NCBI GenBank assembly: GCA_015061615.1
Contig: SUWE01000012.1
Location: 1 to 58,011, forward strand
From: Lentisphaerota bacterium
GTDB lineage: Bacteria > Verrucomicrobiota > Lentisphaeria > Victivallales > Victivallaceae
DNA: 58,011 nucleotides
Direction of reading: 5' to 3'
Shown: in pieces, positions 1 through 58,011 of the stretch
Layout: each line of letters starts with the position of its first letter
Position numbering within the stretch: position 1 is the first letter of the stretch
The notes under the pieces: model-generated
Database searches by the model: none
Told to the model about the DNA's origin: nothing
What the model saw: the letters and a program-made list of their open reading frames with translations, nothing else
Made by a program: the position numbers and the translations under genes

Positions 1-98
1 TTTGAAGCGCACTATGCGACTTCGTTGTTTTTGGGATTAACATAAATCCGTTTTTATCAAGAGGCAAACCACTTTTGTTTTTTTTGGCAAAAAAATGA
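1..98. other. Left edge, no recognisable gene
   Basis: The first 98 bases do not encode the missing N-terminal half of the acyltransferase that follows. The frame of that gene meets a stop at 96-98. The minus strand is open in one frame over roughly 1-95 but resembles nothing I know. A run of A residues at about 89-95 abuts the hairpin at 95-119, so this stretch looks like the downstream side of a minus-strand terminator. Confidence 0.4.
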
Positions 99-119
99 GA
101 GACCTCTTGTGTCTCTCAT
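88..119 (-). terminator. Intrinsic-terminator-like hairpin at the break in the MBOAT gene
   Basis: ATGAGAGAC (95-103) and GTCTCTCAT (111-119) form a perfect 9-bp stem with a 7-nt loop. Read on the minus strand the stem is followed by a run of T (88-94), the form of an intrinsic terminator. No minus-strand gene lies to its right that would need it, so it appears to mark a junction inside the acyltransferase reading frame. Confidence 0.5.
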
Positions 120-125
120 AATATC

Positions 126-974
126 TGTGAAATCAACTTCGCCAATCTCAGCTGCGGAATTTTTGTATTCTCTCTCGGTTTGGCAAAAAAGATGCTCCTT
201 GCCGACAGTTTCGCTCCGATCGGCAATGCACTTTTTGTCATGGCATCTCCGGGGTGCATGGACGTTATTACCGGCTCACTTGCTTATGCGTTTCAAATCT
301 ATTTTGACTTCAGCGGTTACAGCGATATGGCTATCGGTATCGGACTTATGTTCAATATCATGCTGCCGGTGAACTTTCTTTCTCCCTACAAATCTCTCAA
401 TATTCAGGAGTTCTGGAGAACGTGGCATATCACCTTGGGGCGTTTTCTCGTCAACTTCATCTATTTTCCCATGGGCGGCAACCGCAAAGGCAAACTGCGC
501 ACCTATTTCAATCTTATATTCACCTTCTTTATCAGCGGTTTGTGGCACGGAGCAAACTGGCTTTTTGTCTTCTGGGGAACACTCAACGGTGTTGCTGTTG
601 CGATCCACCGCCTCTGGAGCAAAGATTTGAATATGAAAATGCCCAAATGGGCGGCGTTTATTGTGACATTTCTCTTTGTCTGGCTTTCGCAGATTTTTGT
701 CAAATGCCGCGACATGGGACACGCCTTTGATGTCTTTGCCGCGCTGGGGGATTTTTCTCCGGAAAAATATGCGCTTTTTGCCGAAGAATTTTCTTCATCT
801 GAAATAACACTGTTTATCATCGGTATCTGGATAATTTTCTTCATGCCTGCGACCGACTTTTTCCGCCGCACCTTCAAGCCTGCGCTGTGGAATCTGCTCT
901 TGAGTTTGACTCTTATTGTATGGAGCATCTTGAGCTTCAATAAAATATCGCCTTTTATCTATTTTAACTTCTGA
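126..974 (+). CDS. MBOAT-family O-acyltransferase (AlgI-like), 5'-truncated
   Basis: Membrane-bound O-acyltransferase of the AlgI/DltB type, which moves acyl groups across the inner membrane onto exported polysaccharide. Only the C-terminal ~280 residues are present, against about 480-520 in the family. The reading frame is open from 99 and family-like sequence starts near 126 (FANLSCGIFVFSLGLAKK). A TTG at 180 and an ATG at 192 are the first in-frame candidate starts but lie inside conserved sequence, so neither is a convincing native start. Visible hallmarks are the FQIYFDFSGYSDMAIG segment, EFWRTWHITLGRFL, and GLWHGANW, which carries the family's conserved histidine. Several hydrophobic spans follow. 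It is 10 bp from the next gene, a usual partner. The upstream hairpin suggests a rearrangement or an assembly edge. Confidence 0.8.
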   Translation, partial: CEINFANLSCGIFVFSLGLAKKMLLADSFAPIGNALFVMASPGCMDVITGSLAYAFQIYFDFSGYSDMAIGIGLMFNIMLPVNFLSPYKSLNIQEFWRTWHITLGRFLVNFIYFPMGGNRKGKLRTYFNLIFTFFISGLWHGANWLFVFWGTLNGVAVAIHRLWSKDLNMKMPKWAAFIVTFLFVWLSQIFVKCRDMGHAFDVFAALGDFSPEKYALFAEEFSSSEITLFIIGIWIIFFMPATDFFRRTFKPALWNLLLSLTLIVWSILSFNKISPFIYFNF

Positions 975-984
975 GGGGTGAAGT

Positions 985-2136
985 ATGTTTGATAAGATAA
1001 AAAAATTTTTCCATAACTGCTATTTGAAACTTTGTGATTTCAGGGAGCTTTCACCTGAAAAATATGTTAAATCTTTTGTCATCATATTGCTGGTGCTTAT
1101 CGTGTTTGCTGTTGCCGCAGTATTGCTTGTCGACCCGTATGTCCGTTATCATAAAGCTGTCGGTATAAAGCAGATATTCCGTAAGAGCGAAGCTATGATA
1201 CCCGGGATCATGCGTAACTTTGATTATGATACGGTGCTTTTCGGCAGTTCCATGACCCAGAACTTTGATATTGCCGAAATGAATGCCATTCTCGGCGGTA
1301 AATCCATCAAAGCCACCTGTGCCGGATTGGACAGCGAAAGTCTGGATAAATATCTTGAGACCGCCTTTGCCGTTCACAAAAAAGATTTGAAACGGTGTCT
1401 TGTCGGTGTGGACCTTTTCTGTTTTTCACCCAGTGACCGCCCCCGCTGGAAGGATTACAAATATATGTACGGTAATCATATTTTTGCGCCTGAATATTTC
1501 TTTTCGATCGATACTGCTGATGCCATCCGTGATATGATAAAAACCAATATCACTCAGAAATGGAAGCCGCTTTCCCGTTTTGAGCTTGATCAGAATAAAA
1601 TGTTCAGCAACAAACCCGGACTCAAATATGGCAGAAAATATCTGGAATATGCCGTTACCCAGCTTCATCCGTTCCCGGTTCCGCTGGATGAGACGACCAT
1701 TGCCAATTTTGAGCGCCACTTTTTCCGCCATATTGCGGCAAATCCAGATGTGCAGTTTGATGTTTTTATGCCGCCGTACAGCATCTACTTCTGGTGTTAT
1801 ATAGATGAGAATAAGGAACTTGACAAATTGTCCGATCTGCGTAACCGCTTTGCTGAAGGTGTGTTGAAATATCCCAATGTGCGTCTTTTTGACTTTCACG
1901 CTGATTTTGATATCTGCTGCAATCTGGATAATTACAAGGATATCACCCACTACTCCCCTGAAATCAATACTCTGTTGTTGAAGAAGATCGCTTCAGATAT
2001 CCCTGTGAAAAGTTATGCCGGGTTTGTGAAGAATACCAATGCAATTTGTGAAAAACTCAAAGAGTACAAAGCTGAGTTTGCCCGTCTGCGTTCTCTTGAT
2101 GTCGGACCGAAAAAGCGCCGCGCTGTTGAAGAGTGA
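985..2136 (+). CDS. Membrane-anchored SGNH-hydrolase-like protein, partner of MBOAT acyltransferase
   Basis: 383 residues with a single N-terminal membrane span (about 30-49) and the remainder predicted outside the membrane. TVLFGSSMTQNFD (Ser near 89) resembles the nucleophile block of SGNH/GDSL hydrolases, and DITHYS (Asp ~319, His ~322) fits the C-terminal Asp-x-x-His block. Proteins of this layout (AlgJ/AlgX and DltD types) commonly sit directly downstream of an MBOAT gene and complete acyl transfer to an exported glycan. The gene starts 10 bp after the acyltransferase, with GAGGGG upstream of the ATG. Substrate is unknown. It ends 1 bp from the convergent gene at 2138. Confidence 0.65.
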   Translation: MFDKIKKFFHNCYLKLCDFRELSPEKYVKSFVIILLVLIVFAVAAVLLVDPYVRYHKAVGIKQIFRKSEAMIPGIMRNFDYDTVLFGSSMTQNFDIAEMNAILGGKSIKATCAGLDSESLDKYLETAFAVHKKDLKRCLVGVDLFCFSPSDRPRWKDYKYMYGNHIFAPEYFFSIDTADAIRDMIKTNITQKWKPLSRFELDQNKMFSNKPGLKYGRKYLEYAVTQLHPFPVPLDETTIANFERHFFRHIAANPDVQFDVFMPPYSIYFWCYIDENKELDKLSDLRNRFAEGVLKYPNVRLFDFHADFDICCNLDNYKDITHYSPEINTLLLKKIASDIPVKSYAGFVKNTNAICEKLKEYKAEFARLRSLDVGPKKRRAVEE

Positions 2137-2137
2137 T

Positions 2138-3154
2138 TCAGCGCTTGAAAAAAGCCTTTATCCTGAGTTTTGCATTTTCCGTTATATTGCGGTAAAACAG
2201 AAAAATATCTGCGGCGTGCAAGCTGCCTTTGGCATCATCAAAAAATGGATGATCGCGGTATTCTTCTGCAGGTCTGACCACCAGCGCTCCCCGTTCCATG
2301 TCGATTTGAGCGGTGCAGAAGTTCGGTATCGCTTCAGTAAGACTGCCGTCTTTATTCCAGAATACCGCTCCTCGGCTGTACTTTTCTGATGCCGCAAGAT
2401 CATCGGTGCGCCAGTTCAATGGATTTATACAATAGTAATTTCCACCAGTGAAAGTATCTTCTTCGCCTTTTTCTGCCACTGAATTCCAGGTGATGATGAC
2501 CCCTGTATCAAATGATCCTTTGGCAAGGCGCAAATGGTTGTCAGGCGCAAAATCTTTCGGCATTTTCGGGTATCCGATAAGATAGGCGGCAACGAGACGC
2601 TTGCGTATTTGCTCATCTTTGAGTTCGCTTCGCATCACCTCTAAAAGTGCCATCGCTCCCTGACTGTGTCCAAAGAGAATAAACGGGCGGTTTTTATTGA
2701 AGTGCTTCAGATAAAAGCGGAATGCATTGCGCAGGTCTTCTATTCCCGGGGCAATAGTTTCCAATACCATATTGTTTTCTTTTACCGCCTTTATTGCTCT
2801 GCGGTATTCGGTTTGACGGTAAAATGGCACAAAGATCCTGCCGACTCCAGTAAATGCGCCAGCCATCACAGGAATGTAACGGTATGCCCGTTCACAGCTC
2901 CTCTGGTCGCTCCAATCCATAAATGCGTGGTCTTTGTGAGAAACTATTGTCGGATAGGCAATGAAGATATCTGCCTCAAAATCTGAGGTCGTTTCACAAA
3001 CAACCCAGTTTGCGGCAAGAGAGTAATCGACAGGCACACTGATATTACGCAGTTCATCTGATCTCTGAACGGCTGAAAAATCAAGTCCTCTGAAACTGCA
3101 TCCGGAAAGCAGGATGAGAAGAACAGAGAGCTGTAAAAGGCGGATAAAACGCAT
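2138..3154 (-). CDS. DUF3089-type alpha/beta-hydrolase lipoprotein
   Basis: 338 residues. The N-terminus is a lipoprotein signal with lipobox LLSGC, giving an acylated Cys19. The body matches the DUF3089 alpha/beta-hydrolase pattern: ADIFIAYPT, a VPFYRQ segment, and the nucleophile elbow FGHSQGAM (Ser164). It is the last gene of the LPS operon, and its ATG overlaps the stop of the preceding gene by one base (TAATG), so translation is probably coupled. An esterase or deacylase acting at the cell envelope is plausible. The substrate cannot be read from sequence. Confidence 0.7.
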   Translation of the reverse strand: MRFIRLLQLSVLLILLSGCSFRGLDFSAVQRSDELRNISVPVDYSLAANWVVCETTSDFEADIFIAYPTIVSHKDHAFMDWSDQRSCERAYRYIPVMAGAFTGVGRIFVPFYRQTEYRRAIKAVKENNMVLETIAPGIEDLRNAFRFYLKHFNKNRPFILFGHSQGAMALLEVMRSELKDEQIRKRLVAAYLIGYPKMPKDFAPDNHLRLAKGSFDTGVIITWNSVAEKGEEDTFTGGNYYCINPLNWRTDDLAASEKYSRGAVFWNKDGSLTEAIPNFCTAQIDMERGALVVRPAEEYRDHPFFDDAKGSLHAADIFLFYRNITENAKLRIKAFFKR

Positions 3155-5430
3155 TATTCAACGTCCGGCATTACTTCGATATTGCCGATGGCGCGCAGAT
3201 CTTCCGAGCCGACATCACTGCGGATGATATCGCTGAACTGTTTTCTGCCGTTGCTGCGTATCCACGGACGGCGGGGACGTTCCGCAGTCAACACCACCTC
3301 TTTGGTATCGACTGTATAGACCGCCTGATCGCCGCCGGCACGCTGAAGATTGCCTTTATTGTCCTTGCGCAGCAGGACGACTTCACGTTTGCAGACGATG
3401 CGCTTCAAATCCTGGGAATCGGAGATCGCGATGCGTGACGGAGCAGAGTTTTCACCCATATCCATTTCAAACGGATCGGCATCCAGCGCATCTTCTTCGG
3501 AAATTGTCTTTTCAACCGGCTTTTTATTGCCGTTTTCATCGACCGCGGTTTCAGGCACCGGAGCCGCTCCGGTGAAAACATACATATCTTTGCAGAAAAT
3601 CTCTGTTCCGCTGTCGTGGATGGAGACATTGCCGTGAAATTCCGAGTAATCCGAAAGCAGGTCGCTCATCGCATTGGCGGCTTTCAGGGTGCGCGCAAGT
3701 AGCTTGCCCTCTTTTTTATTGAAGGAAGTCGCCGTTACTGAACCGTCGCAGAGGATTTTTACCAACTGCGCTCCGCCGGATTGTATCATGCCGGGGGTCG
3801 GTTTGACTCCGGGGGGCAGGTCGCGGAAAAAGAGGGTGAGGATATCCGTTTTCAGCTCATCTTTATCTTTGAGCATCAAAACTTTTCCGGTGGCGATGAT
3901 TTTGGTTACCGTCTTGTTTTTTCCTTCCATTCCTGCGGCAAGCGGTGCGCCGGAAGGAGTGTTTTCTGCGGTTTTCTCATCAACTTTTCTGTCGGCGAGA
4001 AAGATATCCAGCCGGTCACTGTCCAGACATGCTTTGCCGTCGCGGATTTTTACATCATTGTAAAAGACGATTTTGTTGCTGCGGTAGTTGAGTTCCGCCT
4101 GCTTTGACGTGACTGTACTTACGGAAACGATTTTTTTGCCCGGAGTTTCCGGAGCATTTTTCTCAGAACGGCTGACTATTTTTACACTGCCGTTGGCAAA
4201 GATGAGATCGACCTTATGTCCGGAACCTTTTTCATCTTCTTTGAGATGGACGCGCAGACTGTCGGTGTAAAGCGAACTTGTCTGGTCAACGGCGATGACA
4301 TTGCCGTGAAAGTTGGCGATATTCTCTTTGCCGTCAAAATTTGCACGGTCGGAAAATATCGTGCGGGTACGCTCAATGAGTCCTTTTTCATCGCGGACGA
4401 CCGATTTTATCCGGCAGTCGCGCATGACAAACATGCGGTCAGCGTGGCGTAGCAGTTCGATACGCTGTCCGGTAAGCTGGGTATCGCTGCCGCGGGTGAG
4501 GGTCGGTTTTTCTTCGCCGCTGTCTCCGGTGAGGATGATAAGTTCGCGTTTGACATCGTATTCAAGGTGTTCGGAACGTGAAGTCTGTACTCCGTTTTTC
4601 TCTTTTGCGGGATCTTCCGGATTCTGGACGAGCAGAACATTGCCGTCGGCAAGGATGCGGCTGACGCCGTCAAGAATCGCTTTTTCATCTTCCGGAACAT
4701 CAGCTTTCTTTGCCGGAGCCTCTTTTTTATCATCGTTTTTGTCAGCAAGATATGCGGTGAGACGGTCGCAGGTCATCGTATTGCGGCCGTCGATCACTTT
4801 GACATTGCCGATTAGCATGATCTCATTGTTTTTCATATCTATACGCAGAGAATCCCCGGTTGCGATGGCATTTTTCTGCTGTTTGGGAACCGGAGAACCT
4901 GTAAGTATCTTACGCGGATCGGTTCCCGTATCCCGGACGATGATGCGGACATCGGAGTTCACTTCAATTACCTTGTTTTTGAAGTCTGCTTTGAATCCAA
5001 TTCCGTCAAGGTCAAATTGCGGGTGACGGAAAAATATCTTTTTATCGCCGAAGGCAACAGCATTGTTCTGGTCGATGAAACACTTCTGCGTGAAAATCAC
5101 ATATTCGCTGATATTGTGGCGGTTTTTCCAGAAATTCAGAATGAACGGCAGTTTTGAACCCAGCGGATAGATTTTTGTCTGCCAGCCGTCGGGAATCTTG
5201 TCAACGTCGATTTTTTCCAGCAGTGTGTCGATGAACGTGTTGTTACAATCGACCAGACGACCGTCGCGTTCACCATCCTGAGCAAAGACGATACGTTCCA
5301 GAGTATCTTTTTTGTAGAAGGGGATTTTGATATGCTTGAGATTCAATCCCTGCATATCCTCGATCCCTGCGGCATTGGCGCTGAATATCGCCAGCACAAG
5401 GGCGAGTGCGGATAAAATTTTGATTTTCAT
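3154..5430 (-). CDS. Multi-domain OstA/LptA-like LPS-transport protein
   Basis: 758 residues with a signal peptide (about 1-21). The mature part contains repeated OstA-like units in which a beta-strand pair ends in GNV or GNI: MLIGNVKVIDGR, NFHGNVIAVDQ, FHGNVSIHD, RAIGNIEVMPD. Each is followed by a T/SDxLxxxL stretch. This resembles several LptA/LptC-type beta-jellyroll modules in one chain, far longer than LptA (about 185 residues), and there is no obvious LptD barrel C-terminus. The start overlaps the kdsC stop by 4 bp (ATGA), and the gene lies with kdsA and kdsC, as lptA and lptC do in Proteobacteria. A periplasmic LPS bridge function is inferred. Charged linker regions separate the modules. 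Confidence 0.7.
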   Translation of the reverse strand: MKIKILSALALVLAIFSANAAGIEDMQGLNLKHIKIPFYKKDTLERIVFAQDGERDGRLVDCNNTFIDTLLEKIDVDKIPDGWQTKIYPLGSKLPFILNFWKNRHNISEYVIFTQKCFIDQNNAVAFGDKKIFFRHPQFDLDGIGFKADFKNKVIEVNSDVRIIVRDTGTDPRKILTGSPVPKQQKNAIATGDSLRIDMKNNEIMLIGNVKVIDGRNTMTCDRLTAYLADKNDDKKEAPAKKADVPEDEKAILDGVSRILADGNVLLVQNPEDPAKEKNGVQTSRSEHLEYDVKRELIILTGDSGEEKPTLTRGSDTQLTGQRIELLRHADRMFVMRDCRIKSVVRDEKGLIERTRTIFSDRANFDGKENIANFHGNVIAVDQTSSLYTDSLRVHLKEDEKGSGHKVDLIFANGSVKIVSRSEKNAPETPGKKIVSVSTVTSKQAELNYRSNKIVFYNDVKIRDGKACLDSDRLDIFLADRKVDEKTAENTPSGAPLAAGMEGKNKTVTKIIATGKVLMLKDKDELKTDILTLFFRDLPPGVKPTPGMIQSGGAQLVKILCDGSVTATSFNKKEGKLLARTLKAANAMSDLLSDYSEFHGNVSIHDSGTEIFCKDMYVFTGAAPVPETAVDENGNKKPVEKTISEEDALDADPFEMDMGENSAPSRIAISDSQDLKRIVCKREVVLLRKDNKGNLQRAGGDQAVYTVDTKEVVLTAERPRRPWIRSNGRKQFSDIIRSDVGSEDLRAIGNIEVMPDVE

Positions 5431-5948
5431 TTGCGGTAACGCTCCATTATATGATCGAATAATCCTTTTTCTTTAAGTATTCTGCGGATGACTTCGCAGG
5501 CGGCGCCTTTGCCGCCGGGAGCATTGGTGCGCCAGTCGGCAACTTCGTTCAGTTCTTCGACTGCATCACCGACGGCGATCCCGATCCCTGCGCGGCGGAT
5601 GACCGGCATATCTACGACATCATCACCCATGTAACAGCACTCTTTTGCTGTAAGTTTATTCTGTTCAAGAATTTCATTGAATCCGGCAATTTTATCCTTC
5701 ACCCCCAGCAGAGCGAAGGAAAGTTTCAGCTCATTTATCAGAAAATTGTTTGCGTAATCATCTCTGCCGGAAAGCACACCGACTTTCAAGCCCGCCCTCA
5801 ATGCGAGCTTTATCCAGTGCATATCGTGATGATCGAAGGTTTTGACCAGTGTTCCGTCGGGCAGAAAAACTGCTCTGCTGTCGGTCAGAGTTCCGTCGAT
5901 ATCAAAAATAAGAGTTGTGATTTGTGCAAAATCAGCCGATGAGATCAT
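5427..5948 (-). CDS. kdsC: 3-deoxy-D-manno-octulosonate 8-phosphate phosphatase
   Basis: 173-residue HAD phosphatase of the C0 type, without a cap domain, that hydrolyses Kdo-8-phosphate to Kdo for LPS inner-core synthesis. Visible motifs are FDIDGTLTD (Asp16 nucleophile, Asp18), LSGRDD for the phosphate-binding Ser, a conserved Lys in VKDK, and CYMGDDVVDMPVI for Mg2+ binding. The tail KGAACEVIRRIL is typical of KdsC. The ATG lies 17 bp inside the 3' end of kdsA, with AGGTGAAAG upstream, so the two are translationally linked. Cytoplasmic. Confidence 0.93.
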   Translation of the reverse strand: MISSADFAQITTLIFDIDGTLTDSRAVFLPDGTLVKTFDHHDMHWIKLALRAGLKVGVLSGRDDYANNFLINELKLSFALLGVKDKIAGFNEILEQNKLTAKECCYMGDDVVDMPVIRRAGIGIAVGDAVEELNEVADWRTNAPGGKGAACEVIRRILKEKGLFDHIMERYRK

Positions 5949-6747
5949 GGATAGCTTTCACCTGAATCAGTGTTTCCCGGATCTGTTCAAAATCCAGCGA
6001 ATTGGGACCATCCGACCACGCTTCTGCGGGACGGGGATGGACTTCGGTAAAGAGCGCATCAATGCCGATTGCAGCTGCGGCGCGGGCGAGGGGCAGGACG
6101 AACTCTCTCTGTCCGCCGGAAGCATTGCCGAGTCCGCCGGGCAGCTGAACACTGTGGGTCGCATCAAACACCACCGGAACACCGAAATTGCGCATGATCT
6201 GCAACGAGCGCATATCCACCACCAGATTGTGATAACCGAAACTGCTGCCGCGTTCACAGAGCATGACCTGTTCATTGCCGGTGGAGCGGAATTTTTCCAG
6301 TGCGCCTTTCATATCTTCCGGTGCCATGAACTGACCTTTTTTGATATTCACCGGTTTCATCGTCTTTCCTGCGGCGACCAGAAGATCGGTCTGACGGCAG
6401 AGAAATGCGGGTATCTGGAGCAAATCGGCAACTTCGGCAACCGGAGCTGCTTCATCACTTTCATGGATATCAGTGACAACGGGGACGCCGTATTTTTCCT
6501 TGACTGCGGCAAGGTATTCCAGACCTTTTTTCAGACCGGGACCGCGACGGGATGAACCGCTTGAGCGGTTGGCTTTATCCCATGAGGCTTTGAAAATATA
6601 CTGAATATCCAGTTCCGCGCAGAGGGCGGAAAGATAGGAGGCAACTTCCAGACAGAGTTCTTCACTTTCTGCGGTGCAGGGACCGCCGAGCAGAGCAAGT
6701 TTCTGTCCTTTGCCGATTTCGATATTTCCGATGGTGACGTTATTCAT
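5932..6747 (-). CDS. kdsA: 3-deoxy-8-phosphooctulonate synthase
   Basis: 271 residues, full length. KdsA condenses phosphoenolpyruvate with arabinose-5-phosphate to give Kdo-8-phosphate. Family signatures are LLGGPCTAES, FKASWDKANRSS, RRGPGL, VVTDIHES, FLCRQTDLL, NIKKGQFMAPEDM, FGYHNLVVDMRSL, VFDATHSVQLPGG and EVHPRPAEAWSDGPN. The N-terminal region lacks the extra Cys of metal-dependent forms at the usual NxxC position. It has KANRSS instead, so it is probably the metal-independent class. The ATG overlaps the stop of the heptose kinase gene (ATGA) with AAGGAG upstream. Confidence 0.95.
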   Translation of the reverse strand: MNNVTIGNIEIGKGQKLALLGGPCTAESEELCLEVASYLSALCAELDIQYIFKASWDKANRSSGSSRRGPGLKKGLEYLAAVKEKYGVPVVTDIHESDEAAPVAEVADLLQIPAFLCRQTDLLVAAGKTMKPVNIKKGQFMAPEDMKGALEKFRSTGNEQVMLCERGSSFGYHNLVVDMRSLQIMRNFGVPVVFDATHSVQLPGGLGNASGGQREFVLPLARAAAAIGIDALFTEVHPRPAEAWSDGPNSLDFEQIRETLIQVKAIHDLIG

Positions 6748-7766
6748 GATATTTTATCTCCTTGATTCAAAGCTGCAATTAATTCTTCTTTCATGATCGG
6801 CGCTGTTCCGATCTTGCCGACGACGACTCCGGCGGCAAAGTTGGCTATTTCTGCGGCGGTGACGGCATCGCATCCGGCAGCCATTGCCGCGGTACAGACG
6901 GCGGCAACGGTATCACCGGCACCGGAAACGTCGAATACTTCGCGCGCCATTGTGGGAATTATCTTCAGGAGTTTTCCTTTTTTGAAAACCGCCATCCCCT
7001 GCGAGGCAAGCGATATGAGCAGATACTCCGGCTCCCACTCCGCGCAGATTTTTTCTGCGGCAAGCAGCAGTTCGGGGTCTTCGGCAGGGGGCAGATGCCT
7101 GCCGTTGTCATTGACCTTTGCCAGTGCGAATGCCTCACTGCGGTTGGGTTTGAGCAAAGTCAGACCTTTGACCGGAGGAACTCCGCCGGTTTTGGGTTTC
7201 GGGTCGAGAATGGTGATGACATTATGAGCCGAGGCGACGGGGATTATCCCGTTGAGCATCTCTGCGGAAAGGGTTCCTTTGGCGTAATCGTCAAAAATCA
7301 CCGCGTCGATCTCATTATTTTCTATCAGAGTGATTATGCGGTCGGTGATTTTTTTCTGAATATCTTCATCCAGAGCGGCGGTATCTTCAAAATCCGCCCG
7401 CAGAAGCTGCTGCGCTCCGGCGATGACGCGGCACTTTTCAATGGTGCGGCAATCACCGGTGGATACGATCCCCTGAAGGTCGATGGAAAGTTCCGCAAGT
7501 TTGTCAAGCAGTTCTCTGCCGGAAACGTCATCGCCGACAGCGCCGAATGCGGTGACATTTCCTCCGCAGGTGGCAATGTTGCGCATCACGTTGGCGGCAC
7601 CGCCGGGGCAGGAGGTCCGTTTGCGGATATTGACCACCGGAACCGGGGCTTCGGGAGAAATGCGGTTGACCTCTCCCCAGAGATAGACGTCAAGCATCAA
7701 ATCGCCGACAACGGCGATTTTTGTTCCGGAAAATTTTTCAACGGTATTGCGGTATATATTGCTCAT
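6744..7766 (-). CDS. rfaE1: D-glycero-beta-D-manno-heptose-7-phosphate kinase (HldE/HldA kinase domain)
   Basis: 340-residue PfkB/ribokinase-family sugar kinase that phosphorylates heptose-7-phosphate at C1 in ADP-heptose synthesis for the LPS core. Motifs are VVGDLMLDVYLWGEVNRISPEAP, split here as GDLMLD and RISPEAPVPV, followed by GGAANVMRNIA, KCRVIAGAQQLLRADFE, the DDYAKG segment, and the anion-hole/catalytic block DVSGAGDTV near the C-terminus. It stops after the kinase domain, so the adenylyltransferase half of bifunctional HldE is absent and must be encoded elsewhere. It starts 4 bp after the preceding small membrane protein gene. Confidence 0.9.
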   Translation of the reverse strand: MSNIYRNTVEKFSGTKIAVVGDLMLDVYLWGEVNRISPEAPVPVVNIRKRTSCPGGAANVMRNIATCGGNVTAFGAVGDDVSGRELLDKLAELSIDLQGIVSTGDCRTIEKCRVIAGAQQLLRADFEDTAALDEDIQKKITDRIITLIENNEIDAVIFDDYAKGTLSAEMLNGIIPVASAHNVITILDPKPKTGGVPPVKGLTLLKPNRSEAFALAKVNDNGRHLPPAEDPELLLAAEKICAEWEPEYLLISLASQGMAVFKKGKLLKIIPTMAREVFDVSGAGDTVAAVCTAAMAAGCDAVTAAEIANFAAGVVVGKIGTAPIMKEELIAALNQGDKIS

Positions 7767-7770
7767 AAGA

Positions 7771-8232
7771 TCACTTCCGGTTATATTTTTTCAGAAGATC
7801 GTTCAGATAGGGCTGGGAGTTGAGCTGATTTTCCCGTGAAAACGATTGACCGTTTTTCAACTGTGAGGCTATTTTGTAAAGCTCCACCACCAGCGGAGAA
7901 AGAACATTTACTTCGTCATCGGTTATCATATTTGCCTCACGGCGCAGATAGATCGCCAGATGATCGAGGGTATCGGAAAGCAGTTTTTTTTCCAGTTTGA
8001 TACTTTCATTTTCCTCTTTGATATCGTGGCAGATGGCGCGGGAAACGTCAAAAAGCAGGAACATTTCACGGCGGCGGATCTCTTTGGCATAGGCGTTTTC
8101 ACGCTGAACAAAGTGAGGGATGCTCAATGCGATACTCAATTCAGCGATTATCATCGCGGTAAAAAGAGCCAATGCGAAAAACGCCAGATAATTGCGTTTG
8201 AAATTGGCAGAATATTTCAATGTCTGCGCCAT
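7771..8232 (-). CDS. Small membrane-anchored protein at head of the LPS operon, function unknown
   Basis: 153 residues from the ATG at 8232, chosen because GGAGG lies 5 nt upstream. An in-frame GTG four codons earlier overlaps that ribosome site and is unlikely. One membrane span (about 13-36) follows a short basic N-terminus. The rest is charged and helical, probably partly coiled coil, and exported or cytoplasmic depending on topology. I recognise no family. LptC also has one N-terminal span and sits in such operons, but the beta-strand-rich body of LptC is not evident here. First gene of the envelope operon. Confidence 0.75.
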   Translation of the reverse strand: MAQTLKYSANFKRNYLAFFALALFTAMIIAELSIALSIPHFVQRENAYAKEIRRREMFLLFDVSRAICHDIKEENESIKLEKKLLSDTLDHLAIYLRREANMITDDEVNVLSPLVVELYKIASQLKNGQSFSRENQLNSQPYLNDLLKKYNRK

Positions 8233-8270
8233 AAAAACCTCCACGTGGAACTGTCAGAAAAATTTGTCGT

Positions 8271-8290
8271 AAGAGAATATACATTCTCTT
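8271..8290. promoter_or_regulatory. Inverted repeat over the -10 box of the LPS operon promoter
   Basis: AAGAGAAT (8271-8278) and ATTCTCTT (8283-8290) are perfect 8-bp arms 4 bp apart. They cover the -10 hexamer of the envelope operon promoter, so a dimeric repressor site is a natural reading. It could also act as a weak terminator for the EamA gene ending at 8352. Confidence 0.45.
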
Positions 8291-8304
8291 TGCACTTTTA
8301 TCAA
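8276..8304 (-). promoter_or_regulatory. Promoter of the LPS/Kdo operon
   Basis: On the minus strand TTGATA (8304-8299) and TATATT (8281-8276) are spaced by 17 bp, 44 bp upstream of the first start codon of the operon. Confidence 0.6.
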
Positions 8305-8351
8305 GTGATCTTTCCAATAAGTTTTGAAATTACCTGTTGACAACAGTGATT

Positions 8352-9230
8352 TTACTTTGCCAGCGCCAGCAGAGCCGCACCGGCGATAAGGAGCAGAAGC
8401 GCCCAGCTTTTGGATTTCAGATTTTTGTCTTTGAATATCCACGCTCCGATAAAGAAACTGACCACGCAGCTGCACCGGCGCACAAGGGAGATCATTGAGA
8501 TCGCCGCTTCGGGCTGACTGACTGCGTAAAAATAGGCGTAATCGGCGATGATGAGCAGTATTCCGGTTGCGGGAATGCTCCATTTCCAGACAAACGGGTG
8601 GTGATGACCGAAAAGACGGCGTATACCCCAGGCGATTCCGAGGATAAGCACCAAATCTATGGAAAAGTAGAGCTGAAGCATCTGGCGGTCAAGATTGAGT
8701 GTGTTCAGCAGGAATTTGTCATAAAGAGCCGATGCCGCACCGAGAAGCGTTCCGAGGATTATCAGCTGCATACCTTTGCTTTTCCATGGGAACCCCTCCT
8801 TTTTGCCGAGCATGGTGAATATCATGTATCCTGCGAGGATAGCCGCCATTCCGACGCCCTGCCAGAGAGTCGGGATTTCTCTGAAAATGGTGATACCGCC
8901 GATCATCGTCCACAGTGGCGAAGTCGAGCGTATGGGGGAGGCGAGGGATATCGGCATTTCCCGCATGGCATAATAGACACATATCCAGCTTGAACTGACG
9001 ATCACCGATTTCAGCAGTATCAGCAGAAAGTGCGGTGTGTTGCAGTTCAATACTGCGGAAATGTCGCCTGTAATAGCGGAAAACAGCAGAAAAAATGCTG
9101 TTCCGCAGGCAGTGGCAAAAAAGAGCGCGGGCATGACTGAATTGTCCTTGACCGCATGTTTTTTGCACACATCGTAAATGCCCAGACCGATTGCGGAAAT
9201 GATTGTCGGCAGCCACCATGAGTTGAGCAT
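8352..9230 (-). CDS. EamA/DMT-family transporter
   Basis: 292 residues with about ten hydrophobic spans arranged as two EamA repeats. The first half shows IGLGIYDVCKKHAV and the second ASALYDKFLLN, the Asp-containing start of each repeat. The segment SSWICVYYAMREMPISLASPI is typical of the drug/metabolite transporter superfamily, and SKSWALLLLIAGAALLALAK closes the chain. Inner-membrane exporter or exchanger of unknown substrate. It is transcribed in the same direction as efp but lies beyond the efp terminator, and the ATG is preceded by AAGGGGAATT. Confidence 0.8.
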   Translation of the reverse strand: MLNSWWLPTIISAIGLGIYDVCKKHAVKDNSVMPALFFATACGTAFFLLFSAITGDISAVLNCNTPHFLLILLKSVIVSSSWICVYYAMREMPISLASPIRSTSPLWTMIGGITIFREIPTLWQGVGMAAILAGYMIFTMLGKKEGFPWKSKGMQLIILGTLLGAASALYDKFLLNTLNLDRQMLQLYFSIDLVLILGIAWGIRRLFGHHHPFVWKWSIPATGILLIIADYAYFYAVSQPEAAISMISLVRRCSCVVSFFIGAWIFKDKNLKSKSWALLLLIAGAALLALAK

Positions 9231-9245
9231 GATAAATTCCCCTTA

Positions 9246-9279
9246 AAAAAGAAAAACACTCCGGAAATGCGGAGTGTTT
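9246..9279 (-). terminator. Intrinsic terminator of efp
   Basis: AAACACTCCG (9254-9263) pairs perfectly with CGGAGTGTTT (9270-9279). On the minus strand the stem is followed by a T-rich tract over 9246-9253. It lies 15 bp after the efp stop. Confidence 0.85.
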
Positions 9280-9293
9280 CCAATGAACATATC

Positions 9294-9860
9294 TTACTTT
9301 TTGCTGACGCGTTCAGCGTAAGTACCGGTACGGGTATCGATTTTGACGATATCGCCCTGATTGATGAAGATCGGAACCTGGATTTCAAAACCGTTGTCGA
9401 TTTTCGCGGGTTTGGTGACGTTGGTGGCGGTGTCGCCGCGGACTCCGGGTTCAGTTTCGACGATCTCTTTTTCGATGAAGGTCGGCAGGGTGATGTCGAT
9501 CGGTTCACCGTTGAAAAGGATGAAGTTGCAGAGGCTTTCTTCGATGAGGAAGTAGGCTTTGTCACCGAGGACTTCCGGAGAAATCGCCATTTCTTCGTAG
9601 GTTACAGGATCGCTGAAAACGTAGTTGTGACCGTCGTTGTAGGAGTAATAAAGCTCGCGTTCTTCGATATTCGGTTCGTCGATTTTATCGGTGGGACGGT
9701 AGGTTTTTTCCATTCCGGCGCCGGTGATCATGTTTTTCATGCGGCAGCGGTAGAGAGCGGTTCCTTTACCGGGTTTGCAGAACTCAAACTCGGTGATGAG
9801 CCACGGTGAACCGTCGATTTCGATTTTCAAGCCTTTTTTAAGGTCGGATGCACTGAACAT
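9294..9860 (-). CDS. efp: Elongation factor P
   Basis: 188 residues from the ATG at 9860, chosen because GGAGG lies 8 nt upstream. A TTG five codons earlier would consume that site. EF-P binds between the P and E sites of the ribosome and rescues stalls at polyproline. The KOW-like domain contains the loop KPGKG with Lys32 at the position that is modified in many bacteria. This is followed by the OB domains, with FLIEESLCNFILFNGEPIDI (split: FLIEES, GEPIDI) and the C-terminal block GVRGDTATN. No modification enzyme (EpmA, EarP or YmfI type) is visible in this window. Confidence 0.95.
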   Translation of the reverse strand: MFSASDLKKGLKIEIDGSPWLITEFEFCKPGKGTALYRCRMKNMITGAGMEKTYRPTDKIDEPNIEERELYYSYNDGHNYVFSDPVTYEEMAISPEVLGDKAYFLIEESLCNFILFNGEPIDITLPTFIEKEIVETEPGVRGDTATNVTKPAKIDNGFEIQVPIFINQGDIVKIDTRTGTYAERVSKK

Positions 9861-9910
9861 AAATAATTCCTCCAATTTACTTTTGGTTTCAATTCAAGAT
9901 ACATTTGCAT

Positions 9911-9939
9911 AATATAGCACCAAAAAGAATCAAATACAA
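9911..9939 (-). promoter_or_regulatory. Promoter of efp
   Basis: On the minus strand TTGTAT (9939-9934), a 17-bp spacer and TATATT (9916-9911). It is divergent from the acyl-CoA ligase promoter in the same intergenic region. Confidence 0.6.
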
Positions 9940-9949
9940 GTTCAGGCGC

Positions 9950-9978
9950 TTGCATTAATTGCTCAAACATGATATATT
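9950..9978 (+). promoter_or_regulatory. Promoter of the acyl-CoA ligase gene
   Basis: TTGCAT (9950-9955), a 17-bp spacer and TATATT (9973-9978), 36 bp before the ATG at 10015. Confidence 0.6.
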
Positions 9979-10014
9979 ATAGTGAAATTGCAACATAAAT
10001 ACAAGGATTGAATT

Positions 10015-11655
10015 ATGCCGATCACAGATATTCTGGTACGCAACGCTCTGGAAAAGGGCAACGAAACTGCGCTTGTTGAAATTAATCCGCAGGAACTTGA
10101 AAAACGCCGCACCTCATGGCGGGATTACGCCCTTATCGAACCGGGACACGGGGATTCCTTCCGCTCCGAACTGACTTGGGGCGAGTTTGACCGCAAAGCC
10201 AACCGTCTGGCAAATTTTCTGCTCAGCCGGGGGGTGCGCAAAGGCGATAAAGTCGCCATTCTTCTGATGAACTGCCTTGAGTGGCTGCCGATCTACTTCG
10301 GTATTCTGAAAAGCGGAGCAATGGCGGTTCCGATGAACTTCCGTTATACTGCCGATGATATCCGTTACTGCCTTGACCTTGCCGATGCCGATTATCTTAT
10401 TTTCGGACCGGAATTTACCGGCAGAGTTGAAGATGTCTGCGACCGTCTGCCCCGGATAAAGAGTTTTCTTTATGTCGGAGGGGATTGTCCTTCGTTTGCC
10501 GAGTCATACAATTCACTTATGGCGTACTGCTCAAGCAAGGCTCCGGCAGTACCGCTTGATGATGAAGATGATGCGGCGATATATTTTTCCAGCGGCACGA
10601 CCGGATTCCCTAAAGCGATCGTCCACCGTCACCGCAGTCTGATGCACGCGTGTCTGGTTGAGCAGAATCACCATCAGCAGACCGCGGATGATATATTTCT
10701 CTGCATTCCCCCGCTTTACCATACCGGAGCAAAAATGCACTGGTTCGGCAGTTTTCTTGCCGGCGGCAAAGCGGTGCTTCTGCGCGGAATCAAACCTGAG
10801 TGGATCATCAATGCCGTTTCTCAGGAAAAGTGTACCATCGTCTGGCTGCTGGTTCCGTGGGCGCAGGATATCCTTGATGCCATCGACCGCGGGGAAATTG
10901 ATTTGAAGCAGTATGAGTTGAAACAGTGGCGTCTGATGCACATCGGCGCCCAGCCGGTTCCGCCGAGTCTTATCAAACGGTGGAAAGAGCATTTCCCCGA
11001 ACACCAGTACGATACCAATTACGGACTGAGTGAATCCATCGGACCCGGAGCGGTGCATCTGGGCATGGAAAATATCGACCATGTCGGAGCAATCGGAATC
11101 GCCGGATATAAGTGGGAAACGCAGATCGTCGATGAAAAACGCAATCCGGTTGCCCGCGGTGAAGTCGGTGAACTTGCTGTGCGCGGTGACGGAGTCATGC
11201 GCTGTTATTATAAGGATGAGAAAGCGACAAAAGAGGTGCTTTCCGATGACGGCTGGCTTTATACCGGCGACATGGCGCAGGAATCCGCTGATGGATTTAT
11301 TTACCTTGTCGACCGTAAAAAGGATGTTATCATTACCGGGGGAGAAAATCTTTACCCGGTGCAGATAGAGGATTTTATCCGCCGTCACGATGCGGTGAAG
11401 GATGTGGCGGTCATCGGCCTGCCCGACTCCCGTTTGGGTGAGATCGCGGCGGCGATCGTTGAATTGAAACCCGACCATGAATTGAGCGAAGATAAGTTCA
11501 ATGAATTTTGTGCGGCACTTCCCCGCTATCAGCGTCCGAGGAAGGTGTTTTTTGCGGAGGTTCCCCGCAATCCCACAGGAAAAATCGAAAAGCCGAAACT
11601 CCGCCGTATTTACGGTGCCGACAAGCTGGTTGCCCAGCAGAATGAGCTGAAGTAA
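10015..11655 (+). CDS. AMP-forming acyl-CoA synthetase/ligase
   Basis: 546 residues, full length for the ANL superfamily. It activates a carboxylic acid as acyl-AMP and transfers it to CoA. The P-loop IYFSSGTTGFPKAIVH is at about 188-203, the adenine-binding block NYGLSESIGPGAV near 340, GWLYTGDMA near 412, the hinge DRKKDVIITGGENLYP near 432-447, and the catalytic Lys region NPTGKIEKPKLR near 520. The insertion between the N-terminus and LTWGEFDRKANRLA is short. It resembles medium- or long-chain fatty-acid and cyclohexanecarboxylate ligases more than acetyl-CoA synthetase. The substrate is not assigned. Monocistronic, with its own promoter. Confidence 0.88.
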   Translation: MPITDILVRNALEKGNETALVEINPQELEKRRTSWRDYALIEPGHGDSFRSELTWGEFDRKANRLANFLLSRGVRKGDKVAILLMNCLEWLPIYFGILKSGAMAVPMNFRYTADDIRYCLDLADADYLIFGPEFTGRVEDVCDRLPRIKSFLYVGGDCPSFAESYNSLMAYCSSKAPAVPLDDEDDAAIYFSSGTTGFPKAIVHRHRSLMHACLVEQNHHQQTADDIFLCIPPLYHTGAKMHWFGSFLAGGKAVLLRGIKPEWIINAVSQEKCTIVWLLVPWAQDILDAIDRGEIDLKQYELKQWRLMHIGAQPVPPSLIKRWKEHFPEHQYDTNYGLSESIGPGAVHLGMENIDHVGAIGIAGYKWETQIVDEKRNPVARGEVGELAVRGDGVMRCYYKDEKATKEVLSDDGWLYTGDMAQESADGFIYLVDRKKDVIITGGENLYPVQIEDFIRRHDAVKDVAVIGLPDSRLGEIAAAIVELKPDHELSEDKFNEFCAALPRYQRPRKVFFAEVPRNPTGKIEKPKLRRIYGADKLVAQQNELK

Positions 11656-11689
11656 GCAGAAAACCGTTCAAAATCTTAATCAGTTGTAT

Positions 11690-11736
11690 AAAAAATCACA
11701 AGCCGCAACAGCAGAAATATCTGCTGTTGCGGCTTG
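11690..11736 (-). terminator. Strong hairpin terminator of the 16504-11787 gene run
   Basis: A 16-bp perfect stem (11699-11714 with 11721-11736, loop AAATAT). On the minus strand it is followed by GATTTTTTA, so it best fits termination of the exported-protein genes. It also lies 43 bp after the acyl-CoA ligase stop and may end that transcript from the other side. Confidence 0.8.
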
Positions 11737-11786
11737 CGCATTATCGGTACATTATTTCAGATAATTACCAACTCTGTTATACCCTG

Positions 11787-12740
11787 TTATTTACTGATAT
11801 TGAAGAAAGGCATCCACTTGAAGAAACGGGAGTTTTTGTTGTAATTGAGCAACCCGATTTGAAAGCTGTCATTATAGTTTTCGTGAACATTGAACAGCCC
11901 GATTTGCAAGCCGTCATCTTCGCTCGAGTTGAACAAGCCAATTTGGAACGGAGCCTTAAGATTTACAACCCCAAATTGAGCCACTCCTTCGTTGTTCCCG
12001 CCGCCAATCTGAACGAAGCCTTTTTCGTTATAAAAACCTGCCAACTGCAGATAGCTGAATTTATTTTCAACATTAGCGAACCCCGCCATCTGTATAATGC
12101 TTTCCCCGTTTTTATAATTCACACCGCCTGTGAACTGCAGCAGGCTTGCATTTTCAACATTAGCTAAACCCGCCATCTGTATAATGCTTTCCTCGTTTTC
12201 ATAATTCACGCCCCCTGCCATCTGGAGAAAACTTTTCTTGTTGTCATAATTCATACCCCCTGCCATCTGGAGAAAACTGTCCTCGTTTCTTGCATTCACA
12301 CCCCCTGCCATCTGGAGAAAACTTTTCTCGTTTACTGAATTTATACCCCCTGCCATCTGGAGAAAACTTTTCTTGTTTTTTGCATTGTAAAAAACCGCCA
12401 TCTGCAGAATACTTACACCATTTTCTTTGTTGAATCCCCCTGCCAACTGTATGATGCTCATAGGATTTTTTAAATTAGTGTATCCCGCTGCCTGCAGAAA
12501 AGAAAATTCGCTTTGTGTCGTAGCACCACCAACCAGTGTAACAAGAGAATATTTTTGTGATGTCAAGGTCCCCAGTGTGATAAGAGCCATGGAATCTGTA
12601 TTTGCAAGATGATAAGCACTACCACCTAATTCTTCGCTTATCCCTAACTGAATCGGCGTAAACCAGAAATCAAATGCCATTGCTGTTGTTGAGCAGCAGA
12701 ACATCACTGCCGCAATAAGAATCAAACACGTTTTTTTCAT
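11787..12740 (-). CDS. Secreted solenoid protein with 15-residue Q-x-A/G-G-x-N repeats
   Basis: 317 residues with a signal peptide ending near 22 (TTAMA). Residues 80-305 are about 16 consecutive repeats, mostly 15 residues long, with consensus SFLQMAGGVNxxNxx. The four most alike copies occupy residues 125-184. Towards the C-terminus the units become shorter (11-15 residues) and change to xQIGLFN. The regular Phe/Leu-Gln-Met/Ile-Ala/Gly and Asn spacing predicts a beta-solenoid. The C-terminal QIGLFN units resemble LA_2272-type surface repeats, and the Q-x-G-x-x-N core also recalls curlin repeats. It is the last gene of the minus-strand run starting at 16504, so it may be the exported structural product of that locus. 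Function inferred only. Confidence 0.7.
   Translation of the reverse strand: MKKTCLILIAAVMFCCSTTAMAFDFWFTPIQLGISEELGGSAYHLANTDSMALITLGTLTSQKYSLVTLVGGATTQSEFSFLQAAGYTNLKNPMSIIQLAGGFNKENGVSILQMAVFYNAKNKKSFLQMAGGINSVNEKSFLQMAGGVNARNEDSFLQMAGGMNYDNKKSFLQMAGGVNYENEESIIQMAGLANVENASLLQFTGGVNYKNGESIIQMAGFANVENKFSYLQLAGFYNEKGFVQIGGGNNEGVAQFGVVNLKAPFQIGLFNSSEDDGLQIGLFNVHENYNDSFQIGLLNYNKNSRFFKWMPFFNISK
11826..12503 (-). repeat. Coding tandem repeat, about 45 bp per unit
   Basis: About 16 units encoding the solenoid repeats. Units at roughly 12189-12368 are the most conserved in DNA (each contains CCTGCCATCTGGAGAAAAC or a close variant on the plus strand). This suggests recent duplication or gene conversion. 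Confidence 0.85.
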
Positions 12741-12767
12741 TTTTTTTCTTCTTTGATAAAGTTTTAT

Positions 12768-13172
12768 TCAGTCAAGTCTGTCTTCAAGATCTTCCACTGC
12801 ATCCAGCCATGACTCAAGCATATTTTCGATATTGTCAAGAGTGAGTTCCCCTTCCAGTTTGGCAAGTTCTATTTTGAAACCATCAATTTCGATAAAGGCT
12901 TTACATTGCATTATTTTGATTGTTTTGGAAGATTTCTTTAATTCTTTTATTGCCTCGTTGATATTATCTTCGGTGATAGCTTTTTTGGACATTGCCACAC
13001 AATTGTCATAATCATCGTACATGACCTCCAAAGTTGCTTCTGTTGTGATATTTTGGGCTTGTTTCAAGTTGATAAATCCACCTTCAATGGGATACCAGTT
13101 GGAAGATTCTTCGCAGCCAGTGATAAAAAGTATTACGGTTGCGATTGCCATAGCGATAGAAAATTTTTTCAT
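12768..13172 (-). CDS. Small acidic helical lipoprotein, function unknown
   Basis: 134 residues with a lipoprotein signal (ILFITGC, acylated Cys20). The mature part is acidic and strongly helical, ending in WLDAVEDLEDRLD. I recognise no family. It lies 27 bp upstream of the solenoid gene in the direction of transcription. Its leader, AAAGGAAAAGAAAA just before the ATG, is nearly the same as that of the CsgG-like gene at 14954. Confidence 0.7.
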   Translation of the reverse strand: MKKFSIAMAIATVILFITGCEESSNWYPIEGGFINLKQAQNITTEATLEVMYDDYDNCVAMSKKAITEDNINEAIKELKKSSKTIKIMQCKAFIEIDGFKIELAKLEGELTLDNIENMLESWLDAVEDLEDRLD

Positions 13173-13256
13173 TTTTCTTTTCCTTTTTTTGTGTGTTCAG
13201 ATGTTAATTTTTACAATTACCTTATTCAGGTCAAAGATCATCAAAAGTTTTGTTTT

Positions 13257-13985
13257 TTATTTTACAGATTTTGAGGCTGTCAGACGGCAGATATCGCCTG
13301 CTTTGATGGCGTTTTTGTCTTTGAGAGTGACCACGTTGCAAGTTGCCTGTTTGCTCTTGATCTCAGTAATACGGATGATTGCAATTTCCTGCTCATAATT
13401 GTTGATTTTGCGTACTACATTGAAACAATTACCCGTATGATATAACCCCTCAGGGGCATCTGTTATGATTTTATTTTCATTTATTGCCAGAACTTTGACA
13501 GGAGAAATTTCTTCAGAAAAGGCGATTGCCGCTTCTCTAGCGGTATATTCCACACATTGCTGATAGAGCTTCTGAAATAACCTTTTTATATCCTGCGGTT
13601 GCAGTTGATCTAAAGATCCATCTATAAGGGCAAAAGTGATTTTTTTTGTCAGAATAATTTTGTTTGCAGATAAATCCCAGCAGTTGATAATAATGGTTGA
13701 TCTTACTCTTAACAAATTTTGGATTCTTTCTGCTGAAATGCCAATCACTGTGGGAATTATTTTGTAGCCACATTCTTCAATATTATCGCTGATGTTGATT
13801 GCTCTAATATGACCAAAAGTATTGACCAGACATGGCTTAATCATGCTCAGATTTATTTTTACATCTGATTTGTTTTCTGCTTCTTCAATATAAATTGTCG
13901 GGCGGTGTGCAGTCGGTGCTGCTTGCAGGATTGCACAAAAACAGCAAATTGCCGAAAGAATGCTGTAAATAAAATACTTTTTCAT
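13257..13985 (-). CDS. Exported protein, shorter paralogue of the CsgG/LpoB-like protein
   Basis: 242 residues from the ATG at 13985, chosen because a signal peptide (MKKYFIYSILSAICCFCA) starts there. Earlier in-frame starts would bury it. The C-terminus aligns with the neighbour at 14091-14954: EIAIIRITEIKSKQATCNVV, then GDICR, against EIATIKVTDVRPTQSTCEVI, then GDICR. The middle keeps the alpha/beta CsgG/LpoB-like pattern (GYKIIPTVIGI against GYKLVPTITGY). No strong ribosome site precedes the ATG, and a 105-bp gap with a hairpin separates it from the paralogue, so expression may be lower or separately controlled. Confidence 0.65.
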   Translation of the reverse strand: MKKYFIYSILSAICCFCAILQAAPTAHRPTIYIEEAENKSDVKINLSMIKPCLVNTFGHIRAINISDNIEECGYKIIPTVIGISAERIQNLLRVRSTIIINCWDLSANKIILTKKITFALIDGSLDQLQPQDIKRLFQKLYQQCVEYTAREAAIAFSEEISPVKVLAINENKIITDAPEGLYHTGNCFNVVRKINNYEQEIAIIRITEIKSKQATCNVVTLKDKNAIKAGDICRLTASKSVK

Positions 13986-14025
13986 GCAGATAAATTTTCT
14001 GTTATTGTTACATACGACAAATGAT

Positions 14026-14058
14026 GGTTGCTGCAAAACATCTTGTCTTGCTGCAACC
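14026..14058. other. Imperfect hairpin between the two CsgG-like paralogues
   Basis: GGTTGCTGCAA (14026-14036) and TTGCTGCAACC (14048-14058) form an 11-bp stem with one mismatch and an 11-nt loop, about 40 nt upstream of the start at 13985. No T tract follows on the transcribed strand, so an RNA-processing or translational role is as likely as termination. Confidence 0.35.
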
Positions 14059-14090
14059 TCATTTAAATTCTCAAAATTCAAATTTTACGA

Positions 14091-14954
14091 TCAAAGATCA
14101 TCAAACGCAGTTGATGCTCTTTTCTGTTTCACAGGTTTGGTCGGACGGCAGATGTCGCCTTCTTTGATGGTTCTTTTGCCTTTGTGGCTTATCACTTCGC
14201 AAGTTGACTGTGTAGGACGGACATCAGTAACTTTGATTGTTGCAATTTCTCTTTCAACTTCGCCTTTCACTCTATACACTTTGAAGAAGTCACCTTCTTT
14301 GACGCGTTCGGACTGGACTTTGATCGTAACTTCATCATCATCTTCGTCTTCCATCGCTTCGATAGGATAGCAGAGATCCATCAGAGCATCCACAACCTTC
14401 TGGGCTGCATCTTTGACACAATCCTGATAAGCAAGGGTTCCCCCTTTTGCCTGTTCTATTCCAGGAGCAACACTTAATTTTATGGATACTTCTCCGACAA
14501 CTTCTTTGGCGGCAGCGATTTTGCCGTCAGACAGACGGAGAAAACGCACATTGAGAGAAAGTTTTGAGACTACTTTAAGAAATTGTGCACCACCAACAGT
14601 CACTGCAGTTGCATTTTCCTCATATCCTGTGATTGTGGGGACAAGTTTGTAACCGACTTCGGCAATGGTCTGATCTTCGGCATTGGTGCTGCCCTTGGTC
14701 AAACCAGCATTGGCTTTGTTCCACTCAGCAACTATTTCGTCGATGCGTTCACTCTCAATAACATCAAACTGTCTGGTGTTGACAATCGCGGTGCTGAGAC
14801 GGGTTACAAAAGTATTGGTATCAAGATTTACCCCTGATTTGTTGACGATATTGCCGATGTTGACAGCAGGTTTCAGCTTTGAAGAAGCGGCTGACAGTGA
14901 CAGTATTGTGCTGCAGCAAAGGGCACAAATTGCGATAAAAGTTGATTTTTTCAT
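14091..14954 (-). CDS. Exported CsgG/LpoB-like protein with FlgT-C-like end
   Basis: 287 residues from the ATG at 14954, where a signal peptide begins (MKKSTFIAICALCCSTILS) and AAGGA precedes. An in-frame ATG 14 codons upstream lies in the leader. The N-terminal domain reads KPAVNIGNIVNKSGVNLD, then an FDVIESERIDEIVAEW block, a pattern shared by the CsgG, LpoB and TolB-N-like periplasmic domains. The C-terminal ~60 residues (VKEGDFFKVYRVKGE, EIATIKVTDV, IKEGDICR) look like the small beta domain at the end of FlgT. No lipobox, so a soluble or peripheral periplasmic protein is likely. It could be a secretion-channel component, a peptidoglycan-synthase activator or an envelope assembly factor. 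The sequence does not decide. Confidence 0.65.
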   Translation of the reverse strand: MKKSTFIAICALCCSTILSLSAASSKLKPAVNIGNIVNKSGVNLDTNTFVTRLSTAIVNTRQFDVIESERIDEIVAEWNKANAGLTKGSTNAEDQTIAEVGYKLVPTITGYEENATAVTVGGAQFLKVVSKLSLNVRFLRLSDGKIAAAKEVVGEVSIKLSVAPGIEQAKGGTLAYQDCVKDAAQKVVDALMDLCYPIEAMEDEDDDEVTIKVQSERVKEGDFFKVYRVKGEVEREIATIKVTDVRPTQSTCEVISHKGKRTIKEGDICRPTKPVKQKRASTAFDDL

Positions 14955-14973
14955 TTTTTTCTTTTCCTTTTTT

Positions 14974-15474
14974 TCAAAATTTTCCAAATGCGGCAAGGGG
15001 CATCAACATTCCATTGTTGAAATAATAAGCCCCGTCGATCATTACTATATCCACCACGACGGTACGCGGTGTCATGCGTTGATTGTTGTACTCAAGAGCG
15101 ATGCGGTACGAAAAGTAACGCCCGTTGTTGCGTACTTCTTCAGGTTTGCTGCCGCCTTTGAGTCCGCCTGAAATTTTGAGGTCATCTCTCATGACTTTCT
15201 CAAATTTGGCAAACTCATTTTTATTTCTGAATTCGGGGGACATAAGCAAATACATACCCTCAAAGTCATCATTGGCAGCAAAAGTGAAATAGGTGTTGAA
15301 AAGAGCTTCAATTGAAGTTTGCGGCGGAATCGTTCTTGCAGGAGCATTGCATCCTGACAACCCCACGCTGATTGATACGCTGCTTTCACCAGATTGGCAT
15401 CCTGTTGTCCCCGCAGGCAGAAATACTCCTGCAATGACAATCAAAACAGCTATGTTTTTTTTCAGCAGTTTCAT
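14974..15474 (-). CDS. Lipoprotein with NTF2-like domain, function unknown
   Basis: 166 residues. The N-terminus is a signal with a marginal lipobox (AGTTGC, Cys26). After a low-complexity Ser/Val stretch the chain has the helix-then-sheet order of small NTF2-like domains: SIEALFNTYFTFAANDDFEG, then MSPEFRNK, then the strand-rich FSYRIALEYNNQRM and VVVDIVMIDGAYYFNNG. It sits 19 bp from each neighbour, so it is co-transcribed with the CsgG-like genes. Envelope-located by signal. No enzymatic motif visible. Confidence 0.6.
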   Translation of the reverse strand: MKLLKKNIAVLIVIAGVFLPAGTTGCQSGESSVSISVGLSGCNAPARTIPPQTSIEALFNTYFTFAANDDFEGMYLLMSPEFRNKNEFAKFEKVMRDDLKISGGLKGGSKPEEVRNNGRYFSYRIALEYNNQRMTPRTVVVDIVMIDGAYYFNNGMLMPLAAFGKF

Positions 15475-15493
15475 TTTTTATCATTCACCTGAA

Positions 15494-16504
15494 TCAGAAA
15501 AATTTACTTGTGTGAAGTCCGCGAAGACGGACGAGTGTATTTTTCTTTACCAGACCAGGTTTGTCAACACGAACCCAGCATTTTTTGTTTTCAAGGTAAT
15601 ACTGGTCTTTTTCAATGACAATTCCTGAAGCGAAGGGCATTTCAATAAGCTCTCCTGTATCATCATCAACACTATACTCAATAAAGTCAACGGTTGAGTT
15701 GATCTGAGCACCAAGGTAAGTTCCGATATTGACCAATGCTGCTTTACCTTCACCTTTGGTCGCCAAAACTTTTGCAGGGGGACCGTACATCATTGCCAGT
15801 CTGGCAATTACTCTGCCGACAGCATCATCGATCGCCTTTCTGAAAAGTTCCTTATCACCGTTTTGACCGAGTTCAGATTCCCCTCTGACCAAAAAATCAA
15901 TGGTGCTTAAATCAGTCACATTGACCAGTGAAACACGGAGAGTTGCTTCGGCTCTGGTATCCAGACTCTTTGTGATTTCAACTCCACCCTTAATGGCATC
16001 GCCAAGAGTATCGTCGCGCTTTGCAACTATGGAACCTGCGAGTGATGTTGCTTGTTGACCGATGCCGACCCATTTGTCTTTAACAAATTTACAGCTGACA
16101 AGTTTATAGGTTATCATATAGTCAGTTGCATCAACTTTTGTTTCAACTTTTTCTCCATCCATTACTTCTGCTGTTGCATTCATTTTTGTGATGGAGCCGA
16201 GTTGTTTTGTGGCAACAATCTGAAAAAAGCTCAATGAATTGAGAGATACGGAGAGTTTCTCGGAAAGATATTCCCCTTGTTTTTTCATCGCAGGGGTGAT
16301 CTCTGTCGATGGCTCAAGGGTGACACGCATTCTTTTTCCGTATTTTGCTTTGATTGCATCGTCGATTTCTTTGCTGTTTTTCAGTGATACCGATTCTCTG
16401 TCAAACTTGGTTATTTCCAATTGAGCGATAGGAGTAACGCAGCCTGAAATCAGCAGGCTCAATCCGGCAATCATAAATATTTTGGTCAAAATTCTGTTTT
16501 TCAT
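15494..16504 (-). CDS. Lipoprotein, distant CsgG/TolB-like, first gene of the exported-protein run
   Basis: 336 residues from the ATG at 16504, selected for the lipoprotein signal (LSLLISGC, Cys22) and AGGG upstream. A start nine codons earlier falls in the leader. The mature part has alternating strands and helices (EKLSVSLNSLSFFQIVATKQLG, split: EKLSVSLNS, FFQIVATKQ) and a C-terminal strand-rich portion, VNIGTYLGAQINSTVDFIE. A CsgG/TolB-N-like fold followed by a small beta domain is plausible but weaker than for 14091-14954. It is preceded by a long leader holding the structured RNA described at 16658-16921. Confidence 0.6.
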   Translation of the reverse strand: MKNRILTKIFMIAGLSLLISGCVTPIAQLEITKFDRESVSLKNSKEIDDAIKAKYGKRMRVTLEPSTEITPAMKKQGEYLSEKLSVSLNSLSFFQIVATKQLGSITKMNATAEVMDGEKVETKVDATDYMITYKLVSCKFVKDKWVGIGQQATSLAGSIVAKRDDTLGDAIKGGVEITKSLDTRAEATLRVSLVNVTDLSTIDFLVRGESELGQNGDKELFRKAIDDAVGRVIARLAMMYGPPAKVLATKGEGKAALVNIGTYLGAQINSTVDFIEYSVDDDTGELIEMPFASGIVIEKDQYYLENKKCWVRVDKPGLVKKNTLVRLRGLHTSKFF

Positions 16505-16541
16505 CTTTTTCCCTTTGTTTAAGAAAAACATTTTTATATTC

Positions 16542-16582
16542 GCCGTTCGTTATGTGAAGTATACAGGCAATGTGTGAACGGC
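16542..16582. promoter_or_regulatory. Hairpin in the leader of the exported-protein run
   Basis: GCCGTTC (16542-16548) and GAACGGC (16576-16582) are perfect 7-bp arms, 38 bp upstream of the start at 16504. GGCAGCG is directly repeated just beyond. It could be an operator or a leader hairpin. No clean promoter was seen between here and the start codon. Confidence 0.35.
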
Positions 16583-16657
16583 AGCGGTCGGCAGCGTTGT
16601 TTTTTTTTAAGTCTTTAGAAAATTTACCATCAGGTTCCCCCCCCTGTGTTGAGGAAT

Positions 16658-16685
16658 AAAAAAAGACACATTCCGAAGAAGTGTC
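16658..16685 (-). terminator. Intrinsic terminator with UUCG loop
   Basis: On the minus strand GACAC-TTC pairs with GAA-T-GTGTC (one bulged base) around a TTCG loop, followed by seven T (16664-16658). It ends the structured RNA or acts as an attenuator for the genes from 16504. It is 318 bp past xseB, too far to be obviously dedicated to that gene. Confidence 0.75.
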
Positions 16686-16921
16686 CATCTCTTCGCCTAC
16701 CACAGCGATACAAATCCACACTTGACCGAAATGTGTCAAAACCCGAATGGTCAAGACACACCGATTCTAAAAGTGGATTTATAATACGTCTTTTATTTGA
16801 AGTGGTAGTTCAGAGATGGACGATTACAATCAGTTTGTCAGAATTTTTTTATTCAGTTGTTCTTTTTGCCGTTAAAACCTTTATTTTGTTACGGTTAATT
16901 CTGTGTCGCACAGAATATTGA
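16658..16921 (-). ncRNA. Candidate structured RNA, about 260 nt, with pseudoknot and own promoter/terminator
   Basis: Read on the minus strand from a predicted start near 16921. A 5' hairpin (ATTCTGTG/CACAGAAT, 16898-16905 with 16909-16916) is followed by nested perfect helices. These are P1, 9 bp (16683-16691 with 16813-16821), P2, 7 bp (16697-16703 with 16802-16808), P3, 8 bp (16712-16719 with 16773-16780) and P4, 6 bp (16722-16727 with 16749-16754). A fifth pairing, TGTGTC (16732-16737) with GACACA (16755-16760), crosses P4 and would form an H-type pseudoknot. A UUCG-looped terminator ends it at 16658-16685. P1 and the terminator share three bases (16683-16685), so they could compete as in a riboswitch. 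It may be a free-standing RNA or a cis-acting leader of the gene run starting at 16504. I do not recognise a known class. A rod-like 6S RNA was considered, but the pseudoknot argues against it. Confidence 0.55.
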
Positions 16922-16927
16922 CCCTAT

Positions 16928-16956
16928 AATATAGTGCCTTTATAATGTTATTTCAA
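16928..16956 (-). promoter_or_regulatory. Promoter of the structured RNA / exported-protein leader
   Basis: On the minus strand TTGAAA (16956-16951), a 17-bp spacer and TATATT (16933-16928). The predicted start at about 16921 lies just before the 5' hairpin of the RNA. It is located between the xseB stop and the RNA, with no other gene to serve. Confidence 0.65.
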
Positions 16957-17002
16957 GTTTTATTTTTCTGAAAATCAAAAAATGTTTTACCGCTGTTTAT
17001 TT

Positions 17003-17281
17003 TCAGAAAGGAACGGAGTCGCTCCTTGAGCTGCCCGCATCAAAATCCGTCCATTCGCCCTCAGCGCCGTTGTCACGGGTAAGCAGCAGGATCTTCTTTT
17101 CCAAACCTTCAAGTTTACTTCGGCAGTGGGCGGTGAGTGCCTTCCCTTTTTCAAACTCCTCCATAAGCTGATCGAGGGTCTGCCCGCCGTTTTCCATTTT
17201 TGCCACTGTCTTTTCCAGTTCCGCCAACGCCTCTTCAAAAGGCATCGCCGCTATATCCTGCGGAGTTTTATTTTCCTGCAT
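17003..17281 (-). CDS. xseB: Exodeoxyribonuclease VII small subunit
   Basis: 92 residues. XseB coats the long stalk of XseA in the single-strand-specific exonuclease VII. The helical hairpin block is typical: MPFEEALAELEKTVAKMENG, then QTLDQLMEEFEKGKAL, then CRSKLEGLEKKI. Usual length is about 70-85. The extra acidic tail (EGEWTDFDAGSSRSD) is not unusual. GAGGAA precedes the ATG. The large subunit is not in this window. Confidence 0.92.
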   Translation of the reverse strand: MQENKTPQDIAAMPFEEALAELEKTVAKMENGGQTLDQLMEEFEKGKALTAHCRSKLEGLEKKILLLTRDNGAEGEWTDFDAGSSRSDSVPF

Positions 17282-17350
17282 AGTTCATTCCTCAATTTGC
17301 ATATTATCTTTTTTTCAATAAAATATATCCCGCTTTTCTGTAAATTCAAG

Positions 17351-17378
17351 TTGAAAAAGAGTGAAATAAGCGTATATT
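17351..17378 (+). promoter_or_regulatory. Promoter of the oxygen-defence operon
   Basis: TTGAAA (17351-17356), a 16-bp spacer and TATATT (17373-17378), 93 bp before the superoxide reductase start. Divergent from xseB. Confidence 0.55.
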
Positions 17379-17471
17379 ATAGCTGTGGATAAATGATGGC
17401 AGCAATGCCGTTTATCCGCAGGTTGTTTTAATTTTCGGGTGTGCGCGGTGGAAAAAGAGGAGTTTTTTATT

Positions 17472-17858
17472 ATGAAACGGAGTGATCTTTACCGTTGTCC
17501 GGTCTGCGGTTTGCAGATCGAAGTGACTGTCGCATCTTCTGCGGATATTTCCGCCCCGCTCTGCTGCGGGCAGGAAATGAAATTGCAAAAGATGAACTCT
17601 ACCGACGGTGCCGGCGAAAAACATCTGCCGGTCGCTGAAAGTATTGAAAACGGAATACTTGTCAAAGTCGGTTCCGTTCCGCATCCGATGACTGAAGAAC
17701 ATTATATAGAGTGGATAGAGGTTATCAACGGTTCTTATGTGAATCGTTGTTATCTCAAGCCTGGCGATCAGCCGCAGGCGGCGTTTTATCTGCCGCTTTC
17801 ACCAAAGCTGATAATCCGCGAAAGCTGCAATATCCACGGTGTGTGGCAAAAATCATGA
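17472..17858 (+). CDS. dfx: Desulfoferrodoxin (superoxide reductase, two-iron class)
   Basis: 128 residues from the ATG at 17472, with GAGGAG 9 nt upstream. A GTG further up would add a non-homologous tail. The enzyme reduces superoxide to peroxide without making oxygen. The N-terminal desulforedoxin domain has all four iron ligands (Cys9, Cys12, Cys31, Cys32). The catalytic domain carries the EKH motif (Glu49-Lys50-His51), His71, His77, Cys119 and His122, a complete square-pyramidal site. First gene of an operon with a flavodiiron protein and rubredoxin, its usual partners in anaerobes. Confidence 0.95.
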   Translation: MKRSDLYRCPVCGLQIEVTVASSADISAPLCCGQEMKLQKMNSTDGAGEKHLPVAESIENGILVKVGSVPHPMTEEHYIEWIEVINGSYVNRCYLKPGDQPQAAFYLPLSPKLIIRESCNIHGVWQKS

Positions 17859-17877
17859 CTTATAAAACGGGGGGAAT

Positions 17878-19071
17878 ATGAAAAGTTTTTACAACGCAGA
17901 AAAAATTTCAGATAATGTCTGGTGGGTCGGCGCTGTCGATTGGAGCGTCCGCAATTTTCACGGTTATCTCACTGAAAGAGGCACTACTTACAACGCCTTT
18001 TTGATAATTGATGAAAAAGTTACTCTTGTCGATACTGTCAAAGCGGGATTTTTCAATGAGATGATGGAGCGTATTTCCACCGTTATTGATCCTGAAAAAA
18101 TCGACTATATCATTTCAAACCACGCCGAACCCGACCATTCTGGTGTGTTGACCGATGCTATCGCCGCCATTAAACCTGAAAAGGTTTTTGCTTCAGCAAT
18201 GGGCGCAAAAACTCTTAAAGCATATTACGGTCTTGATGTGGATGTTGCTTCTGCTCCCCTTTCTCTGGGGCAGGGAACTCTTTCTTTTGTCGAAACAAAA
18301 ATGCTCCATTGGCCCGACAGTATGATCAGTTTCTATGATCGTGACGGTCTTCTCTTTTCACAGGATGCTTTCGGTCAGCACCTTGCCGGCAGCAAATTGT
18401 GGGCTGATGAGTATGACCAGTCGATCCTGGAATATGAGATGATCAAATATTATGCCAATATCATCAATGCCCAGAGTTCAAAAATTCTGGCTCTGCTTGA
18501 TTCGCTGCCGAGTTTGAATCTTGATATCAAAGCGATTGCTCCTGATCATGGTCCATTGTTCCGCAAAGATTTTGACAAGGTCTTTGCCGCGTACCGCCGT
18601 TATGCTGAACAGAAGCCGCAGAAACGCGCAGCAGTCGTTTTCTGTACCATGTGGCATGCAACGGAAAAACTTGCCCGCGCCTTTGCCGACGGTGTCCGCT
18701 ATGCAGGGGTTGAGGTAGAGATGATTGACCTTGCCGCAAGTGAACGCAGTGCAGTTATGACCGCAGTTGCAAAATCCGGCTTGATTGCTTTCGGCGCTCC
18801 GACTATGAATAATCAGGTCTTCCCTGCCATGGCGGATGTACTGACTTATGTTAAAGGTTTGAAGCCTGTGAATAAGATCGGTTTCGCTTTCGGTTCCTGC
18901 GGTTGGAGCGGTGAAGGTGCAAAGCAGATTACTGCCGAACTTGAAGCTATGAAATTTGATTTGCCGATTCCCTTTATCCAGTCCAAATATATGCCGACGG
19001 ACGAAGAGTTGAATAAGGCATTTGCAGCAGGAGAGACTCTTGCTGAAAAATTGAAAACTGTAACAGAATAA
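17878..19071 (+). CDS. fprA: Flavodiiron protein (rubredoxin:oxygen oxidoreductase type)
   Basis: 397 residues. It reduces O2 to water (or NO to N2O) in the cytoplasm of anaerobes using electrons from rubredoxin. The metallo-beta-lactamase-like domain holds a full di-iron set: His82, Glu84, Asp86 in NHAEPDHSG, then His144, Asp163 and His224. The flavodoxin domain begins near 252 with the FMN phosphate loop CTMWHATEKLA and includes FGAPTMNNQ and FGSCGWSGEG. No extra C-terminal rubredoxin domain. A separate rubredoxin gene follows at 19402. It lies 19 bp after dfx with GGGGG before the ATG. Confidence 0.94.
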   Translation: MKSFYNAEKISDNVWWVGAVDWSVRNFHGYLTERGTTYNAFLIIDEKVTLVDTVKAGFFNEMMERISTVIDPEKIDYIISNHAEPDHSGVLTDAIAAIKPEKVFASAMGAKTLKAYYGLDVDVASAPLSLGQGTLSFVETKMLHWPDSMISFYDRDGLLFSQDAFGQHLAGSKLWADEYDQSILEYEMIKYYANIINAQSSKILALLDSLPSLNLDIKAIAPDHGPLFRKDFDKVFAAYRRYAEQKPQKRAAVVFCTMWHATEKLARAFADGVRYAGVEVEMIDLAASERSAVMTAVAKSGLIAFGAPTMNNQVFPAMADVLTYVKGLKPVNKIGFAFGSCGWSGEGAKQITAELEAMKFDLPIPFIQSKYMPTDEELNKAFAAGETLAEKLKTVTE

Positions 19072-19087
19072 AGGAGAAATTTTCGGG

Positions 19088-19369
19088 ATGTGGGAAGGAA
19101 TAATGCTGGTCTGCTTCGGGGCAAGCTGGCCGACTGCAATTGTCAAAACTTTGAAGGTGAAAAATCCCAAAGGCAAGAGTTTTCTCTTTATGTCCTTGAT
19201 CCTGATAGGTTATGTATCTGGGATCATCGGTAAAGCAGTCAGTTTGAAAGGCGCATGTTTGTCAAATATCGTTTTCTGGCTCTATGTGTTGAATTTTTTC
19301 ATGGTGGCTACTGACTACTGTCTGTGCCTGTATTATACGGTTCAGCGTAAAAAACTTGGCTTGGATTGA
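19088..19369 (+). CDS. Small three-span membrane protein, PQ-loop/SemiSWEET-like
   Basis: 93 residues with three hydrophobic spans (about 4-22, 33-52 and 60-83). The first span and loop, FGASWPTAIVKTLKVKNPKG, resemble the P-x-x-x-x-x-x pattern and following KS-type loop of PQ-loop half transporters, and the length fits SemiSWEET. The canonical Pro-Gln is Pro-Thr here. It sits 16 bp after the flavodiiron gene and 32 bp before rubredoxin, in one operon. Small membrane proteins of this kind next to oxygen-defence genes may aid redox-active metabolite or sugar movement. That role is speculative. Confidence 0.55.
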   Translation: MWEGIMLVCFGASWPTAIVKTLKVKNPKGKSFLFMSLILIGYVSGIIGKAVSLKGACLSNIVFWLYVLNFFMVATDYCLCLYYTVQRKKLGLD

Positions 19370-19401
19370 AAATCAACCCCTAAAAAAAGGAGAAATAAAA
19401 A

Positions 19402-19560
19402 ATGAAAAAGTATGTGTGCGAAGTCTGTGGTTATGTCTATGACCCTGAAGTCGGTGATCCGGATAACGGCATCGCCCCTGGAACTGCTTTTGAGGATATT
19501 CCGGAAACCTGGAATTGTCCGGCCTGCGGCGTCGGCAAAGACAGCTTCTCTGAAGAATAA
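19402..19560 (+). CDS. rd: Rubredoxin
   Basis: 52 residues, full length. A one-iron electron carrier with two CxxCG knuckles: Cys6 and Cys9 in [15 protein letters not shown], Cys39 and Cys42 in [20 protein letters not shown] lies 9 nt before the ATG. The last gene of the operon, it is the expected electron donor for both the superoxide reductase and the flavodiiron protein encoded upstream. A clear terminator follows 17 bp after the stop. Confidence 0.95.
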
Positions 19561-19577
19561 TTCAGCAGTTGACTGTT

Positions 19578-19608
19578 GGACACCTCTTTAACGGGGTGTC
19601 CTTTTTTT
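19578..19608 (+). terminator. Terminator of the oxygen-defence operon
   Basis: GGACACC (19578-19584) pairs with GGTGTCC (19595-19601), followed by seven T. It overlaps the 3' end of the convergent AraC gene. Confidence 0.85.
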
Positions 19609-20484
19609 ATATTGGGCCGGGGTGGTGTCAAACTTTTTTCTGAACACCCGTATGAAATATCCGGTATCGGTAAATCCGCACTCTTCTGCGGCGTCTTTTA
19701 CTTTCAAATTTCCGCTTTCAAGCAGCCATTTTGCTTTATTAAGCCGCAAATCAAGGATGAAATCTTTCATTGTCATGCCGACAGCTTTGTGAAATTCTCC
19801 AGAAAGCATGGTGCGGTTGATATTGAGTGCGGCACTTACTGTTGAACAGCTTATCGGGTGTTGGAAATTCAGATGGATATAGTGTATGGCTTTTTCCACT
19901 GCCGCAGGGTACTTCGGATTATCCCCTTTGTTTTTCTCAAAATTCATTATATCCGCAGTCAGCTGTTCACAAATCGCTGTCATAACGGCATTTATCCGCC
20001 GGTTTCTCGGAGAGTTCCTGTCGGCAATTATTTCCTGTGCGCAGGCAATCAGTGTTGACTGTATGCCGTCTGCGGGCGGATAGTGGCAATAGAAACTCTG
20101 ACCGTTTTCACTGTACACCAGACGGGTGAGTTCCCGCATGAAAATTATGGAAAAAGCGCCCTCCTGATCGCTTTTATTTGAATAACCCCAGTTGCCGACG
20201 CCACCGACAGCAATGATTCCGGAGTTAAGCTCCTTCTGCATGATTTTCCCGTCGTAAGAGGCGGTCATAATGCAGGAACCGGAGAATTTGAATATGGCAC
20301 GGAAAAGGTAGTTCAACCTCTCATGCCCCGCGGGGCAGGGGGTATTTGACATGTAGTAATATGCGGGATTTTGCGAAAAAATTTCCAGACACTTTTTTAT
20401 ATGATGCTGGATGTTTTCCGAGCTTGTCGGAATCCCCGGCCACTCCCATTGACGTGCAAAAGTATTGAATGACAACTTTCCCAT
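19588..20484 (-). CDS. AraC-family transcriptional regulator
   Basis: 298 residues. The C-terminal ~100 residues are a two-helix-turn-helix AraC domain: ISCSTVSAALNINRTMLSGEF, shown in part as CSTVSAALNINRTML, then LRLNKAKWLLESGNLKVKDAA and GFTDTGYFIRVFRKKFDTTPAQYK in pieces. The N-terminal half carries PYYYM-like and CPAG elements and is probably a ligand-sensing domain. Divergent from the sialidase-like gene at 20632 across 147 bp, so it is the likely regulator of that gene. The ATG has no clear ribosome site. The 3' end is overlapped by the rubredoxin terminator. Confidence 0.85.
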   Translation of the reverse strand: MGKLSFNTFARQWEWPGIPTSSENIQHHIKKCLEIFSQNPAYYYMSNTPCPAGHERLNYLFRAIFKFSGSCIMTASYDGKIMQKELNSGIIAVGGVGNWGYSNKSDQEGAFSIIFMRELTRLVYSENGQSFYCHYPPADGIQSTLIACAQEIIADRNSPRNRRINAVMTAICEQLTADIMNFEKNKGDNPKYPAAVEKAIHYIHLNFQHPISCSTVSAALNINRTMLSGEFHKAVGMTMKDFILDLRLNKAKWLLESGNLKVKDAAEECGFTDTGYFIRVFRKKFDTTPAQYKKRTPR

Positions 20485-20503
20485 AAAATAGACAAAAATA
20501 TTA

Positions 20504-20563
20504 TTTACAAACTGTTTTGATATGCTATATTAATGTAGCAGTAAGATGGATTTGTTTCAAATC
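20504..20563 (+). promoter_or_regulatory. Promoter and palindrome upstream of the sialidase-like gene
   Basis: TTTACA (20504-20509), a 16-bp spacer and TATATT (20526-20531). A palindrome, GATTTG-ttt-CAAATC (20549-20563), lies just downstream of the -10 box, within the early transcribed region. It could be an operator or a 5' hairpin. Confidence 0.5.
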
Positions 20564-20631
20564 TGCCAAGTGACAAAAATCAAACTTTTTCGTTTTGTTG
20601 CTGAACTGAAAACTTTGTTGAAAGGAGAAAA

Positions 20632-21687
20632 ATGAAGTTTTTAATCACAATTCTGTCGGCGGCGCTCTGCCTTGTGCTTGGTGCGCTGGAAGTGAAAGTA
20701 ACGGAAACCGGAACGCTCGTTCAAAATGGCAGACACAACGCCTTTCCGTCGATCTGCCGTTACGGTGATGATCTTTATTTCAGTTTCCGCAGTGCTTCAG
20801 GTCACCGGATGACCGACGGCATCCTGCCCGTTTACAAATCATCCGACGAGGGCAAAAGCTGGAAAAAAGTTGCAGAAATGAAAGCCAAAGGTGACTTGCG
20901 AGATCCCCGTTGTGCAGTTGTCAACGGTAAATTGATGATCTATGCCGGTGAAGTTATCCACAATCCCGATAAGAGTAAAACCTATGTCACCAGAGCGTAC
21001 CGGATGGATGAAAAAGATAAATTCAGTGAAATTCCGGTAAAGGGATTCAGAAAAAACTCTTTTTTCTGGGGTTGTGTCGCTTATGACGGCGGTTATGTCG
21101 CCACTGCGTATGTTCCCAAAACAGCGGAAGCCGATTTGTACAGAAGCAAAGACGGTTTGACCTGGCAGCACTGGATGACTTTGCCGGATAAAGGCAACGA
21201 AGTTTCCATGACGGTCGATGCAGCCGGTGAATTGCACTGTGTTATGCGGACTGTCGATCACAGAACATTCCGCCCGTTTTACTACAAAGTTTCCAGAGAT
21301 GGCAAAATTGTTAAAAGTGTGAAATTGAGTGAAGGTATGCAGGGAATCATGCTGCAGAGCGTCGGTGACGGATTTATCCTTGCCGCCCGCCATTGGAGCT
21401 GGGGAAAACTTGGCGCCGAAGATTTCCGTACCGACCTTTTTACTATGGATAAGGATGGAAATTTGAAACTCATTCAGCGTCTGCCGAGCAGTGATGATAA
21501 CTCCTATGCTTTCGTTACGCAGTTGAAAAACGGCAAATGGTACACCGTTTACTACTCTCAGCACAACTACAATGAGAAATTCAGAAGTGCAGAAAAAGGT
21601 AAGGATTATAATTGGCAGAGAATGCTTGGCAGTCACCGTCCGGCGGATATCTGCTTTGCGGTCATTGAGACTACCCCCAGCCGCTGA
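20632..21687 (+). CDS. Secreted sialidase/BNR-fold glycosidase-like protein
   Basis: 351 residues with a signal peptide (about 1-18). Six-bladed sialidase-superfamily signs are the Asp-box-like YKSSDEGKSWKKV and YRSKDGLTWQHW, the FPSICRYGDDLYFSFR start of the propeller, and a blade with DLRDPRCAVVNGKLM. The arginine triad of true sialidases cannot be confirmed by eye, so exo-alpha-sialidase is only one option. Similar proteins are abundant in mucin- and alga-degrading Lentisphaerota. AAAGGAG precedes the ATG by 6 nt. Single-gene transcript with a promoter and a terminator, divergent from an AraC regulator. Confidence 0.7.
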   Translation: MKFLITILSAALCLVLGALEVKVTETGTLVQNGRHNAFPSICRYGDDLYFSFRSASGHRMTDGILPVYKSSDEGKSWKKVAEMKAKGDLRDPRCAVVNGKLMIYAGEVIHNPDKSKTYVTRAYRMDEKDKFSEIPVKGFRKNSFFWGCVAYDGGYVATAYVPKTAEADLYRSKDGLTWQHWMTLPDKGNEVSMTVDAAGELHCVMRTVDHRTFRPFYYKVSRDGKIVKSVKLSEGMQGIMLQSVGDGFILAARHWSWGKLGAEDFRTDLFTMDKDGNLKLIQRLPSSDDNSYAFVTQLKNGKWYTVYYSQHNYNEKFRSAEKGKDYNWQRMLGSHRPADICFAVIETTPSR

Positions 21688-21707
21688 CGCCCAAGAAATA
21701 AAAAACA

Positions 21708-21747
21708 GCTCCCTGAAACACTGCTTTTCGGGGAGCGTTTGTTTTTT
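21708..21747 (+). terminator. Terminator of the sialidase-like gene
   Basis: GCTCCCTGAAA (21708-21718) pairs with TTTCGGGGAGC (21726-21736) through one G-T pair, followed by GTTTGTTTTTT. Confidence 0.8.
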
Positions 21748-21781
21748 AACGGAAAAAAACGTTGAATTGTATCAAATCGAC

Positions 21782-21810
21782 TTGCGTAATGAGCGTTTGC
21801 ATATTATATT
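21782..21810 (+). promoter_or_regulatory. Promoter of the permease-birA-decarboxylase operon
   Basis: TTGCGT (21782-21787), a 17-bp spacer and TATATT (21805-21810), 52 bp before the first start codon. All genes to 28388 follow with gaps of 13-42 bp. Confidence 0.55.
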
Positions 21811-21861
21811 TAATAGAGGACTGTATATTTTTACCTAAAACAAAAGAAAGGTTTTGAAAAA

Positions 21862-22482
21862 ATGTTCAAAAAAGTAACTGTTTTCGCTCTCGTCACCCTC
21901 TGTGCGGTTGCCGCATACGCCGCTCCGTGGATGTCCCGTACCTCCAGCCGCGCGCCCAAGACTCTTATTGTCGTCGGCAACTACCGCACTCCCCGTTTGA
22001 TGGCGGCAACGGTCAAAGCTCTCACCACCCAGCCCTATCTTATTATTTCCAAAGATGCCCAGAGCGGTGCTGAACAGTATTTTATGGTATTGAGCAAAGC
22101 CACCGTTCCTGTTCCGGCAGACAAACTTGATGTTTATATCAATCAGCTCAACCCCGGCCGTCTGGTCATTATCGGCGATGAGCGTTTCGTGACTCCTGCG
22201 CAGGAGCGTAAATTGCGTACCATCAACACCAAACGCATTCCCATTTTCCGCGTTTACGGCGGTGACTGGGGGCGTATCGCTGAGGAGCTTGACGATATGC
22301 TCAATATCGGCAATCTCGGTCGCGAGTTCCGCCGCAATTATTACAATCTTTCTATGAGCGATCCCCGTCTGCGCGACCACAACGATGCCGGAGATGCTGC
22401 TGCCGTTCAGAGTGAAGGCGCTGAAAATACCGCGCCTGCCGAACTCCCTGCTGCTGAGCCGCAGGAACAGGCTGCCAACTGA
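21862..22482 (+). CDS. Secreted protein of unknown function
   Basis: 206 residues with a signal peptide (cleavage near YAA-AP, residue 21). The body alternates strands and helices, PKTLIVVGNYRTPRLMAATVK and LNPGRLVIIGDERFVTPAQE in outline, a Rossmann-like pattern reminiscent of cell-wall-binding repeat 2 domains, but without a clear match. The last ~35 residues are a low-complexity Ala/Glu/Pro tail. It is the first gene of the operon and lies 21 bp before an ABC permease, with which it might work. Function not assigned. Confidence 0.65.
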   Translation: MFKKVTVFALVTLCAVAAYAAPWMSRTSSRAPKTLIVVGNYRTPRLMAATVKALTTQPYLIISKDAQSGAEQYFMVLSKATVPVPADKLDVYINQLNPGRLVIIGDERFVTPAQERKLRTINTKRIPIFRVYGGDWGRIAEELDDMLNIGNLGREFRRNYYNLSMSDPRLRDHNDAGDAAAVQSEGAENTAPAELPAAEPQEQAAN

Positions 22483-22503
22483 AATATTTGCGGAGTATAA
22501 AAA

Positions 22504-23460
22504 ATGGCGCACTTATACCGTATCGCAGTCAACAGTTTCCGCGAAGCACTCCGTGAACCGGTTTACTTTCTCATGCTTTTCGGAGCTTTGCTGTTGATAG
22601 GGCACTATCCGTGGATGACTCTTTTTGTCTTCCGTGAACAGCTGAAACTGGTGCTGGATGGAGCCATGGCAACGACCATGTTTTTCTCTCTGGCGGTCAG
22701 TGTGTTGTGCGCCACGACAACGATTTCGCGTGAAATGCGTAACGGAACAGTGCTTCTGCTTTTGAGCAAACCGATAACCCGTTTGAGTTTTGTTCTGGGC
22801 AAAGTCGCCGGAATCGTTGCCGCATCGGTTCTTTTCTGTCTGATATGCAACTGCGCATCGGTGATTTCAATTTACATTGCCGTTGACCAGTTCCGCATGG
22901 AAATGGGGCTTTATGTTGCTTTTATCATCCTTGTTTTCCTTGCCTGTGTCGCGGGAATGGTGATGAATTATCTGCGCGGAACCTCATTTTCTGAATATTC
23001 CGTTTATGCTGTTTTGCTGCTTGTTGCCGGAATGATGATCTACTGCTTCAAGTTTCAGCCGCATCCGGAAATGTCGATGGTGAATCTTTCCAAAGCACTG
23101 ATCCTGCTTTTTCCGGCGGTCGTGGTGATGAGTGTGCTTGCGGTCGGCTTTGCCACGCGTTTTGATGTGGTGCCGAGCATGTGTTTCTGCAGTCTGCTGT
23201 TTTTCCTCGGTTTGATTTCATCCTATTTGTTCGGCGGAACTTACACCGATCCTGCGTTGGATATTGTTTTCTCACTCTTTTATGCGGCGATCCCCAACTG
23301 GCAATATTTCTGGATGGCGGATGCGATGGCTGTCAACAGCACCATTCCGTTGTCTTATGTCTGGTGGTCGATCGGTTATGCCGCGGTTTATTCTGTTGTG
23401 GTCACTGTCTGGGCAGTCGTATTCTTCCAGAACCGTGAAGCCGCCGGCTCCGCCCGGTAA
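22504..23460 (+). CDS. ABC-2-type transporter permease
   Basis: 318 residues with six to eight hydrophobic spans. The N-terminal amphipathic segment IAVNSFREALREPVYFLML and the ISREMRNGTVLLLLSKPITR block, in shortened form SREMRNGTVLLLLSKPI, are hallmarks of the NosY/ABC-2 permease family. No ATPase gene is next to it in the operon, so the nucleotide-binding partner must be encoded elsewhere. LptB at 48746 belongs to another system. Substrate unknown. Confidence 0.75.
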   Translation: MAHLYRIAVNSFREALREPVYFLMLFGALLLIGHYPWMTLFVFREQLKLVLDGAMATTMFFSLAVSVLCATTTISREMRNGTVLLLLSKPITRLSFVLGKVAGIVAASVLFCLICNCASVISIYIAVDQFRMEMGLYVAFIILVFLACVAGMVMNYLRGTSFSEYSVYAVLLLVAGMMIYCFKFQPHPEMSMVNLSKALILLFPAVVVMSVLAVGFATRFDVVPSMCFCSLLFFLGLISSYLFGGTYTDPALDIVFSLFYAAIPNWQYFWMADAMAVNSTIPLSYVWWSIGYAAVYSVVVTVWAVVFFQNREAAGSAR

Positions 23461-23477
23461 AAGAGCAGGTGGATATC

Positions 23478-24269
23478 ATGGACACGGGGGAGGATAAGAG
23501 TACACTGATACTTCTTGACCGTGTAGACTCCACCAATACCTACGCGAAAAACAATTTCCATTTGCTTGCCGACGGTTGTACCGTCTCTGCCGTTGAACAG
23601 TATGCGGGCAGGGGCAGGCTTGGCAGAAAATGGCTTTCATCTGCCGGGGATTCCCTTTGTGCAACTGCGGTTTTCAAGCATGTTGAACAGCCCTTTCATG
23701 CCGGAATCATCGCCGGACTTGCCGGTTTGGAACTTATCCGCGAACAGATCCCCGATAAATTCGTCTTTTTCAAATGGCCCAACGATATTTATGTTAAAGA
23801 GTGCAAAATAGCCGGTATCCTTTCTGAAGGTGTGCTGGAAAAAGGCGCTCTTGCCGGAGTCGTTTCCGGGATAGGGATCAATGTCAATCAGGATATTGAG
23901 GTTATGGAAGCGATTGAAAATCCGGCGACTTCCCTTGCTGTTCAGGCGGAAAAAAAGTTTTTTCTTGAAAAAATGCGTTTTGAGCTTGCAGAAAAGATAA
24001 AAAAATATTATATTATGTATCGATCAAATTCCCGGAGTGTCGTCGATTTATGGCGGAGTGAAAACCGTCTTATCGGCGAAAATCTGGTTTTGATGGAACC
24101 CGATGGAAAGATAAGACAGGGGTGTTTTACTGATATCGGGGATAGTGGAGAGATGATACTGAGAGCGCCTGACGGCAGCATTTTTCGTTTCGATTGCGGA
24201 GATGTGAAGATCGATGTATCGTTGATTAATTTTAATTTATTGGTTTACAATAATAAACAAAAAAAGTGA
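23478..24269 (+). CDS. birA: Biotin--[acetyl-CoA-carboxylase] ligase
   Basis: 263 residues from the ATG at 23478, with AGGTGG 6 nt upstream. A GTG three codons earlier overlaps that site. BirA makes biotinyl-AMP and attaches biotin to the Lys of biotinyl domains. Motifs are DSTNTYAK, the biotin-binding loop GRGRLGRKW, KWPNDIYV, KIAGIL and GIGINVNQ. The N-terminal helix-turn-helix repressor domain of E. coli BirA is absent, so this is a monofunctional enzyme. It directly precedes the genes of a biotin-dependent decarboxylase, whose alpha subunit carries two biotin sites, so a dedicated supply role is likely. Confidence 0.93.
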   Translation: MDTGEDKSTLILLDRVDSTNTYAKNNFHLLADGCTVSAVEQYAGRGRLGRKWLSSAGDSLCATAVFKHVEQPFHAGIIAGLAGLELIREQIPDKFVFFKWPNDIYVKECKIAGILSEGVLEKGALAGVVSGIGINVNQDIEVMEAIENPATSLAVQAEKKFFLEKMRFELAEKIKKYYIMYRSNSRSVVDLWRSENRLIGENLVLMEPDGKIRQGCFTDIGDSGEMILRAPDGSIFRFDCGDVKIDVSLINFNLLVYNNKQKK

Positions 24270-24311
24270 TTTCCCGGAAACGGGGGTCGCCAAAACACAA
24301 AAGGAGTATCC

Positions 24312-24563
24312 ATGAGCGAAAAACTTCTCGCCGGACTTCAGTTGATGGTCTTTGGTATGGGGATGGTTTATGTCTTCCTCATCGTCATGATCTTCTGCAT
24401 GAAGTTGATGTCCAAAGTCATTGCGCCGATCGCTGCCAAGCAGAAAGCTGCGGAAGATGCTGCCAAAAAAGCTGCCGCTGCCGCCAAACCTGCCGCTGTT
24501 TCGGGTGATGATGCTGTGCTTGCCGCTGCTGCGGTTGCCGCAGTTGCCGCCAAAACAAAGTAA
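24312..24563 (+). CDS. oadG: Na+-pumping decarboxylase gamma subunit (OadG-like)
   Basis: 83 residues. One N-terminal membrane span (about 10-35, GLQLMVFGMGMVYVFLIVMI, 20 residues shown) followed by an Ala/Lys/Pro-rich cytoplasmic tail, the standard OadG layout. Gamma anchors the alpha and beta subunits together. AAAGGAG lies 7 nt before the ATG. In one operon with birA, alpha and beta. Confidence 0.88.
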   Translation: MSEKLLAGLQLMVFGMGMVYVFLIVMIFCMKLMSKVIAPIAAKQKAAEDAAKKAAAAAKPAAVSGDDAVLAAAAVAAVAAKTK

Positions 24564-24592
24564 TTTTAATCAAATAAATATCAGGTGTATAA

Positions 24593-26665
24593 ATGAAAAA
24601 GATCAAATTCATGGATTGCTCGTTCCGTGACGGATTCCAGTCCTGTCTCGGTGCCCGTGTTAAAACTGAAGACTTCCTGCCTGCTCTTGATGCGGCGGTC
24701 AAAGCCGGTATCAATCACATTGAGATCGGCGGCGGTGCCCGTTTCCAGGCGCTCTATTTCTACTGCCAGGAAGATGCCTTTGAAATGATGGATAAATGGC
24801 GCGAAGTCGTTGGTCCGGAAGTCAATTTGCAGACCCTTTCCCGCGGTGTCAACGTCGTCGGTCTTTCCAGTCAGTCCAGCGACATTATCGACCTGCACGC
24901 CAAACTGTTCAAGAAACACGGCATTACCACCATCCGTAACTTCGACGCGCTCAACGACGTGCGCAACCTCGAAGTTTCCGGCCGCGCGATCGCCAAACAC
25001 GGTTTGAAACATCAGGTCACCGTTACTCTGATGGGACTTGCTCCGAACCTTTCCGAAGCGTATGCCCACACTCCGAAATTTTACATTGACCGTTTGAACG
25101 AGATCCTCGCTTCCGGCATTCCCTTTGACAGCCTGGCTTTCAAAGATGCTTCCGGTACCAGCACCCCTGCGACTGTCTTTGAGACCGTCAAAATGGCGCG
25201 TGAGATCCTCGACAGCAACTTCGGCGCCGGAGCCAAAGAGATCCAGTTCCATACCCACGACACTGCCGGTATGGCGGTTGCCTGCAATATGGCGGCTATC
25301 GAAGCCGGTGCGGATGTCATCGACCTTGCCATGAGCCCGCTTTCCGGCGGTACCTGCGAAGCTGATATCCTTGTTATGTATCAGAGACTGCGCGGAACTG
25401 ATTATACTCTTGACATTGATCCGGAAAAAATCCTCGGTGTTGAGAAAATCTTTGAACAGTGCATGGATAAATATTTCATGCCGCCTGAATCAATGCAGGT
25501 TTCCCCGAAAATCATCTTCTCACCGATGCCCGGCGGCGCTCTGACTGCCAACACCCAGATGATGCGCGACAACAAATGTCTCGACAAATATGACAAGTGT
25601 ATCGAAGAAATGCGCGACGTTGTTGCCAAAGGCGGTTTCGGTACCAGCGTGACCCCGGTCAGCCAGTTCTATTTCCAGCAGGCGTTCCGCAACGCGGTTC
25701 AGGGCAAAAATCCGGACGGTTCCTGGAAGATGGACCCCAACGGTTACGGCAAAATGGTTCTCGGCTACTTCGGTAAAACTCCGGTTGCCCCCGACCCGCA
25801 GCTGGTCAAATGGGCGAGCGAACAGCTCGGTCTTGAACCGACCACCAAAGCTGTTGTCGAACTGAACGATGCCAATCCGAAACTGGGCATTGCCTATAAC
25901 ACCGGACTTCTGAAAGAAAACGGACTGGAAGTCACTGAAGAAAATATCTTTATCGCCGCCGCCTGCGGAGAAAAAGGTATCAACTTCCTCAAAGGTGACA
26001 AACCGATGGGTATCCGTTACAAAGAAGCTGAAAAACCTGCCGCCAAAGGCGGAGCAAAAGCCTATACCGCCAATGTCAGCGGTACCAACGTCGTTGTTGA
26101 ACTCAATGCCGCAGGCGATGCTTACACCGCCAAAGTCAACGGCAAGAGCTTTGAAGTCAAACTTACCGAAGGTGCCGCCGCTGCCGCTGCTGCTCCTGCT
26201 GCCGGTGGTGCTGCTGCCGCGATGACCAGTCCGCTCCCCGGCACCGTCACCAAGATTCTGGTGAAAGCCGGTGATGCTGTCAAAGCCGGTGACACTGTGA
26301 TGGTTATTGAAGCGATGAAGATGGAAACTCCGATCGCCGCCGCTCAGGATGGTGTCGTTGCCTCCATCGACGTCACTGTCGGTGCGGTTGTCGGCGAAGG
26401 CGATGCTCTGCTTTCGATCGCGGGTGCCGCAGGTGCCGCCGCTCCTGCCGCCGCCGGCGCAATGACCAGCCCGCTCCCCGGCACCGTCACCAAAGTTCTG
26501 GTGAAAGCCGGTGATGTTGTCAAAGCCGGTGACACTGTGATGGTTCTTGAAGCGATGAAGATGGAAACTCCGATCGCCGCCGACAAAGACGGTACCGTCA
26601 TTTCCGTTGATGCCGCGGTCGGCGCAGTCGTTGCCGAAGGCGATGCTCTGATAACTATCGGTTAA
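24593..26665 (+). CDS. oadA: Biotin-dependent decarboxylase alpha subunit with two biotinyl domains (OadA-like)
   Basis: 690 residues. The N-terminal carboxyltransferase barrel begins [22 protein letters not shown], cut here to [10 protein letters not shown], and includes the carboxylysine-type [10 protein letters not shown] and the metal-binding HTHDTAG near 223. A conserved CT C-terminal region follows to about 480. After an Ala/Pro-rich linker there are two tandem biotinyl domains, each with EAMKMET. The biotinylated residues are Lys576 and Lys656, 80 residues apart. Most family members have one. Oxaloacetate is the most common substrate, but methylmalonyl-CoA or glutaconyl-CoA cannot be excluded from sequence. 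Soluble, membrane-associated through gamma. Confidence 0.9.
26222..26664 (+). repeat. Tandem duplication of the biotinyl domain
   Basis: The two biotinyl-domain coding segments start at 26222 and 26462 (240-bp period). Long stretches around the biotin lysine are nearly identical in DNA, including the codons of [11 protein letters not shown], which points to a recent internal duplication or ongoing conversion. Confidence 0.88.
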
Positions 26666-26678
26666 GGAAATTTTACCA

Positions 26679-28388
26679 ATGAATATGATCAAAAAACTCA
26701 GTTTGGCGCTGATTTTTGCGGCTGTGGCGGTCTTTTCCGCCTCAGCTGCGGAAAAGTGCGGCAAGGCTTGTGCCGAAGGCAAAAAAGGCTGCCCTGTTCA
26801 GATCACCCGTGATGCTCTGAAAGCCAAAGGTGCGGCTTTGGATGAAAAATCCAGTGACAATATCTTTGAATGGTGGACCAAAGGAGCTTCCCGCTATCTG
26901 GTTTACGTCGGTAAACTCAACGAAGGAGGCAAAGTCAAATATGTCCCCACCACCATTTACACTGTCACCATTCCTTATGACGGTGTCTGCAACCCCGGCC
27001 GTCAGATGATGATGTATCATCCGGAAGGTTACAGCAAAGGTCTGCTCAATGCAAAATCCACCATCAAACTGGTTCCCGGAACTCTGCATAAGAGCGTGAA
27101 AGATGCCGGAACTCTGCTTCCCGGAACGATGATGGCTGAATTTGAAGCTCTGGAAATTGCCCAGAGTGCTGTTGCCGGCGGTGATGGCTCAGCTCAGAAA
27201 CTTGAAGGCTGGGGAAAAACCTTTGACAGTCTGTGGAAAAGTACCGGTATCTACGACCTTTACCGTCAGACCACCGAAAATTTCAGCAGTACCTGGACTC
27301 TCGGTCTGGGCCGTGTGCTGATGATGATGGTTGCTCTGCTGCTGATTTATCTGGCTATCGTTAAAGAGTTTGAGCCGCTTCTGCTGCTGCCGATCGGTTT
27401 CGGTGCGCTGCTGGCGAATATTCCGCTTGCGGGTATTTCCGGTCCTGACGGTCTTCAGGGAATGGTCTTTGAAGTCGGTATCAACAGCGGTGTGTTTCCG
27501 CTTCTGATCTTCCTCGGTGTCGGTGCGATGACTGACTTCGCTCCGCTGATTGCCAACCCCAAAACCGCGCTTTTGGGCGGTGCCGCCCAGTTCGGTATCT
27601 TTACCGCGCTTCTCGGTGCGCTTGCTCTTGCTCCGCTGGGTATTGATTTCGACCTGAAAGATGCCGCATCCATCGGTATCATCGGCGGTGCTGACGGTCC
27701 GACTGCTATTTATCTTTCCAGCCGTCTCTCACCGAAACTGCTCGGTGCGATCGCCGTTGCCGCGTACAGCTACATGGCTCTGGTTCCGATCATTCAGCCG
27801 CCCATCATGCGTCTTTTGACCACTGAAAAAGAGCGCAAAATCAAAATGTCCACCCTGCGTCCTGTCAGCAAAATCGAGAAAATCTGTTTCCCGATCCTCA
27901 TCACTCTGCTCTGCGCCCTGCTTCTGCCGGATGCCGCTCCCTTGATGGGTATGCTGATGTTCGGTAACCTGCTTAAAGAGAGCGGAGTCACTGAGCGCTT
28001 GAATCAGACTGCTCAGAATGCGCTGATCAACATTGTTACCATCTTCCTCGGTATCGCGGTGGGAAGTAAACTTTCTGCGGATCAGTTCCTGAGTCCCCAG
28101 ACTCTCGGAATCCTCTTCCTCGGAGCGGTTGCGTTCAGTATCGGTACTGCTGCCGGTCTGCTGTTTGCCAAGCTGATGAACTGCTTCAGCAAGACCAAGA
28201 TCAACCCGTTGATCGGTTCCGCCGGTGTTTCCGCTGTTCCGATGGCGGCGCGTGTTGCCAACAAGGTCGGTCAGGAAAGTGATCCGTACAACTTCCTGCT
28301 GATGCACGCTATGGGGCCCAACGTCGCTGGTGTTATCGGTTCTGCCGTTGCCGCAGGTGTTATGCTCAATATGTTGAAAAACCTCTGA
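26679..28388 (+). CDS. oadB: Na+-pumping decarboxylase beta subunit with exported N-terminal domain (OadB-like)
   Basis: 569 residues, about 150-190 longer than usual. The first 23 residues are a signal sequence, followed by a Cys-containing segment ([13 protein letters not shown]) and a ~160-residue domain that should lie outside the membrane. The OadB core starts near 205: many spans, [19 protein letters not shown], the [19 protein letters not shown] re-entrant region with the conserved Asp of GADGPT, and [19 protein letters not shown] with the Ser of the second region. It couples decarboxylation of carboxybiotin to Na+ export. The extension has strands and two more conserved-looking PG/YxPE motifs. 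Its role is unknown. Confidence 0.88.
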
Positions 28389-28408
28389 TCGGTTTTGAAA
28401 AACATCTC

Positions 28409-28435
28409 AAGCACCGGATTTTCCGGTGCTTTTTT
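28409..28435 (+). terminator. Terminator of the decarboxylase operon
   Basis: GCACCGGA (28411-28418) pairs with TCCGGTGC (28422-28429), extended by AA/TT, and is followed by six T. Confidence 0.85.
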
Positions 28436-28450
28436 CATGAGAGGGACAGT

Positions 28451-29431
28451 ATGATCAAAAAAATAACATTTCTTCTTCTGACGGCGGCATTTTTTATTGT
28501 GCCGTGGGTGTGGACTCCTGCGCGTGACTGGGCGCCGGGAATAGCAGTACTTGCCGGAATCGTTTTTGCTGTGGCGTGGGGTAATCCTTTTGCAAAATAT
28601 ACGTCAAAACTCACCTCGACCCTTCTGGGGTGGGCTATCGTCGGAATGGGGTGTGGAATGGATCTTGTTTCCGTTCTCCGTGCCGGAGCAAGCGGGTTTA
28701 TTTATACCCTGATCGGAATTACTGCCGGCATCGGACTCGGAGCATTTTTAGGTTGGAAGCTCAAACTTCCCAAAAATGCCACATACCTTGTCAGTGTCGG
28801 AACTGCCATTTGCGGCGGCAGTGCCATTGCCGCCGCCGCGCCTGCCTTGCGTGCCAAAGCGCATGAAGTAGCGATGGCATCGGCAACGGTCTTTGCGCTT
28901 AATGCTGTGGCATTGTTCCTCTTTCCGGTCATCGGGCACAAACTCGGATTCAATCAGGAGCAGTTCGGTTTTTTTGCGGCGCTTGCCATCCATGATACAA
29001 GTTCGGTAGTCGGGGCGGCGCTTCAGTACGGCGAAAGCGCGCTTGAAGTGGGAACGGTGGTAAAACTTGCCCGTGCGCTCTGGATAGTGCCGGTAACGCT
29101 TTTTCTGACCTGGTTCATTGCTGATAAAAGTGGGGAAGAGGGCGAAAAGCGCAAAGTCAGGGTGAAAGTTCCCTGGTTTATTCCGGGATTTCTCATTGCC
29201 GCCGCCATTGTGACGTGGATACCGGCATTGAACGGTGCAGGGGGATTTTTGAAAAATATTTCCAAATACCTGATGATAATGACACTCTTTCTCATCGGGG
29301 CGAACCTGAGCCGTGAAAAATTAAAAGAACTGGGGGTGCGTCCGGTTCTGCTTGGAGTCATTCTCTGGGTGATTTTGAGCGTATTGTGGTGTACGGCAAT
29401 ACATCTTGAGTGGGTGAATTGTTCGATCTGA
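28451..29431 (+). CDS. yeiH: YeiH/UPF0324-family putative sulfate exporter
   Basis: 326 residues with about ten membrane spans. The family pattern is clear: a re-entrant segment with GTAICGGSAIAAAAPALRAK (20 residues shown), the HDTSSVVGAALQYG block, VVKLARALWIVP, and LFLIGANLSR near the end. YeiH-like proteins are annotated as putative sulfate exporters (PSE). The transport substrate is poorly proven. It starts 15 bp after the decarboxylase terminator with GAGAGGGAC before the ATG, so it may be expressed by read-through or an undetected promoter. Confidence 0.82.
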   Translation: MIKKITFLLLTAAFFIVPWVWTPARDWAPGIAVLAGIVFAVAWGNPFAKYTSKLTSTLLGWAIVGMGCGMDLVSVLRAGASGFIYTLIGITAGIGLGAFLGWKLKLPKNATYLVSVGTAICGGSAIAAAAPALRAKAHEVAMASATVFALNAVALFLFPVIGHKLGFNQEQFGFFAALAIHDTSSVVGAALQYGESALEVGTVVKLARALWIVPVTLFLTWFIADKSGEEGEKRKVRVKVPWFIPGFLIAAAIVTWIPALNGAGGFLKNISKYLMIMTLFLIGANLSREKLKELGVRPVLLGVILWVILSVLWCTAIHLEWVNCSI

Positions 29432-29434
29432 TTT

Positions 29435-30010
29435 TCAGGCAAAGAGTGCCGCCAGCACGATTGAAAGAATGATACAGCCGGCGATGATCGCTCCGGAAAG
29501 AATGAATGCACTGCCTCTGGTGGAAACGGTCTCAGATTTCACCGGGGCAGTTGTTTTTTCATCGTTTTCAAATGCCTGCCACCTGCCGCTGGCAAGGTGG
29601 AATCCGGAGAGGAGCGAATCCAATGCGGCAGTATCGCCCGACTCTGCCATTGCAAGCAGTTTTTCGTGATACTCTTTCAATACGGAGTGATATTTTTTCA
29701 GTTCGGCACACTTTCTTTCCAGAAGTTCCAGACGGCATTCGGCTTTGGCAAGTTCATGGATTATTCTGCCTTCAAGTTCCCGCCGTTTTTTTGAATCTGC
29801 ATCGTCACTGCCCTTGTTGAGTGAGGGCATGTAGCGCAAGCTGGCAGGAGTTGTTTCCTTTGCCGCCGGTTGCGGCGCACTGTTTTCCGGTACAGACTCT
29901 TTTTCTGTTCCGGCAGAGTCGTTCCCTTTGCGGTGGAACTGTTCGTAATTCTGTTTCAAACGTTCCTGCATATCCAGCAGTTTGTCGCCGATAAATTCAT
30001 CCCGTGCCAT
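29435..30010 (-). CDS. Coiled-coil protein with C-terminal membrane anchor, unknown function
   Basis: 191 residues. Charged N-terminal third with a low-complexity Pro/Ala stretch, a heptad-rich helix (about 75-118, RRELEGRIIHELAKAECRLE in part), and one hydrophobic span at the extreme C-terminus (about 167-190). No signal peptide, so a tail-anchored inner-membrane protein facing the cytoplasm is likely. Not recognised. It is convergent with yeiH, 3 bp apart, and divergent from the permease at 30139. ACGGAG precedes the ATG. Confidence 0.6.
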   Translation of the reverse strand: MARDEFIGDKLLDMQERLKQNYEQFHRKGNDSAGTEKESVPENSAPQPAAKETTPASLRYMPSLNKGSDDADSKKRRELEGRIIHELAKAECRLELLERKCAELKKYHSVLKEYHEKLLAMAESGDTAALDSLLSGFHLASGRWQAFENDEKTTAPVKSETVSTRGSAFILSGAIIAGCIILSIVLAALFA

Positions 30011-30103
30011 TATATTTCTCCGTAAAACTGTATTTCAGAGGCAATTTCAGTTAAATATAGTGTCTTTTCGCTGATAAAGCAAGCGCATATTTCAAAAATT
30101 GCC

Positions 30104-30132
30104 TTGAAAAATCACTCCCCGCATGATATTTT
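30104..30132 (+). promoter_or_regulatory. Promoter of the DppB-like permease, apparently leaderless
   Basis: TTGAAA (30104-30109), a 17-bp spacer and TATTTT (30127-30132). The ATG is at 30139, where transcription would start, and no ribosome-binding sequence precedes it. Confidence 0.5.
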
Positions 30133-30138
30133 ATCTAT

Positions 30139-31326
30139 ATGTTAAAGTATATCATTCGTCGTACATTTTATTCTGTCTGGGTCATTTTCGGAGTTCTGCT
30201 GCTTACATTTGCTCTTTTCAACCTTGCTTCCGGTGATCCGGCGGCGGCGGTTCTGGGCAAAAATGCGGAACCTGCCGAAGTGGATTCTTTACGCCGTGAA
30301 CTCGGCAGTGATCTGCCGCTTTTTTTCGGACGGGATTGCACAACTGCCGCGTTTGCCGGAGCTGAGGCTGAAAATCTTGACGGCAGAAGTTTTCCCCGTC
30401 TGCTTGATGTGAAATCCATCCGGGCTGAAGTTGTCCGCAAAGACGGAACATCTGAAATCATTCCGGTTGCCGATGATGCAAAAATTTTTACCGTTGAGAA
30501 AGTTCCGGGGAATCCGGCGGAAAAAGTGACCTTTATCCGCCGTCAGGAGTCACCGTGGAACAGTCAGTTTTTCCGTGCGCTCGGCGAACTTGTTTCCTTT
30601 AAGAAGGATGCTCCTTATATCAGCTTTTTCAACTTCGGCAATACTCTGATGAGCCGTGAACCGGTGACCGATGTGCTGAAAAGGGGGATCGGACCGTCGC
30701 TTGCATTGATGCTCCCGATATTTGCCGGGGAAATCATTGCCGGAATCGTGCTTGCTCTTGCCGCAGTCGCTTTTGCCGGACGTTTCCCGGACCGGATATT
30801 GATGCTCGCAGCTGTGTTTACCATGAGCATGAGTTATCTTGTGACGATCATTTTCGGTCAGTGGTTTTTCGGTTATTATCTCAATCTTTTTCCGGTATGG
30901 GGATTTGGAAAAATTTCCAATTTCATTTTGCCTGTCATCATCGGCATTATCAGCGGTATCGGCAGTAATCTGCGCTTCTTCCGCACGGTTTTTATCGACG
31001 AATTGCGTAAGGAATATCTGCGTACCGCACTTGCCAAAGGAGCTGCTCCGGCTTCGGTGTACGGTTATCACCTTTTGAAAAATGCCATGGTGCAGATAAT
31101 CACCCGTATCGGCGCCGGCTTGCCCTTTTTGTTTACAGGAAGTTTGCTTCTTGAATCATTTTTCGGTATTCCCGGTCTCGGTTTTGCCGGAATGGAAGCG
31201 CTCTATGATTCAGATATCCAGATGCTCAAGGCTCTGGTGATGATGAGCGCACTGCTTTTTGTCGCAATGAATCTGATTACGGATATCGCCTATGCCTGGG
31301 CGGATCCGCGAATAAAACTGAAGTGA
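30139..31326 (+). CDS. dppB: Peptide/nickel-type ABC transporter permease (DppB-like)
   Basis: 395 residues. The N-terminus MLKYIIRRTFYSVWVIFGVL is typical of OppB/DppB. The transmembrane core has the permease signature in YLRTALAKGAAPASVYGYHLLKNA, shortened to RTALAKGAAPA, and GSLLLESFFGIPGLG near the end. The region between the first and second spans (about 35-185) is much longer than usual and holds an extra ~70-residue domain facing the periplasm. No ribosome site precedes the ATG. The partner permease gene lies 10 kb away at 41513, and no binding protein or ATPase is adjacent. Confidence 0.82.
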   Translation: MLKYIIRRTFYSVWVIFGVLLLTFALFNLASGDPAAAVLGKNAEPAEVDSLRRELGSDLPLFFGRDCTTAAFAGAEAENLDGRSFPRLLDVKSIRAEVVRKDGTSEIIPVADDAKIFTVEKVPGNPAEKVTFIRRQESPWNSQFFRALGELVSFKKDAPYISFFNFGNTLMSREPVTDVLKRGIGPSLALMLPIFAGEIIAGIVLALAAVAFAGRFPDRILMLAAVFTMSMSYLVTIIFGQWFFGYYLNLFPVWGFGKISNFILPVIIGIISGIGSNLRFFRTVFIDELRKEYLRTALAKGAAPASVYGYHLLKNAMVQIITRIGAGLPFLFTGSLLLESFFGIPGLGFAGMEALYDSDIQMLKALVMMSALLFVAMNLITDIAYAWADPRIKLK

Positions 31327-31335
31327 GGTGTATTT

Positions 31336-33555
31336 ATGGATATGGAACTTCTTTCACCTGCGGGCAGTCCCGCATGTGCTTTGGCGGCGTTTGATGCAGG
31401 CGCCGATGCGGTTTATGCCGGATTGAGTAAATTCAATGCCCGTGAACGCGGCGAGAATTTCACCCCTGACATGATGAAAAAAATCGTCGATTATGCTCAT
31501 GCGCACAGTAAAAAAGTCTATTTGACTCTCAATACTCTTTTGCGTGAAGCGGAATTGCCGGAACTTCTTGAAACGCTCGATATCATCGACGATATCGCGC
31601 CCGACGGCGTGCTGGTGCAGGATCTGGGGGTACTGCGCCTTGCACGCGAATATTATCCTGATCTTATTCTTCACGGTTCGACCCAGATGGGATTCCACAA
31701 CTCCGCCGGATTGCAAATGGCGGAAAAGCTCGGACTGTCCCGGGTGGTGCTGGAGCGGCAGATCACTATGGAAGAACTTGCCGCCATCCGCAAACAGACC
31801 AGACTTGAGCTTGAGGTTTTTGTCCACGGATCACTCTGCTGTTCCCTTTCCGGAGTATGCCTTTTCTCATCTTACCTCGGCGGGTGGAGCGGTAACCGCG
31901 GCAAATGCAAACAGCCGTGCCGCCGCCGCTACTTTTCCAAACAGGGCAATGGATTTTTCTTTTCTCCGCAGGACCTTGCGGCGATCGAACTTCTGCCGCA
32001 ACTGCGTAAGATCGGAGTCCAGTCACTCAAGATCGAAGGCAGATTGAGACAGCCGGATTATGTGACCAATACCGTTGCCGCTTACAGGATGATGCTCGAT
32101 TGTCCTGAAAAAGATTTTGCCGCCGCCCTGCCGGAAGCGCGCAATCTCCTTTCCAAAGGGTGCGGCAGACGCTGGTCGCATGGATTTTACACGATGGATT
32201 CCGCTAAAGAACTTATCAAATCCGATGCTGTCGGTGCTGCCGGATTGCGGGTCGGAACCGTTGAGGCGGTCATGGATAACGGTTTCGGTCTGACTGCGCA
32301 GAAACGTATCCATATCGGTGACCGTATGCGTATCCAGCCGGCAAGCGGTGATGACGGAGTGGCATTGACGGTGACAAAAATGTTCGTAAACAATACCCAG
32401 AGCAAATATGCCCGTCCCGGGCAGAAGGTTTTTGTCTGCTGTGATAAAATGGTATCCTTCAACGGCAGTGTATTCAAAATCGGGGAAAGTTTCCCGGATT
32501 ACACCCGCCGTCTTGAAGCATTGCCGGCAAGAAAAACTCAGGTTGAACTGAAGCTGACGCTTTCTCAGAACTCTCTGGATATAAAAGTTCTCAACGCGCC
32601 TTTTGCGCCCTGTTCCGTTCCGCTGACCTTGAGTCAGGCAGAAAAACACCCGGTCGACTCCGCCAGAATACTTTCAGCATTTGCCGAATCCGATTCAGCT
32701 GACTTTGCCCTTGCATCATCAAGCAGTGTTGATATCGACGGCAGTTACTTTTTCCCTGCGGCGGAACTCAAACAGATCCGGCGTGACTTCTGGAAGGCGT
32801 TCCATGCGGCTGTCAAGCCGGAAACGGTATTCAGCAACCGGGTATGCGCGCTGGATAAGTTCCGCATCGATTATATGGCGATCCGTCCTCTGCCGGATAA
32901 CGGGGAGTTCCTGCGGGAAACGGTGGCGATGAAGCCCAACGGAGCTGAACCTGCCGACCGTCATGCGGTTCGTGCGGATAATATTTTTGACCTCAACAAA
33001 CTTTCTCAGGAGGCGATTTTGCCGGAGTTCTGTCCTGAAGCGAAACTGCCGTCATTGAAAAAAGCGGTCACATCCGCCATTGCCTCCGGTATCCGCCGTT
33101 TCCGGATAACTTCGCTTTACGGTTTTGCGCTTTTTGATGATACTTCAGAGCTTTTTCTCTGTGCCTCCGCTCCGCTGCCGGTATGCAACAGCGCGGCGGT
33201 GATGGAGCTTGCCGACTTCGGCTGTTCCCGCATCATGGCGCATATTGAAATGAGTAAAGATGATATTCTTGCCTTGCGGAACAAATCGGTTCTGGAAGTG
33301 GAGTGTTTCCGTCTCGGCAGACCTTCACTGCTGACGACCAGGGCAAAAATTCCCTTCGCCGGGGAATTTTCCGATGCACGCGGCAACCGCTTTGAATTGC
33401 GTTTTGAAAAGAGCAGCGGTTTGTCACGGATATTCCCGGTCAAGGTCGTATCAATTCCCCGTCTGCCGGGAATCTATGACTTCTACGACCTGCGCAATGC
33501 GAACTGGAAGAACAGCGATACTGAGACCTTCAATCTTGAGTCTCAGTGGTTGTAA
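31336..33555 (+). CDS. Peptidase U32 family protein (RlhA-like)
   Basis: 739 residues. The U32 core begins MELLSPAGSPACALAAFDAG and includes DAVYAGLSKFNARE, the VHGSLCCSLSGVCLFSS and GNRGKCKQPCRRRY cysteine blocks, and SLKIEGRLRQPDYV. A long C-terminal part resembles the DUF3656 region of RlhA/YdcP. E. coli RlhA is needed for 23S rRNA C2501 hydroxylation, and other U32 members are collagenases or tRNA hydroxylation factors. The size favours the RlhA group. Starts 9 bp after dppB, with GAGGTG upstream, and its 3' end overlaps the convergent MFS gene by 26 bp. Confidence 0.82.
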   Translation: MDMELLSPAGSPACALAAFDAGADAVYAGLSKFNARERGENFTPDMMKKIVDYAHAHSKKVYLTLNTLLREAELPELLETLDIIDDIAPDGVLVQDLGVLRLAREYYPDLILHGSTQMGFHNSAGLQMAEKLGLSRVVLERQITMEELAAIRKQTRLELEVFVHGSLCCSLSGVCLFSSYLGGWSGNRGKCKQPCRRRYFSKQGNGFFFSPQDLAAIELLPQLRKIGVQSLKIEGRLRQPDYVTNTVAAYRMMLDCPEKDFAAALPEARNLLSKGCGRRWSHGFYTMDSAKELIKSDAVGAAGLRVGTVEAVMDNGFGLTAQKRIHIGDRMRIQPASGDDGVALTVTKMFVNNTQSKYARPGQKVFVCCDKMVSFNGSVFKIGESFPDYTRRLEALPARKTQVELKLTLSQNSLDIKVLNAPFAPCSVPLTLSQAEKHPVDSARILSAFAESDSADFALASSSSVDIDGSYFFPAAELKQIRRDFWKAFHAAVKPETVFSNRVCALDKFRIDYMAIRPLPDNGEFLRETVAMKPNGAEPADRHAVRADNIFDLNKLSQEAILPEFCPEAKLPSLKKAVTSAIASGIRRFRITSLYGFALFDDTSELFLCASAPLPVCNSAAVMELADFGCSRIMAHIEMSKDDILALRNKSVLEVECFRLGRPSLLTTRAKIPFAGEFSDARGNRFELRFEKSSGLSRIFPVKVVSIPRLPGIYDFYDLRNANWKNSDTETFNLESQWL

Positions 33556-34804
33556 ACGGTTTGCCGTAAGTCTCTCTGATAAGAAGTGAGAGCAATCCGG
33601 CAATTACCGCCACAGCTGCAAGTACGGCAAAAACGAGCAAATAGGAGTTTTTGCCGTAAATTTTTATTCCTTCGATCGTCTCCGGCGGAAAGATATCCAT
33701 GAGTTTTCCGGCACCTGCACCGAATCCGGCAGATACCGCATAGGCGAAGGCGTTGCAGACACAGACGGAAGTTCCGAAGCTGTGTTCCGGATTGCTTTCT
33801 TTGAGTACCGCGACAAAAATCGGAGCAATATTGCCCGCAAATGCCATAACGATCATGCCGGCAACCGGAAGAAATGCACCGGTATTCTGCCATACTCCGG
33901 CAAGGATAAGCAATGCTCCGGCAAGACATCCGATACCGGAAAAGATGACAAGGGGACGGCGGCGGTTATTTATCCAGCTGCTGACGTTGGCGGCGATAAA
34001 ACCGTTGACCGTGGCGATTATCATCGTGACTGTCAGCACCAGTCCGGAAGCGGAAGGTGAAAGATGGCAGAAATCCTCAAGAAATTTTTTCCCGATGGTC
34101 GACTGCAAGGCAAAGTAAGTGCCGAAACTGATACCGACAGAAAGCATAAGTGCCACGTTCTGCCGGGATTTGAAGACATTCAAATAAGCCGGAATACTGA
34201 ATTTTACGCTCCGCTCCACGGAGGGGAAGTTGTCTCTTACGGCAACGGCAACGTAAGCAAGGTAGAACAGCGTCATGATTATTCCGGAGCCCAGCACCAT
34301 TGTGAAATAGCCGAATTTATCCACTCCGGCGATGAACGGCGATGCTCCGGTGATCGCTCCGGCGTAGCCGATAATGGTTGCCACACCGAGTACCAGAGGC
34401 AGTTTGCTCCCGGCGACACGACCGATCTCTTTGACCATGCTCAAGTAGATGGATGCCGCACCGAATCCGGTGAGCAGACGGCTGAAATAGAGCAGTTCAA
34501 GAGAAAAACCGAATGCCGAAAGAATTGAACCGATACAGAAGAGTGTTCCGCCGGAGATTATCACTCTGGCTCCGCCGTAACGGTCCACGAGAACGCCGAT
34601 TATCAGCTGGGAAACGGCGTATACGCCGAGAAACATCGCACCGATCCTGGTGACTCCTGCGGCATCGAGGGTGAACATCTGCTGAAGTTCATCGAACACC
34701 GCTCCGGGAATGATGACTTTCTGCAAATTGGAAAAGAAGTATACCGGAGTTATCAGAAGCAGGATTATCCAGCCGGGAATGCTTTTTTTGGTGACCGCAT
34801 CCAT
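33530..34804 (-). CDS. Major facilitator superfamily transporter
   Basis: 424 residues with twelve predicted spans. The first cytoplasmic loop carries GVLVDRYGGARVII, a clear MFS motif A (D-R-x-G-x-R), and span 5 shows GYAGAITGASPF. The N-terminal block PVYFFSNLQKVIIPGAVFDEL resembles organophosphate/phosphate antiporter-like and sugar-acid carriers, but the substrate is not readable. Last gene of the glucuronokinase operon (12 bp after the helicase, AAAGGAAG before the ATG), so uptake of a sugar acid such as glucuronate is one idea. Confidence 0.8.
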   Translation of the reverse strand: MDAVTKKSIPGWIILLLITPVYFFSNLQKVIIPGAVFDELQQMFTLDAAGVTRIGAMFLGVYAVSQLIIGVLVDRYGGARVIISGGTLFCIGSILSAFGFSLELLYFSRLLTGFGAASIYLSMVKEIGRVAGSKLPLVLGVATIIGYAGAITGASPFIAGVDKFGYFTMVLGSGIIMTLFYLAYVAVAVRDNFPSVERSVKFSIPAYLNVFKSRQNVALMLSVGISFGTYFALQSTIGKKFLEDFCHLSPSASGLVLTVTMIIATVNGFIAANVSSWINNRRRPLVIFSGIGCLAGALLILAGVWQNTGAFLPVAGMIVMAFAGNIAPIFVAVLKESNPEHSFGTSVCVCNAFAYAVSAGFGAGAGKLMDIFPPETIEGIKIYGKNSYLLVFAVLAAVAVIAGLLSLLIRETYGKPFTTTETQD

Positions 34805-34816
34805 GATATCTTCCTT

Positions 34817-36334
34817 TCAGCGGCGCCGCGCCGGGCGGCGGGAAAATGAACTTTTGCGGCGGGGAGAGTTGTGTCCGGCAGAGTGTTCTTTGCCGGGCAG
34901 AACCGGATTTTCAACTTCCGGCGGCAGAGTGAGCTGTTCTTCCGTCGGCAGAATACTGCTGAATTGCGTACCCAGAAGTTCTTCGATGGGGGGCAGATAG
35001 TATGCTCCGTATTCACAGAGGAAACTTATCGCGGTCCCGGTATTGCCCGCCCGTCCGGTACGGCCGATACGGTGGATATAATCTTCCGGCTGTTCCGGCA
35101 GATCGTAATTTATCACCAGTGAAACATCATCGACATGTATTCCGCGGGCGGCAACGTCGGTGGCAATGACGATCTTTTCACTGCCGGAGCGGAATTTTTC
35201 CAATATCCTTATCCGCCGTTCCTGCGAAATGTCTCCGGAAAGCAGGGGGACGGAAAATCCGTAACGGGCAAGGTCATATTGCAGACGGCAGTTGACATCT
35301 TTGCGGTTGCCGAAAATTATCACCCGTTCATACTCTGTTGTTTTGAGGATATGGAGCAAAAGCGCAAGTTTTTCATCACGCAGAACCGAATAGAAGGTCT
35401 GCGTGATATTGTCACTGACCATTTTTTCCGGTTCACTTTCCAGCACGACCGGGTCGGCGAGCCATCCGGAGGCAAGGCGCAGAATACTTTCATCCAGTGT
35501 GGCACTGAAAAGCAGGGTCTGGCGCTCACCTTTGCGCGGCATCCGGGAGACGATGCGTTTGACATCGGGAATGAATCCCATATCCAGCATACGGTCGGCT
35601 TCGTCGATGACGAGGATTTCAACTTTGCTCAAATCCAATGCACCGGAACGGCTGTAATCAATGACTCTGCCGGGGGTACCGATGAGGATATCGAGCTGAC
35701 ACTCCAGAGCGCGGCGCTGTTTTTCGTGATCCATGCCGCCGAAAACGCAGGCAATGTTCAATCCGGTGTAAATCCCAAGTTCACAGGCATCTTTATGGAT
35801 TTGCATGGCAAGTTCGCGTGTAGGGGCAAGCACCGCCATTCTGGGGGTGGCATCAGGACGGTTTTCCGTCGGAGTGCTGTTGAGCAGCCGGGTGAAAGAA
35901 GCAAGCAGAAATGCGGCGGTTTTTCCGGTTCCGGTCTGAGCTTTTCCGGCAAGGTCGCGCTTTTCCAACAGCGGGGGCAGAGTCATTTCCTGAATAGGGG
36001 TGCAGTATTGGAATCCGGCGTGCTGGATACCGAACTGGACATTTTCATGCAGTGCGTAATCCAGAAAACGCACTTTCCCTTCACACACCGGAACATCCGC
36101 AAGAGTTTCCGGACGCGGGGGAGTTACCTTTTTTTCCGCCTTTACCGGTGCCGGAGCAGTTTGTGCCGGAGCTTTTTTCTTTTTTGCTTTCGGTTTCGGC
36201 GCAGTTGACGGAACCGCTGCTGCCGGTTGGGCTGTACGTTTTTTCTTTTTTGCCGGTTTCGCCGGAACGGGGGATTTTTCCTCTGCTCCGGCAGAGAAAA
36301 GATTTTTTACAAATGATTTGATTTTACTGAACAC
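34817..36334 (-). CDS. DEAD-box RNA helicase (RhlE-like)
   Basis: 505 residues from a GTG at 36334, with GGAAAG 8-13 nt upstream. Longer frames run back into galU without homology. The N-terminal ~100 residues are a Lys/Pro/Ala-rich disordered extension, followed by the helicase core: YCTPIQEMTLP (Q motif), AKAQTGTGKTA-like AGKAQTGTGKTAAF, PTRELAMQ, GTPGRVIDY, VIDEADRMLDMGF, LFSATLD, then VIATDVAARGIHVDDV and YIHRIGRTGRAG. A short basic C-terminal tail ends in RRPARRR. It unwinds RNA during ribosome assembly or decay. The start overlaps galU by 11 bp. Confidence 0.92.
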   Translation of the reverse strand: MFSKIKSFVKNLFSAGAEEKSPVPAKPAKKKKRTAQPAAAVPSTAPKPKAKKKKAPAQTAPAPVKAEKKVTPPRPETLADVPVCEGKVRFLDYALHENVQFGIQHAGFQYCTPIQEMTLPPLLEKRDLAGKAQTGTGKTAAFLLASFTRLLNSTPTENRPDATPRMAVLAPTRELAMQIHKDACELGIYTGLNIACVFGGMDHEKQRRALECQLDILIGTPGRVIDYSRSGALDLSKVEILVIDEADRMLDMGFIPDVKRIVSRMPRKGERQTLLFSATLDESILRLASGWLADPVVLESEPEKMVSDNITQTFYSVLRDEKLALLLHILKTTEYERVIIFGNRKDVNCRLQYDLARYGFSVPLLSGDISQERRIRILEKFRSGSEKIVIATDVAARGIHVDDVSLVINYDLPEQPEDYIHRIGRTGRAGNTGTAISFLCEYGAYYLPPIEELLGTQFSSILPTEEQLTLPPEVENPVLPGKEHSAGHNSPRRKSSFSRRPARRR

Positions 36335-37199
36335 TTTTGAGTCTTTCCAATATTGTATCGTGCAGGTCGCTCCGGCGCAGGGCGAACTCCACATTCGCCA
36401 TAACAAAACCTGCGGGGGTTCCCAGATCATAACGTTTGCCGCGTATACGGCAGCCGTAAACACTTTCATTTTGCATAAGTTTTACTATTGCATCGGTCAG
36501 CTGGATCTCTCCGTGCAGTCCGGGGAGTGTTTCCGCCAGCGCGGTGAATATTCCGGGGGTGAAAAGATAGCGTGCTGCCACAGCCAGACGGCCGGGAGCA
36601 TCGGCAAGCGCAGGTTTTTCCACCAGACGTGAGAGTTTCAGTATCCCATCGGCGATCTCTCTGCCGTCAGCGATCCCGTAAGAGGATACTTTTTCGTCGG
36701 GAACTTCTTCCAATGCCACGACCGATGAGCCGGTTTTTTCATAAACATCAACGAGCTGTCCGGCAACGCTTCTGGATACTGCGGAATCCATCACCGTATC
36801 TCCGAGCAGGATAAGTACCGGATCTCCGCCTGCAAACTCTTTTGCCATACTGACGGCATCGCCCAGACCTTTGAGTTCCTGCTGATAAACAAAACTGATA
36901 TCTGCCAGATGATTGAGTTTCTGCATTTCTTCAAGCAGTGCTGTTTTGCCGGATTCCGCAAGGCGTTTTTCAAGTTCAACAGCAGTTTCAAAATGTCGTA
37001 TGATCGCCTCTTTGCCGGAACTTATGATGATGAGTATTTCATCTGCTCCGGCGGCGACGGCTTCTTCCACCACATATTGCAACACCGGTTTATCGACCAG
37101 CGGAATAAGTTCTTTTGGTACACTTTTGGCAAATGGAAGCATCCGGGTGCCGAAGCCTGCGGCGGGGATGACTGCTTTGCGGAGCTGTTTTTTTATCAT
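36324..37199 (-). CDS. galU: UTP-sugar-1-phosphate uridylyltransferase (GalU-like)
   Basis: 291 residues. It makes UDP-glucose from UTP and glucose-1-phosphate, or, given its partner here, possibly UDP-glucuronate from glucuronate-1-phosphate. Nucleotide-binding block IPAAGFGTRMLPFAKSVPKE (20 residues shown), then PLVDKPVLQYVVEEA, QQELKGLGDAV, ILLGDTVMD, SRLVEKP, GEIQLTDAI and KRYDLGTPAGFVMAN. Residues that set sugar specificity cannot be judged by eye. The ATG overlaps the stop of the glucuronokinase gene by 4 bp. Confidence 0.9.
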   Translation of the reverse strand: MIKKQLRKAVIPAAGFGTRMLPFAKSVPKELIPLVDKPVLQYVVEEAVAAGADEILIIISSGKEAIIRHFETAVELEKRLAESGKTALLEEMQKLNHLADISFVYQQELKGLGDAVSMAKEFAGGDPVLILLGDTVMDSAVSRSVAGQLVDVYEKTGSSVVALEEVPDEKVSSYGIADGREIADGILKLSRLVEKPALADAPGRLAVAARYLFTPGIFTALAETLPGLHGEIQLTDAIVKLMQNESVYGCRIRGKRYDLGTPAGFVMANVEFALRRSDLHDTILERLKSVQ

Positions 37200-38212
37200 G
37201 CTTCACCCGTGGTGACGATATGGGGTTTGATTACTTCGACATCGAAGAATTTGAGTTCTTTTTTCAGCTTTTCAAACATCGCCTCATCTTCAAATGTTCC
37301 GACGATCGCTCCGCCGGAACCGGTGAATTTTGCGGATGCTCCGCAACTGCGGGCTATTTCCACCATGCGGCGGTTTTTTTCACTGATGCTGTTTGCGCAA
37401 ACTTCACTGCGCAGATCAAAATTGCGGTTCATTAAAGATGGAATTACTCCAAAATCTTTATTTTCAACAGCTTTGCGCATGCGGCAGGTCAAATCAGCCC
37501 ACTCTTCGATCGCATCAAGGACTTTTTTATCCCCGGCAAGGTAATCATCTTTCAAACGCGAGTGGAGTATTTCCGAGCCTTCAGCAAGGTCGGTACGGTA
37601 GGCAACGAAGAAATTTATTTCCTCCGGAAGATTTATTTTGTCATATTTTCCGAAACCGTTTGTTTCCATGAAATTGCGGTCAAAGTCCATGAATACGGGG
37701 TGATTGTAAGCCTGTGCCACGCGATCCTGCAATCCGGCGGGAATGCTCAACTCGTCGCGTTCTGCGGCAAGTACGATATTGGCAAGCCGGGCAGGGGGCA
37801 TATCCACATTGTAAAACTCCGCCAGTGCCCGCATCGCCGCCGTGATGATCGCAGACGACCCTGCCAGACCGAGACGGTTGGGTATGGAGCTTTGATAACG
37901 GATGGTGAAGTTCTTTTTTTCAAGTGTTATACCGTGTTCGCGGCAGTAGATAAAAAAAGTACGTGATGCGGCTTTGAGCAGACGGATTCCGCCGTAGTAA
38001 CCGTAAAGTTTTATTTTGCGGTCGAGGTCTTCAAGGTCATCGAACACATTGACATCACGTGAGGCGGAAAGAAAGGATATTTCCGGTGTCTCATAAAGCT
38101 GGACTTCAGCCTGATAGTTGTCAAAGACAAAGGCTATCGTTTTGCCGAAATAACCATCTGACGGATTACCGATCACCGCTGCGCGGGGATATGCTGTTTT
38201 GTGTATTATCAT
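37196..38212 (-). CDS. GHMP-family sugar kinase, glucuronokinase-like
   Basis: 338 residues from the ATG at 38212 (an ATG seven codons earlier is possible). The chain matches the plant glucuronokinase pattern closely: AAVIGNPSDGYFGKTI, GYYGGIRLLKA, the GHMP phosphate loop PNRLGLAGSSAIITAAM (111-127), GLQDRVAQAYNHPVFMDF, LMNRNFDLR, and the C-terminal KFTGSGGAIVG. Plant glucuronokinase converts free glucuronate and ATP to glucuronate-1-phosphate for UDP-glucuronate salvage. Overlap with a uridylyltransferase gene makes the same two-step route likely here. A different sugar, such as another hexuronate or a heptose, remains possible. Confidence 0.8.
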   Translation of the reverse strand: MIIHKTAYPRAAVIGNPSDGYFGKTIAFVFDNYQAEVQLYETPEISFLSASRDVNVFDDLEDLDRKIKLYGYYGGIRLLKAASRTFFIYCREHGITLEKKNFTIRYQSSIPNRLGLAGSSAIITAAMRALAEFYNVDMPPARLANIVLAAERDELSIPAGLQDRVAQAYNHPVFMDFDRNFMETNGFGKYDKINLPEEINFFVAYRTDLAEGSEILHSRLKDDYLAGDKKVLDAIEEWADLTCRMRKAVENKDFGVIPSLMNRNFDLRSEVCANSISEKNRRMVEIARSCGASAKFTGSGGAIVGTFEDEAMFEKLKKELKFFDVEVIKPHIVTTGEA

Positions 38213-38246
38213 AGAAATTCTACCGTAAATCAAAGTATATTTTTAT

Positions 38247-38275
38247 AATATACACGCGCATGGAGATTTTTGCAA
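38247..38275 (-). promoter_or_regulatory. Promoter of the glucuronokinase operon
   Basis: On the minus strand TTGCAA (38275-38270), a 17-bp spacer and TATATT (38252-38247), 35 bp upstream of the start at 38212. Confidence 0.6.
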
Positions 38276-38326
38276 GACACAAACTGTTTTTCTCTGCCGT
38301 TTTCACCCGTCAGAGGCTTTATCCGG

Positions 38327-39511
38327 TCAATTTTTTGCTTTTGAAGGATCGTTTATCACTCCGGAAAGCAGCACCGCTTTAGTGGTACGGTCAAAAAGTA
38401 CCAGCACATAAGGTCTTTCTGCACGGAAGATGTTTTTCTTTTCCGGGCGGGGCGGGGCTGAACCGCATTTTGCCATAGCATAAGTCACCGCCGCCATTTC
38501 TGTACCTGTTTCATTCAGATCAAGTTTCACAAGCTGCCGGGCGCTGTCGATATAGAGCGGATCTGTGGTGTTGTCAACGATATAGATCAAGTCTCCGGTT
38601 TGCGGATCAAAGAGGTGTTTTATTCCTGCTTTTTTGAAAAGTTTTGCCAGATCGCAGTCAGTTTCCATCTTCAACTTGGGCAGGGATAGGATCGTCTTAT
38701 ATTTATAGGAAGATTTTTTAACGAAATACTCCACTCCTTTATCCGCCAACGCTTCAATAACTTTTGTTACCGGTTGTGCCGGATCTTCGGTCATAAGGAA
38801 CATCATTCCGAAACGCTTTTCCTGATAATCGAGGATAACTCCGTGGATACCGCCGTCGCTGAAATAGGGGAGATAGCGTTCATCACAAAGCATTTTTACC
38901 GGTTTGACACTTCCGTCGGCGCAGGTGAATTTGCGGTTGCGGGTCATGAATATTTCAAACTCCCTATTCCAAAGTGCCTTGAAGTAAAGCACATTCATCA
39001 GCACCATATCCGGATCATTGGCAAAATCTCTTTCGGTGAACACTTTGTCGAACATGTTGAAACTCTGTTCGGCAACCAGTTTGTTCAGCATATCGGCGCA
39101 CTCTTTTTTCCGGGAGAAGTCTGCTTTGTAACATTTGCCGCCGAAAAAATCTGCCGCCGCATCGACAAACTTTTTCTGCAATGCAAGTTTGTCATTGAAT
39201 ACAATGGAGTTGCACGAGCTGAATTTTGCGTTTTGATTCTCTTTCAGTGACTTGTCTGCCGCTTTGAGTTCCTCGAACAACGCTTCGTTGATACCGAGGA
39301 TTTTGTCGATTTCTTCCGCGCTTTTTCTGCCGGCGCCGATGCGCACCATGCCGAAGCACTGCTGTATGCTGTACGGTGAAAGCAGGATATTGTCATTCAG
39401 CGCCATTTTGTGTGCGGTGTCAAGTATTTTGAACATTGGTTTATCCGGTAATTCTGCGGAAAAAAGCGGCATTGCTGACATGATTGCTCCCAGTAAAATT
39501 TTTTTGATCAT
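38327..39511 (-). CDS. Secreted serpin (serine/cysteine protease inhibitor)
   Basis: 394 residues from the ATG at 39511, which starts a signal peptide (MIKKILLGAIMSAMPLFSA) and follows GAGGGAAAG. The serpin fold is clear: NILLSPYSIQQCFGMVRIGA, split as NILLSPYSI and GMVRIGAG, NSIVFNDKLAL, VLMNVLYFKALWNREF, the sheet A strand LSLPKLKMETDCDL, and DLNETGTEMAAV (hinge of the reactive-centre loop). The loop continues TYAMAKCGSAPPRP before FRAERPYVLVLFD and VLLSGVINDP. Small residues in the hinge suit an inhibitory serpin. P1 cannot be fixed, with Cys-Gly as a candidate. Probably protects the cell from host or rival proteases. Confidence 0.92.
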   Translation of the reverse strand: MIKKILLGAIMSAMPLFSAELPDKPMFKILDTAHKMALNDNILLSPYSIQQCFGMVRIGAGRKSAEEIDKILGINEALFEELKAADKSLKENQNAKFSSCNSIVFNDKLALQKKFVDAAADFFGGKCYKADFSRKKECADMLNKLVAEQSFNMFDKVFTERDFANDPDMVLMNVLYFKALWNREFEIFMTRNRKFTCADGSVKPVKMLCDERYLPYFSDGGIHGVILDYQEKRFGMMFLMTEDPAQPVTKVIEALADKGVEYFVKKSSYKYKTILSLPKLKMETDCDLAKLFKKAGIKHLFDPQTGDLIYIVDNTTDPLYIDSARQLVKLDLNETGTEMAAVTYAMAKCGSAPPRPEKKNIFRAERPYVLVLFDRTTKAVLLSGVINDPSKAKN

Positions 39512-39541
39512 TTTTCTTTCCCTCACAGGTTGTTTTGTAGA

Positions 39542-39570
39542 AATATAAACTTTTTTGCGCAAAAAGTCAA
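39542..39570 (-). promoter_or_regulatory. Promoter of the serpin gene
   Basis: On the minus strand TTGACT (39570-39565), a 17-bp spacer and TATATT (39547-39542), the best -35 match in the window. Confidence 0.65.
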
Positions 39571-39623
39571 ATGTTATACCGCTTTTTTTCAATAAATAAC
39601 TGGAAAAAAATCAGATAAGTGCT

Positions 39624-39645
39624 AATTTATACGCATGTATAAATT
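39624..39645. promoter_or_regulatory. 22-bp palindrome upstream of mnmG
   Basis: AATTTATAC (39624-39632) and GTATAAATT (39637-39645) are perfect 9-bp arms 4 bp apart, 15 bp before the mnmG ATG. Candidate operator or start-proximal hairpin. Confidence 0.4.
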
Positions 39646-39660
39646 CTGTGAGGTTTTTTG

Positions 39661-41523
39661 ATGAAAGATTATGATGTCGTTGTCGTCGGCGCCGGTCACG
39701 CCGGATGCGAGGCTGCTTATGCCGCCGCCCGTCTCGGTGCAAGCGTGCTGCTGGTGACATTCAATATGGACCATATCGCCCAGATGAGCTGCAATCCGGC
39801 TATCGGAGGTATTGCCAAAGGGCAGGTCGTCCGCGAGATCGACGCTCTTGGCGGAGCGATGGGAATCGTTTCTGAAGCCGCCGCCATCCAGTTCCGTATG
39901 CTCAACCGCACCAAAGGTCCTGCGGTCTGGTCTCCCCGGGCGCAATGTGACAAAGCCGCCTACCGCGGCGGAATGAAATTTCTGCTTGAAAATACCCCGG
40001 ATATCGACATCCTGCAATCTGAAGTTACCTCATTTATCGTTGAAAATGAGTCCATTTGCGGCATCGTTACCCATCTTGGCGACCGCATCCGGACCCGTGC
40101 TGTGGTGTTGACTACCGGGACTTCACTCAACGGAACTTTGCATTATGGTCTGAATCACTACCCCGGCGGACGTGCGGGCGATCAGGCATCATGCGACTTG
40201 TCAACGGCGATAAATCAACAGCTGGGGATCGAACTCGGCAGGTTGAAAACGGGAACTCCTCCGCGTATTCTTGCCAAGACCATCGACTTTGCCGGATTGG
40301 AACTTCAGCCTTCGGAGCCGGAAGATGAGGAGTTCAGCTTCTGGAGCAGAGCTTTGCGTCCATCGCTTGTCAATGCGGTGCGGCGTGATCTGCCCTGCTA
40401 CATGCTCCACTCAACTGATGAAACGGCTGAAGTCGTGCGGGCAAATATCAGCAAATCCCCCATGTACAGCGGGGTTATCAAAGGTATCGGTACCCGTTAC
40501 TGCCCTTCGTTTGAAGATAAGGTGATCCGTTTTCCCCAGCATCCGTATCATCTGCTTTTTCTTGAGCCGGAAGGTGCGGAAACCGGTGAATATTACCTCA
40601 ACGGCTTTTCCAGCAGTCTGCCGCCGGAAGTTCAGAAACTCATGCTCCGCACTCTGCCGGGATTGAAAGATGCGGTGATTTCCCGTTATGCCTATGCCAT
40701 TGAATATGATTTTATTCCCCCGCATCAGACCGACCGGACATTGCGGAACAAGAAGTGGTGCAATCTCTTTACCGCCGGGCAGATCAACGGAACCAGCGGT
40801 TATGAGGAAGCCGCCGGGCAGGGACTTGTTGCGGGAATGAATGCCGCCCGTCATGCCGCCGGAAAATCCGGAGTATTCCCCGGTCGTGATCAGAGTTATA
40901 TCGGTGTGATGCTCGACGATCTGTCGACCAAAGAGATCGTTGAGCCGTACCGTCTTTTCACCAGCAGAGCCGAATACCGTCTGACTCTGCGGCAGGAAAA
41001 TGCCGACTTGCGTCTCTGCCGCCTCGCTCATGAATGGGGCATTCTGCCGGATGCGAAGTTTGCGGAGTATGAGGAGTACGAAAAACTCTTTTTCCACTAC
41101 CTCAACCGCGCCAAACAGATCAAGAGCGGAAAAAACACACTTTTTGCCGCCCTGCGTGATGTCGCGCCCGGAACCAAACCGTTCCGGGTGCCGGAGATCG
41201 CGGCAAAGTTTGATCTCCCTGATACCCGGATCGGCAGAAGAGTATGGCAGGAACTGCTTATCAGTGCCAAATACGATGGCTATCTTCAGCGTGAGGAGCA
41301 GGAAATAATCCGTCTGAAAAAACTTGAGGAAAGTTCCATTCCGGAGGATTTTGATTACTCCAACGTCCGCGGCTTGTGCAACGAGTCCCGGCAGAAACTG
41401 GAAAAAGTCCGCCCCGTCACTCTCGGTCAGGCAGGACGTATCGACGGTGTGACTCCGGCGGATATCGGTCTGCTTCAGGTGCATCTTAAAAAGCTCAGGG
41501 GAAAAGTGCAGGATGAAAAGTAA
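39661..41523 (+). CDS. mnmG: tRNA uridine-5-carboxymethylaminomethyl modification enzyme MnmG (GidA)
   Basis: 620 residues from the ATG at 39661, with TGAGG 7 nt upstream. A TTG one codon earlier is unlikely. With MnmE it modifies the wobble uridine of several tRNAs. FAD-binding VVGAGHAGCEAAYAAARLG, then NPAIGGIAKGQVVREIDALGG (cut to NPAIGGIAKGQ), GTSLNG, GRLKTGTPPR, AGQINGTSGYEEAAGQGL (18 shown), SRAEYRLTLR, and GITPADI-like GVTPADIGLL near the C-terminus. Full length. MnmE is not in the window. The 3' end overlaps the next gene by 11 bp. Confidence 0.95.
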   Translation: MKDYDVVVVGAGHAGCEAAYAAARLGASVLLVTFNMDHIAQMSCNPAIGGIAKGQVVREIDALGGAMGIVSEAAAIQFRMLNRTKGPAVWSPRAQCDKAAYRGGMKFLLENTPDIDILQSEVTSFIVENESICGIVTHLGDRIRTRAVVLTTGTSLNGTLHYGLNHYPGGRAGDQASCDLSTAINQQLGIELGRLKTGTPPRILAKTIDFAGLELQPSEPEDEEFSFWSRALRPSLVNAVRRDLPCYMLHSTDETAEVVRANISKSPMYSGVIKGIGTRYCPSFEDKVIRFPQHPYHLLFLEPEGAETGEYYLNGFSSSLPPEVQKLMLRTLPGLKDAVISRYAYAIEYDFIPPHQTDRTLRNKKWCNLFTAGQINGTSGYEEAAGQGLVAGMNAARHAAGKSGVFPGRDQSYIGVMLDDLSTKEIVEPYRLFTSRAEYRLTLRQENADLRLCRLAHEWGILPDAKFAEYEEYEKLFFHYLNRAKQIKSGKNTLFAALRDVAPGTKPFRVPEIAAKFDLPDTRIGRRVWQELLISAKYDGYLQREEQEIIRLKKLEESSIPEDFDYSNVRGLCNESRQKLEKVRPVTLGQAGRIDGVTPADIGLLQVHLKKLRGKVQDEK

Positions 41524-42415
41524 GTTCCGTCAGGATAAATGGGGCATTGCCGCTCTGGCGGTCGTGATTTTTTATCTTCTGGTCGCCTGCGTTACAGAGT
41601 GCTACACCATTTACTGCCGTGAAAATAAGATCGTACCTGTCTACAACCGTTCAAGCGAAGTGCGTTATGCTCCGCCGTCAGCGGAACACCTGTTCGGAAC
41701 CGATTATCAGGGGCGTGATGTCCTTGTCCGCTGTGCCGCCGGCTGTGCCAGTGCGTTGAAAACCGGGCTTATATCCGGCTTCATCGCCGTGGTGATCGGG
41801 GTTACGCTGGGAATGTTTGCCGGATATTGCGGCGGAAAGACCGATGAAGCCGTGGTCTGGCTTTTCAGTACCTTTGCCGCCATGCCGACACTGCTTTTCA
41901 TTCTTGCCTTTGCGCTGTTGATGAGTCAGGAGTTCCTTTCTCCGGCGGCGGCGGAAATTCTGGAAAAAGCCGCCTTCTGTCTCAATACCGATCCGGGGAT
42001 GCTCGGCGTTTACCTTGCCATCGGACTTACCGGCTGGGTGACACTGTGCAAAGTTATAAGGGGTGAGACGATGAAACTCCGGAATCTGGCTTATATTTCA
42101 GCTGCGAAAGTTGCCGGAGCCGGAACATTCACCATTATCCGCCGCCACATATTCCCCAATATTTTCCACCTGGTGATAATCTATTTCACCACACTTTTTG
42201 CCGGAGCGGTGATGCTTGAAGTTATCGTCAGCTATCTCGGTCTCGGCGCTCAGAGCGCGCCCAGCTGGGGGTTGATGATCTCCGACGGTCAGAGCCGGTT
42301 GTGGGCGGGGGTCTGGTGGGAGATCACCTTTGCATCCGGAACACTTCTGATATTGGTGCTTGCGCTCAATATCCTCGGTGACTCGCTCCGCGATGCGCTT
42401 GACCCCCGCCGTTGA
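41513..42415 (+). CDS. dppC: Peptide/nickel-type ABC transporter permease (DppC-like)
   Basis: 300 residues with about six spans. After the first span comes the HLFGTDYQGRDVLVRCAAG block (DppC family HxLGTDxxGRDV). The EAA-type cytoplasmic loop is AYISAAKVAGAGTFTIIRRH (20 shown), followed by ILPN-like IFPNIFH, and the end reads LNILGDSLRDALDPR, standard for DppC. It is the natural partner of the DppB-like protein at 30139, but the two genes are 10 kb apart and this one is coupled to mnmG. Convergent with the alpha-galactosidase gene, 1 bp apart. Confidence 0.88.
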   Translation: MKSKFRQDKWGIAALAVVIFYLLVACVTECYTIYCRENKIVPVYNRSSEVRYAPPSAEHLFGTDYQGRDVLVRCAAGCASALKTGLISGFIAVVIGVTLGMFAGYCGGKTDEAVVWLFSTFAAMPTLLFILAFALLMSQEFLSPAAAEILEKAAFCLNTDPGMLGVYLAIGLTGWVTLCKVIRGETMKLRNLAYISAAKVAGAGTFTIIRRHIFPNIFHLVIIYFTTLFAGAVMLEVIVSYLGLGAQSAPSWGLMISDGQSRLWAGVWWEITFASGTLLILVLALNILGDSLRDALDPRR

Positions 42416-42416
42416 A

Positions 42417-44897
42417 TCATATCTTTTGGAAGAAGATCAGCAAATATGAACGCGGTTCGGGCAGAACACAGTTGAATTTTTGCAGCTCTCTGCCGGAGAG
42501 TACCGTTTTGTTTTTTTGCGGGAGTATTTCCACTTCATACTGCGCATCGGGTTCGATATCGCGGAGTTTGAGGGTGTATTCGCTTTCTTCGCACATTTCC
42601 CGCCGGAAAACTGCTGCATATCCGGCTTGTTCACTTTCTTCAAACAACTCCATTGCATAGGCGTTTGTGAAATCTTTCGGAGCGCAGTCAAAAAGACGGT
42701 AGTAATTTCCCGCAAGATATTTCCGCATACGCAAAGTGATATTGAGCATTTCTCTGAGCCAGTCGGCAAATGGGGCGAAATTTTCCAGCTCATCGCAGAA
42801 GTTGAGCAGCATCGTTCCCAGAGAGCCGCTGACAAATGCGTAATCATCGCCCGGTTTGATGACGGTTCCGCAGCTGTGGAACGGTATCCAGCGGGAAAGA
42901 CCGTCAAAATGTATCTGATTTGCCTCTGCAAGATAAGGAATCGTTCTGAAACACTGGAAATCGCTTCTCCACAACGGAATACTCAAGCTGAGAGTTTCCA
43001 TGTCGATTCTCTGTCCGCCGGATGCGCAGTTGTCGATCATCAAGTCCGGGAAACGCTTGCGGAGTGTTCCCCAGAAACGGTAGAATCCTGTTACAAAACG
43101 TGACTCCGCCATGCCGATGCGGTCAGGGGTATCGGCGGCTTCCCAGAAAGGAATGGTGTTGAAGTTGAAGTCTTCTCTGTACCAATCCATTCCGTTTTCT
43201 GCGGCAAGTTTTGAAATCGTTTCAATGGCGTAGTCACATGCGGCATCGTTGCCGAGGTCGAGCATACAGTTATCTCCGTCAGTAAAGACGAAATATTCCG
43301 GATGTTCTTTGACGATGGGGGTATTTTTTACCGCCCTTTCGATTTCCACCCAGAGGAGGAATTTGCGGTTCGTTTTATGCAGTTTATCTGAAAGCGGTTT
43401 AAGACCTCCCGGGTGGAGCAGCTGATTCACCCGCCAGTTGCCTACTGTTGTGTACCAGTCGCTGCGTAAAAGTGCGCGGGGCAATTCCCGGTCTTCACCG
43501 TACCACCCTGCATCGACCCAGAACACCTCAAGCGGCAGGGAGTGTTTTTCAAACATATCGGCAAAATCCATCAGCTCCCTGCTGGGGATAGTTCCGCCGT
43601 ACATAGCACATATCGGGGGATAGACCAGAGCGTTTTTGCTGTCTCTGACCTGACGGTGGCGGACGATATATTTGCGGAACTCGTTCCGGCTGTCTTCAAG
43701 TCTGGCAACGGAAAAGTGGGCGGCGATTGCCGGCTGACGGATTTTTTCACCCGGCAGCAGATGAAAGTGTGTGGCTTTCATGCCGACTTTTGCTTCGAGG
43801 GTATCGAAGTTGTACATTTCAAAATTGCCGACCCATTCGCCGGACCAGCCGATGGCGAAATTCATCCGGCGGTTGTTGTAGAAATCAAGCTCAAAAAAGG
43901 GCAGCCATGTCGAACTTGAGCGCCCGTCTTCGGTGGTCAATCTGAATTTGTTGAGGTCGTGGCGGCAGGTCAGAAGAACTTCCGACTCCGTGAAGTCATT
44001 GCCGGTAGATTTGGAACCGTAGGTGCGCCTGAGGATGACTTCCGGCTGAAGCAGAGCCGCCATTTCGCGGTAATAATCAGGCGTTCCGTTGTGCGGCAGA
44101 TCGTAGACGGTCTTTTTCAGGTGGAGCGGCAGAAAGTTTTCGACGATGGCGGTTTTTTCGTCCGTCAAAGCCGCAAGATAAGGTGTCCACTCAACGACAT
44201 GCAGATCGTCGAAAATACGGGCATCTACCGCAAGTTCAAGTTTCCCGTCGGGTGATATCCATTGATGATGATATTGATCTTTTGCCGTCTCAGTCACGGT
44301 GTGCGCCCAAAGTTCCGGATCAAACGGTTTGCCGTCATAATCAAAGGATAATCCGACATCGGCGGGGGAGTTGCCGCGCTCACCGGGGTGTTCGGTTGTG
44401 CCGTCGGAATAGATTATTTCCGGCTCCATCCAGCCGACAGGGACGGCGGCGCCGCTCCGGTCGGTCATGCGGATATGGAAAGTGTCGGTATCCGGGAGTT
44501 CCGCTTCGATCTTTGCGGTTTCACCCATTTTTACGGTGGTTGACGCAAGCAGATCGCCGTTGCAGTCCAATACTTCAAAATCAACCAGCCACTTTTCCGG
44601 ATCGAGCTGTTTGCGGTCATCGTTGATAGCGGTAATGGCAGAGAAAAATTTTGCTTTTTTGACAAGTTTTACTTCGCATTCAATGGATTTTGCAAAAAAT
44701 ATTCCCCAACCCCGGTAAAATACTTTGCCGTTTACCTGCAATGCATTGATGCTGAATGGATTCCATGCGAAGGCGTAGCCGTTCCAGCCATTGCGGAAAC
44801 ACAATGGTTTATCATTGATATCACGGATTTTTATCTGTTTGACTTTTTTTCCGGTACGCCAGAAGCCGGCGGTATCTGCATAATCTCTGAAAATCAT
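42417..44897 (-). CDS. GH36-type alpha-galactosidase with N-terminal NPCBM-like domain
   Basis: 826 residues, no signal peptide, so cytoplasmic. The N-terminal ~180 residues resemble an NPCBM carbohydrate-binding jelly roll (GIFFAKSIECEVKLVKKAKF, 20 shown, and VGWMEPEII). A beta-sandwich and the catalytic barrel follow: LEVFWVDAGWYGEDR near 455-470, DWYREDFNF (nucleophile Asp about 575), IDNCASGGQRID near 620, and PLWRSDFQCF (acid/base Asp about 645). These are the clan GH-D signatures. It cleaves terminal alpha-galactosides. Other GH36 activities such as alpha-N-acetylgalactosaminidase cannot be excluded. GGAAAGG lies 8 nt before the ATG. Confidence 0.87.
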   Translation of the reverse strand: MIFRDYADTAGFWRTGKKVKQIKIRDINDKPLCFRNGWNGYAFAWNPFSINALQVNGKVFYRGWGIFFAKSIECEVKLVKKAKFFSAITAINDDRKQLDPEKWLVDFEVLDCNGDLLASTTVKMGETAKIEAELPDTDTFHIRMTDRSGAAVPVGWMEPEIIYSDGTTEHPGERGNSPADVGLSFDYDGKPFDPELWAHTVTETAKDQYHHQWISPDGKLELAVDARIFDDLHVVEWTPYLAALTDEKTAIVENFLPLHLKKTVYDLPHNGTPDYYREMAALLQPEVILRRTYGSKSTGNDFTESEVLLTCRHDLNKFRLTTEDGRSSSTWLPFFELDFYNNRRMNFAIGWSGEWVGNFEMYNFDTLEAKVGMKATHFHLLPGEKIRQPAIAAHFSVARLEDSRNEFRKYIVRHRQVRDSKNALVYPPICAMYGGTIPSRELMDFADMFEKHSLPLEVFWVDAGWYGEDRELPRALLRSDWYTTVGNWRVNQLLHPGGLKPLSDKLHKTNRKFLLWVEIERAVKNTPIVKEHPEYFVFTDGDNCMLDLGNDAACDYAIETISKLAAENGMDWYREDFNFNTIPFWEAADTPDRIGMAESRFVTGFYRFWGTLRKRFPDLMIDNCASGGQRIDMETLSLSIPLWRSDFQCFRTIPYLAEANQIHFDGLSRWIPFHSCGTVIKPGDDYAFVSGSLGTMLLNFCDELENFAPFADWLREMLNITLRMRKYLAGNYYRLFDCAPKDFTNAYAMELFEESEQAGYAAVFRREMCEESEYTLKLRDIEPDAQYEVEILPQKNKTVLSGRELQKFNCVLPEPRSYLLIFFQKI

Positions 44898-44934
44898 AAA
44901 ACAAAACCTTTCCGATTTTTATTGACTTTTGCAA

Positions 44935-44973
44935 TTACCTTATAAATATACCCGTAAAAACGGTATTTACCTT
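44935..44973. promoter_or_regulatory. Direct repeats upstream of the alpha-galactosidase gene
   Basis: TTACCTT occurs at 44935-44941 and 44967-44973, 32 bp apart (about three helical turns), flanking a small inverted repeat. On the minus strand a TATATT -10 lies between them without a -35 match, a pattern expected for an activator-dependent promoter. Confidence 0.35.
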
Positions 44974-45011
44974 AATTGTACTGCAAAAGAATAGCACTAT
45001 TTTGCAAAAAA

Positions 45012-46673
45012 TCAGAGATTGAGCAGTCGGTCACAGCTGGCAAGGGTTGATTCACGGTGGGAAATGACGATCAGAGTGACTTTTCCTTTGAGTGAGGCAA
45101 GAACATCGCATAACGCGTTTTCGGTTTCCGCATCCAGAGCGCTGGTCGCTTCATCGAGGATCAGGACTTTCACATCTTTATAAAGTGCGCGGGCAATGCC
45201 TATTCTCTGGCGCTGACCGCCGGAAAGGTTGCCGGTCGCGGTCAGAGGCATATCAGGTGAAAAGTTTTCCAATCCGGCAAGTTTGAGCGCGGCGGTGACT
45301 TTTCCGTTATCAGGATTTTCTTCCCCGAAAGCGACGTTTTCGGCAACTGTTCCTTCCAGCAGAAAGATGCTTTGAGGAACGATTCCGAATTGCTTGCGCC
45401 ATCCGGAAAGGTCTCCGTAAATATCTGTTCCGCCGGCGGTGATTTTTCCTGATTGCGGATTGAGAAATCCCAGAAGAATATCGGTAAGCGTGCTTTTCCC
45501 TCTGCCGGAGCGTCCGGCGATTGCAAGCGAGGAGCAGGGGGGGATGCTCAAATTGAAATTTTTCAGAACTGCTTCTTTGCCTTTGTAAGCGAAGGTGACG
45601 TTTTCAAAAACGATCTCCTTTGAGGCATCGGCACAAACTCCGGATTTTTCCGGTTCCTGCGGCAGAGTTTTGAGAATGGAAATCACCAGATCGAGCTGCG
45701 GCATATTCTGTCTGATCAGAGTGAGATTGTAGTGGCACCGGCTCAATGCGGGCAGTATTCTGCCGATGGCGGCGGTGAGAACAGCGAAGGTCAGAAGAAT
45801 TTCCGCCTTGGGGATATCCAGAAGCAGCATTACGGCAAATGCACCGCTTGCCAGCAGTATGGCGGCGGATTCCAGTACCAGACGCGGCAGTTGCCCAAGA
45901 GTGTAAAGTCTGGAGGCAAAGAAACTCATTTTTGCGTAGCTTTCATCAAATTTTTTCAGGAAAAAATCTTCCTTTGCCGCGCATTTTACCGCTTTTGCCC
46001 CCGCGATACCGGCAAGGCGCATCCGGTTTTCTTCCAGAGAGGAAACGAGGAACTGTTCGCCGTTTTTCCGGTTGGCACGTTTGGTGAAAAACTGAGTGAA
46101 TCCGGTTATTATCAGCATGAACGCGATTCCGGAAAGGGTTATTCCGGGAAATAGCGCCACCGAAGCGGCGGCGAGAATGGCGATCACCATGATATCCGCA
46201 AGCAGCTGCATCAAAGGCAGCAGTATCAGATTGCCTACATCGTTGAGCCGGATGAAACTGCCGAAACAGTAATCTTGAGAAAGAGAGTTGAAACTTTCAA
46301 AATCGGCGTGCAGGAACGATTTGTAAATGCGGTGTGCAAGTTCGTTTCTTTTTCCGAAAATGAAATTGCTCTGGATATTCACGATCGAATAAGCAAAAAT
46401 ATTTTTTGCCGCAAGCAGAACTCCGATAGCGGCAACGGATGCTCCCGCGGCAAGATCGGGGGATATTCCGGGGATAAGATGCGTTACAAACGCGGCGAAC
46501 TCTTTTCCGGCGGCGCTTTCCGGAGCAAGAAAGAGCGTTGCAGCCCCGAGCAGAACTCCGATGCCGGCAAGTTCCAGCAATGCTGAGAACGTCATCAGCA
46601 CGGTAATGAAGATGAATTTTCGTTTATCCTGCGGTTTGAAAAGCCACCTTACTTTGGAAATTAGTGATTTCAC
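45012..46673 (-). CDS. ABC exporter, fused permease and ATPase (MsbA-like)
   Basis: 553 residues from a GTG at 46673, with AGGA 9 nt upstream. A TTG two codons earlier sits too close to that site. N-terminal six-span exporter domain (to about 310), then the ATPase: AIAGRSGRGKSTLTDILLG (Walker A), the Q-loop FGIVPQSIFLLEGTV, NLSGGQRQRIGIARAL (signature), VLILDEATSAL (Walker B) and VISHRESTLASCDRLLNL (H-loop), where the chain ends. Works as a homodimer or heterodimer. Substrate unknown, possibly a lipid or glycolipid. Divergent from cysS. Confidence 0.85.
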   Translation of the reverse strand: MKSLISKVRWLFKPQDKRKFIFITVLMTFSALLELAGIGVLLGAATLFLAPESAAGKEFAAFVTHLIPGISPDLAAGASVAAIGVLLAAKNIFAYSIVNIQSNFIFGKRNELAHRIYKSFLHADFESFNSLSQDYCFGSFIRLNDVGNLILLPLMQLLADIMVIAILAAASVALFPGITLSGIAFMLIITGFTQFFTKRANRKNGEQFLVSSLEENRMRLAGIAGAKAVKCAAKEDFFLKKFDESYAKMSFFASRLYTLGQLPRLVLESAAILLASGAFAVMLLLDIPKAEILLTFAVLTAAIGRILPALSRCHYNLTLIRQNMPQLDLVISILKTLPQEPEKSGVCADASKEIVFENVTFAYKGKEAVLKNFNLSIPPCSSLAIAGRSGRGKSTLTDILLGFLNPQSGKITAGGTDIYGDLSGWRKQFGIVPQSIFLLEGTVAENVAFGEENPDNGKVTAALKLAGLENFSPDMPLTATGNLSGGQRQRIGIARALYKDVKVLILDEATSALDAETENALCDVLASLKGKVTLIVISHRESTLASCDRLLNL

Positions 46674-46738
46674 GGTCAAAAATCCTGTAAAAATTTGTCT
46701 TTTATATTAATATAAAGCCGATATGCGTGCTTTGCAAG

Positions 46739-46767
46739 TTGAAAAATGCACATATCAATATTACATT
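46739..46767 (+). promoter_or_regulatory. Promoter of cysS
   Basis: TTGAAA (46739-46744), a 17-bp spacer and TACATT (46762-46767), 39 bp before the cysS ATG. Confidence 0.45.
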
Positions 46768-46806
46768 ATATGCGTAACATATTTATCACATAAAAGGAGA
46801 GATACT

Positions 46807-48219
46807 ATGGAACTTCGTTTTTTCAATACTATGGAACGGCGCCCGATGGTTTTTGAACCTGTTGAAGCCGGTGCTGCCAAAATGTACACCTGCGGACCGA
46901 CAGTTTACAATTTTGCCCATATCGGAAACTTCCGCGCATATATTTTTGAAGATATCCTGCGCCGGACACTGGAGTATTTCGGATACACTGTGACTCAGGT
47001 CATGAATCTTACAGACGTTGATGACAAGACTATCCGCGATTCCCGCAAAGAGGGATTGCCCCTGCGTGAATTTACCGCCCGTTACAAAGAGGCATTTTTT
47101 CAGGATATCAAAACATTGAAGATCGAACCTGCGGAAATCTATCCGGCGGCGACCGATCATATTCCGGAAATGATCGCGCTCATCCAGACCCTTATGGATA
47201 AAGGTTTTGCTTATCAGGCTCAGGATAAGTGCATTTACTTTTCTATCGAAAAATGCAAAGATTACGGCAAACTTGCCCGTATCGACCGCGAAAATCAGCG
47301 CGACGGAGTGCGTATATCCACCGATGAATACGCCAAAGATGCGGTCGGCGACTTCGCATTGTGGAAGGCGTGGGACGAGGCGGACGGTGATGTTTACTGG
47401 GAAAGTCCCTGGGGCAGGGGCCGTCCGGGCTGGCACATTGAGTGCAGTGCAATGTCGATGAAGTACCTCGGTGAATCCTTCGATATCCATACCGGCGGCG
47501 TGGATAATATGTTCCCTCATCATGAAGATGAGATCGCCCAGAGTGAAAGTGCCACCGGAAAAAAATGGGTCAACTACTGGCTCCATTGTGAACACCTGAT
47601 GGTCGACGGTACGAAAATGTCCAAGTCTCTGGGCAACTTCTACACACTGCGTGATTTGCAGGATAAGGGCTGGCAGGGCAGGGAGATCCGCTGGGTGCTG
47701 GTCGGTGCGCACTACCGCAAAAAATTGAACTTCACCCTTGAGGCGCTTGCGCAGGCGCGCGAAACTCTTGCTAAATTCGATGCGCTTTTTGACCGCCTTA
47801 AAAAGATCAATACCGCCGGTGACGGCAGTGAAGCTGCCGAACTTGTTGACAACAGCAAAAATGCTTTTGCTTCAGCCATTGCCGATGACCTCAATATTGC
47901 TCCTGCTCTGGCAGCGGCGTTTGACCTGATGCGCGGAGCCAACCGTCTGGCGGACAGTGGAGAACTTTCACAGAAAGGAGCGGAAGCCGTTCTTGCACTG
48001 TTCCGTGAATTTGACCGTGTTATCGGCTGTTTTGAAGTCGATGCCGTCCGTGAAAGTGCGGCAGTTCCTGCAGAAGTGACTGCGCTTGCCGAAGCCCGCG
48101 CCGCCGCCCGCAAGGCAAAAGATTTTGCCGAAAGCGACCGTTTGCGCGATGAATTGACCAAACTCGGCTGGGCTGTGAAAGATGTTCCCGGCGGAGCGTG
48201 GGAGCTTAAGAAGTTGTAA
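46807..48219 (+). CDS. cysS: Cysteinyl-tRNA synthetase
   Basis: 470 residues from the ATG at 46807, with AAAGGAGAG upstream. Earlier in-frame starts give a non-homologous leader. It charges tRNA-Cys in the cytoplasm. The zinc and HIGH region is [18 protein letters not shown], followed by [24 protein letters not shown] and [20 protein letters not shown] (20 shown), and the KMSKS loop is [14 protein letters not shown]. The C-terminal anticodon-binding part ends [14 protein letters not shown] and [10 protein letters not shown]. Full length. Confidence 0.96.
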
Positions 48220-48226
48220 AAACACC

Positions 48227-48254
48227 TTGCTTTTTCTTCCCGATGACTTATATT
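48227..48254 (+). promoter_or_regulatory. Promoter of the thioredoxin-like gene
   Basis: TTGCTT (48227-48232), a 16-bp spacer and TATATT (48249-48254), immediately after cysS and 26 bp before the ATG. Confidence 0.5.
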
Positions 48255-48280
48255 GTCATTAGCAGAGAGGAGAAAAAGCT

Positions 48281-48604
48281 ATGCACAAAATAGAAAAACT
48301 CAGAGCTGCAGAATTTCCTGCGGCAGTCCGTGACGGGGTCGTGCTGGTTGACTTTTTTGCCAGCTGGCACGGTCCGTGTTACAAGCAGGGTGAATTGCTC
48401 AATACGCTTGCCGACGGCGATTTGATTCCGGAGGAGGTGAAAATAGCCAAAGTCGATATCGACGAAGCACCGGTGATCGCTGCAAAATTTGAGGTCGATA
48501 TAATTCCGACACTGGTCGTTTTCCGCGATGGAACAGAGGTCGGCAGGATCGTCGGAGAGACCGATCAGAGTCATTTGCTTGAGCTGTTTTCTTCCGAAGA
48601 ATAA
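48281..48604 (+). CDS. Thioredoxin-fold protein with HGPC active site
   Basis: 107 residues, the size of thioredoxin. The fold is intact: VVLVDFFASWHGPCYKQGEL around the active site, VKIAKVDIDEAP, cis-proline region VDIIPTLVVFRDG, and GRIVGETDQSHLLELF. The first cysteine of WCGPC is replaced by histidine (His30-Gly-Pro-Cys33), so the protein cannot form the usual active-site disulfide. It could work as a monothiol, as a binding protein, or in Fe-S or glutathione-like chemistry. GAGAGGAG precedes the ATG. Own promoter. Confidence 0.85.
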   Translation: MHKIEKLRAAEFPAAVRDGVVLVDFFASWHGPCYKQGELLNTLADGDLIPEEVKIAKVDIDEAPVIAAKFEVDIIPTLVVFRDGTEVGRIVGETDQSHLLELFSSEE

Positions 48605-48657
48605 AGAAATAATTTCAAATACTTCTGAAAAAAATACGATTTTTTTATTTTTTGAGC

Positions 48658-48685
48658 TTGAATGTTGACGTTTGAGGTGTATAAT
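48658..48685 (+). promoter_or_regulatory. Promoter of lptB-hpf
   Basis: TTGAAT (48658-48663), a 16-bp spacer and TATAAT (48680-48685), 60 bp before the lptB start. Confidence 0.55.
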
Positions 48686-48745
48686 ATATATTGTAAGGCA
48701 GAAACAGTGCTGCTTGATTGAAAAGTTTGAAAATTTGAGTTCAAT

Positions 48746-49489
48746 ATGAGTGAAATGGAAAAAGGTCAGGTGCTTGTAAGCGCCGAACATCTCGTTAAAA
48801 CCTATCGCGGCAGAACCGTTGTCAAAGATGTTTCCATCTCGGTTCGTTCCGGAGAGGTTGTCGGTTTGCTCGGTCCGAACGGTGCCGGCAAGACCACCAG
48901 TTTTTATATGGTGATGGGACTTATCCGTCCCGATGGCGGCAGTGTCAGCTTCCGCGGCGTGGATGTTACGCATATACCGATGTACAAACGCGCCCGTATG
49001 GGTATGGGATATCTGGCACAGGAACCGTCGATCTTCCGCAAACTGACGGTGGAAGAAAATATCATGGCGATTCTGGAAACGCTGGATATCAGCCGTGCTG
49101 AACGCAAGAAGCGGTGTGCCGAGTTGCTTGAGGAACTGAGCCTGACCAGATTGAAAGATCAGAAAGCTATGACTCTTTCCGGCGGTGAGCGCCGCCGTCT
49201 GGAAATTACCCGCGCACTGGTGACCAATCCTTCATTCATCATGCTTGATGAGCCGTTCAGCGGGGTCGATCCGCTGGCGGTTTACGATGTTCAGCAGATC
49301 ATCCTTCAGCTTAAAGAGCGCAATCTTGGAATTTTGATAACTGACCACAATGTGCGTGATACGCTTTCTGTTGTTGACCGTGCGTATATCATGTGCATGG
49401 GTGAAATTCTGTTGGAAGGGCCCAGCGATTATCTGGTAAATGATCCGGAGGCTCAGAAGGTCTATCTCGGACCTAATTTTTCGATGTGA
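48746..49489 (+). CDS. lptB: LPS export ABC transporter ATP-binding protein
   Basis: 247 residues. LptB powers extraction of LPS from the inner membrane with LptF and LptG. GLLGPNGAGKTTSFYMVMG (Walker A), GYLAQEPSIFRKLTVEENI (the Q-loop region characteristic of LptB), MTLSGGERRRLEITRAL (signature with ERRRLE), PSFIMLDEPFSGVDPLAV (Walker B), and ITDHNVRDTL (H-loop). The YLVNDPEAQKVYLGPNFSM end is typical. LptF and LptG are not in the window. The OstA-like protein at 3154 may be a later part of the same path. Weak ribosome site. Confidence 0.95.
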   Translation: MSEMEKGQVLVSAEHLVKTYRGRTVVKDVSISVRSGEVVGLLGPNGAGKTTSFYMVMGLIRPDGGSVSFRGVDVTHIPMYKRARMGMGYLAQEPSIFRKLTVEENIMAILETLDISRAERKKRCAELLEELSLTRLKDQKAMTLSGGERRRLEITRALVTNPSFIMLDEPFSGVDPLAVYDVQQIILQLKERNLGILITDHNVRDTLSVVDRAYIMCMGEILLEGPSDYLVNDPEAQKVYLGPNFSM

Positions 49490-49543
49490 TACACCACTGA
49501 TGGAATTGGCTGTCAGTTGGAAACAAAGAAAGGTGTGCTGTCT

Positions 49544-49870
49544 ATGCTCATCAATGTAACCGGTCGTCAATTAGAGATCACTCCTGCAATCCAGACTCAA
49601 GTGGAAAATGTCCTTGGTGTGTTGGATATTCCGGCGCTCAAGGTATCCGGCGTGAATGCAGTGCTGTCCAGAGAGAAAAACCGTTTTCAGGTTTCTCTGG
49701 TGCTTAACTGTAAATCGCACACATTGACTGCGGAAGTTGAGGATTTCGATCTTTACCGGGCACTTGATGCAGCGGCAGACAAAGTCGAAGCCCAGTGTCA
49801 GGCATTGAAAGAAAAAATCCAGGAACACCGCGGCACAGTGGAAGCTGAAGCAGATGCATCTGCGGAATAA
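49544..49870 (+). CDS. hpf: Ribosome hibernation promoting factor (short HPF/RaiA family)
   Basis: 108 residues from the ATG at 49544, with AAAGGTG upstream. A TTG nine codons earlier would include that site. It binds in the 30S decoding channel to silence ribosomes in stationary phase. S30AE fold: INVTGRQLEITPAIQTQVEN (20 shown), AVLSREKNRFQVSLVL, and EVEDFDLYRALDAAADKVEAQ in outline. The long C-terminal dimerisation domain of long HPF is absent. It follows lptB by 54 bp, an order also seen around rpoN in other bacteria, but rpoN is missing here. Confidence 0.92.
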   Translation: MLINVTGRQLEITPAIQTQVENVLGVLDIPALKVSGVNAVLSREKNRFQVSLVLNCKSHTLTAEVEDFDLYRALDAAADKVEAQCQALKEKIQEHRGTVEAEADASAE

Positions 49871-49890
49871 TACTTGTAAATTAATAAAAA

Positions 49891-49930
49891 CAGGGCTGCT
49901 GCAAAAATTTGCAGCAGCCCTGAATTTTAT
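49891..49930. terminator. Bidirectional terminator between hpf and the 1324-residue enzyme gene
   Basis: CAGGGCTGCTGCAAA (49891-49905) pairs perfectly with TTTGCAGCAGCCCTG (49908-49922). T-rich sequence follows on both strands, so it can end hpf and the convergent minus-strand operon. Confidence 0.88.
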
Positions 49931-52900
49931 TTGATTTTATTGAATTGATAAAGACGCGTTTCATGTTGTCGCAAATATGCCTTGAAACTTCTATTTCCGT
50001 TATGTGTCGGAATTTTTCTGCCGGTCAGCAGATCGGTAACTTCCGCCGCAAATGGCAGAAATACTTCTTTCTCTCCTGCTTTTGCAGCATGAATAAATCC
50101 GCATTGACCGTTAGCGGTAACAGTATCATTGCTTTTTATCCAGATGTGAGCTCCGGCGGAAGCGAATATTTCCCGGTAAATATCCGGAGTTAATTCTGTT
50201 GTTGCCGTATATACTTTTTTATGATTCTGAGCATTCTTTACCGCATAAGGTTTGCCGGAAATAATTTCCCCGGGTGCAAAAGGCATTTTTTTATTGGTTT
50301 TTTCAAACTTCAATCCGGTCAAATTTTCCATGTTTTCCATTGAAAGTTTGCCGTTATGGATAATTCCTGCACCGGGAGTGAAAACTATTACTGCATTGTT
50401 TTTACAGAGTTTTTCCTCTATTGCCTTGCGGATATCCGGTTTAAGATAAAATCCATTGACAATGACAAAACATTTATACTGTTTCACGGGAAACTTATCC
50501 GACAGGATATCTTCAAGCAGATAAGCATCGCACTGGGCACCGGATTTTCCGGTATTTATTCTGAGAAGATAACTGCTGGCGTTGGTAATCTCATGATTTT
50601 TCTCCACCAGATATGGCAGGGAATCAATAGAGTATAGCAACGCCACATCAGGCTTATGCACACAGGTGGGGTTGAAGTTGTGTTTAAATGCGTCGTTGAG
50701 TAATTTCCCGGCATCGACCAAGCCTTGATTGCGATAGGAGTTGCCCGTCAGGTCACAGGTGTATATAGGGGTGGATGTCACCATACCGATTGCAGAATCA
50801 CGCAGCAGTACCGAAGTACTTTCATAGAGATTATTCACATGTCGGTGACTGGGGGATTCATTGAGGAATGTTCTGGTATCATTTTCTTGGAAATAGGTTG
50901 CTCCGTGGAGTTTGAGTGAACTTATAGAAGCCATATTTCCGCCGGGCAATCCCAGTTTACGCAAATGGTAGTCGATGGGACCGGAGAAAAAGTCGGCGGC
51001 TCCGGATTCGTAAATTTTTCTGAATGCAAGGTGACCGATATTTTGTACGGTGTGTCCGGAATAAAAGAGCAGATAACCGCCGTAAATACCGACAATTTTA
51101 TTTTTTGCTTCGGCTTTTGCCGCTTTGAGAAAATGTATGGCTGCGGTTGCCACAGCATCACTCTGACACTCGATATAATCGATAATGAGCTGTTCTTTTT
51201 CCGGATCACGGAACCACGTGTCACTTGACATGAGCCGTTCTTTGCCGTGGGGTACCGTGATTTTGGAAGAATCAAAATTACTGCCGTATTTCTGTTTGAG
51301 AAATCTCCGGAAATAATTCTGCATTGCAGTACTGAAGTCGGCATGACGCGGAGGATTTCCGGCGGTTGCCCACACTCCGGGGTATTGCCATTCTCCGCCG
51401 TCGCAGAGCGAGGCAAGGCGGTAACCGGCAACATTGCTCCGCAAAGGGGAATTTTCTACACAGCGGATAAAGGAACGGATAAAACTTGCACCATCTTTGA
51501 GCCATTGTGCTGATGCCGGACTGGCGAGATTTTCATGTTTGCTTTTTCCATCAAGATATATTGCCTGATCGGGATATTTTTCATACCACCAGTAAGGAGC
51601 ATCGATTCCGAAGGTTACGATCAATCTGATTTCCGGAAATGAAGCAACAAGCCGGTTGAGTTTGCGCCGGGCAAAGGTGAAATCATAACCTTCCGGATTC
51701 CATCCGGGAGTGGTCAATCCTCTGCCGACATTTGTTCCGACGCTGACAATAAAGTAGCGGTATCCGGTGTCGTAATGTTCTTTGATGCTTTGCATTACCC
51801 TGCTGGTAAAAACCATTTCATTAAAAGGTTTGTCATTGATATAAATAATCGGGCCATTGACAGACGGACGTACTTCTGAAACAAGGTTCGGTTTCAAATC
51901 CGGATTTTCTTTTACCGTAAATGTCAATATTTTACCCGTGTCGGCACGGGTGTTTTCTCCTGAAAGTTCCAGAGTATAGTTATCACAAAGGAGTTTGCCG
52001 GCAAAGAGATTCTGAGATATTTCAACTGTTTTTCCCTGAGTTATTTTTGTTGGCAGGATGATTTCATCTTCGGCAATGATTGTACCCGATGCAATTGCAC
52101 AGGCGGAAATTTTTTCCCGTGGAGCAGCGAGCATTTGTGCGCTAAGCGTCATTTTGATATGTACTCCGCCTTTGATTGGCGTAAGAACTGTATTTTCTGC
52201 TTTAAATTGGTCGCGTTTTACAAAATGATTATACTCCATCAGGCACCAGCTGCCCCACGGGAGGGCAAGGTAATTTCCGATAAGTTTTGGGGCAAATGAT
52301 TCATTTATTCCGTAAAGTCTGGTTTTCCAATCGTTTTCGGGGTTGCGGAGTGTTCTGAAACTGTTGTCAGTATTTATGGAATATGTTCTGCCAGCGGCAT
52401 CAGTAATGAAAAAATTGGCAAGAATACCACTTGCTTCACCATTGTTGTACAGACTTATTGAGATAAGGTTTTTTCCCTTTTTGAATAAATGCGTAACATC
52501 GGCAACGCGTGGATTCTGCCATGAAAGGTCTTCAATAGTTACCTTCTTACCGTTGATATAAAGTGAAAATCTGTCATCACCGGTTCCCTGAAAACGGCAG
52601 TCAAGGGGCTGCGAATCCAGAACAATCTCTTTTTGGAAATATTGAGGACCGCGTTTGTAGAAGTTTTCGGCATCTGCTATCCAGAATGCTCCGTGCCATC
52701 TGTCTTTTTTATTCTCGTTTTGAGGGATTATGCAGAAATTCTGCAACGGGGCATCAGCTGAAAAAAAAAGAGAAGCTCCATTCCCTTTCAGAGTAAAACG
52801 GAAACGGTTTTTGCCATTCTGAATATTTACAGGGAGTTTTTCAATACATTGCCCGTATGGGTTTTCTATGAGCAATTCCCCTTTCGCAGGGGAATTGCTT

Positions 52901-53901
52901 GAAAAGTTCAATTCATAATCCTTATCCGGGACAAGATGATAAAAAGGACCGAATTTTTTTCCGCTTCTTAAAGTTCCGGCAAGGTTTTTTAAACTGGAAA
53001 AAGTGATTTCAGCAATTTCAAGTTTGCATTTATCCGCAGTTGACGGAGCTGTGATATCCATGCGGAATCCTGTTACAATACCTTTCCAAGTTGAGTATTT
53101 TCCCAACGGCAGACGGAAATCCTGATATTTGTCTGTCAGATTCAGTTTCAGTACGATTTTCTGCCTTTCGCTCAGGATATTATCCGCTTGTGTACTGAAA
53201 TAGATTATCAAGCTGTATTTTCCCGGTTTATCGGTCTTTGCACGGATGATCATCGTTCCATATGTTTTACAATCCAGTTTGACCGGAATAGTTGGTGATA
53301 TGGAATATTTATCTTTGAAATTGAGTATCATTGCACCATTTTGCAGCGATGCCGGAACGGTCAATCCATGCCGCCAGTTCCACGCTTTGCTTTCCGGCAG
53401 AGAAAAGTTCCATTCCGCAGGTTTTTCATCCGGATTTGTAAATTTTGCTGATCTCCAGAGAAGTGTGCTTCCGGAAGGGGCGAAAAAATCCAATCTGAAT
53501 CCGGTGATTTTTCCCTGCCACTTTGCCTGTTTGGAAAAATCAGCCTTTACGGTTTGCCACTCTCCGCTCCCCCGGAAGTAAACTGCAAGTTTCTTATCTT
53601 CGGAAAATTCAGGATTTGTTTCAGAGGTGTAATAACAGAATATGAGACGGCTGCCGGATGGAACTTTCAAATCAAGTTCCAGTAAATTGTTTTCGGCGGA
53701 AAAATTTACATTTTTTCGTGTAAAAACAGCATAACCTTTACGGGGAACGAAGGTTATGGCATTCTCTTTGGTTACTTTAACCGAATCTGCTCCCGAGAAG
53801 TTGTACATATTCAGTGCGGCAGGCAGATTATTTTCCCAGAGGATCGCTGCATTCAGCAGTGATGAAGCTATAAGACAGAAGGTGATGGATTTCAGTTTCA
53901 T
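49927..53901 (-). CDS. Very large secreted glycoside-hydrolase-like protein (GH42-like barrel)
   Basis: 1324 residues with a signal peptide (about 1-18). From the N-terminus there are two carbohydrate-binding-like jelly rolls in tandem (each ends with a KWQGKITGFRLDFFAPS- or TWKGIVTGFRMDITAPS-type strand), a GH2-like sugar-binding sandwich (about 410-515, FQKEIVLDSQPLDCRFQGTG, 20 shown), and an Ig-like part. A TIM barrel with beta-galactosidase-like features follows (about 675-1020: YRYFIVSVGTNVG, IRLIVTFGIDAPYWWYEKYP, GYRLASLCDGGEWQYPG), then a Rossmann-like trimerisation-type domain (KPDVALLYSIDSLPYLVEK). Catalytic Glu residues are not certain. First to last order with the prepilin gene suggests a carbohydrate unit. 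Confidence 0.68.
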   Translation of the reverse strand: MKLKSITFCLIASSLLNAAILWENNLPAALNMYNFSGADSVKVTKENAITFVPRKGYAVFTRKNVNFSAENNLLELDLKVPSGSRLIFCYYTSETNPEFSEDKKLAVYFRGSGEWQTVKADFSKQAKWQGKITGFRLDFFAPSGSTLLWRSAKFTNPDEKPAEWNFSLPESKAWNWRHGLTVPASLQNGAMILNFKDKYSISPTIPVKLDCKTYGTMIIRAKTDKPGKYSLIIYFSTQADNILSERQKIVLKLNLTDKYQDFRLPLGKYSTWKGIVTGFRMDITAPSTADKCKLEIAEITFSSLKNLAGTLRSGKKFGPFYHLVPDKDYELNFSSNSPAKGELLIENPYGQCIEKLPVNIQNGKNRFRFTLKGNGASLFFSADAPLQNFCIIPQNENKKDRWHGAFWIADAENFYKRGPQYFQKEIVLDSQPLDCRFQGTGDDRFSLYINGKKVTIEDLSWQNPRVADVTHLFKKGKNLISISLYNNGEASGILANFFITDAAGRTYSINTDNSFRTLRNPENDWKTRLYGINESFAPKLIGNYLALPWGSWCLMEYNHFVKRDQFKAENTVLTPIKGGVHIKMTLSAQMLAAPREKISACAIASGTIIAEDEIILPTKITQGKTVEISQNLFAGKLLCDNYTLELSGENTRADTGKILTFTVKENPDLKPNLVSEVRPSVNGPIIYINDKPFNEMVFTSRVMQSIKEHYDTGYRYFIVSVGTNVGRGLTTPGWNPEGYDFTFARRKLNRLVASFPEIRLIVTFGIDAPYWWYEKYPDQAIYLDGKSKHENLASPASAQWLKDGASFIRSFIRCVENSPLRSNVAGYRLASLCDGGEWQYPGVWATAGNPPRHADFSTAMQNYFRRFLKQKYGSNFDSSKITVPHGKERLMSSDTWFRDPEKEQLIIDYIECQSDAVATAAIHFLKAAKAEAKNKIVGIYGGYLLFYSGHTVQNIGHLAFRKIYESGAADFFSGPIDYHLRKLGLPGGNMASISSLKLHGATYFQENDTRTFLNESPSHRHVNNLYESTSVLLRDSAIGMVTSTPIYTCDLTGNSYRNQGLVDAGKLLNDAFKHNFNPTCVHKPDVALLYSIDSLPYLVEKNHEITNASSYLLRINTGKSGAQCDAYLLEDILSDKFPVKQYKCFVIVNGFYLKPDIRKAIEEKLCKNNAVIVFTPGAGIIHNGKLSMENMENLTGLKFEKTNKKMPFAPGEIISGKPYAVKNAQNHKKVYTATTELTPDIYREIFASAGAHIWIKSNDTVTANGQCGFIHAAKAGEKEVFLPFAAEVTDLLTGRKIPTHNGNRSFKAYLRQHETRLYQFNKIK

Positions 53902-53920
53902 GATTTGGCAAGCTCCCGGA

Positions 53921-54712
53921 TTAAAGATCCTTCAAGGCAAGGCTCTGATCAAAGTATTGCAAAAAGTTTACAACGGTCAGGCTGCTGCCGACCATGAAAT
54001 ATTCAGATTGTTCCAGACCGTTTTTCATATTTTCCGGTCGCACACTCTGTACATTGCCGCCGAGGCAGGCAATATTCATCGAACCGCCGTGAATGGCATG
54101 GAGCGTTGCAAAATTTTCACTTCCCGGTCCGGTATAGAGACTGGTGTTGCTCTGTGATGACACTCTGGCATAGGTGTCTGCGGAAAAAACTACTTTTGAA
54201 TAGCTTGCAGAATATTTTTTGTTGGGATCATCAAACGGCAGTGCTGTTTTCCCGAAAAGCCTGAATGCCGGAAATCCGCTGTATCTGTAGGGGAATGCAT
54301 ATGCATGGAGCGTTTTGCTTGAAAGCACACTTAAATCTCTTGACGGACAATAAAATGATTCAGGCAGATTTTTTACTCTGTTTGCTGCACTCATTGCGAG
54401 CAGTTCCTGATAAGAAGGTCCGCCGAGATATTCCGAAAGAACGCAATGCCCATTACTCGTCTGAATCCATTCCGCATAGGTGCGTCCGTGAACAAAATAA
54501 CCATCGTTTGCATCGGCGTAACTCATCGCTGCTTTTATCACCTGACCGAGATTGTTTATGCATGCAGCACTTCTGCCCCGTTCTCTGGCACTGTTCAATG
54601 CCGGAAGCAATATTGCTGCAAGGATTGCGATGATGGCGATAACAACCAGAAGTTCAATCAAAGTAAAGTCAGCAGATTTGACTTTCCAACGGGGAGCAGA
54701 AAGATTTTTCAT
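53921..54712 (-). CDS. Prepilin-type N-terminal domain protein (type II secretion pseudopilin-like)
   Basis: 263 residues. A basic leader of about 15 residues, then the class III signal and hydrophobic stem [20 protein letters not shown] (20 shown) with Glu at +5. The residue before the cleavage point is Asp, where Gly is usual, so processing by prepilin peptidase is uncertain. The C-terminal end has [20 protein letters not shown], similar to the H-x9-DG motif of the large PVC-type family of such proteins. Located between a secreted glycosidase and an oxidoreductase gene, a setting common in Lentisphaerota. The function of the family is not known. Confidence 0.82.
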
Positions 54713-54772
54713 GATACATCAGTTCCTTTTTTTTCTGGAGGCAATTTTCAATTCGAGGCGTTGCATTTATTC

Positions 54773-54805
54773 ATACTGTCCCGCCGAAAATCGACAGGAC
54801 AGTAT
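54773..54805. other. Hairpin between the oxidoreductase and prepilin genes
   Basis: ATACTGTCC (54773-54781) and GGACAGTAT (54797-54805) form a perfect 9-bp stem, with a further partial stem inside. No T tract follows on the transcribed strand, so it may be a processing or attenuation site, or an operator for the prepilin/glycosidase genes. Confidence 0.4.
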
Positions 54806-54820
54806 AGTACAGGAAAAAAG

Positions 54821-55939
54821 TCAATCAAGTTCGCCGTCGCTCAAGCCCAGCGGAAGCGGGGCAGGGCGTTCACAGCGGGAAGATATGGCGATTTTTGTTC
54901 CGGCGGCACCGGATTTTTCAAACGCGCACATGATTTCCATCACATGACGTGCCATTTCCGCAGAAGCCCGGTGCGGACGGTTCTCTTCGATAGCCAGAGC
55001 CATATCGGCGATACCGATACTGCGGCTGTTTTCACTGTATATAAACGGTTTGGGCAGTGTCTCAAATCCGCTCATTCCGGGGCGGAAAACTTTTACTTCG
55101 CCACCGAATCCATTCGGATCGGGTACGAGCAATGAACCCTGATCACCATATAATTCGATCGGGGTATGCTTATGGGCATAGACATCGAAACTGGCAATGA
55201 GCGTGATCACCGCACCGGACTCAAATTCGATGATTCCGGTCTGGTGGGTCGGCACATTGACCGGATATTTACCAAACGGCTGATATTTATCCTGATATTC
55301 AGGCGAAACCGTCGCACCGAAAGTACGGAATTCACTGCCTTTGGCAGTTACAGCAGTAACGCTTTTTGCCGGACCGAGCAGAGAAACCAGAGCTGTTACG
55401 TAGTAAGGACCCAGATCGAGCATCGGACCGGCACCTTTATCGTAGAAAAACGGAGCATGTCCCCATTTTTCCGGGCCGCGTCCCTGAACGATGGCAGTAC
55501 CGCTTAAAACTTTGCCGATCCAGTTGTCATCTATCGCTTTTCTGGCGGTTTGCAGACCGGCTCCGAGGAAGGTATCCGGTGCGCAGCCGAGGCGGAGATT
55601 CTTTTTTGCCGCAAGTTCATAAACCAAATTGACTTCACCGGCATCGATCCCGAAAGGTTTTTCGGTATAGGCATGTTTTCCGGCATTGAGGGCGGCGGTG
55701 AGAATGGCACAGTGCATTTTCGGCGGTGTAAGATTGAGAACGATCTCCACTTCCGGATCATTGATCAATGCTTCGGTGGTCATGGCACGGCAGTTGTAAG
55801 CGGCTGCTTTTTCCTCCGCCCGTGAAATCATTGCATCACTGCAGGCAACGACTTTGATATTATGAAAACGTTCTGCGGCTTTGAAGTAAGTATCGCTGAT
55901 CATGCCGCATCCGACGATACCGATTCCGGTTTTTTTCAT
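54821..55939 (-). CDS. Gfo/Idh/MocA-family NAD(P)-dependent oxidoreductase
   Basis: 372 residues, cytoplasmic. Rossmann nucleotide-binding start GIGIVGCGMISDTYFKAAER (20 shown), substrate-domain entry EIVLNLTPPKMHCAILTAAL, and the family hallmark YTEKPFGIDAGE with the catalytic Lys. The mid-chain MLDLGPYYVTALVSLLGP contains the Asp-x-x-x-Tyr region of this family, and SRSIGIADMALAIEENRPHR closes it. These enzymes oxidise or reduce a ring or side-chain position of sugars and inositols. The downstream isomerase partner is in the same operon (15 bp upstream in sequence). Confidence 0.88.
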   Translation of the reverse strand: MKKTGIGIVGCGMISDTYFKAAERFHNIKVVACSDAMISRAEEKAAAYNCRAMTTEALINDPEVEIVLNLTPPKMHCAILTAALNAGKHAYTEKPFGIDAGEVNLVYELAAKKNLRLGCAPDTFLGAGLQTARKAIDDNWIGKVLSGTAIVQGRGPEKWGHAPFFYDKGAGPMLDLGPYYVTALVSLLGPAKSVTAVTAKGSEFRTFGATVSPEYQDKYQPFGKYPVNVPTHQTGIIEFESGAVITLIASFDVYAHKHTPIELYGDQGSLLVPDPNGFGGEVKVFRPGMSGFETLPKPFIYSENSRSIGIADMALAIEENRPHRASAEMARHVMEIMCAFEKSGAAGTKIAISSRCERPAPLPLGLSDGELD

Positions 55940-55954
55940 GGTTTGATAAATCCT

Positions 55955-56752
55955 TTATTTATTGCCGACGGCAAGATCGTTGCGGGTAAGATAATCGTAA
56001 CTGCGCTGCAATGCTTCAAACATTTCGATATCGCAGTAATCCAGTTCCACGATAAGGCAGGGGACTCTTTCCGGAATGAGCGGCACGAGATCGGTAATGG
56101 GCAGTTCCCCGTCACCGAGGGCGAGCAGATCGATTTTGCAATCCAGATAGCCGTTTTTCATTTCGCAGGATTTGCAGCTGGTATAGGCCCCGTCTTTCAT
56201 GTGGATGGAAACGATATCATCTTTGAAAGTTTTCAAAACGCTGCAGGGGTCGACAGTACCATTGCAGCTTGACCAGTAACAGTCGATCTGGTATTTCATT
56301 CCCGGGCAAAGTTCACGGTAGATCTCATATTTGAGTCTGCCGTCGAGTCTGGTGAATTCCCAGTAGTGATTGTGCTGCATCATGGAAAAACCGTTGCGGT
56401 TGAGGAATTCCATCATGGCACGGCTGTTTTCGGCAGTACGTTTGATCGCATCCATATCCTCAAAATCTTTCGGACCGTAACCGCAGACGATGGTCTTTAC
56501 CCCGATGGCATCGGCGATTTCCATAGCTTCACCGAGAATTGCCGGATTACTCGCCCACGGAGAGTGGCTTGAACAAATTTCCATACCGAGATCATTGACG
56601 ATTTTTTTGAATTCGGTCGGTCTCAAATTCCAGAATCCGGCGGGTTCGACCGCTTTATATCCGATATCGGCAACTTTTTTCAAAGTTTTTACAAAATCCT
56701 CTTTTGCATAATCCCGCACCGAATAGAGCTGCAAAGCAATGTTTTTAGCCAT
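55955..56752 (-). CDS. Sugar phosphate isomerase/epimerase (xylose-isomerase-like barrel)
   Basis: 265 residues from the ATG at 56752. GGAGG lies 6 nt upstream and is itself inside an earlier in-frame ATG, so the later start is preferred. AP endonuclease 2/IolE-type TIM barrel: ALQLYSVRDYAKEDF, GYKAVEPAGFWN, the SSHSPWASNP block, GFSMMQHNHYWEFTRLDG, and metal-binding positions in QIDCYW, VSIHMKDG and CLIVELDYCD. Often paired with Gfo/Idh/MocA enzymes in sugar catabolism. First gene of the operon 56752-49927. Confidence 0.86.
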   Translation of the reverse strand: MAKNIALQLYSVRDYAKEDFVKTLKKVADIGYKAVEPAGFWNLRPTEFKKIVNDLGMEICSSHSPWASNPAILGEAMEIADAIGVKTIVCGYGPKDFEDMDAIKRTAENSRAMMEFLNRNGFSMMQHNHYWEFTRLDGRLKYEIYRELCPGMKYQIDCYWSSCNGTVDPCSVLKTFKDDIVSIHMKDGAYTSCKSCEMKNGYLDCKIDLLALGDGELPITDLVPLIPERVPCLIVELDYCDIEMFEALQRSYDYLTRNDLAVGNK

Positions 56753-56781
56753 TTTTTCCTCCATATTGAAAATTTACCATT

Positions 56782-56838
56782 GCAAAGTACAACGTTTGCT
56801 TGCATTTTTAATATAGTTGTGGTAAAGTAAAAAAGCAA
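56782..56838 (-). promoter_or_regulatory. Promoter and inverted repeat of the isomerase-oxidoreductase operon
   Basis: On the minus strand TTGCTT (56838-56833), a 17-bp spacer and TATATT (56815-56810). A GCAAA/TTTGC inverted repeat (56782-56786 with 56795-56799) lies downstream of the -10 box, a possible regulator site. The divergent AraC gene starts at 56881. Confidence 0.5.
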
Positions 56839-56880
56839 TTGATCAAAACTACTGTTTTTTAACTGAAATTATACTGGTTT

Positions 56881-57633
56881 ATGATGAAAAAATTTTTTGA
56901 TCATTATATAAAACTGCATGATTGTACTCTGTTTCTCGCACCGAAAAATGTTATACGTCCCTATACTCTGCCGGAAAATTGTGAATTGATTGAAATTATT
57001 ACCGGCGGCACAGTTTTTCATCCGGAAAATAGTGGTCATGCCTATCGCCGGGGTACGATTTTCTGGCATCAAAGCGGAGAGAAAACAATTTGGCAGAGTG
57101 ATCTTGATGATCCGTACCGCTGTCTGGTATTGAGTTTGGTAACCGACGGCAGTCCACGCAAATTTCCCCGGATAAGCAAGTGGAAAAACATTCCGGAATT
57201 GACCGTTTTTACCGGCGATATGCTGGATTTTTCCCGCCGTGGCATGCTGGATGATCCATTGGTATTCAACTATTGTATGGGGATATTGTGCCGTCAGATG
57301 GTCAAAGAGGTTAAACTGCCCCGCATTCTGCAGAAGGCATGCCGCATATTGAGCTGTGAACCGGCAAGGAATATCAGTGTGGAAGAATTGGCAAAAGAGG
57401 TGAATTTAAGCGGTTCCAGATTGTTTGCACTTTTCCGGGAATATCTGCACACTTCCCCGCACCGTTACCAGATGGAAAGGCGGATCGAAATGGCAAAGTC
57501 GCTGTTGAGTACCCGTCAGGATATTCCGGTAAAAGAAATTTCAGCGATGTGCGGCTTTGAACACCTTGAACTTTTTTACCGCCGTTTCAAACAGTTCACC
57601 GGCATGACTCCCGTCGAGTACCGCAATACTTGA
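56881..57633 (+). CDS. AraC-family transcriptional regulator
   Basis: 250 residues. N-terminal cupin-like sensor (about 20-100, HAYRRGTIFWHQSGEKT) and a C-terminal AraC DNA-binding domain: NISVEELAKEVNLSGSRLFA (20 shown), RIEMAKSLLSTRQDIPVKEIS (20 letters here split as RIEMAKSLL and DIPVKEIS), and CGFEHLELFYRRFKQFTGMT (20 shown) before PVEYRN. Divergent from the isomerase operon over 128 bp, so it is the likely activator of the carbohydrate unit 49927-56752. No clear ribosome site before the ATG. Confidence 0.88.
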   Translation: MMKKFFDHYIKLHDCTLFLAPKNVIRPYTLPENCELIEIITGGTVFHPENSGHAYRRGTIFWHQSGEKTIWQSDLDDPYRCLVLSLVTDGSPRKFPRISKWKNIPELTVFTGDMLDFSRRGMLDDPLVFNYCMGILCRQMVKEVKLPRILQKACRILSCEPARNISVEELAKEVNLSGSRLFALFREYLHTSPHRYQMERRIEMAKSLLSTRQDIPVKEISAMCGFEHLELFYRRFKQFTGMTPVEYRNT

Positions 57634-57638
57634 ATATC

Positions 57639-57803
57639 GAGGCAATTTCAAAAGTTCTCAAAAAATCTTGAAAATTCCCGTTGTGATCTGAAACAGGAGC
57701 GTTTTCGGTGGTTATTTATTCAATAGCCACGCTCAAACTACCGCTTTGATCTCATCAACGCTGATTTTTCAATCTCTTTTTGAATCAGTTTTGAAATTGC
57801 CTC
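57639..57803. repeat. 165-bp near-palindromic element with 15-bp perfect ends
   Basis: GAGGCAATTTCAAAA (57639-57653) and TTTTGAAATTGCCTC (57789-57803) are exact inverted repeats. The arms stay partly complementary inwards: TTGAAAA with TTTTCAA, GTTG with CAAC, GATC with GATC, and a central hairpin TATT-tattc-AATA within GTGG/CCAC. The whole can fold as one long rod. Related half sites of the end sequence occur at 8321-8335, 30038-30049 and 54737-54751. It may be a miniature inverted-repeat element or a rod-shaped RNA. No target-site duplication is obvious. Confidence 0.6.
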
Positions 57804-58011
57804 CAGCAATAAAAAAGCCGCTGAGCGCAAAACCTGTGTTTTTTTGCAGGGGTGCTAACGACTTGTCACGGCGTAGTGTAACGAAGACGGACGCCCCCTG
57901 CACCCCTGGCGCCCGCGCATGCGGGATTTTGTACTGGCAAGTGGTATGCATGTGTGGTGGTGGTTCGACTCATGTGTCGCAAAGTTTCACCCTCTGCCGC
58001 CTTTTCTGGCG
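57804..58011. other. GC-rich right edge without recognisable gene
   Basis: No convincing open frame. It holds CAGGGGTGC/GCACCCCTG (57847-57855 with 57900-57908) as a 9-bp inverted repeat and CCCGC-gcat-GCGGG (57912-57925), so it may form hairpins. Base composition from about 57845 to 57925 is richer in G and C than the adjacent DNA. Confidence 0.45.

Follow-up and report, generated by a model that had tools for sequence, protein, structure and literature searches.

Does the minus strand at positions 16658 to 16956 of the 58,011-nucleotide stretch of Lentisphaerota DNA analyzed here (the window) encode a structured RNA, and if so, what could that RNA do? A first-pass annotation, made from the letters of the sequence, had suggested a new structured RNA belonging to no recognized class, which would act either as a free small RNA or as a riboswitch or attenuator. 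We found that the minus-strand RNA at 16658-16845 is a member of a larger family with very strong covariation (Table 1). The 321-nt minus strand of 16640-16960 folded at -88.5 kcal/mol; its shuffles averaged -62.85 (z of -4.97), and none of 100 equaled it. The nested helices that it described are present on the minus strand and conserved in relatives: the minimum free energy fold included P1, P2, P3, and a P4-like hairpin, and inverted pairings joined 16683-16692 with 16812-16821 (I14; 10 nt, 100%) and 16709-16719 with 16773-16783 (I16; 11 nt, 91%). A mechanical ORF list has candidate ORFs of 117 amino acids (minus strand) and 91 amino acids (plus strand) that overlap the RNA. No tandem repeats were detected at 16000-17500 of the window, and its own assembly has one copy of the RNA.

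The signals at the two ends of the RNA were borne out to different degrees. The proposed 5' hairpin was found, as was the overlap between the outer helix and the terminator, with the 10-bp form of P1 sharing three bases (16683-16685) with the UUCG hairpin. The promoter-like site TTGAAA-17-TATATT is in the sequence, but is weak evidence because the region has many such sites; the 3 kb scanned held 17 promoter-like sites against a shuffled mean of 5.3, and an overlapping site on the plus strand scored 11. Likewise, the UUCG-type terminator can be read in the sequence as a C(UUCG)G hairpin and then a U-run, but was absent from a simple terminator scan, which probably did not list the hairpin because of its bulge.

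Table 1. Positions of the RNA elements and neighboring features in the window.
Feature	Positions	Strand	Basis or remark
Sigma-70-like promoter TTGAAA-17-TATATT	16928..16956	-	Scan, 10/12 matches; weak
5' hairpin near presumed transcript start	16898..16916	-	8 bp (I23); such hairpins enriched among relatives
P0 5' strand (crosses P1 and P2 as a pseudoknot)	16819..16823	-	Covariation and swap test
P0 3' strand	16786..16790	-	Covariation and swap test
P1 5' strand	16812..16818	-	A1 covariation
P1 3' strand	16686..16692	-	A1 covariation
P2 5' strand CUACCAC	16802..16808	-	A1 covariation
P2 3' strand GUGGUAG, also loop of hairpin PKh	16697..16703	-	A1 covariation
PKh 5' strand (short hairpin around P2 3' strand)	16705..16708	-	A1 and A3 covariation
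PKh 3' strand	16693..16696	-	A1 and A3 covariation
P3 5' strand	16773..16782	-	A1 and A3 covariation
P3 3' strand	16710..16719	-	A1 and A3 covariation
Strand a (P4 5' side)	16750..16764	-	A1 (83-84% of cells paired) and fitted A3
P4 3' side	16726..16741	-	Covariation; strand b (proposed switching strand) is 16726-16737
Strand c', before U-run	16665..16676	-	Partner of b (12 bp) or, alternatively, of d
Strand d, 5' arm of local UUCG hairpin	16678..16685	-	A1 covariation; overlaps P1 extension
U-run	16658..16664	-	Sequence; conserved in A1
First downstream ORF, lipoprotein-like by eye	15494..16504	-	Start in ORF list 16531; 16504 is an inner ATG

A DNA similarity search detected the RNA in 24 of 100 genomes, its own included. 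Alignment A1 consists of 34 unfitted copies from this search, the partial copies L020, L030, and L037 having been left out, and 28 of these copies (without the six most divergent) were used to build covariance model R1, with P0, PKh, and the b:c' pairing kept outside the structure used for building. Within the window's phylum, R1 gave 78 matches spread over 36 of 387 genomes, the window's own included, with two or more matches in 21 genomes and up to seven in one. Some of these matches belong to divergent subfamilies that precede genes for secreted-nuclease-like proteins and EcoRI-type methylases, and the 81 R1 matches among the fetched loci form alignment A3. In the same search of 387 genomes, same-genus genomes that are 95 to 97% complete, such as G006, G017, G026, and G032, gave no match.

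Relatives outside the phylum were found by scanning genome contigs for the pattern ACTACCAC N78-108 GCTGTGGTAGGC, which matched at least 118 stretches. We read the 80 matches listed and dropped two, L134 as coding and L213 for an architecture not seen; those listed came mostly from Bacteroidota (many from Prevotella), Lentisphaerota, and Kiritimatiellota. Also among the matches listed were single Phycisphaerae and Delongbacteria records (L189 and L196), in which P1 could be discerned by eye without an R1 match. Four viral contigs matched the pattern, three of them also matching R1, and a 301-base stretch of one viral-contig copy had no match among 50,697 phage records. R1, which derives solely from the window's own relatives, gave 50 matches with E values no higher than 0.01, located in 47 of 74 pattern-set sources, a yield that the pattern itself favors. 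A second model, R2, built from 34 pattern-set members, found 1, 1, 2, 0, and 7 copies in five genomes; the one without a copy is from Pedobacter and had given a pattern hit. The distribution of the family is broad yet patchy: the pattern and R1 span phyla, but R2 under stricter filters matched only 2 of 247 Bacteroidota genomes, the centre genome included.

Comparison of these homologues supported P0 to P3, PKh, and b:c' in turn. Pairs of P1, P2, P3, P4, and PKh stood near the top of the column-pair ranking for A1. With a structure of P0, P1, P2, P3, PKh, and b:c', 91.0% of A1 cells were paired against 79.8% after shuffling and 36 to 45.1% after sliding, and 175 cells had changed on both sides against 56.1 in shuffles, a count that none of 500 shuffles reached. 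Replacing b:c' with P4 and the local hairpin gave 87.8% (77.4% shuffled) and 216 two-sided cells (75.0 shuffled). For the 80 distinct A3 members fitted to R1, 93.1% of cells were paired in the b:c' structure, with 668 two-sided cells against 171.0, and 91.2% in the structure with P4 and the local hairpin, with 827 against 209.7. Compensatory changes thus exceed both shuffled and slid controls, as expected of a structured RNA under selection, and homologues keep the helices by two-sided changes, an outcome whose failure the annotation had set beforehand as a refutation. We regard the conserved structure of the family as nearly certain.

Single helices gave a similar picture. On A1, P1 was paired in 97.9% of cells with two-sided changes in all 7 pairs, P2 in 100% with such changes in 6 of 7, and b:c' in 97.5% with such changes in 7 of 12. 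P0 was paired in 91.4% of cells on A1 and 78.2% on A3 (two-sided changes in 3 of 5 and 5 of 5 pairs), and PKh in 91.2% and 92.9%. P3 reached 93.0% on fitted A3 and only 69.9% on unfitted A1 because the A1 alignment is poor there. We also applied an alignment-free swap test, in which a member's strand is paired with its own partner or with that of another member, to 150 of 163 members (duplicates and those too close to an end dropped) or, for b:c', which requires a U-run, to 139. The member's own partner was better in 82% of cases for P0, 98% for P1, 80% for PKh, 93% for P3, and 89% for b:c', and in 100% for P2 when compared solely with members having a different strand. Since pattern-set members were chosen through P2 and part of PKh, that set is no test of those two helices.

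Two knots are conserved, P0 crossing P1 and P2, and hairpin PKh, whose loop forms P2. The loop of PKh has 8 bases, a leading U and then the seven that make up the 3' strand of P2, and bridging a 7-bp deep groove with a single-base linker is standard pseudoknot geometry. Neither is the crossing pairing put forward in the first-pass annotation. We took that pairing as UUGACC (16749-16754) with GGUCAA (16722-16727). Although present in the window, it lacks conservation, with 49.4% of cells paired against 47.4% after shuffling and 103 of 500 shuffles as high, and is peculiar to the window.

The 3' part of the RNA offers strand b more than one partner. Directly before the U-run, b pairs with c', and 117 of 139 members (57 of 69 and 60 of 70) reach 8 bp or more, and such a conserved stem immediately preceding a U-run is what a transcription attenuator should have. 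Strand a would pair with the same b within P4, for which 83 to 84% of A1 cells were paired. P4 is conserved as a whole, but its strongest covariation sits in the upper part, above b, and two-sided changes occurred in 3 of the nine pairs that overlap b. In a swap control on the 125 members with a b:c' of at least 7 bp, the own a:b pairing won 68% of comparisons (64% in the Lentisphaerota set and 75% in the pattern set), and helices of at least 5 bp formed in 112 of 125 own pairs against 80% of swapped pairs. The count of an a:b pairing in 138 of 139 members carries little weight because swapped pairs often reach 5 bp too. Together, the sequence comparisons strongly support b:c', and only moderately the overlap of P4 with b.

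Strand c' has a second possible partner in d. On A1, the d strand of the local hairpin was paired in 91 to 94% of cells with two-sided changes in 3 of 8 pairs, but own d:c' beat swapped d:c' in only 66% of comparisons in the same control, a weak result. In two groups of 59 and 66 members, the b:c' duplex had median energies of -24.8 and -24.2 kcal/mol with no loop penalty counted, the local fold holding a and b was weaker at -18.5 and -13.9 kcal/mol, and the local hairpin at c' had -8.9 and -5.4 kcal/mol. In the Lentisphaerota main clade d:c' can form whatever b does, and therefore a:b alone would not permit read-through there. A further pairing inside b:c', P5, was better with its own partner in 76% of comparisons in the pattern set. 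A pairing between the Shine-Dalgarno (SD)-like motif and the U-run side (GAGG with CCUC) was seen by eye in several sequences, failed in many, and was not counted.

We next considered where members lie relative to genes. Among 138 testable members, the first downstream ORF shared the strand of the RNA in 121 and lay on the opposite strand in 17 (12 of 150 members were too short to test), and the median distance from the U-run to the downstream start was 54 nt. Upstream ORFs showed little bias, with 65 of 124 on the same strand, 59 on the opposite strand, and none found for 17 members. Although the ORF caller behind these strand counts and distances is crude, this consistent position just before the start of a same-strand gene is that of a cis-regulatory leader, and we consider the leader position of the family strongly supported. 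Of the annotation's two alternatives, the cis-acting branch is favored because of this same-strand bias. In the window, the likely gene start lies about 154 nt beyond the U-run, and the lipoprotein-like ORF found there, which had no Pfam match, is followed by others that include a CsgG-like one.

By sequence comparison, the downstream genes are diverse. The 121 ORFs fell into 77 sequence clusters, two of which are unusable stubs. Pfam and PADLOC searches covered 106 of them, each cut at 320 amino acids, with duplicates, stubs, and five poor ORFs omitted; the 106 proteins matched 98 Pfam families, and SNase (7), zinc ribbons (7), and Sel1 (3) were among the commonest of the 25 families shown. 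We did not find a pathway shared among the 121 ORFs, which is usual for riboswitches though not strictly required. This diversity suggests a general or second-messenger-like signal and not the metabolite of one pathway. DNA methyltransferases were also frequent among the 106 proteins (alignment A5; EcoRI methylase 4, C5 methylase 3, and D12 methylase 2). PADLOC models for SNase and methyltransferases match downstream proteins, but imply no defence system.

Considering these findings, we lean toward a family of cis-acting, transcription-attenuating 5' leaders that are riboswitch-like and use a switch between a:b and b:c'. The promoter would start a transcript with the 5' hairpin, the pseudoknotted core (P0 to P3 and PKh), and an expression platform, in which b would have two possible partners, strand a ahead of it (forming hairpin P4) and c' before the U-run. 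Transcription would stop once b:c' forms; in the main clade of Lentisphaerota, d:c', the local UUCG hairpin, would have the same effect. With b held by the core and P4, RNA polymerase would continue into the gene tens of bases beyond, and a signal (a small molecule, an ion, or a protein) would tip the balance between the pairings. We infer that c' terminates transcription in the cell, that a:b and b:c' are the alternatives of the switch, which of the two is the ON state, and that some signal tips them. A more specific version, which we offer tentatively and hold to be possible but doubtful, is a new riboswitch class of Lentisphaerota, Kiritimatiellota, Bacteroidota, and some of their phages, with an interlocked-pseudoknot core and an unrecognized general signal, which would spread through genomes as a promoter-plus-switch module capturing unrelated genes.

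The leader might instead bind a protein or RNA polymerase, as a protein-responsive attenuator, a processive antitermination element, or an mRNA-protecting 5' structure, and not act as a small-molecule switch. Its shape is conserved more than its sequence, and few unpaired bases look conserved by eye, which would be unusual for a metabolite-binding core. A patchy spread could also track a trans-acting partner, and 5' hairpins are enriched near the presumed start. A protective structure, however, would not need a conserved b:c' stem at the U-run, and we judge this reading unlikely overall. We find it quite unlikely that the RNA works in trans as a free small RNA that has a promoter and a terminator of its own, behind which a gene lies by chance or is reached by occasional read-through. 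Such an RNA would fit the promoter-like site, the terminator-like 3' end, and the several copies in some genomes, and in the main clade of Lentisphaerota its local hairpin might form constitutively, but the contrast between downstream and upstream strand bias and the short median distance to the gene would then have no reason.

In at least one genome, G050, the leader looks to have been duplicated as a unit together with its promoter. Pairs of the eight copies in G050 align from 90 to 160 nt before the core at furthest (some from 24 to 56 nt), and the alignment ends 1 to 79 nt beyond the model's end, after which different ORFs follow. It is very improbable that the RNA is a mobile element or repeat that duplication has spread and whose structure is incidental: six of the eight G050 copies form one clade, copies share flanks, and L088, L100, and L104 hold tandem copies, but compensatory changes in several helices across phyla indicate selection on RNA structure. 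The tandem copies lie close together on the same strand in each case, at 992-1152 and 1839-2007 in L088 and at 883-1051 and 1442-1597 in L100, each with an SNase-like ORF behind, and at 3001-3166 and 3439-3601 in L104, each with an ORF behind.

We compared the family with known classes. At the gathering threshold, Rfam 15 gave no match in the window and none at the loci of 20 relatives. At E values up to 10 around the RNA, six sub-threshold snoRNA, CRISPR-repeat, and miRNA hits appeared, which we took as chance, and at E values up to 1 a search of 8 further loci gave no match at the RNA; an Rfam match was the second outcome by which the annotation would have been refuted. Transcription-terminating riboswitches such as those for c-di-GMP occur in many copies before unrelated genes. 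The family resembles them in its 5' leader position, structured core, several copies per genome before diverse genes, and a stem that precedes a U-run and may compete with another pairing, but differs in its P0 and PKh pseudoknots and in having no Rfam riboswitch match. In intrinsic-terminator attenuators and T-box leaders, termination depends on which of two partners a strand pairs with, as we propose here. Unlike T-box leaders, the family has no Rfam T-box match, and no tRNA-type specifier or leader peptide was identified, although the core is preceded by an SD-like motif that lacks an ATG. Acido-Lenti-1 (RF01687) is likewise reported from Lentisphaerae, being listed for Acidobacteria and Lentisphaerae in PMC2864571, but is marked there as not cis-regulatory, and the Rfam models had no match in the window or at the 20 relatives' loci.

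The portions of the published literature covered (including passages of PMC2864571, PMC8040213, PMC6429828, and PMC11109978) contain no description of this RNA; a nameless entry in large candidate lists is possible, and PMC8040213 reports thousands of RNA candidates. With compensatory changes in homologues and no Rfam match, the proposal of a new structured RNA of no known class is supported, and we conclude that this is a well-supported RNA family without an Rfam 15 match, probably of the attenuator or riboswitch kind. If our preferred reading is true, varied accessory genes of gut and rumen bacteria (for secreted nucleases, lipoproteins, zinc-ribbon proteins, and DNA methyltransferases) would answer one RNA-sensed signal, nameless so far within the searches made. 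Module-like spread would also show how a gene gains RNA control by joining a promoter-plus-leader unit. The covariation model of the family is good enough for immediate design of tests.

Other observations concerned the surroundings of the core. An SD-like motif lies 25 to 75 nt before the core in 69 of 78 Lentisphaerota-set members, against 19% of 50-nt windows from the same loci, and is followed by an ATG within 3 to 14 nt in only 2 of the 78. Hairpins of unrelated sequence 30 to 105 nt ahead of the core score at least 14 in 40% of these 78 members and in 19% of shuffles. In the viral contigs (L252 to L255), the pattern precedes members of one protein family (a cluster of four). Finally, the window copy follows xseB (17003-17281), which lies upstream of it, and in two order-level relatives (L023 and L024) the upstream ORF is xseA-like by eye, hinting that the xseB/xseA neighborhood is an old, conserved location of the RNA.
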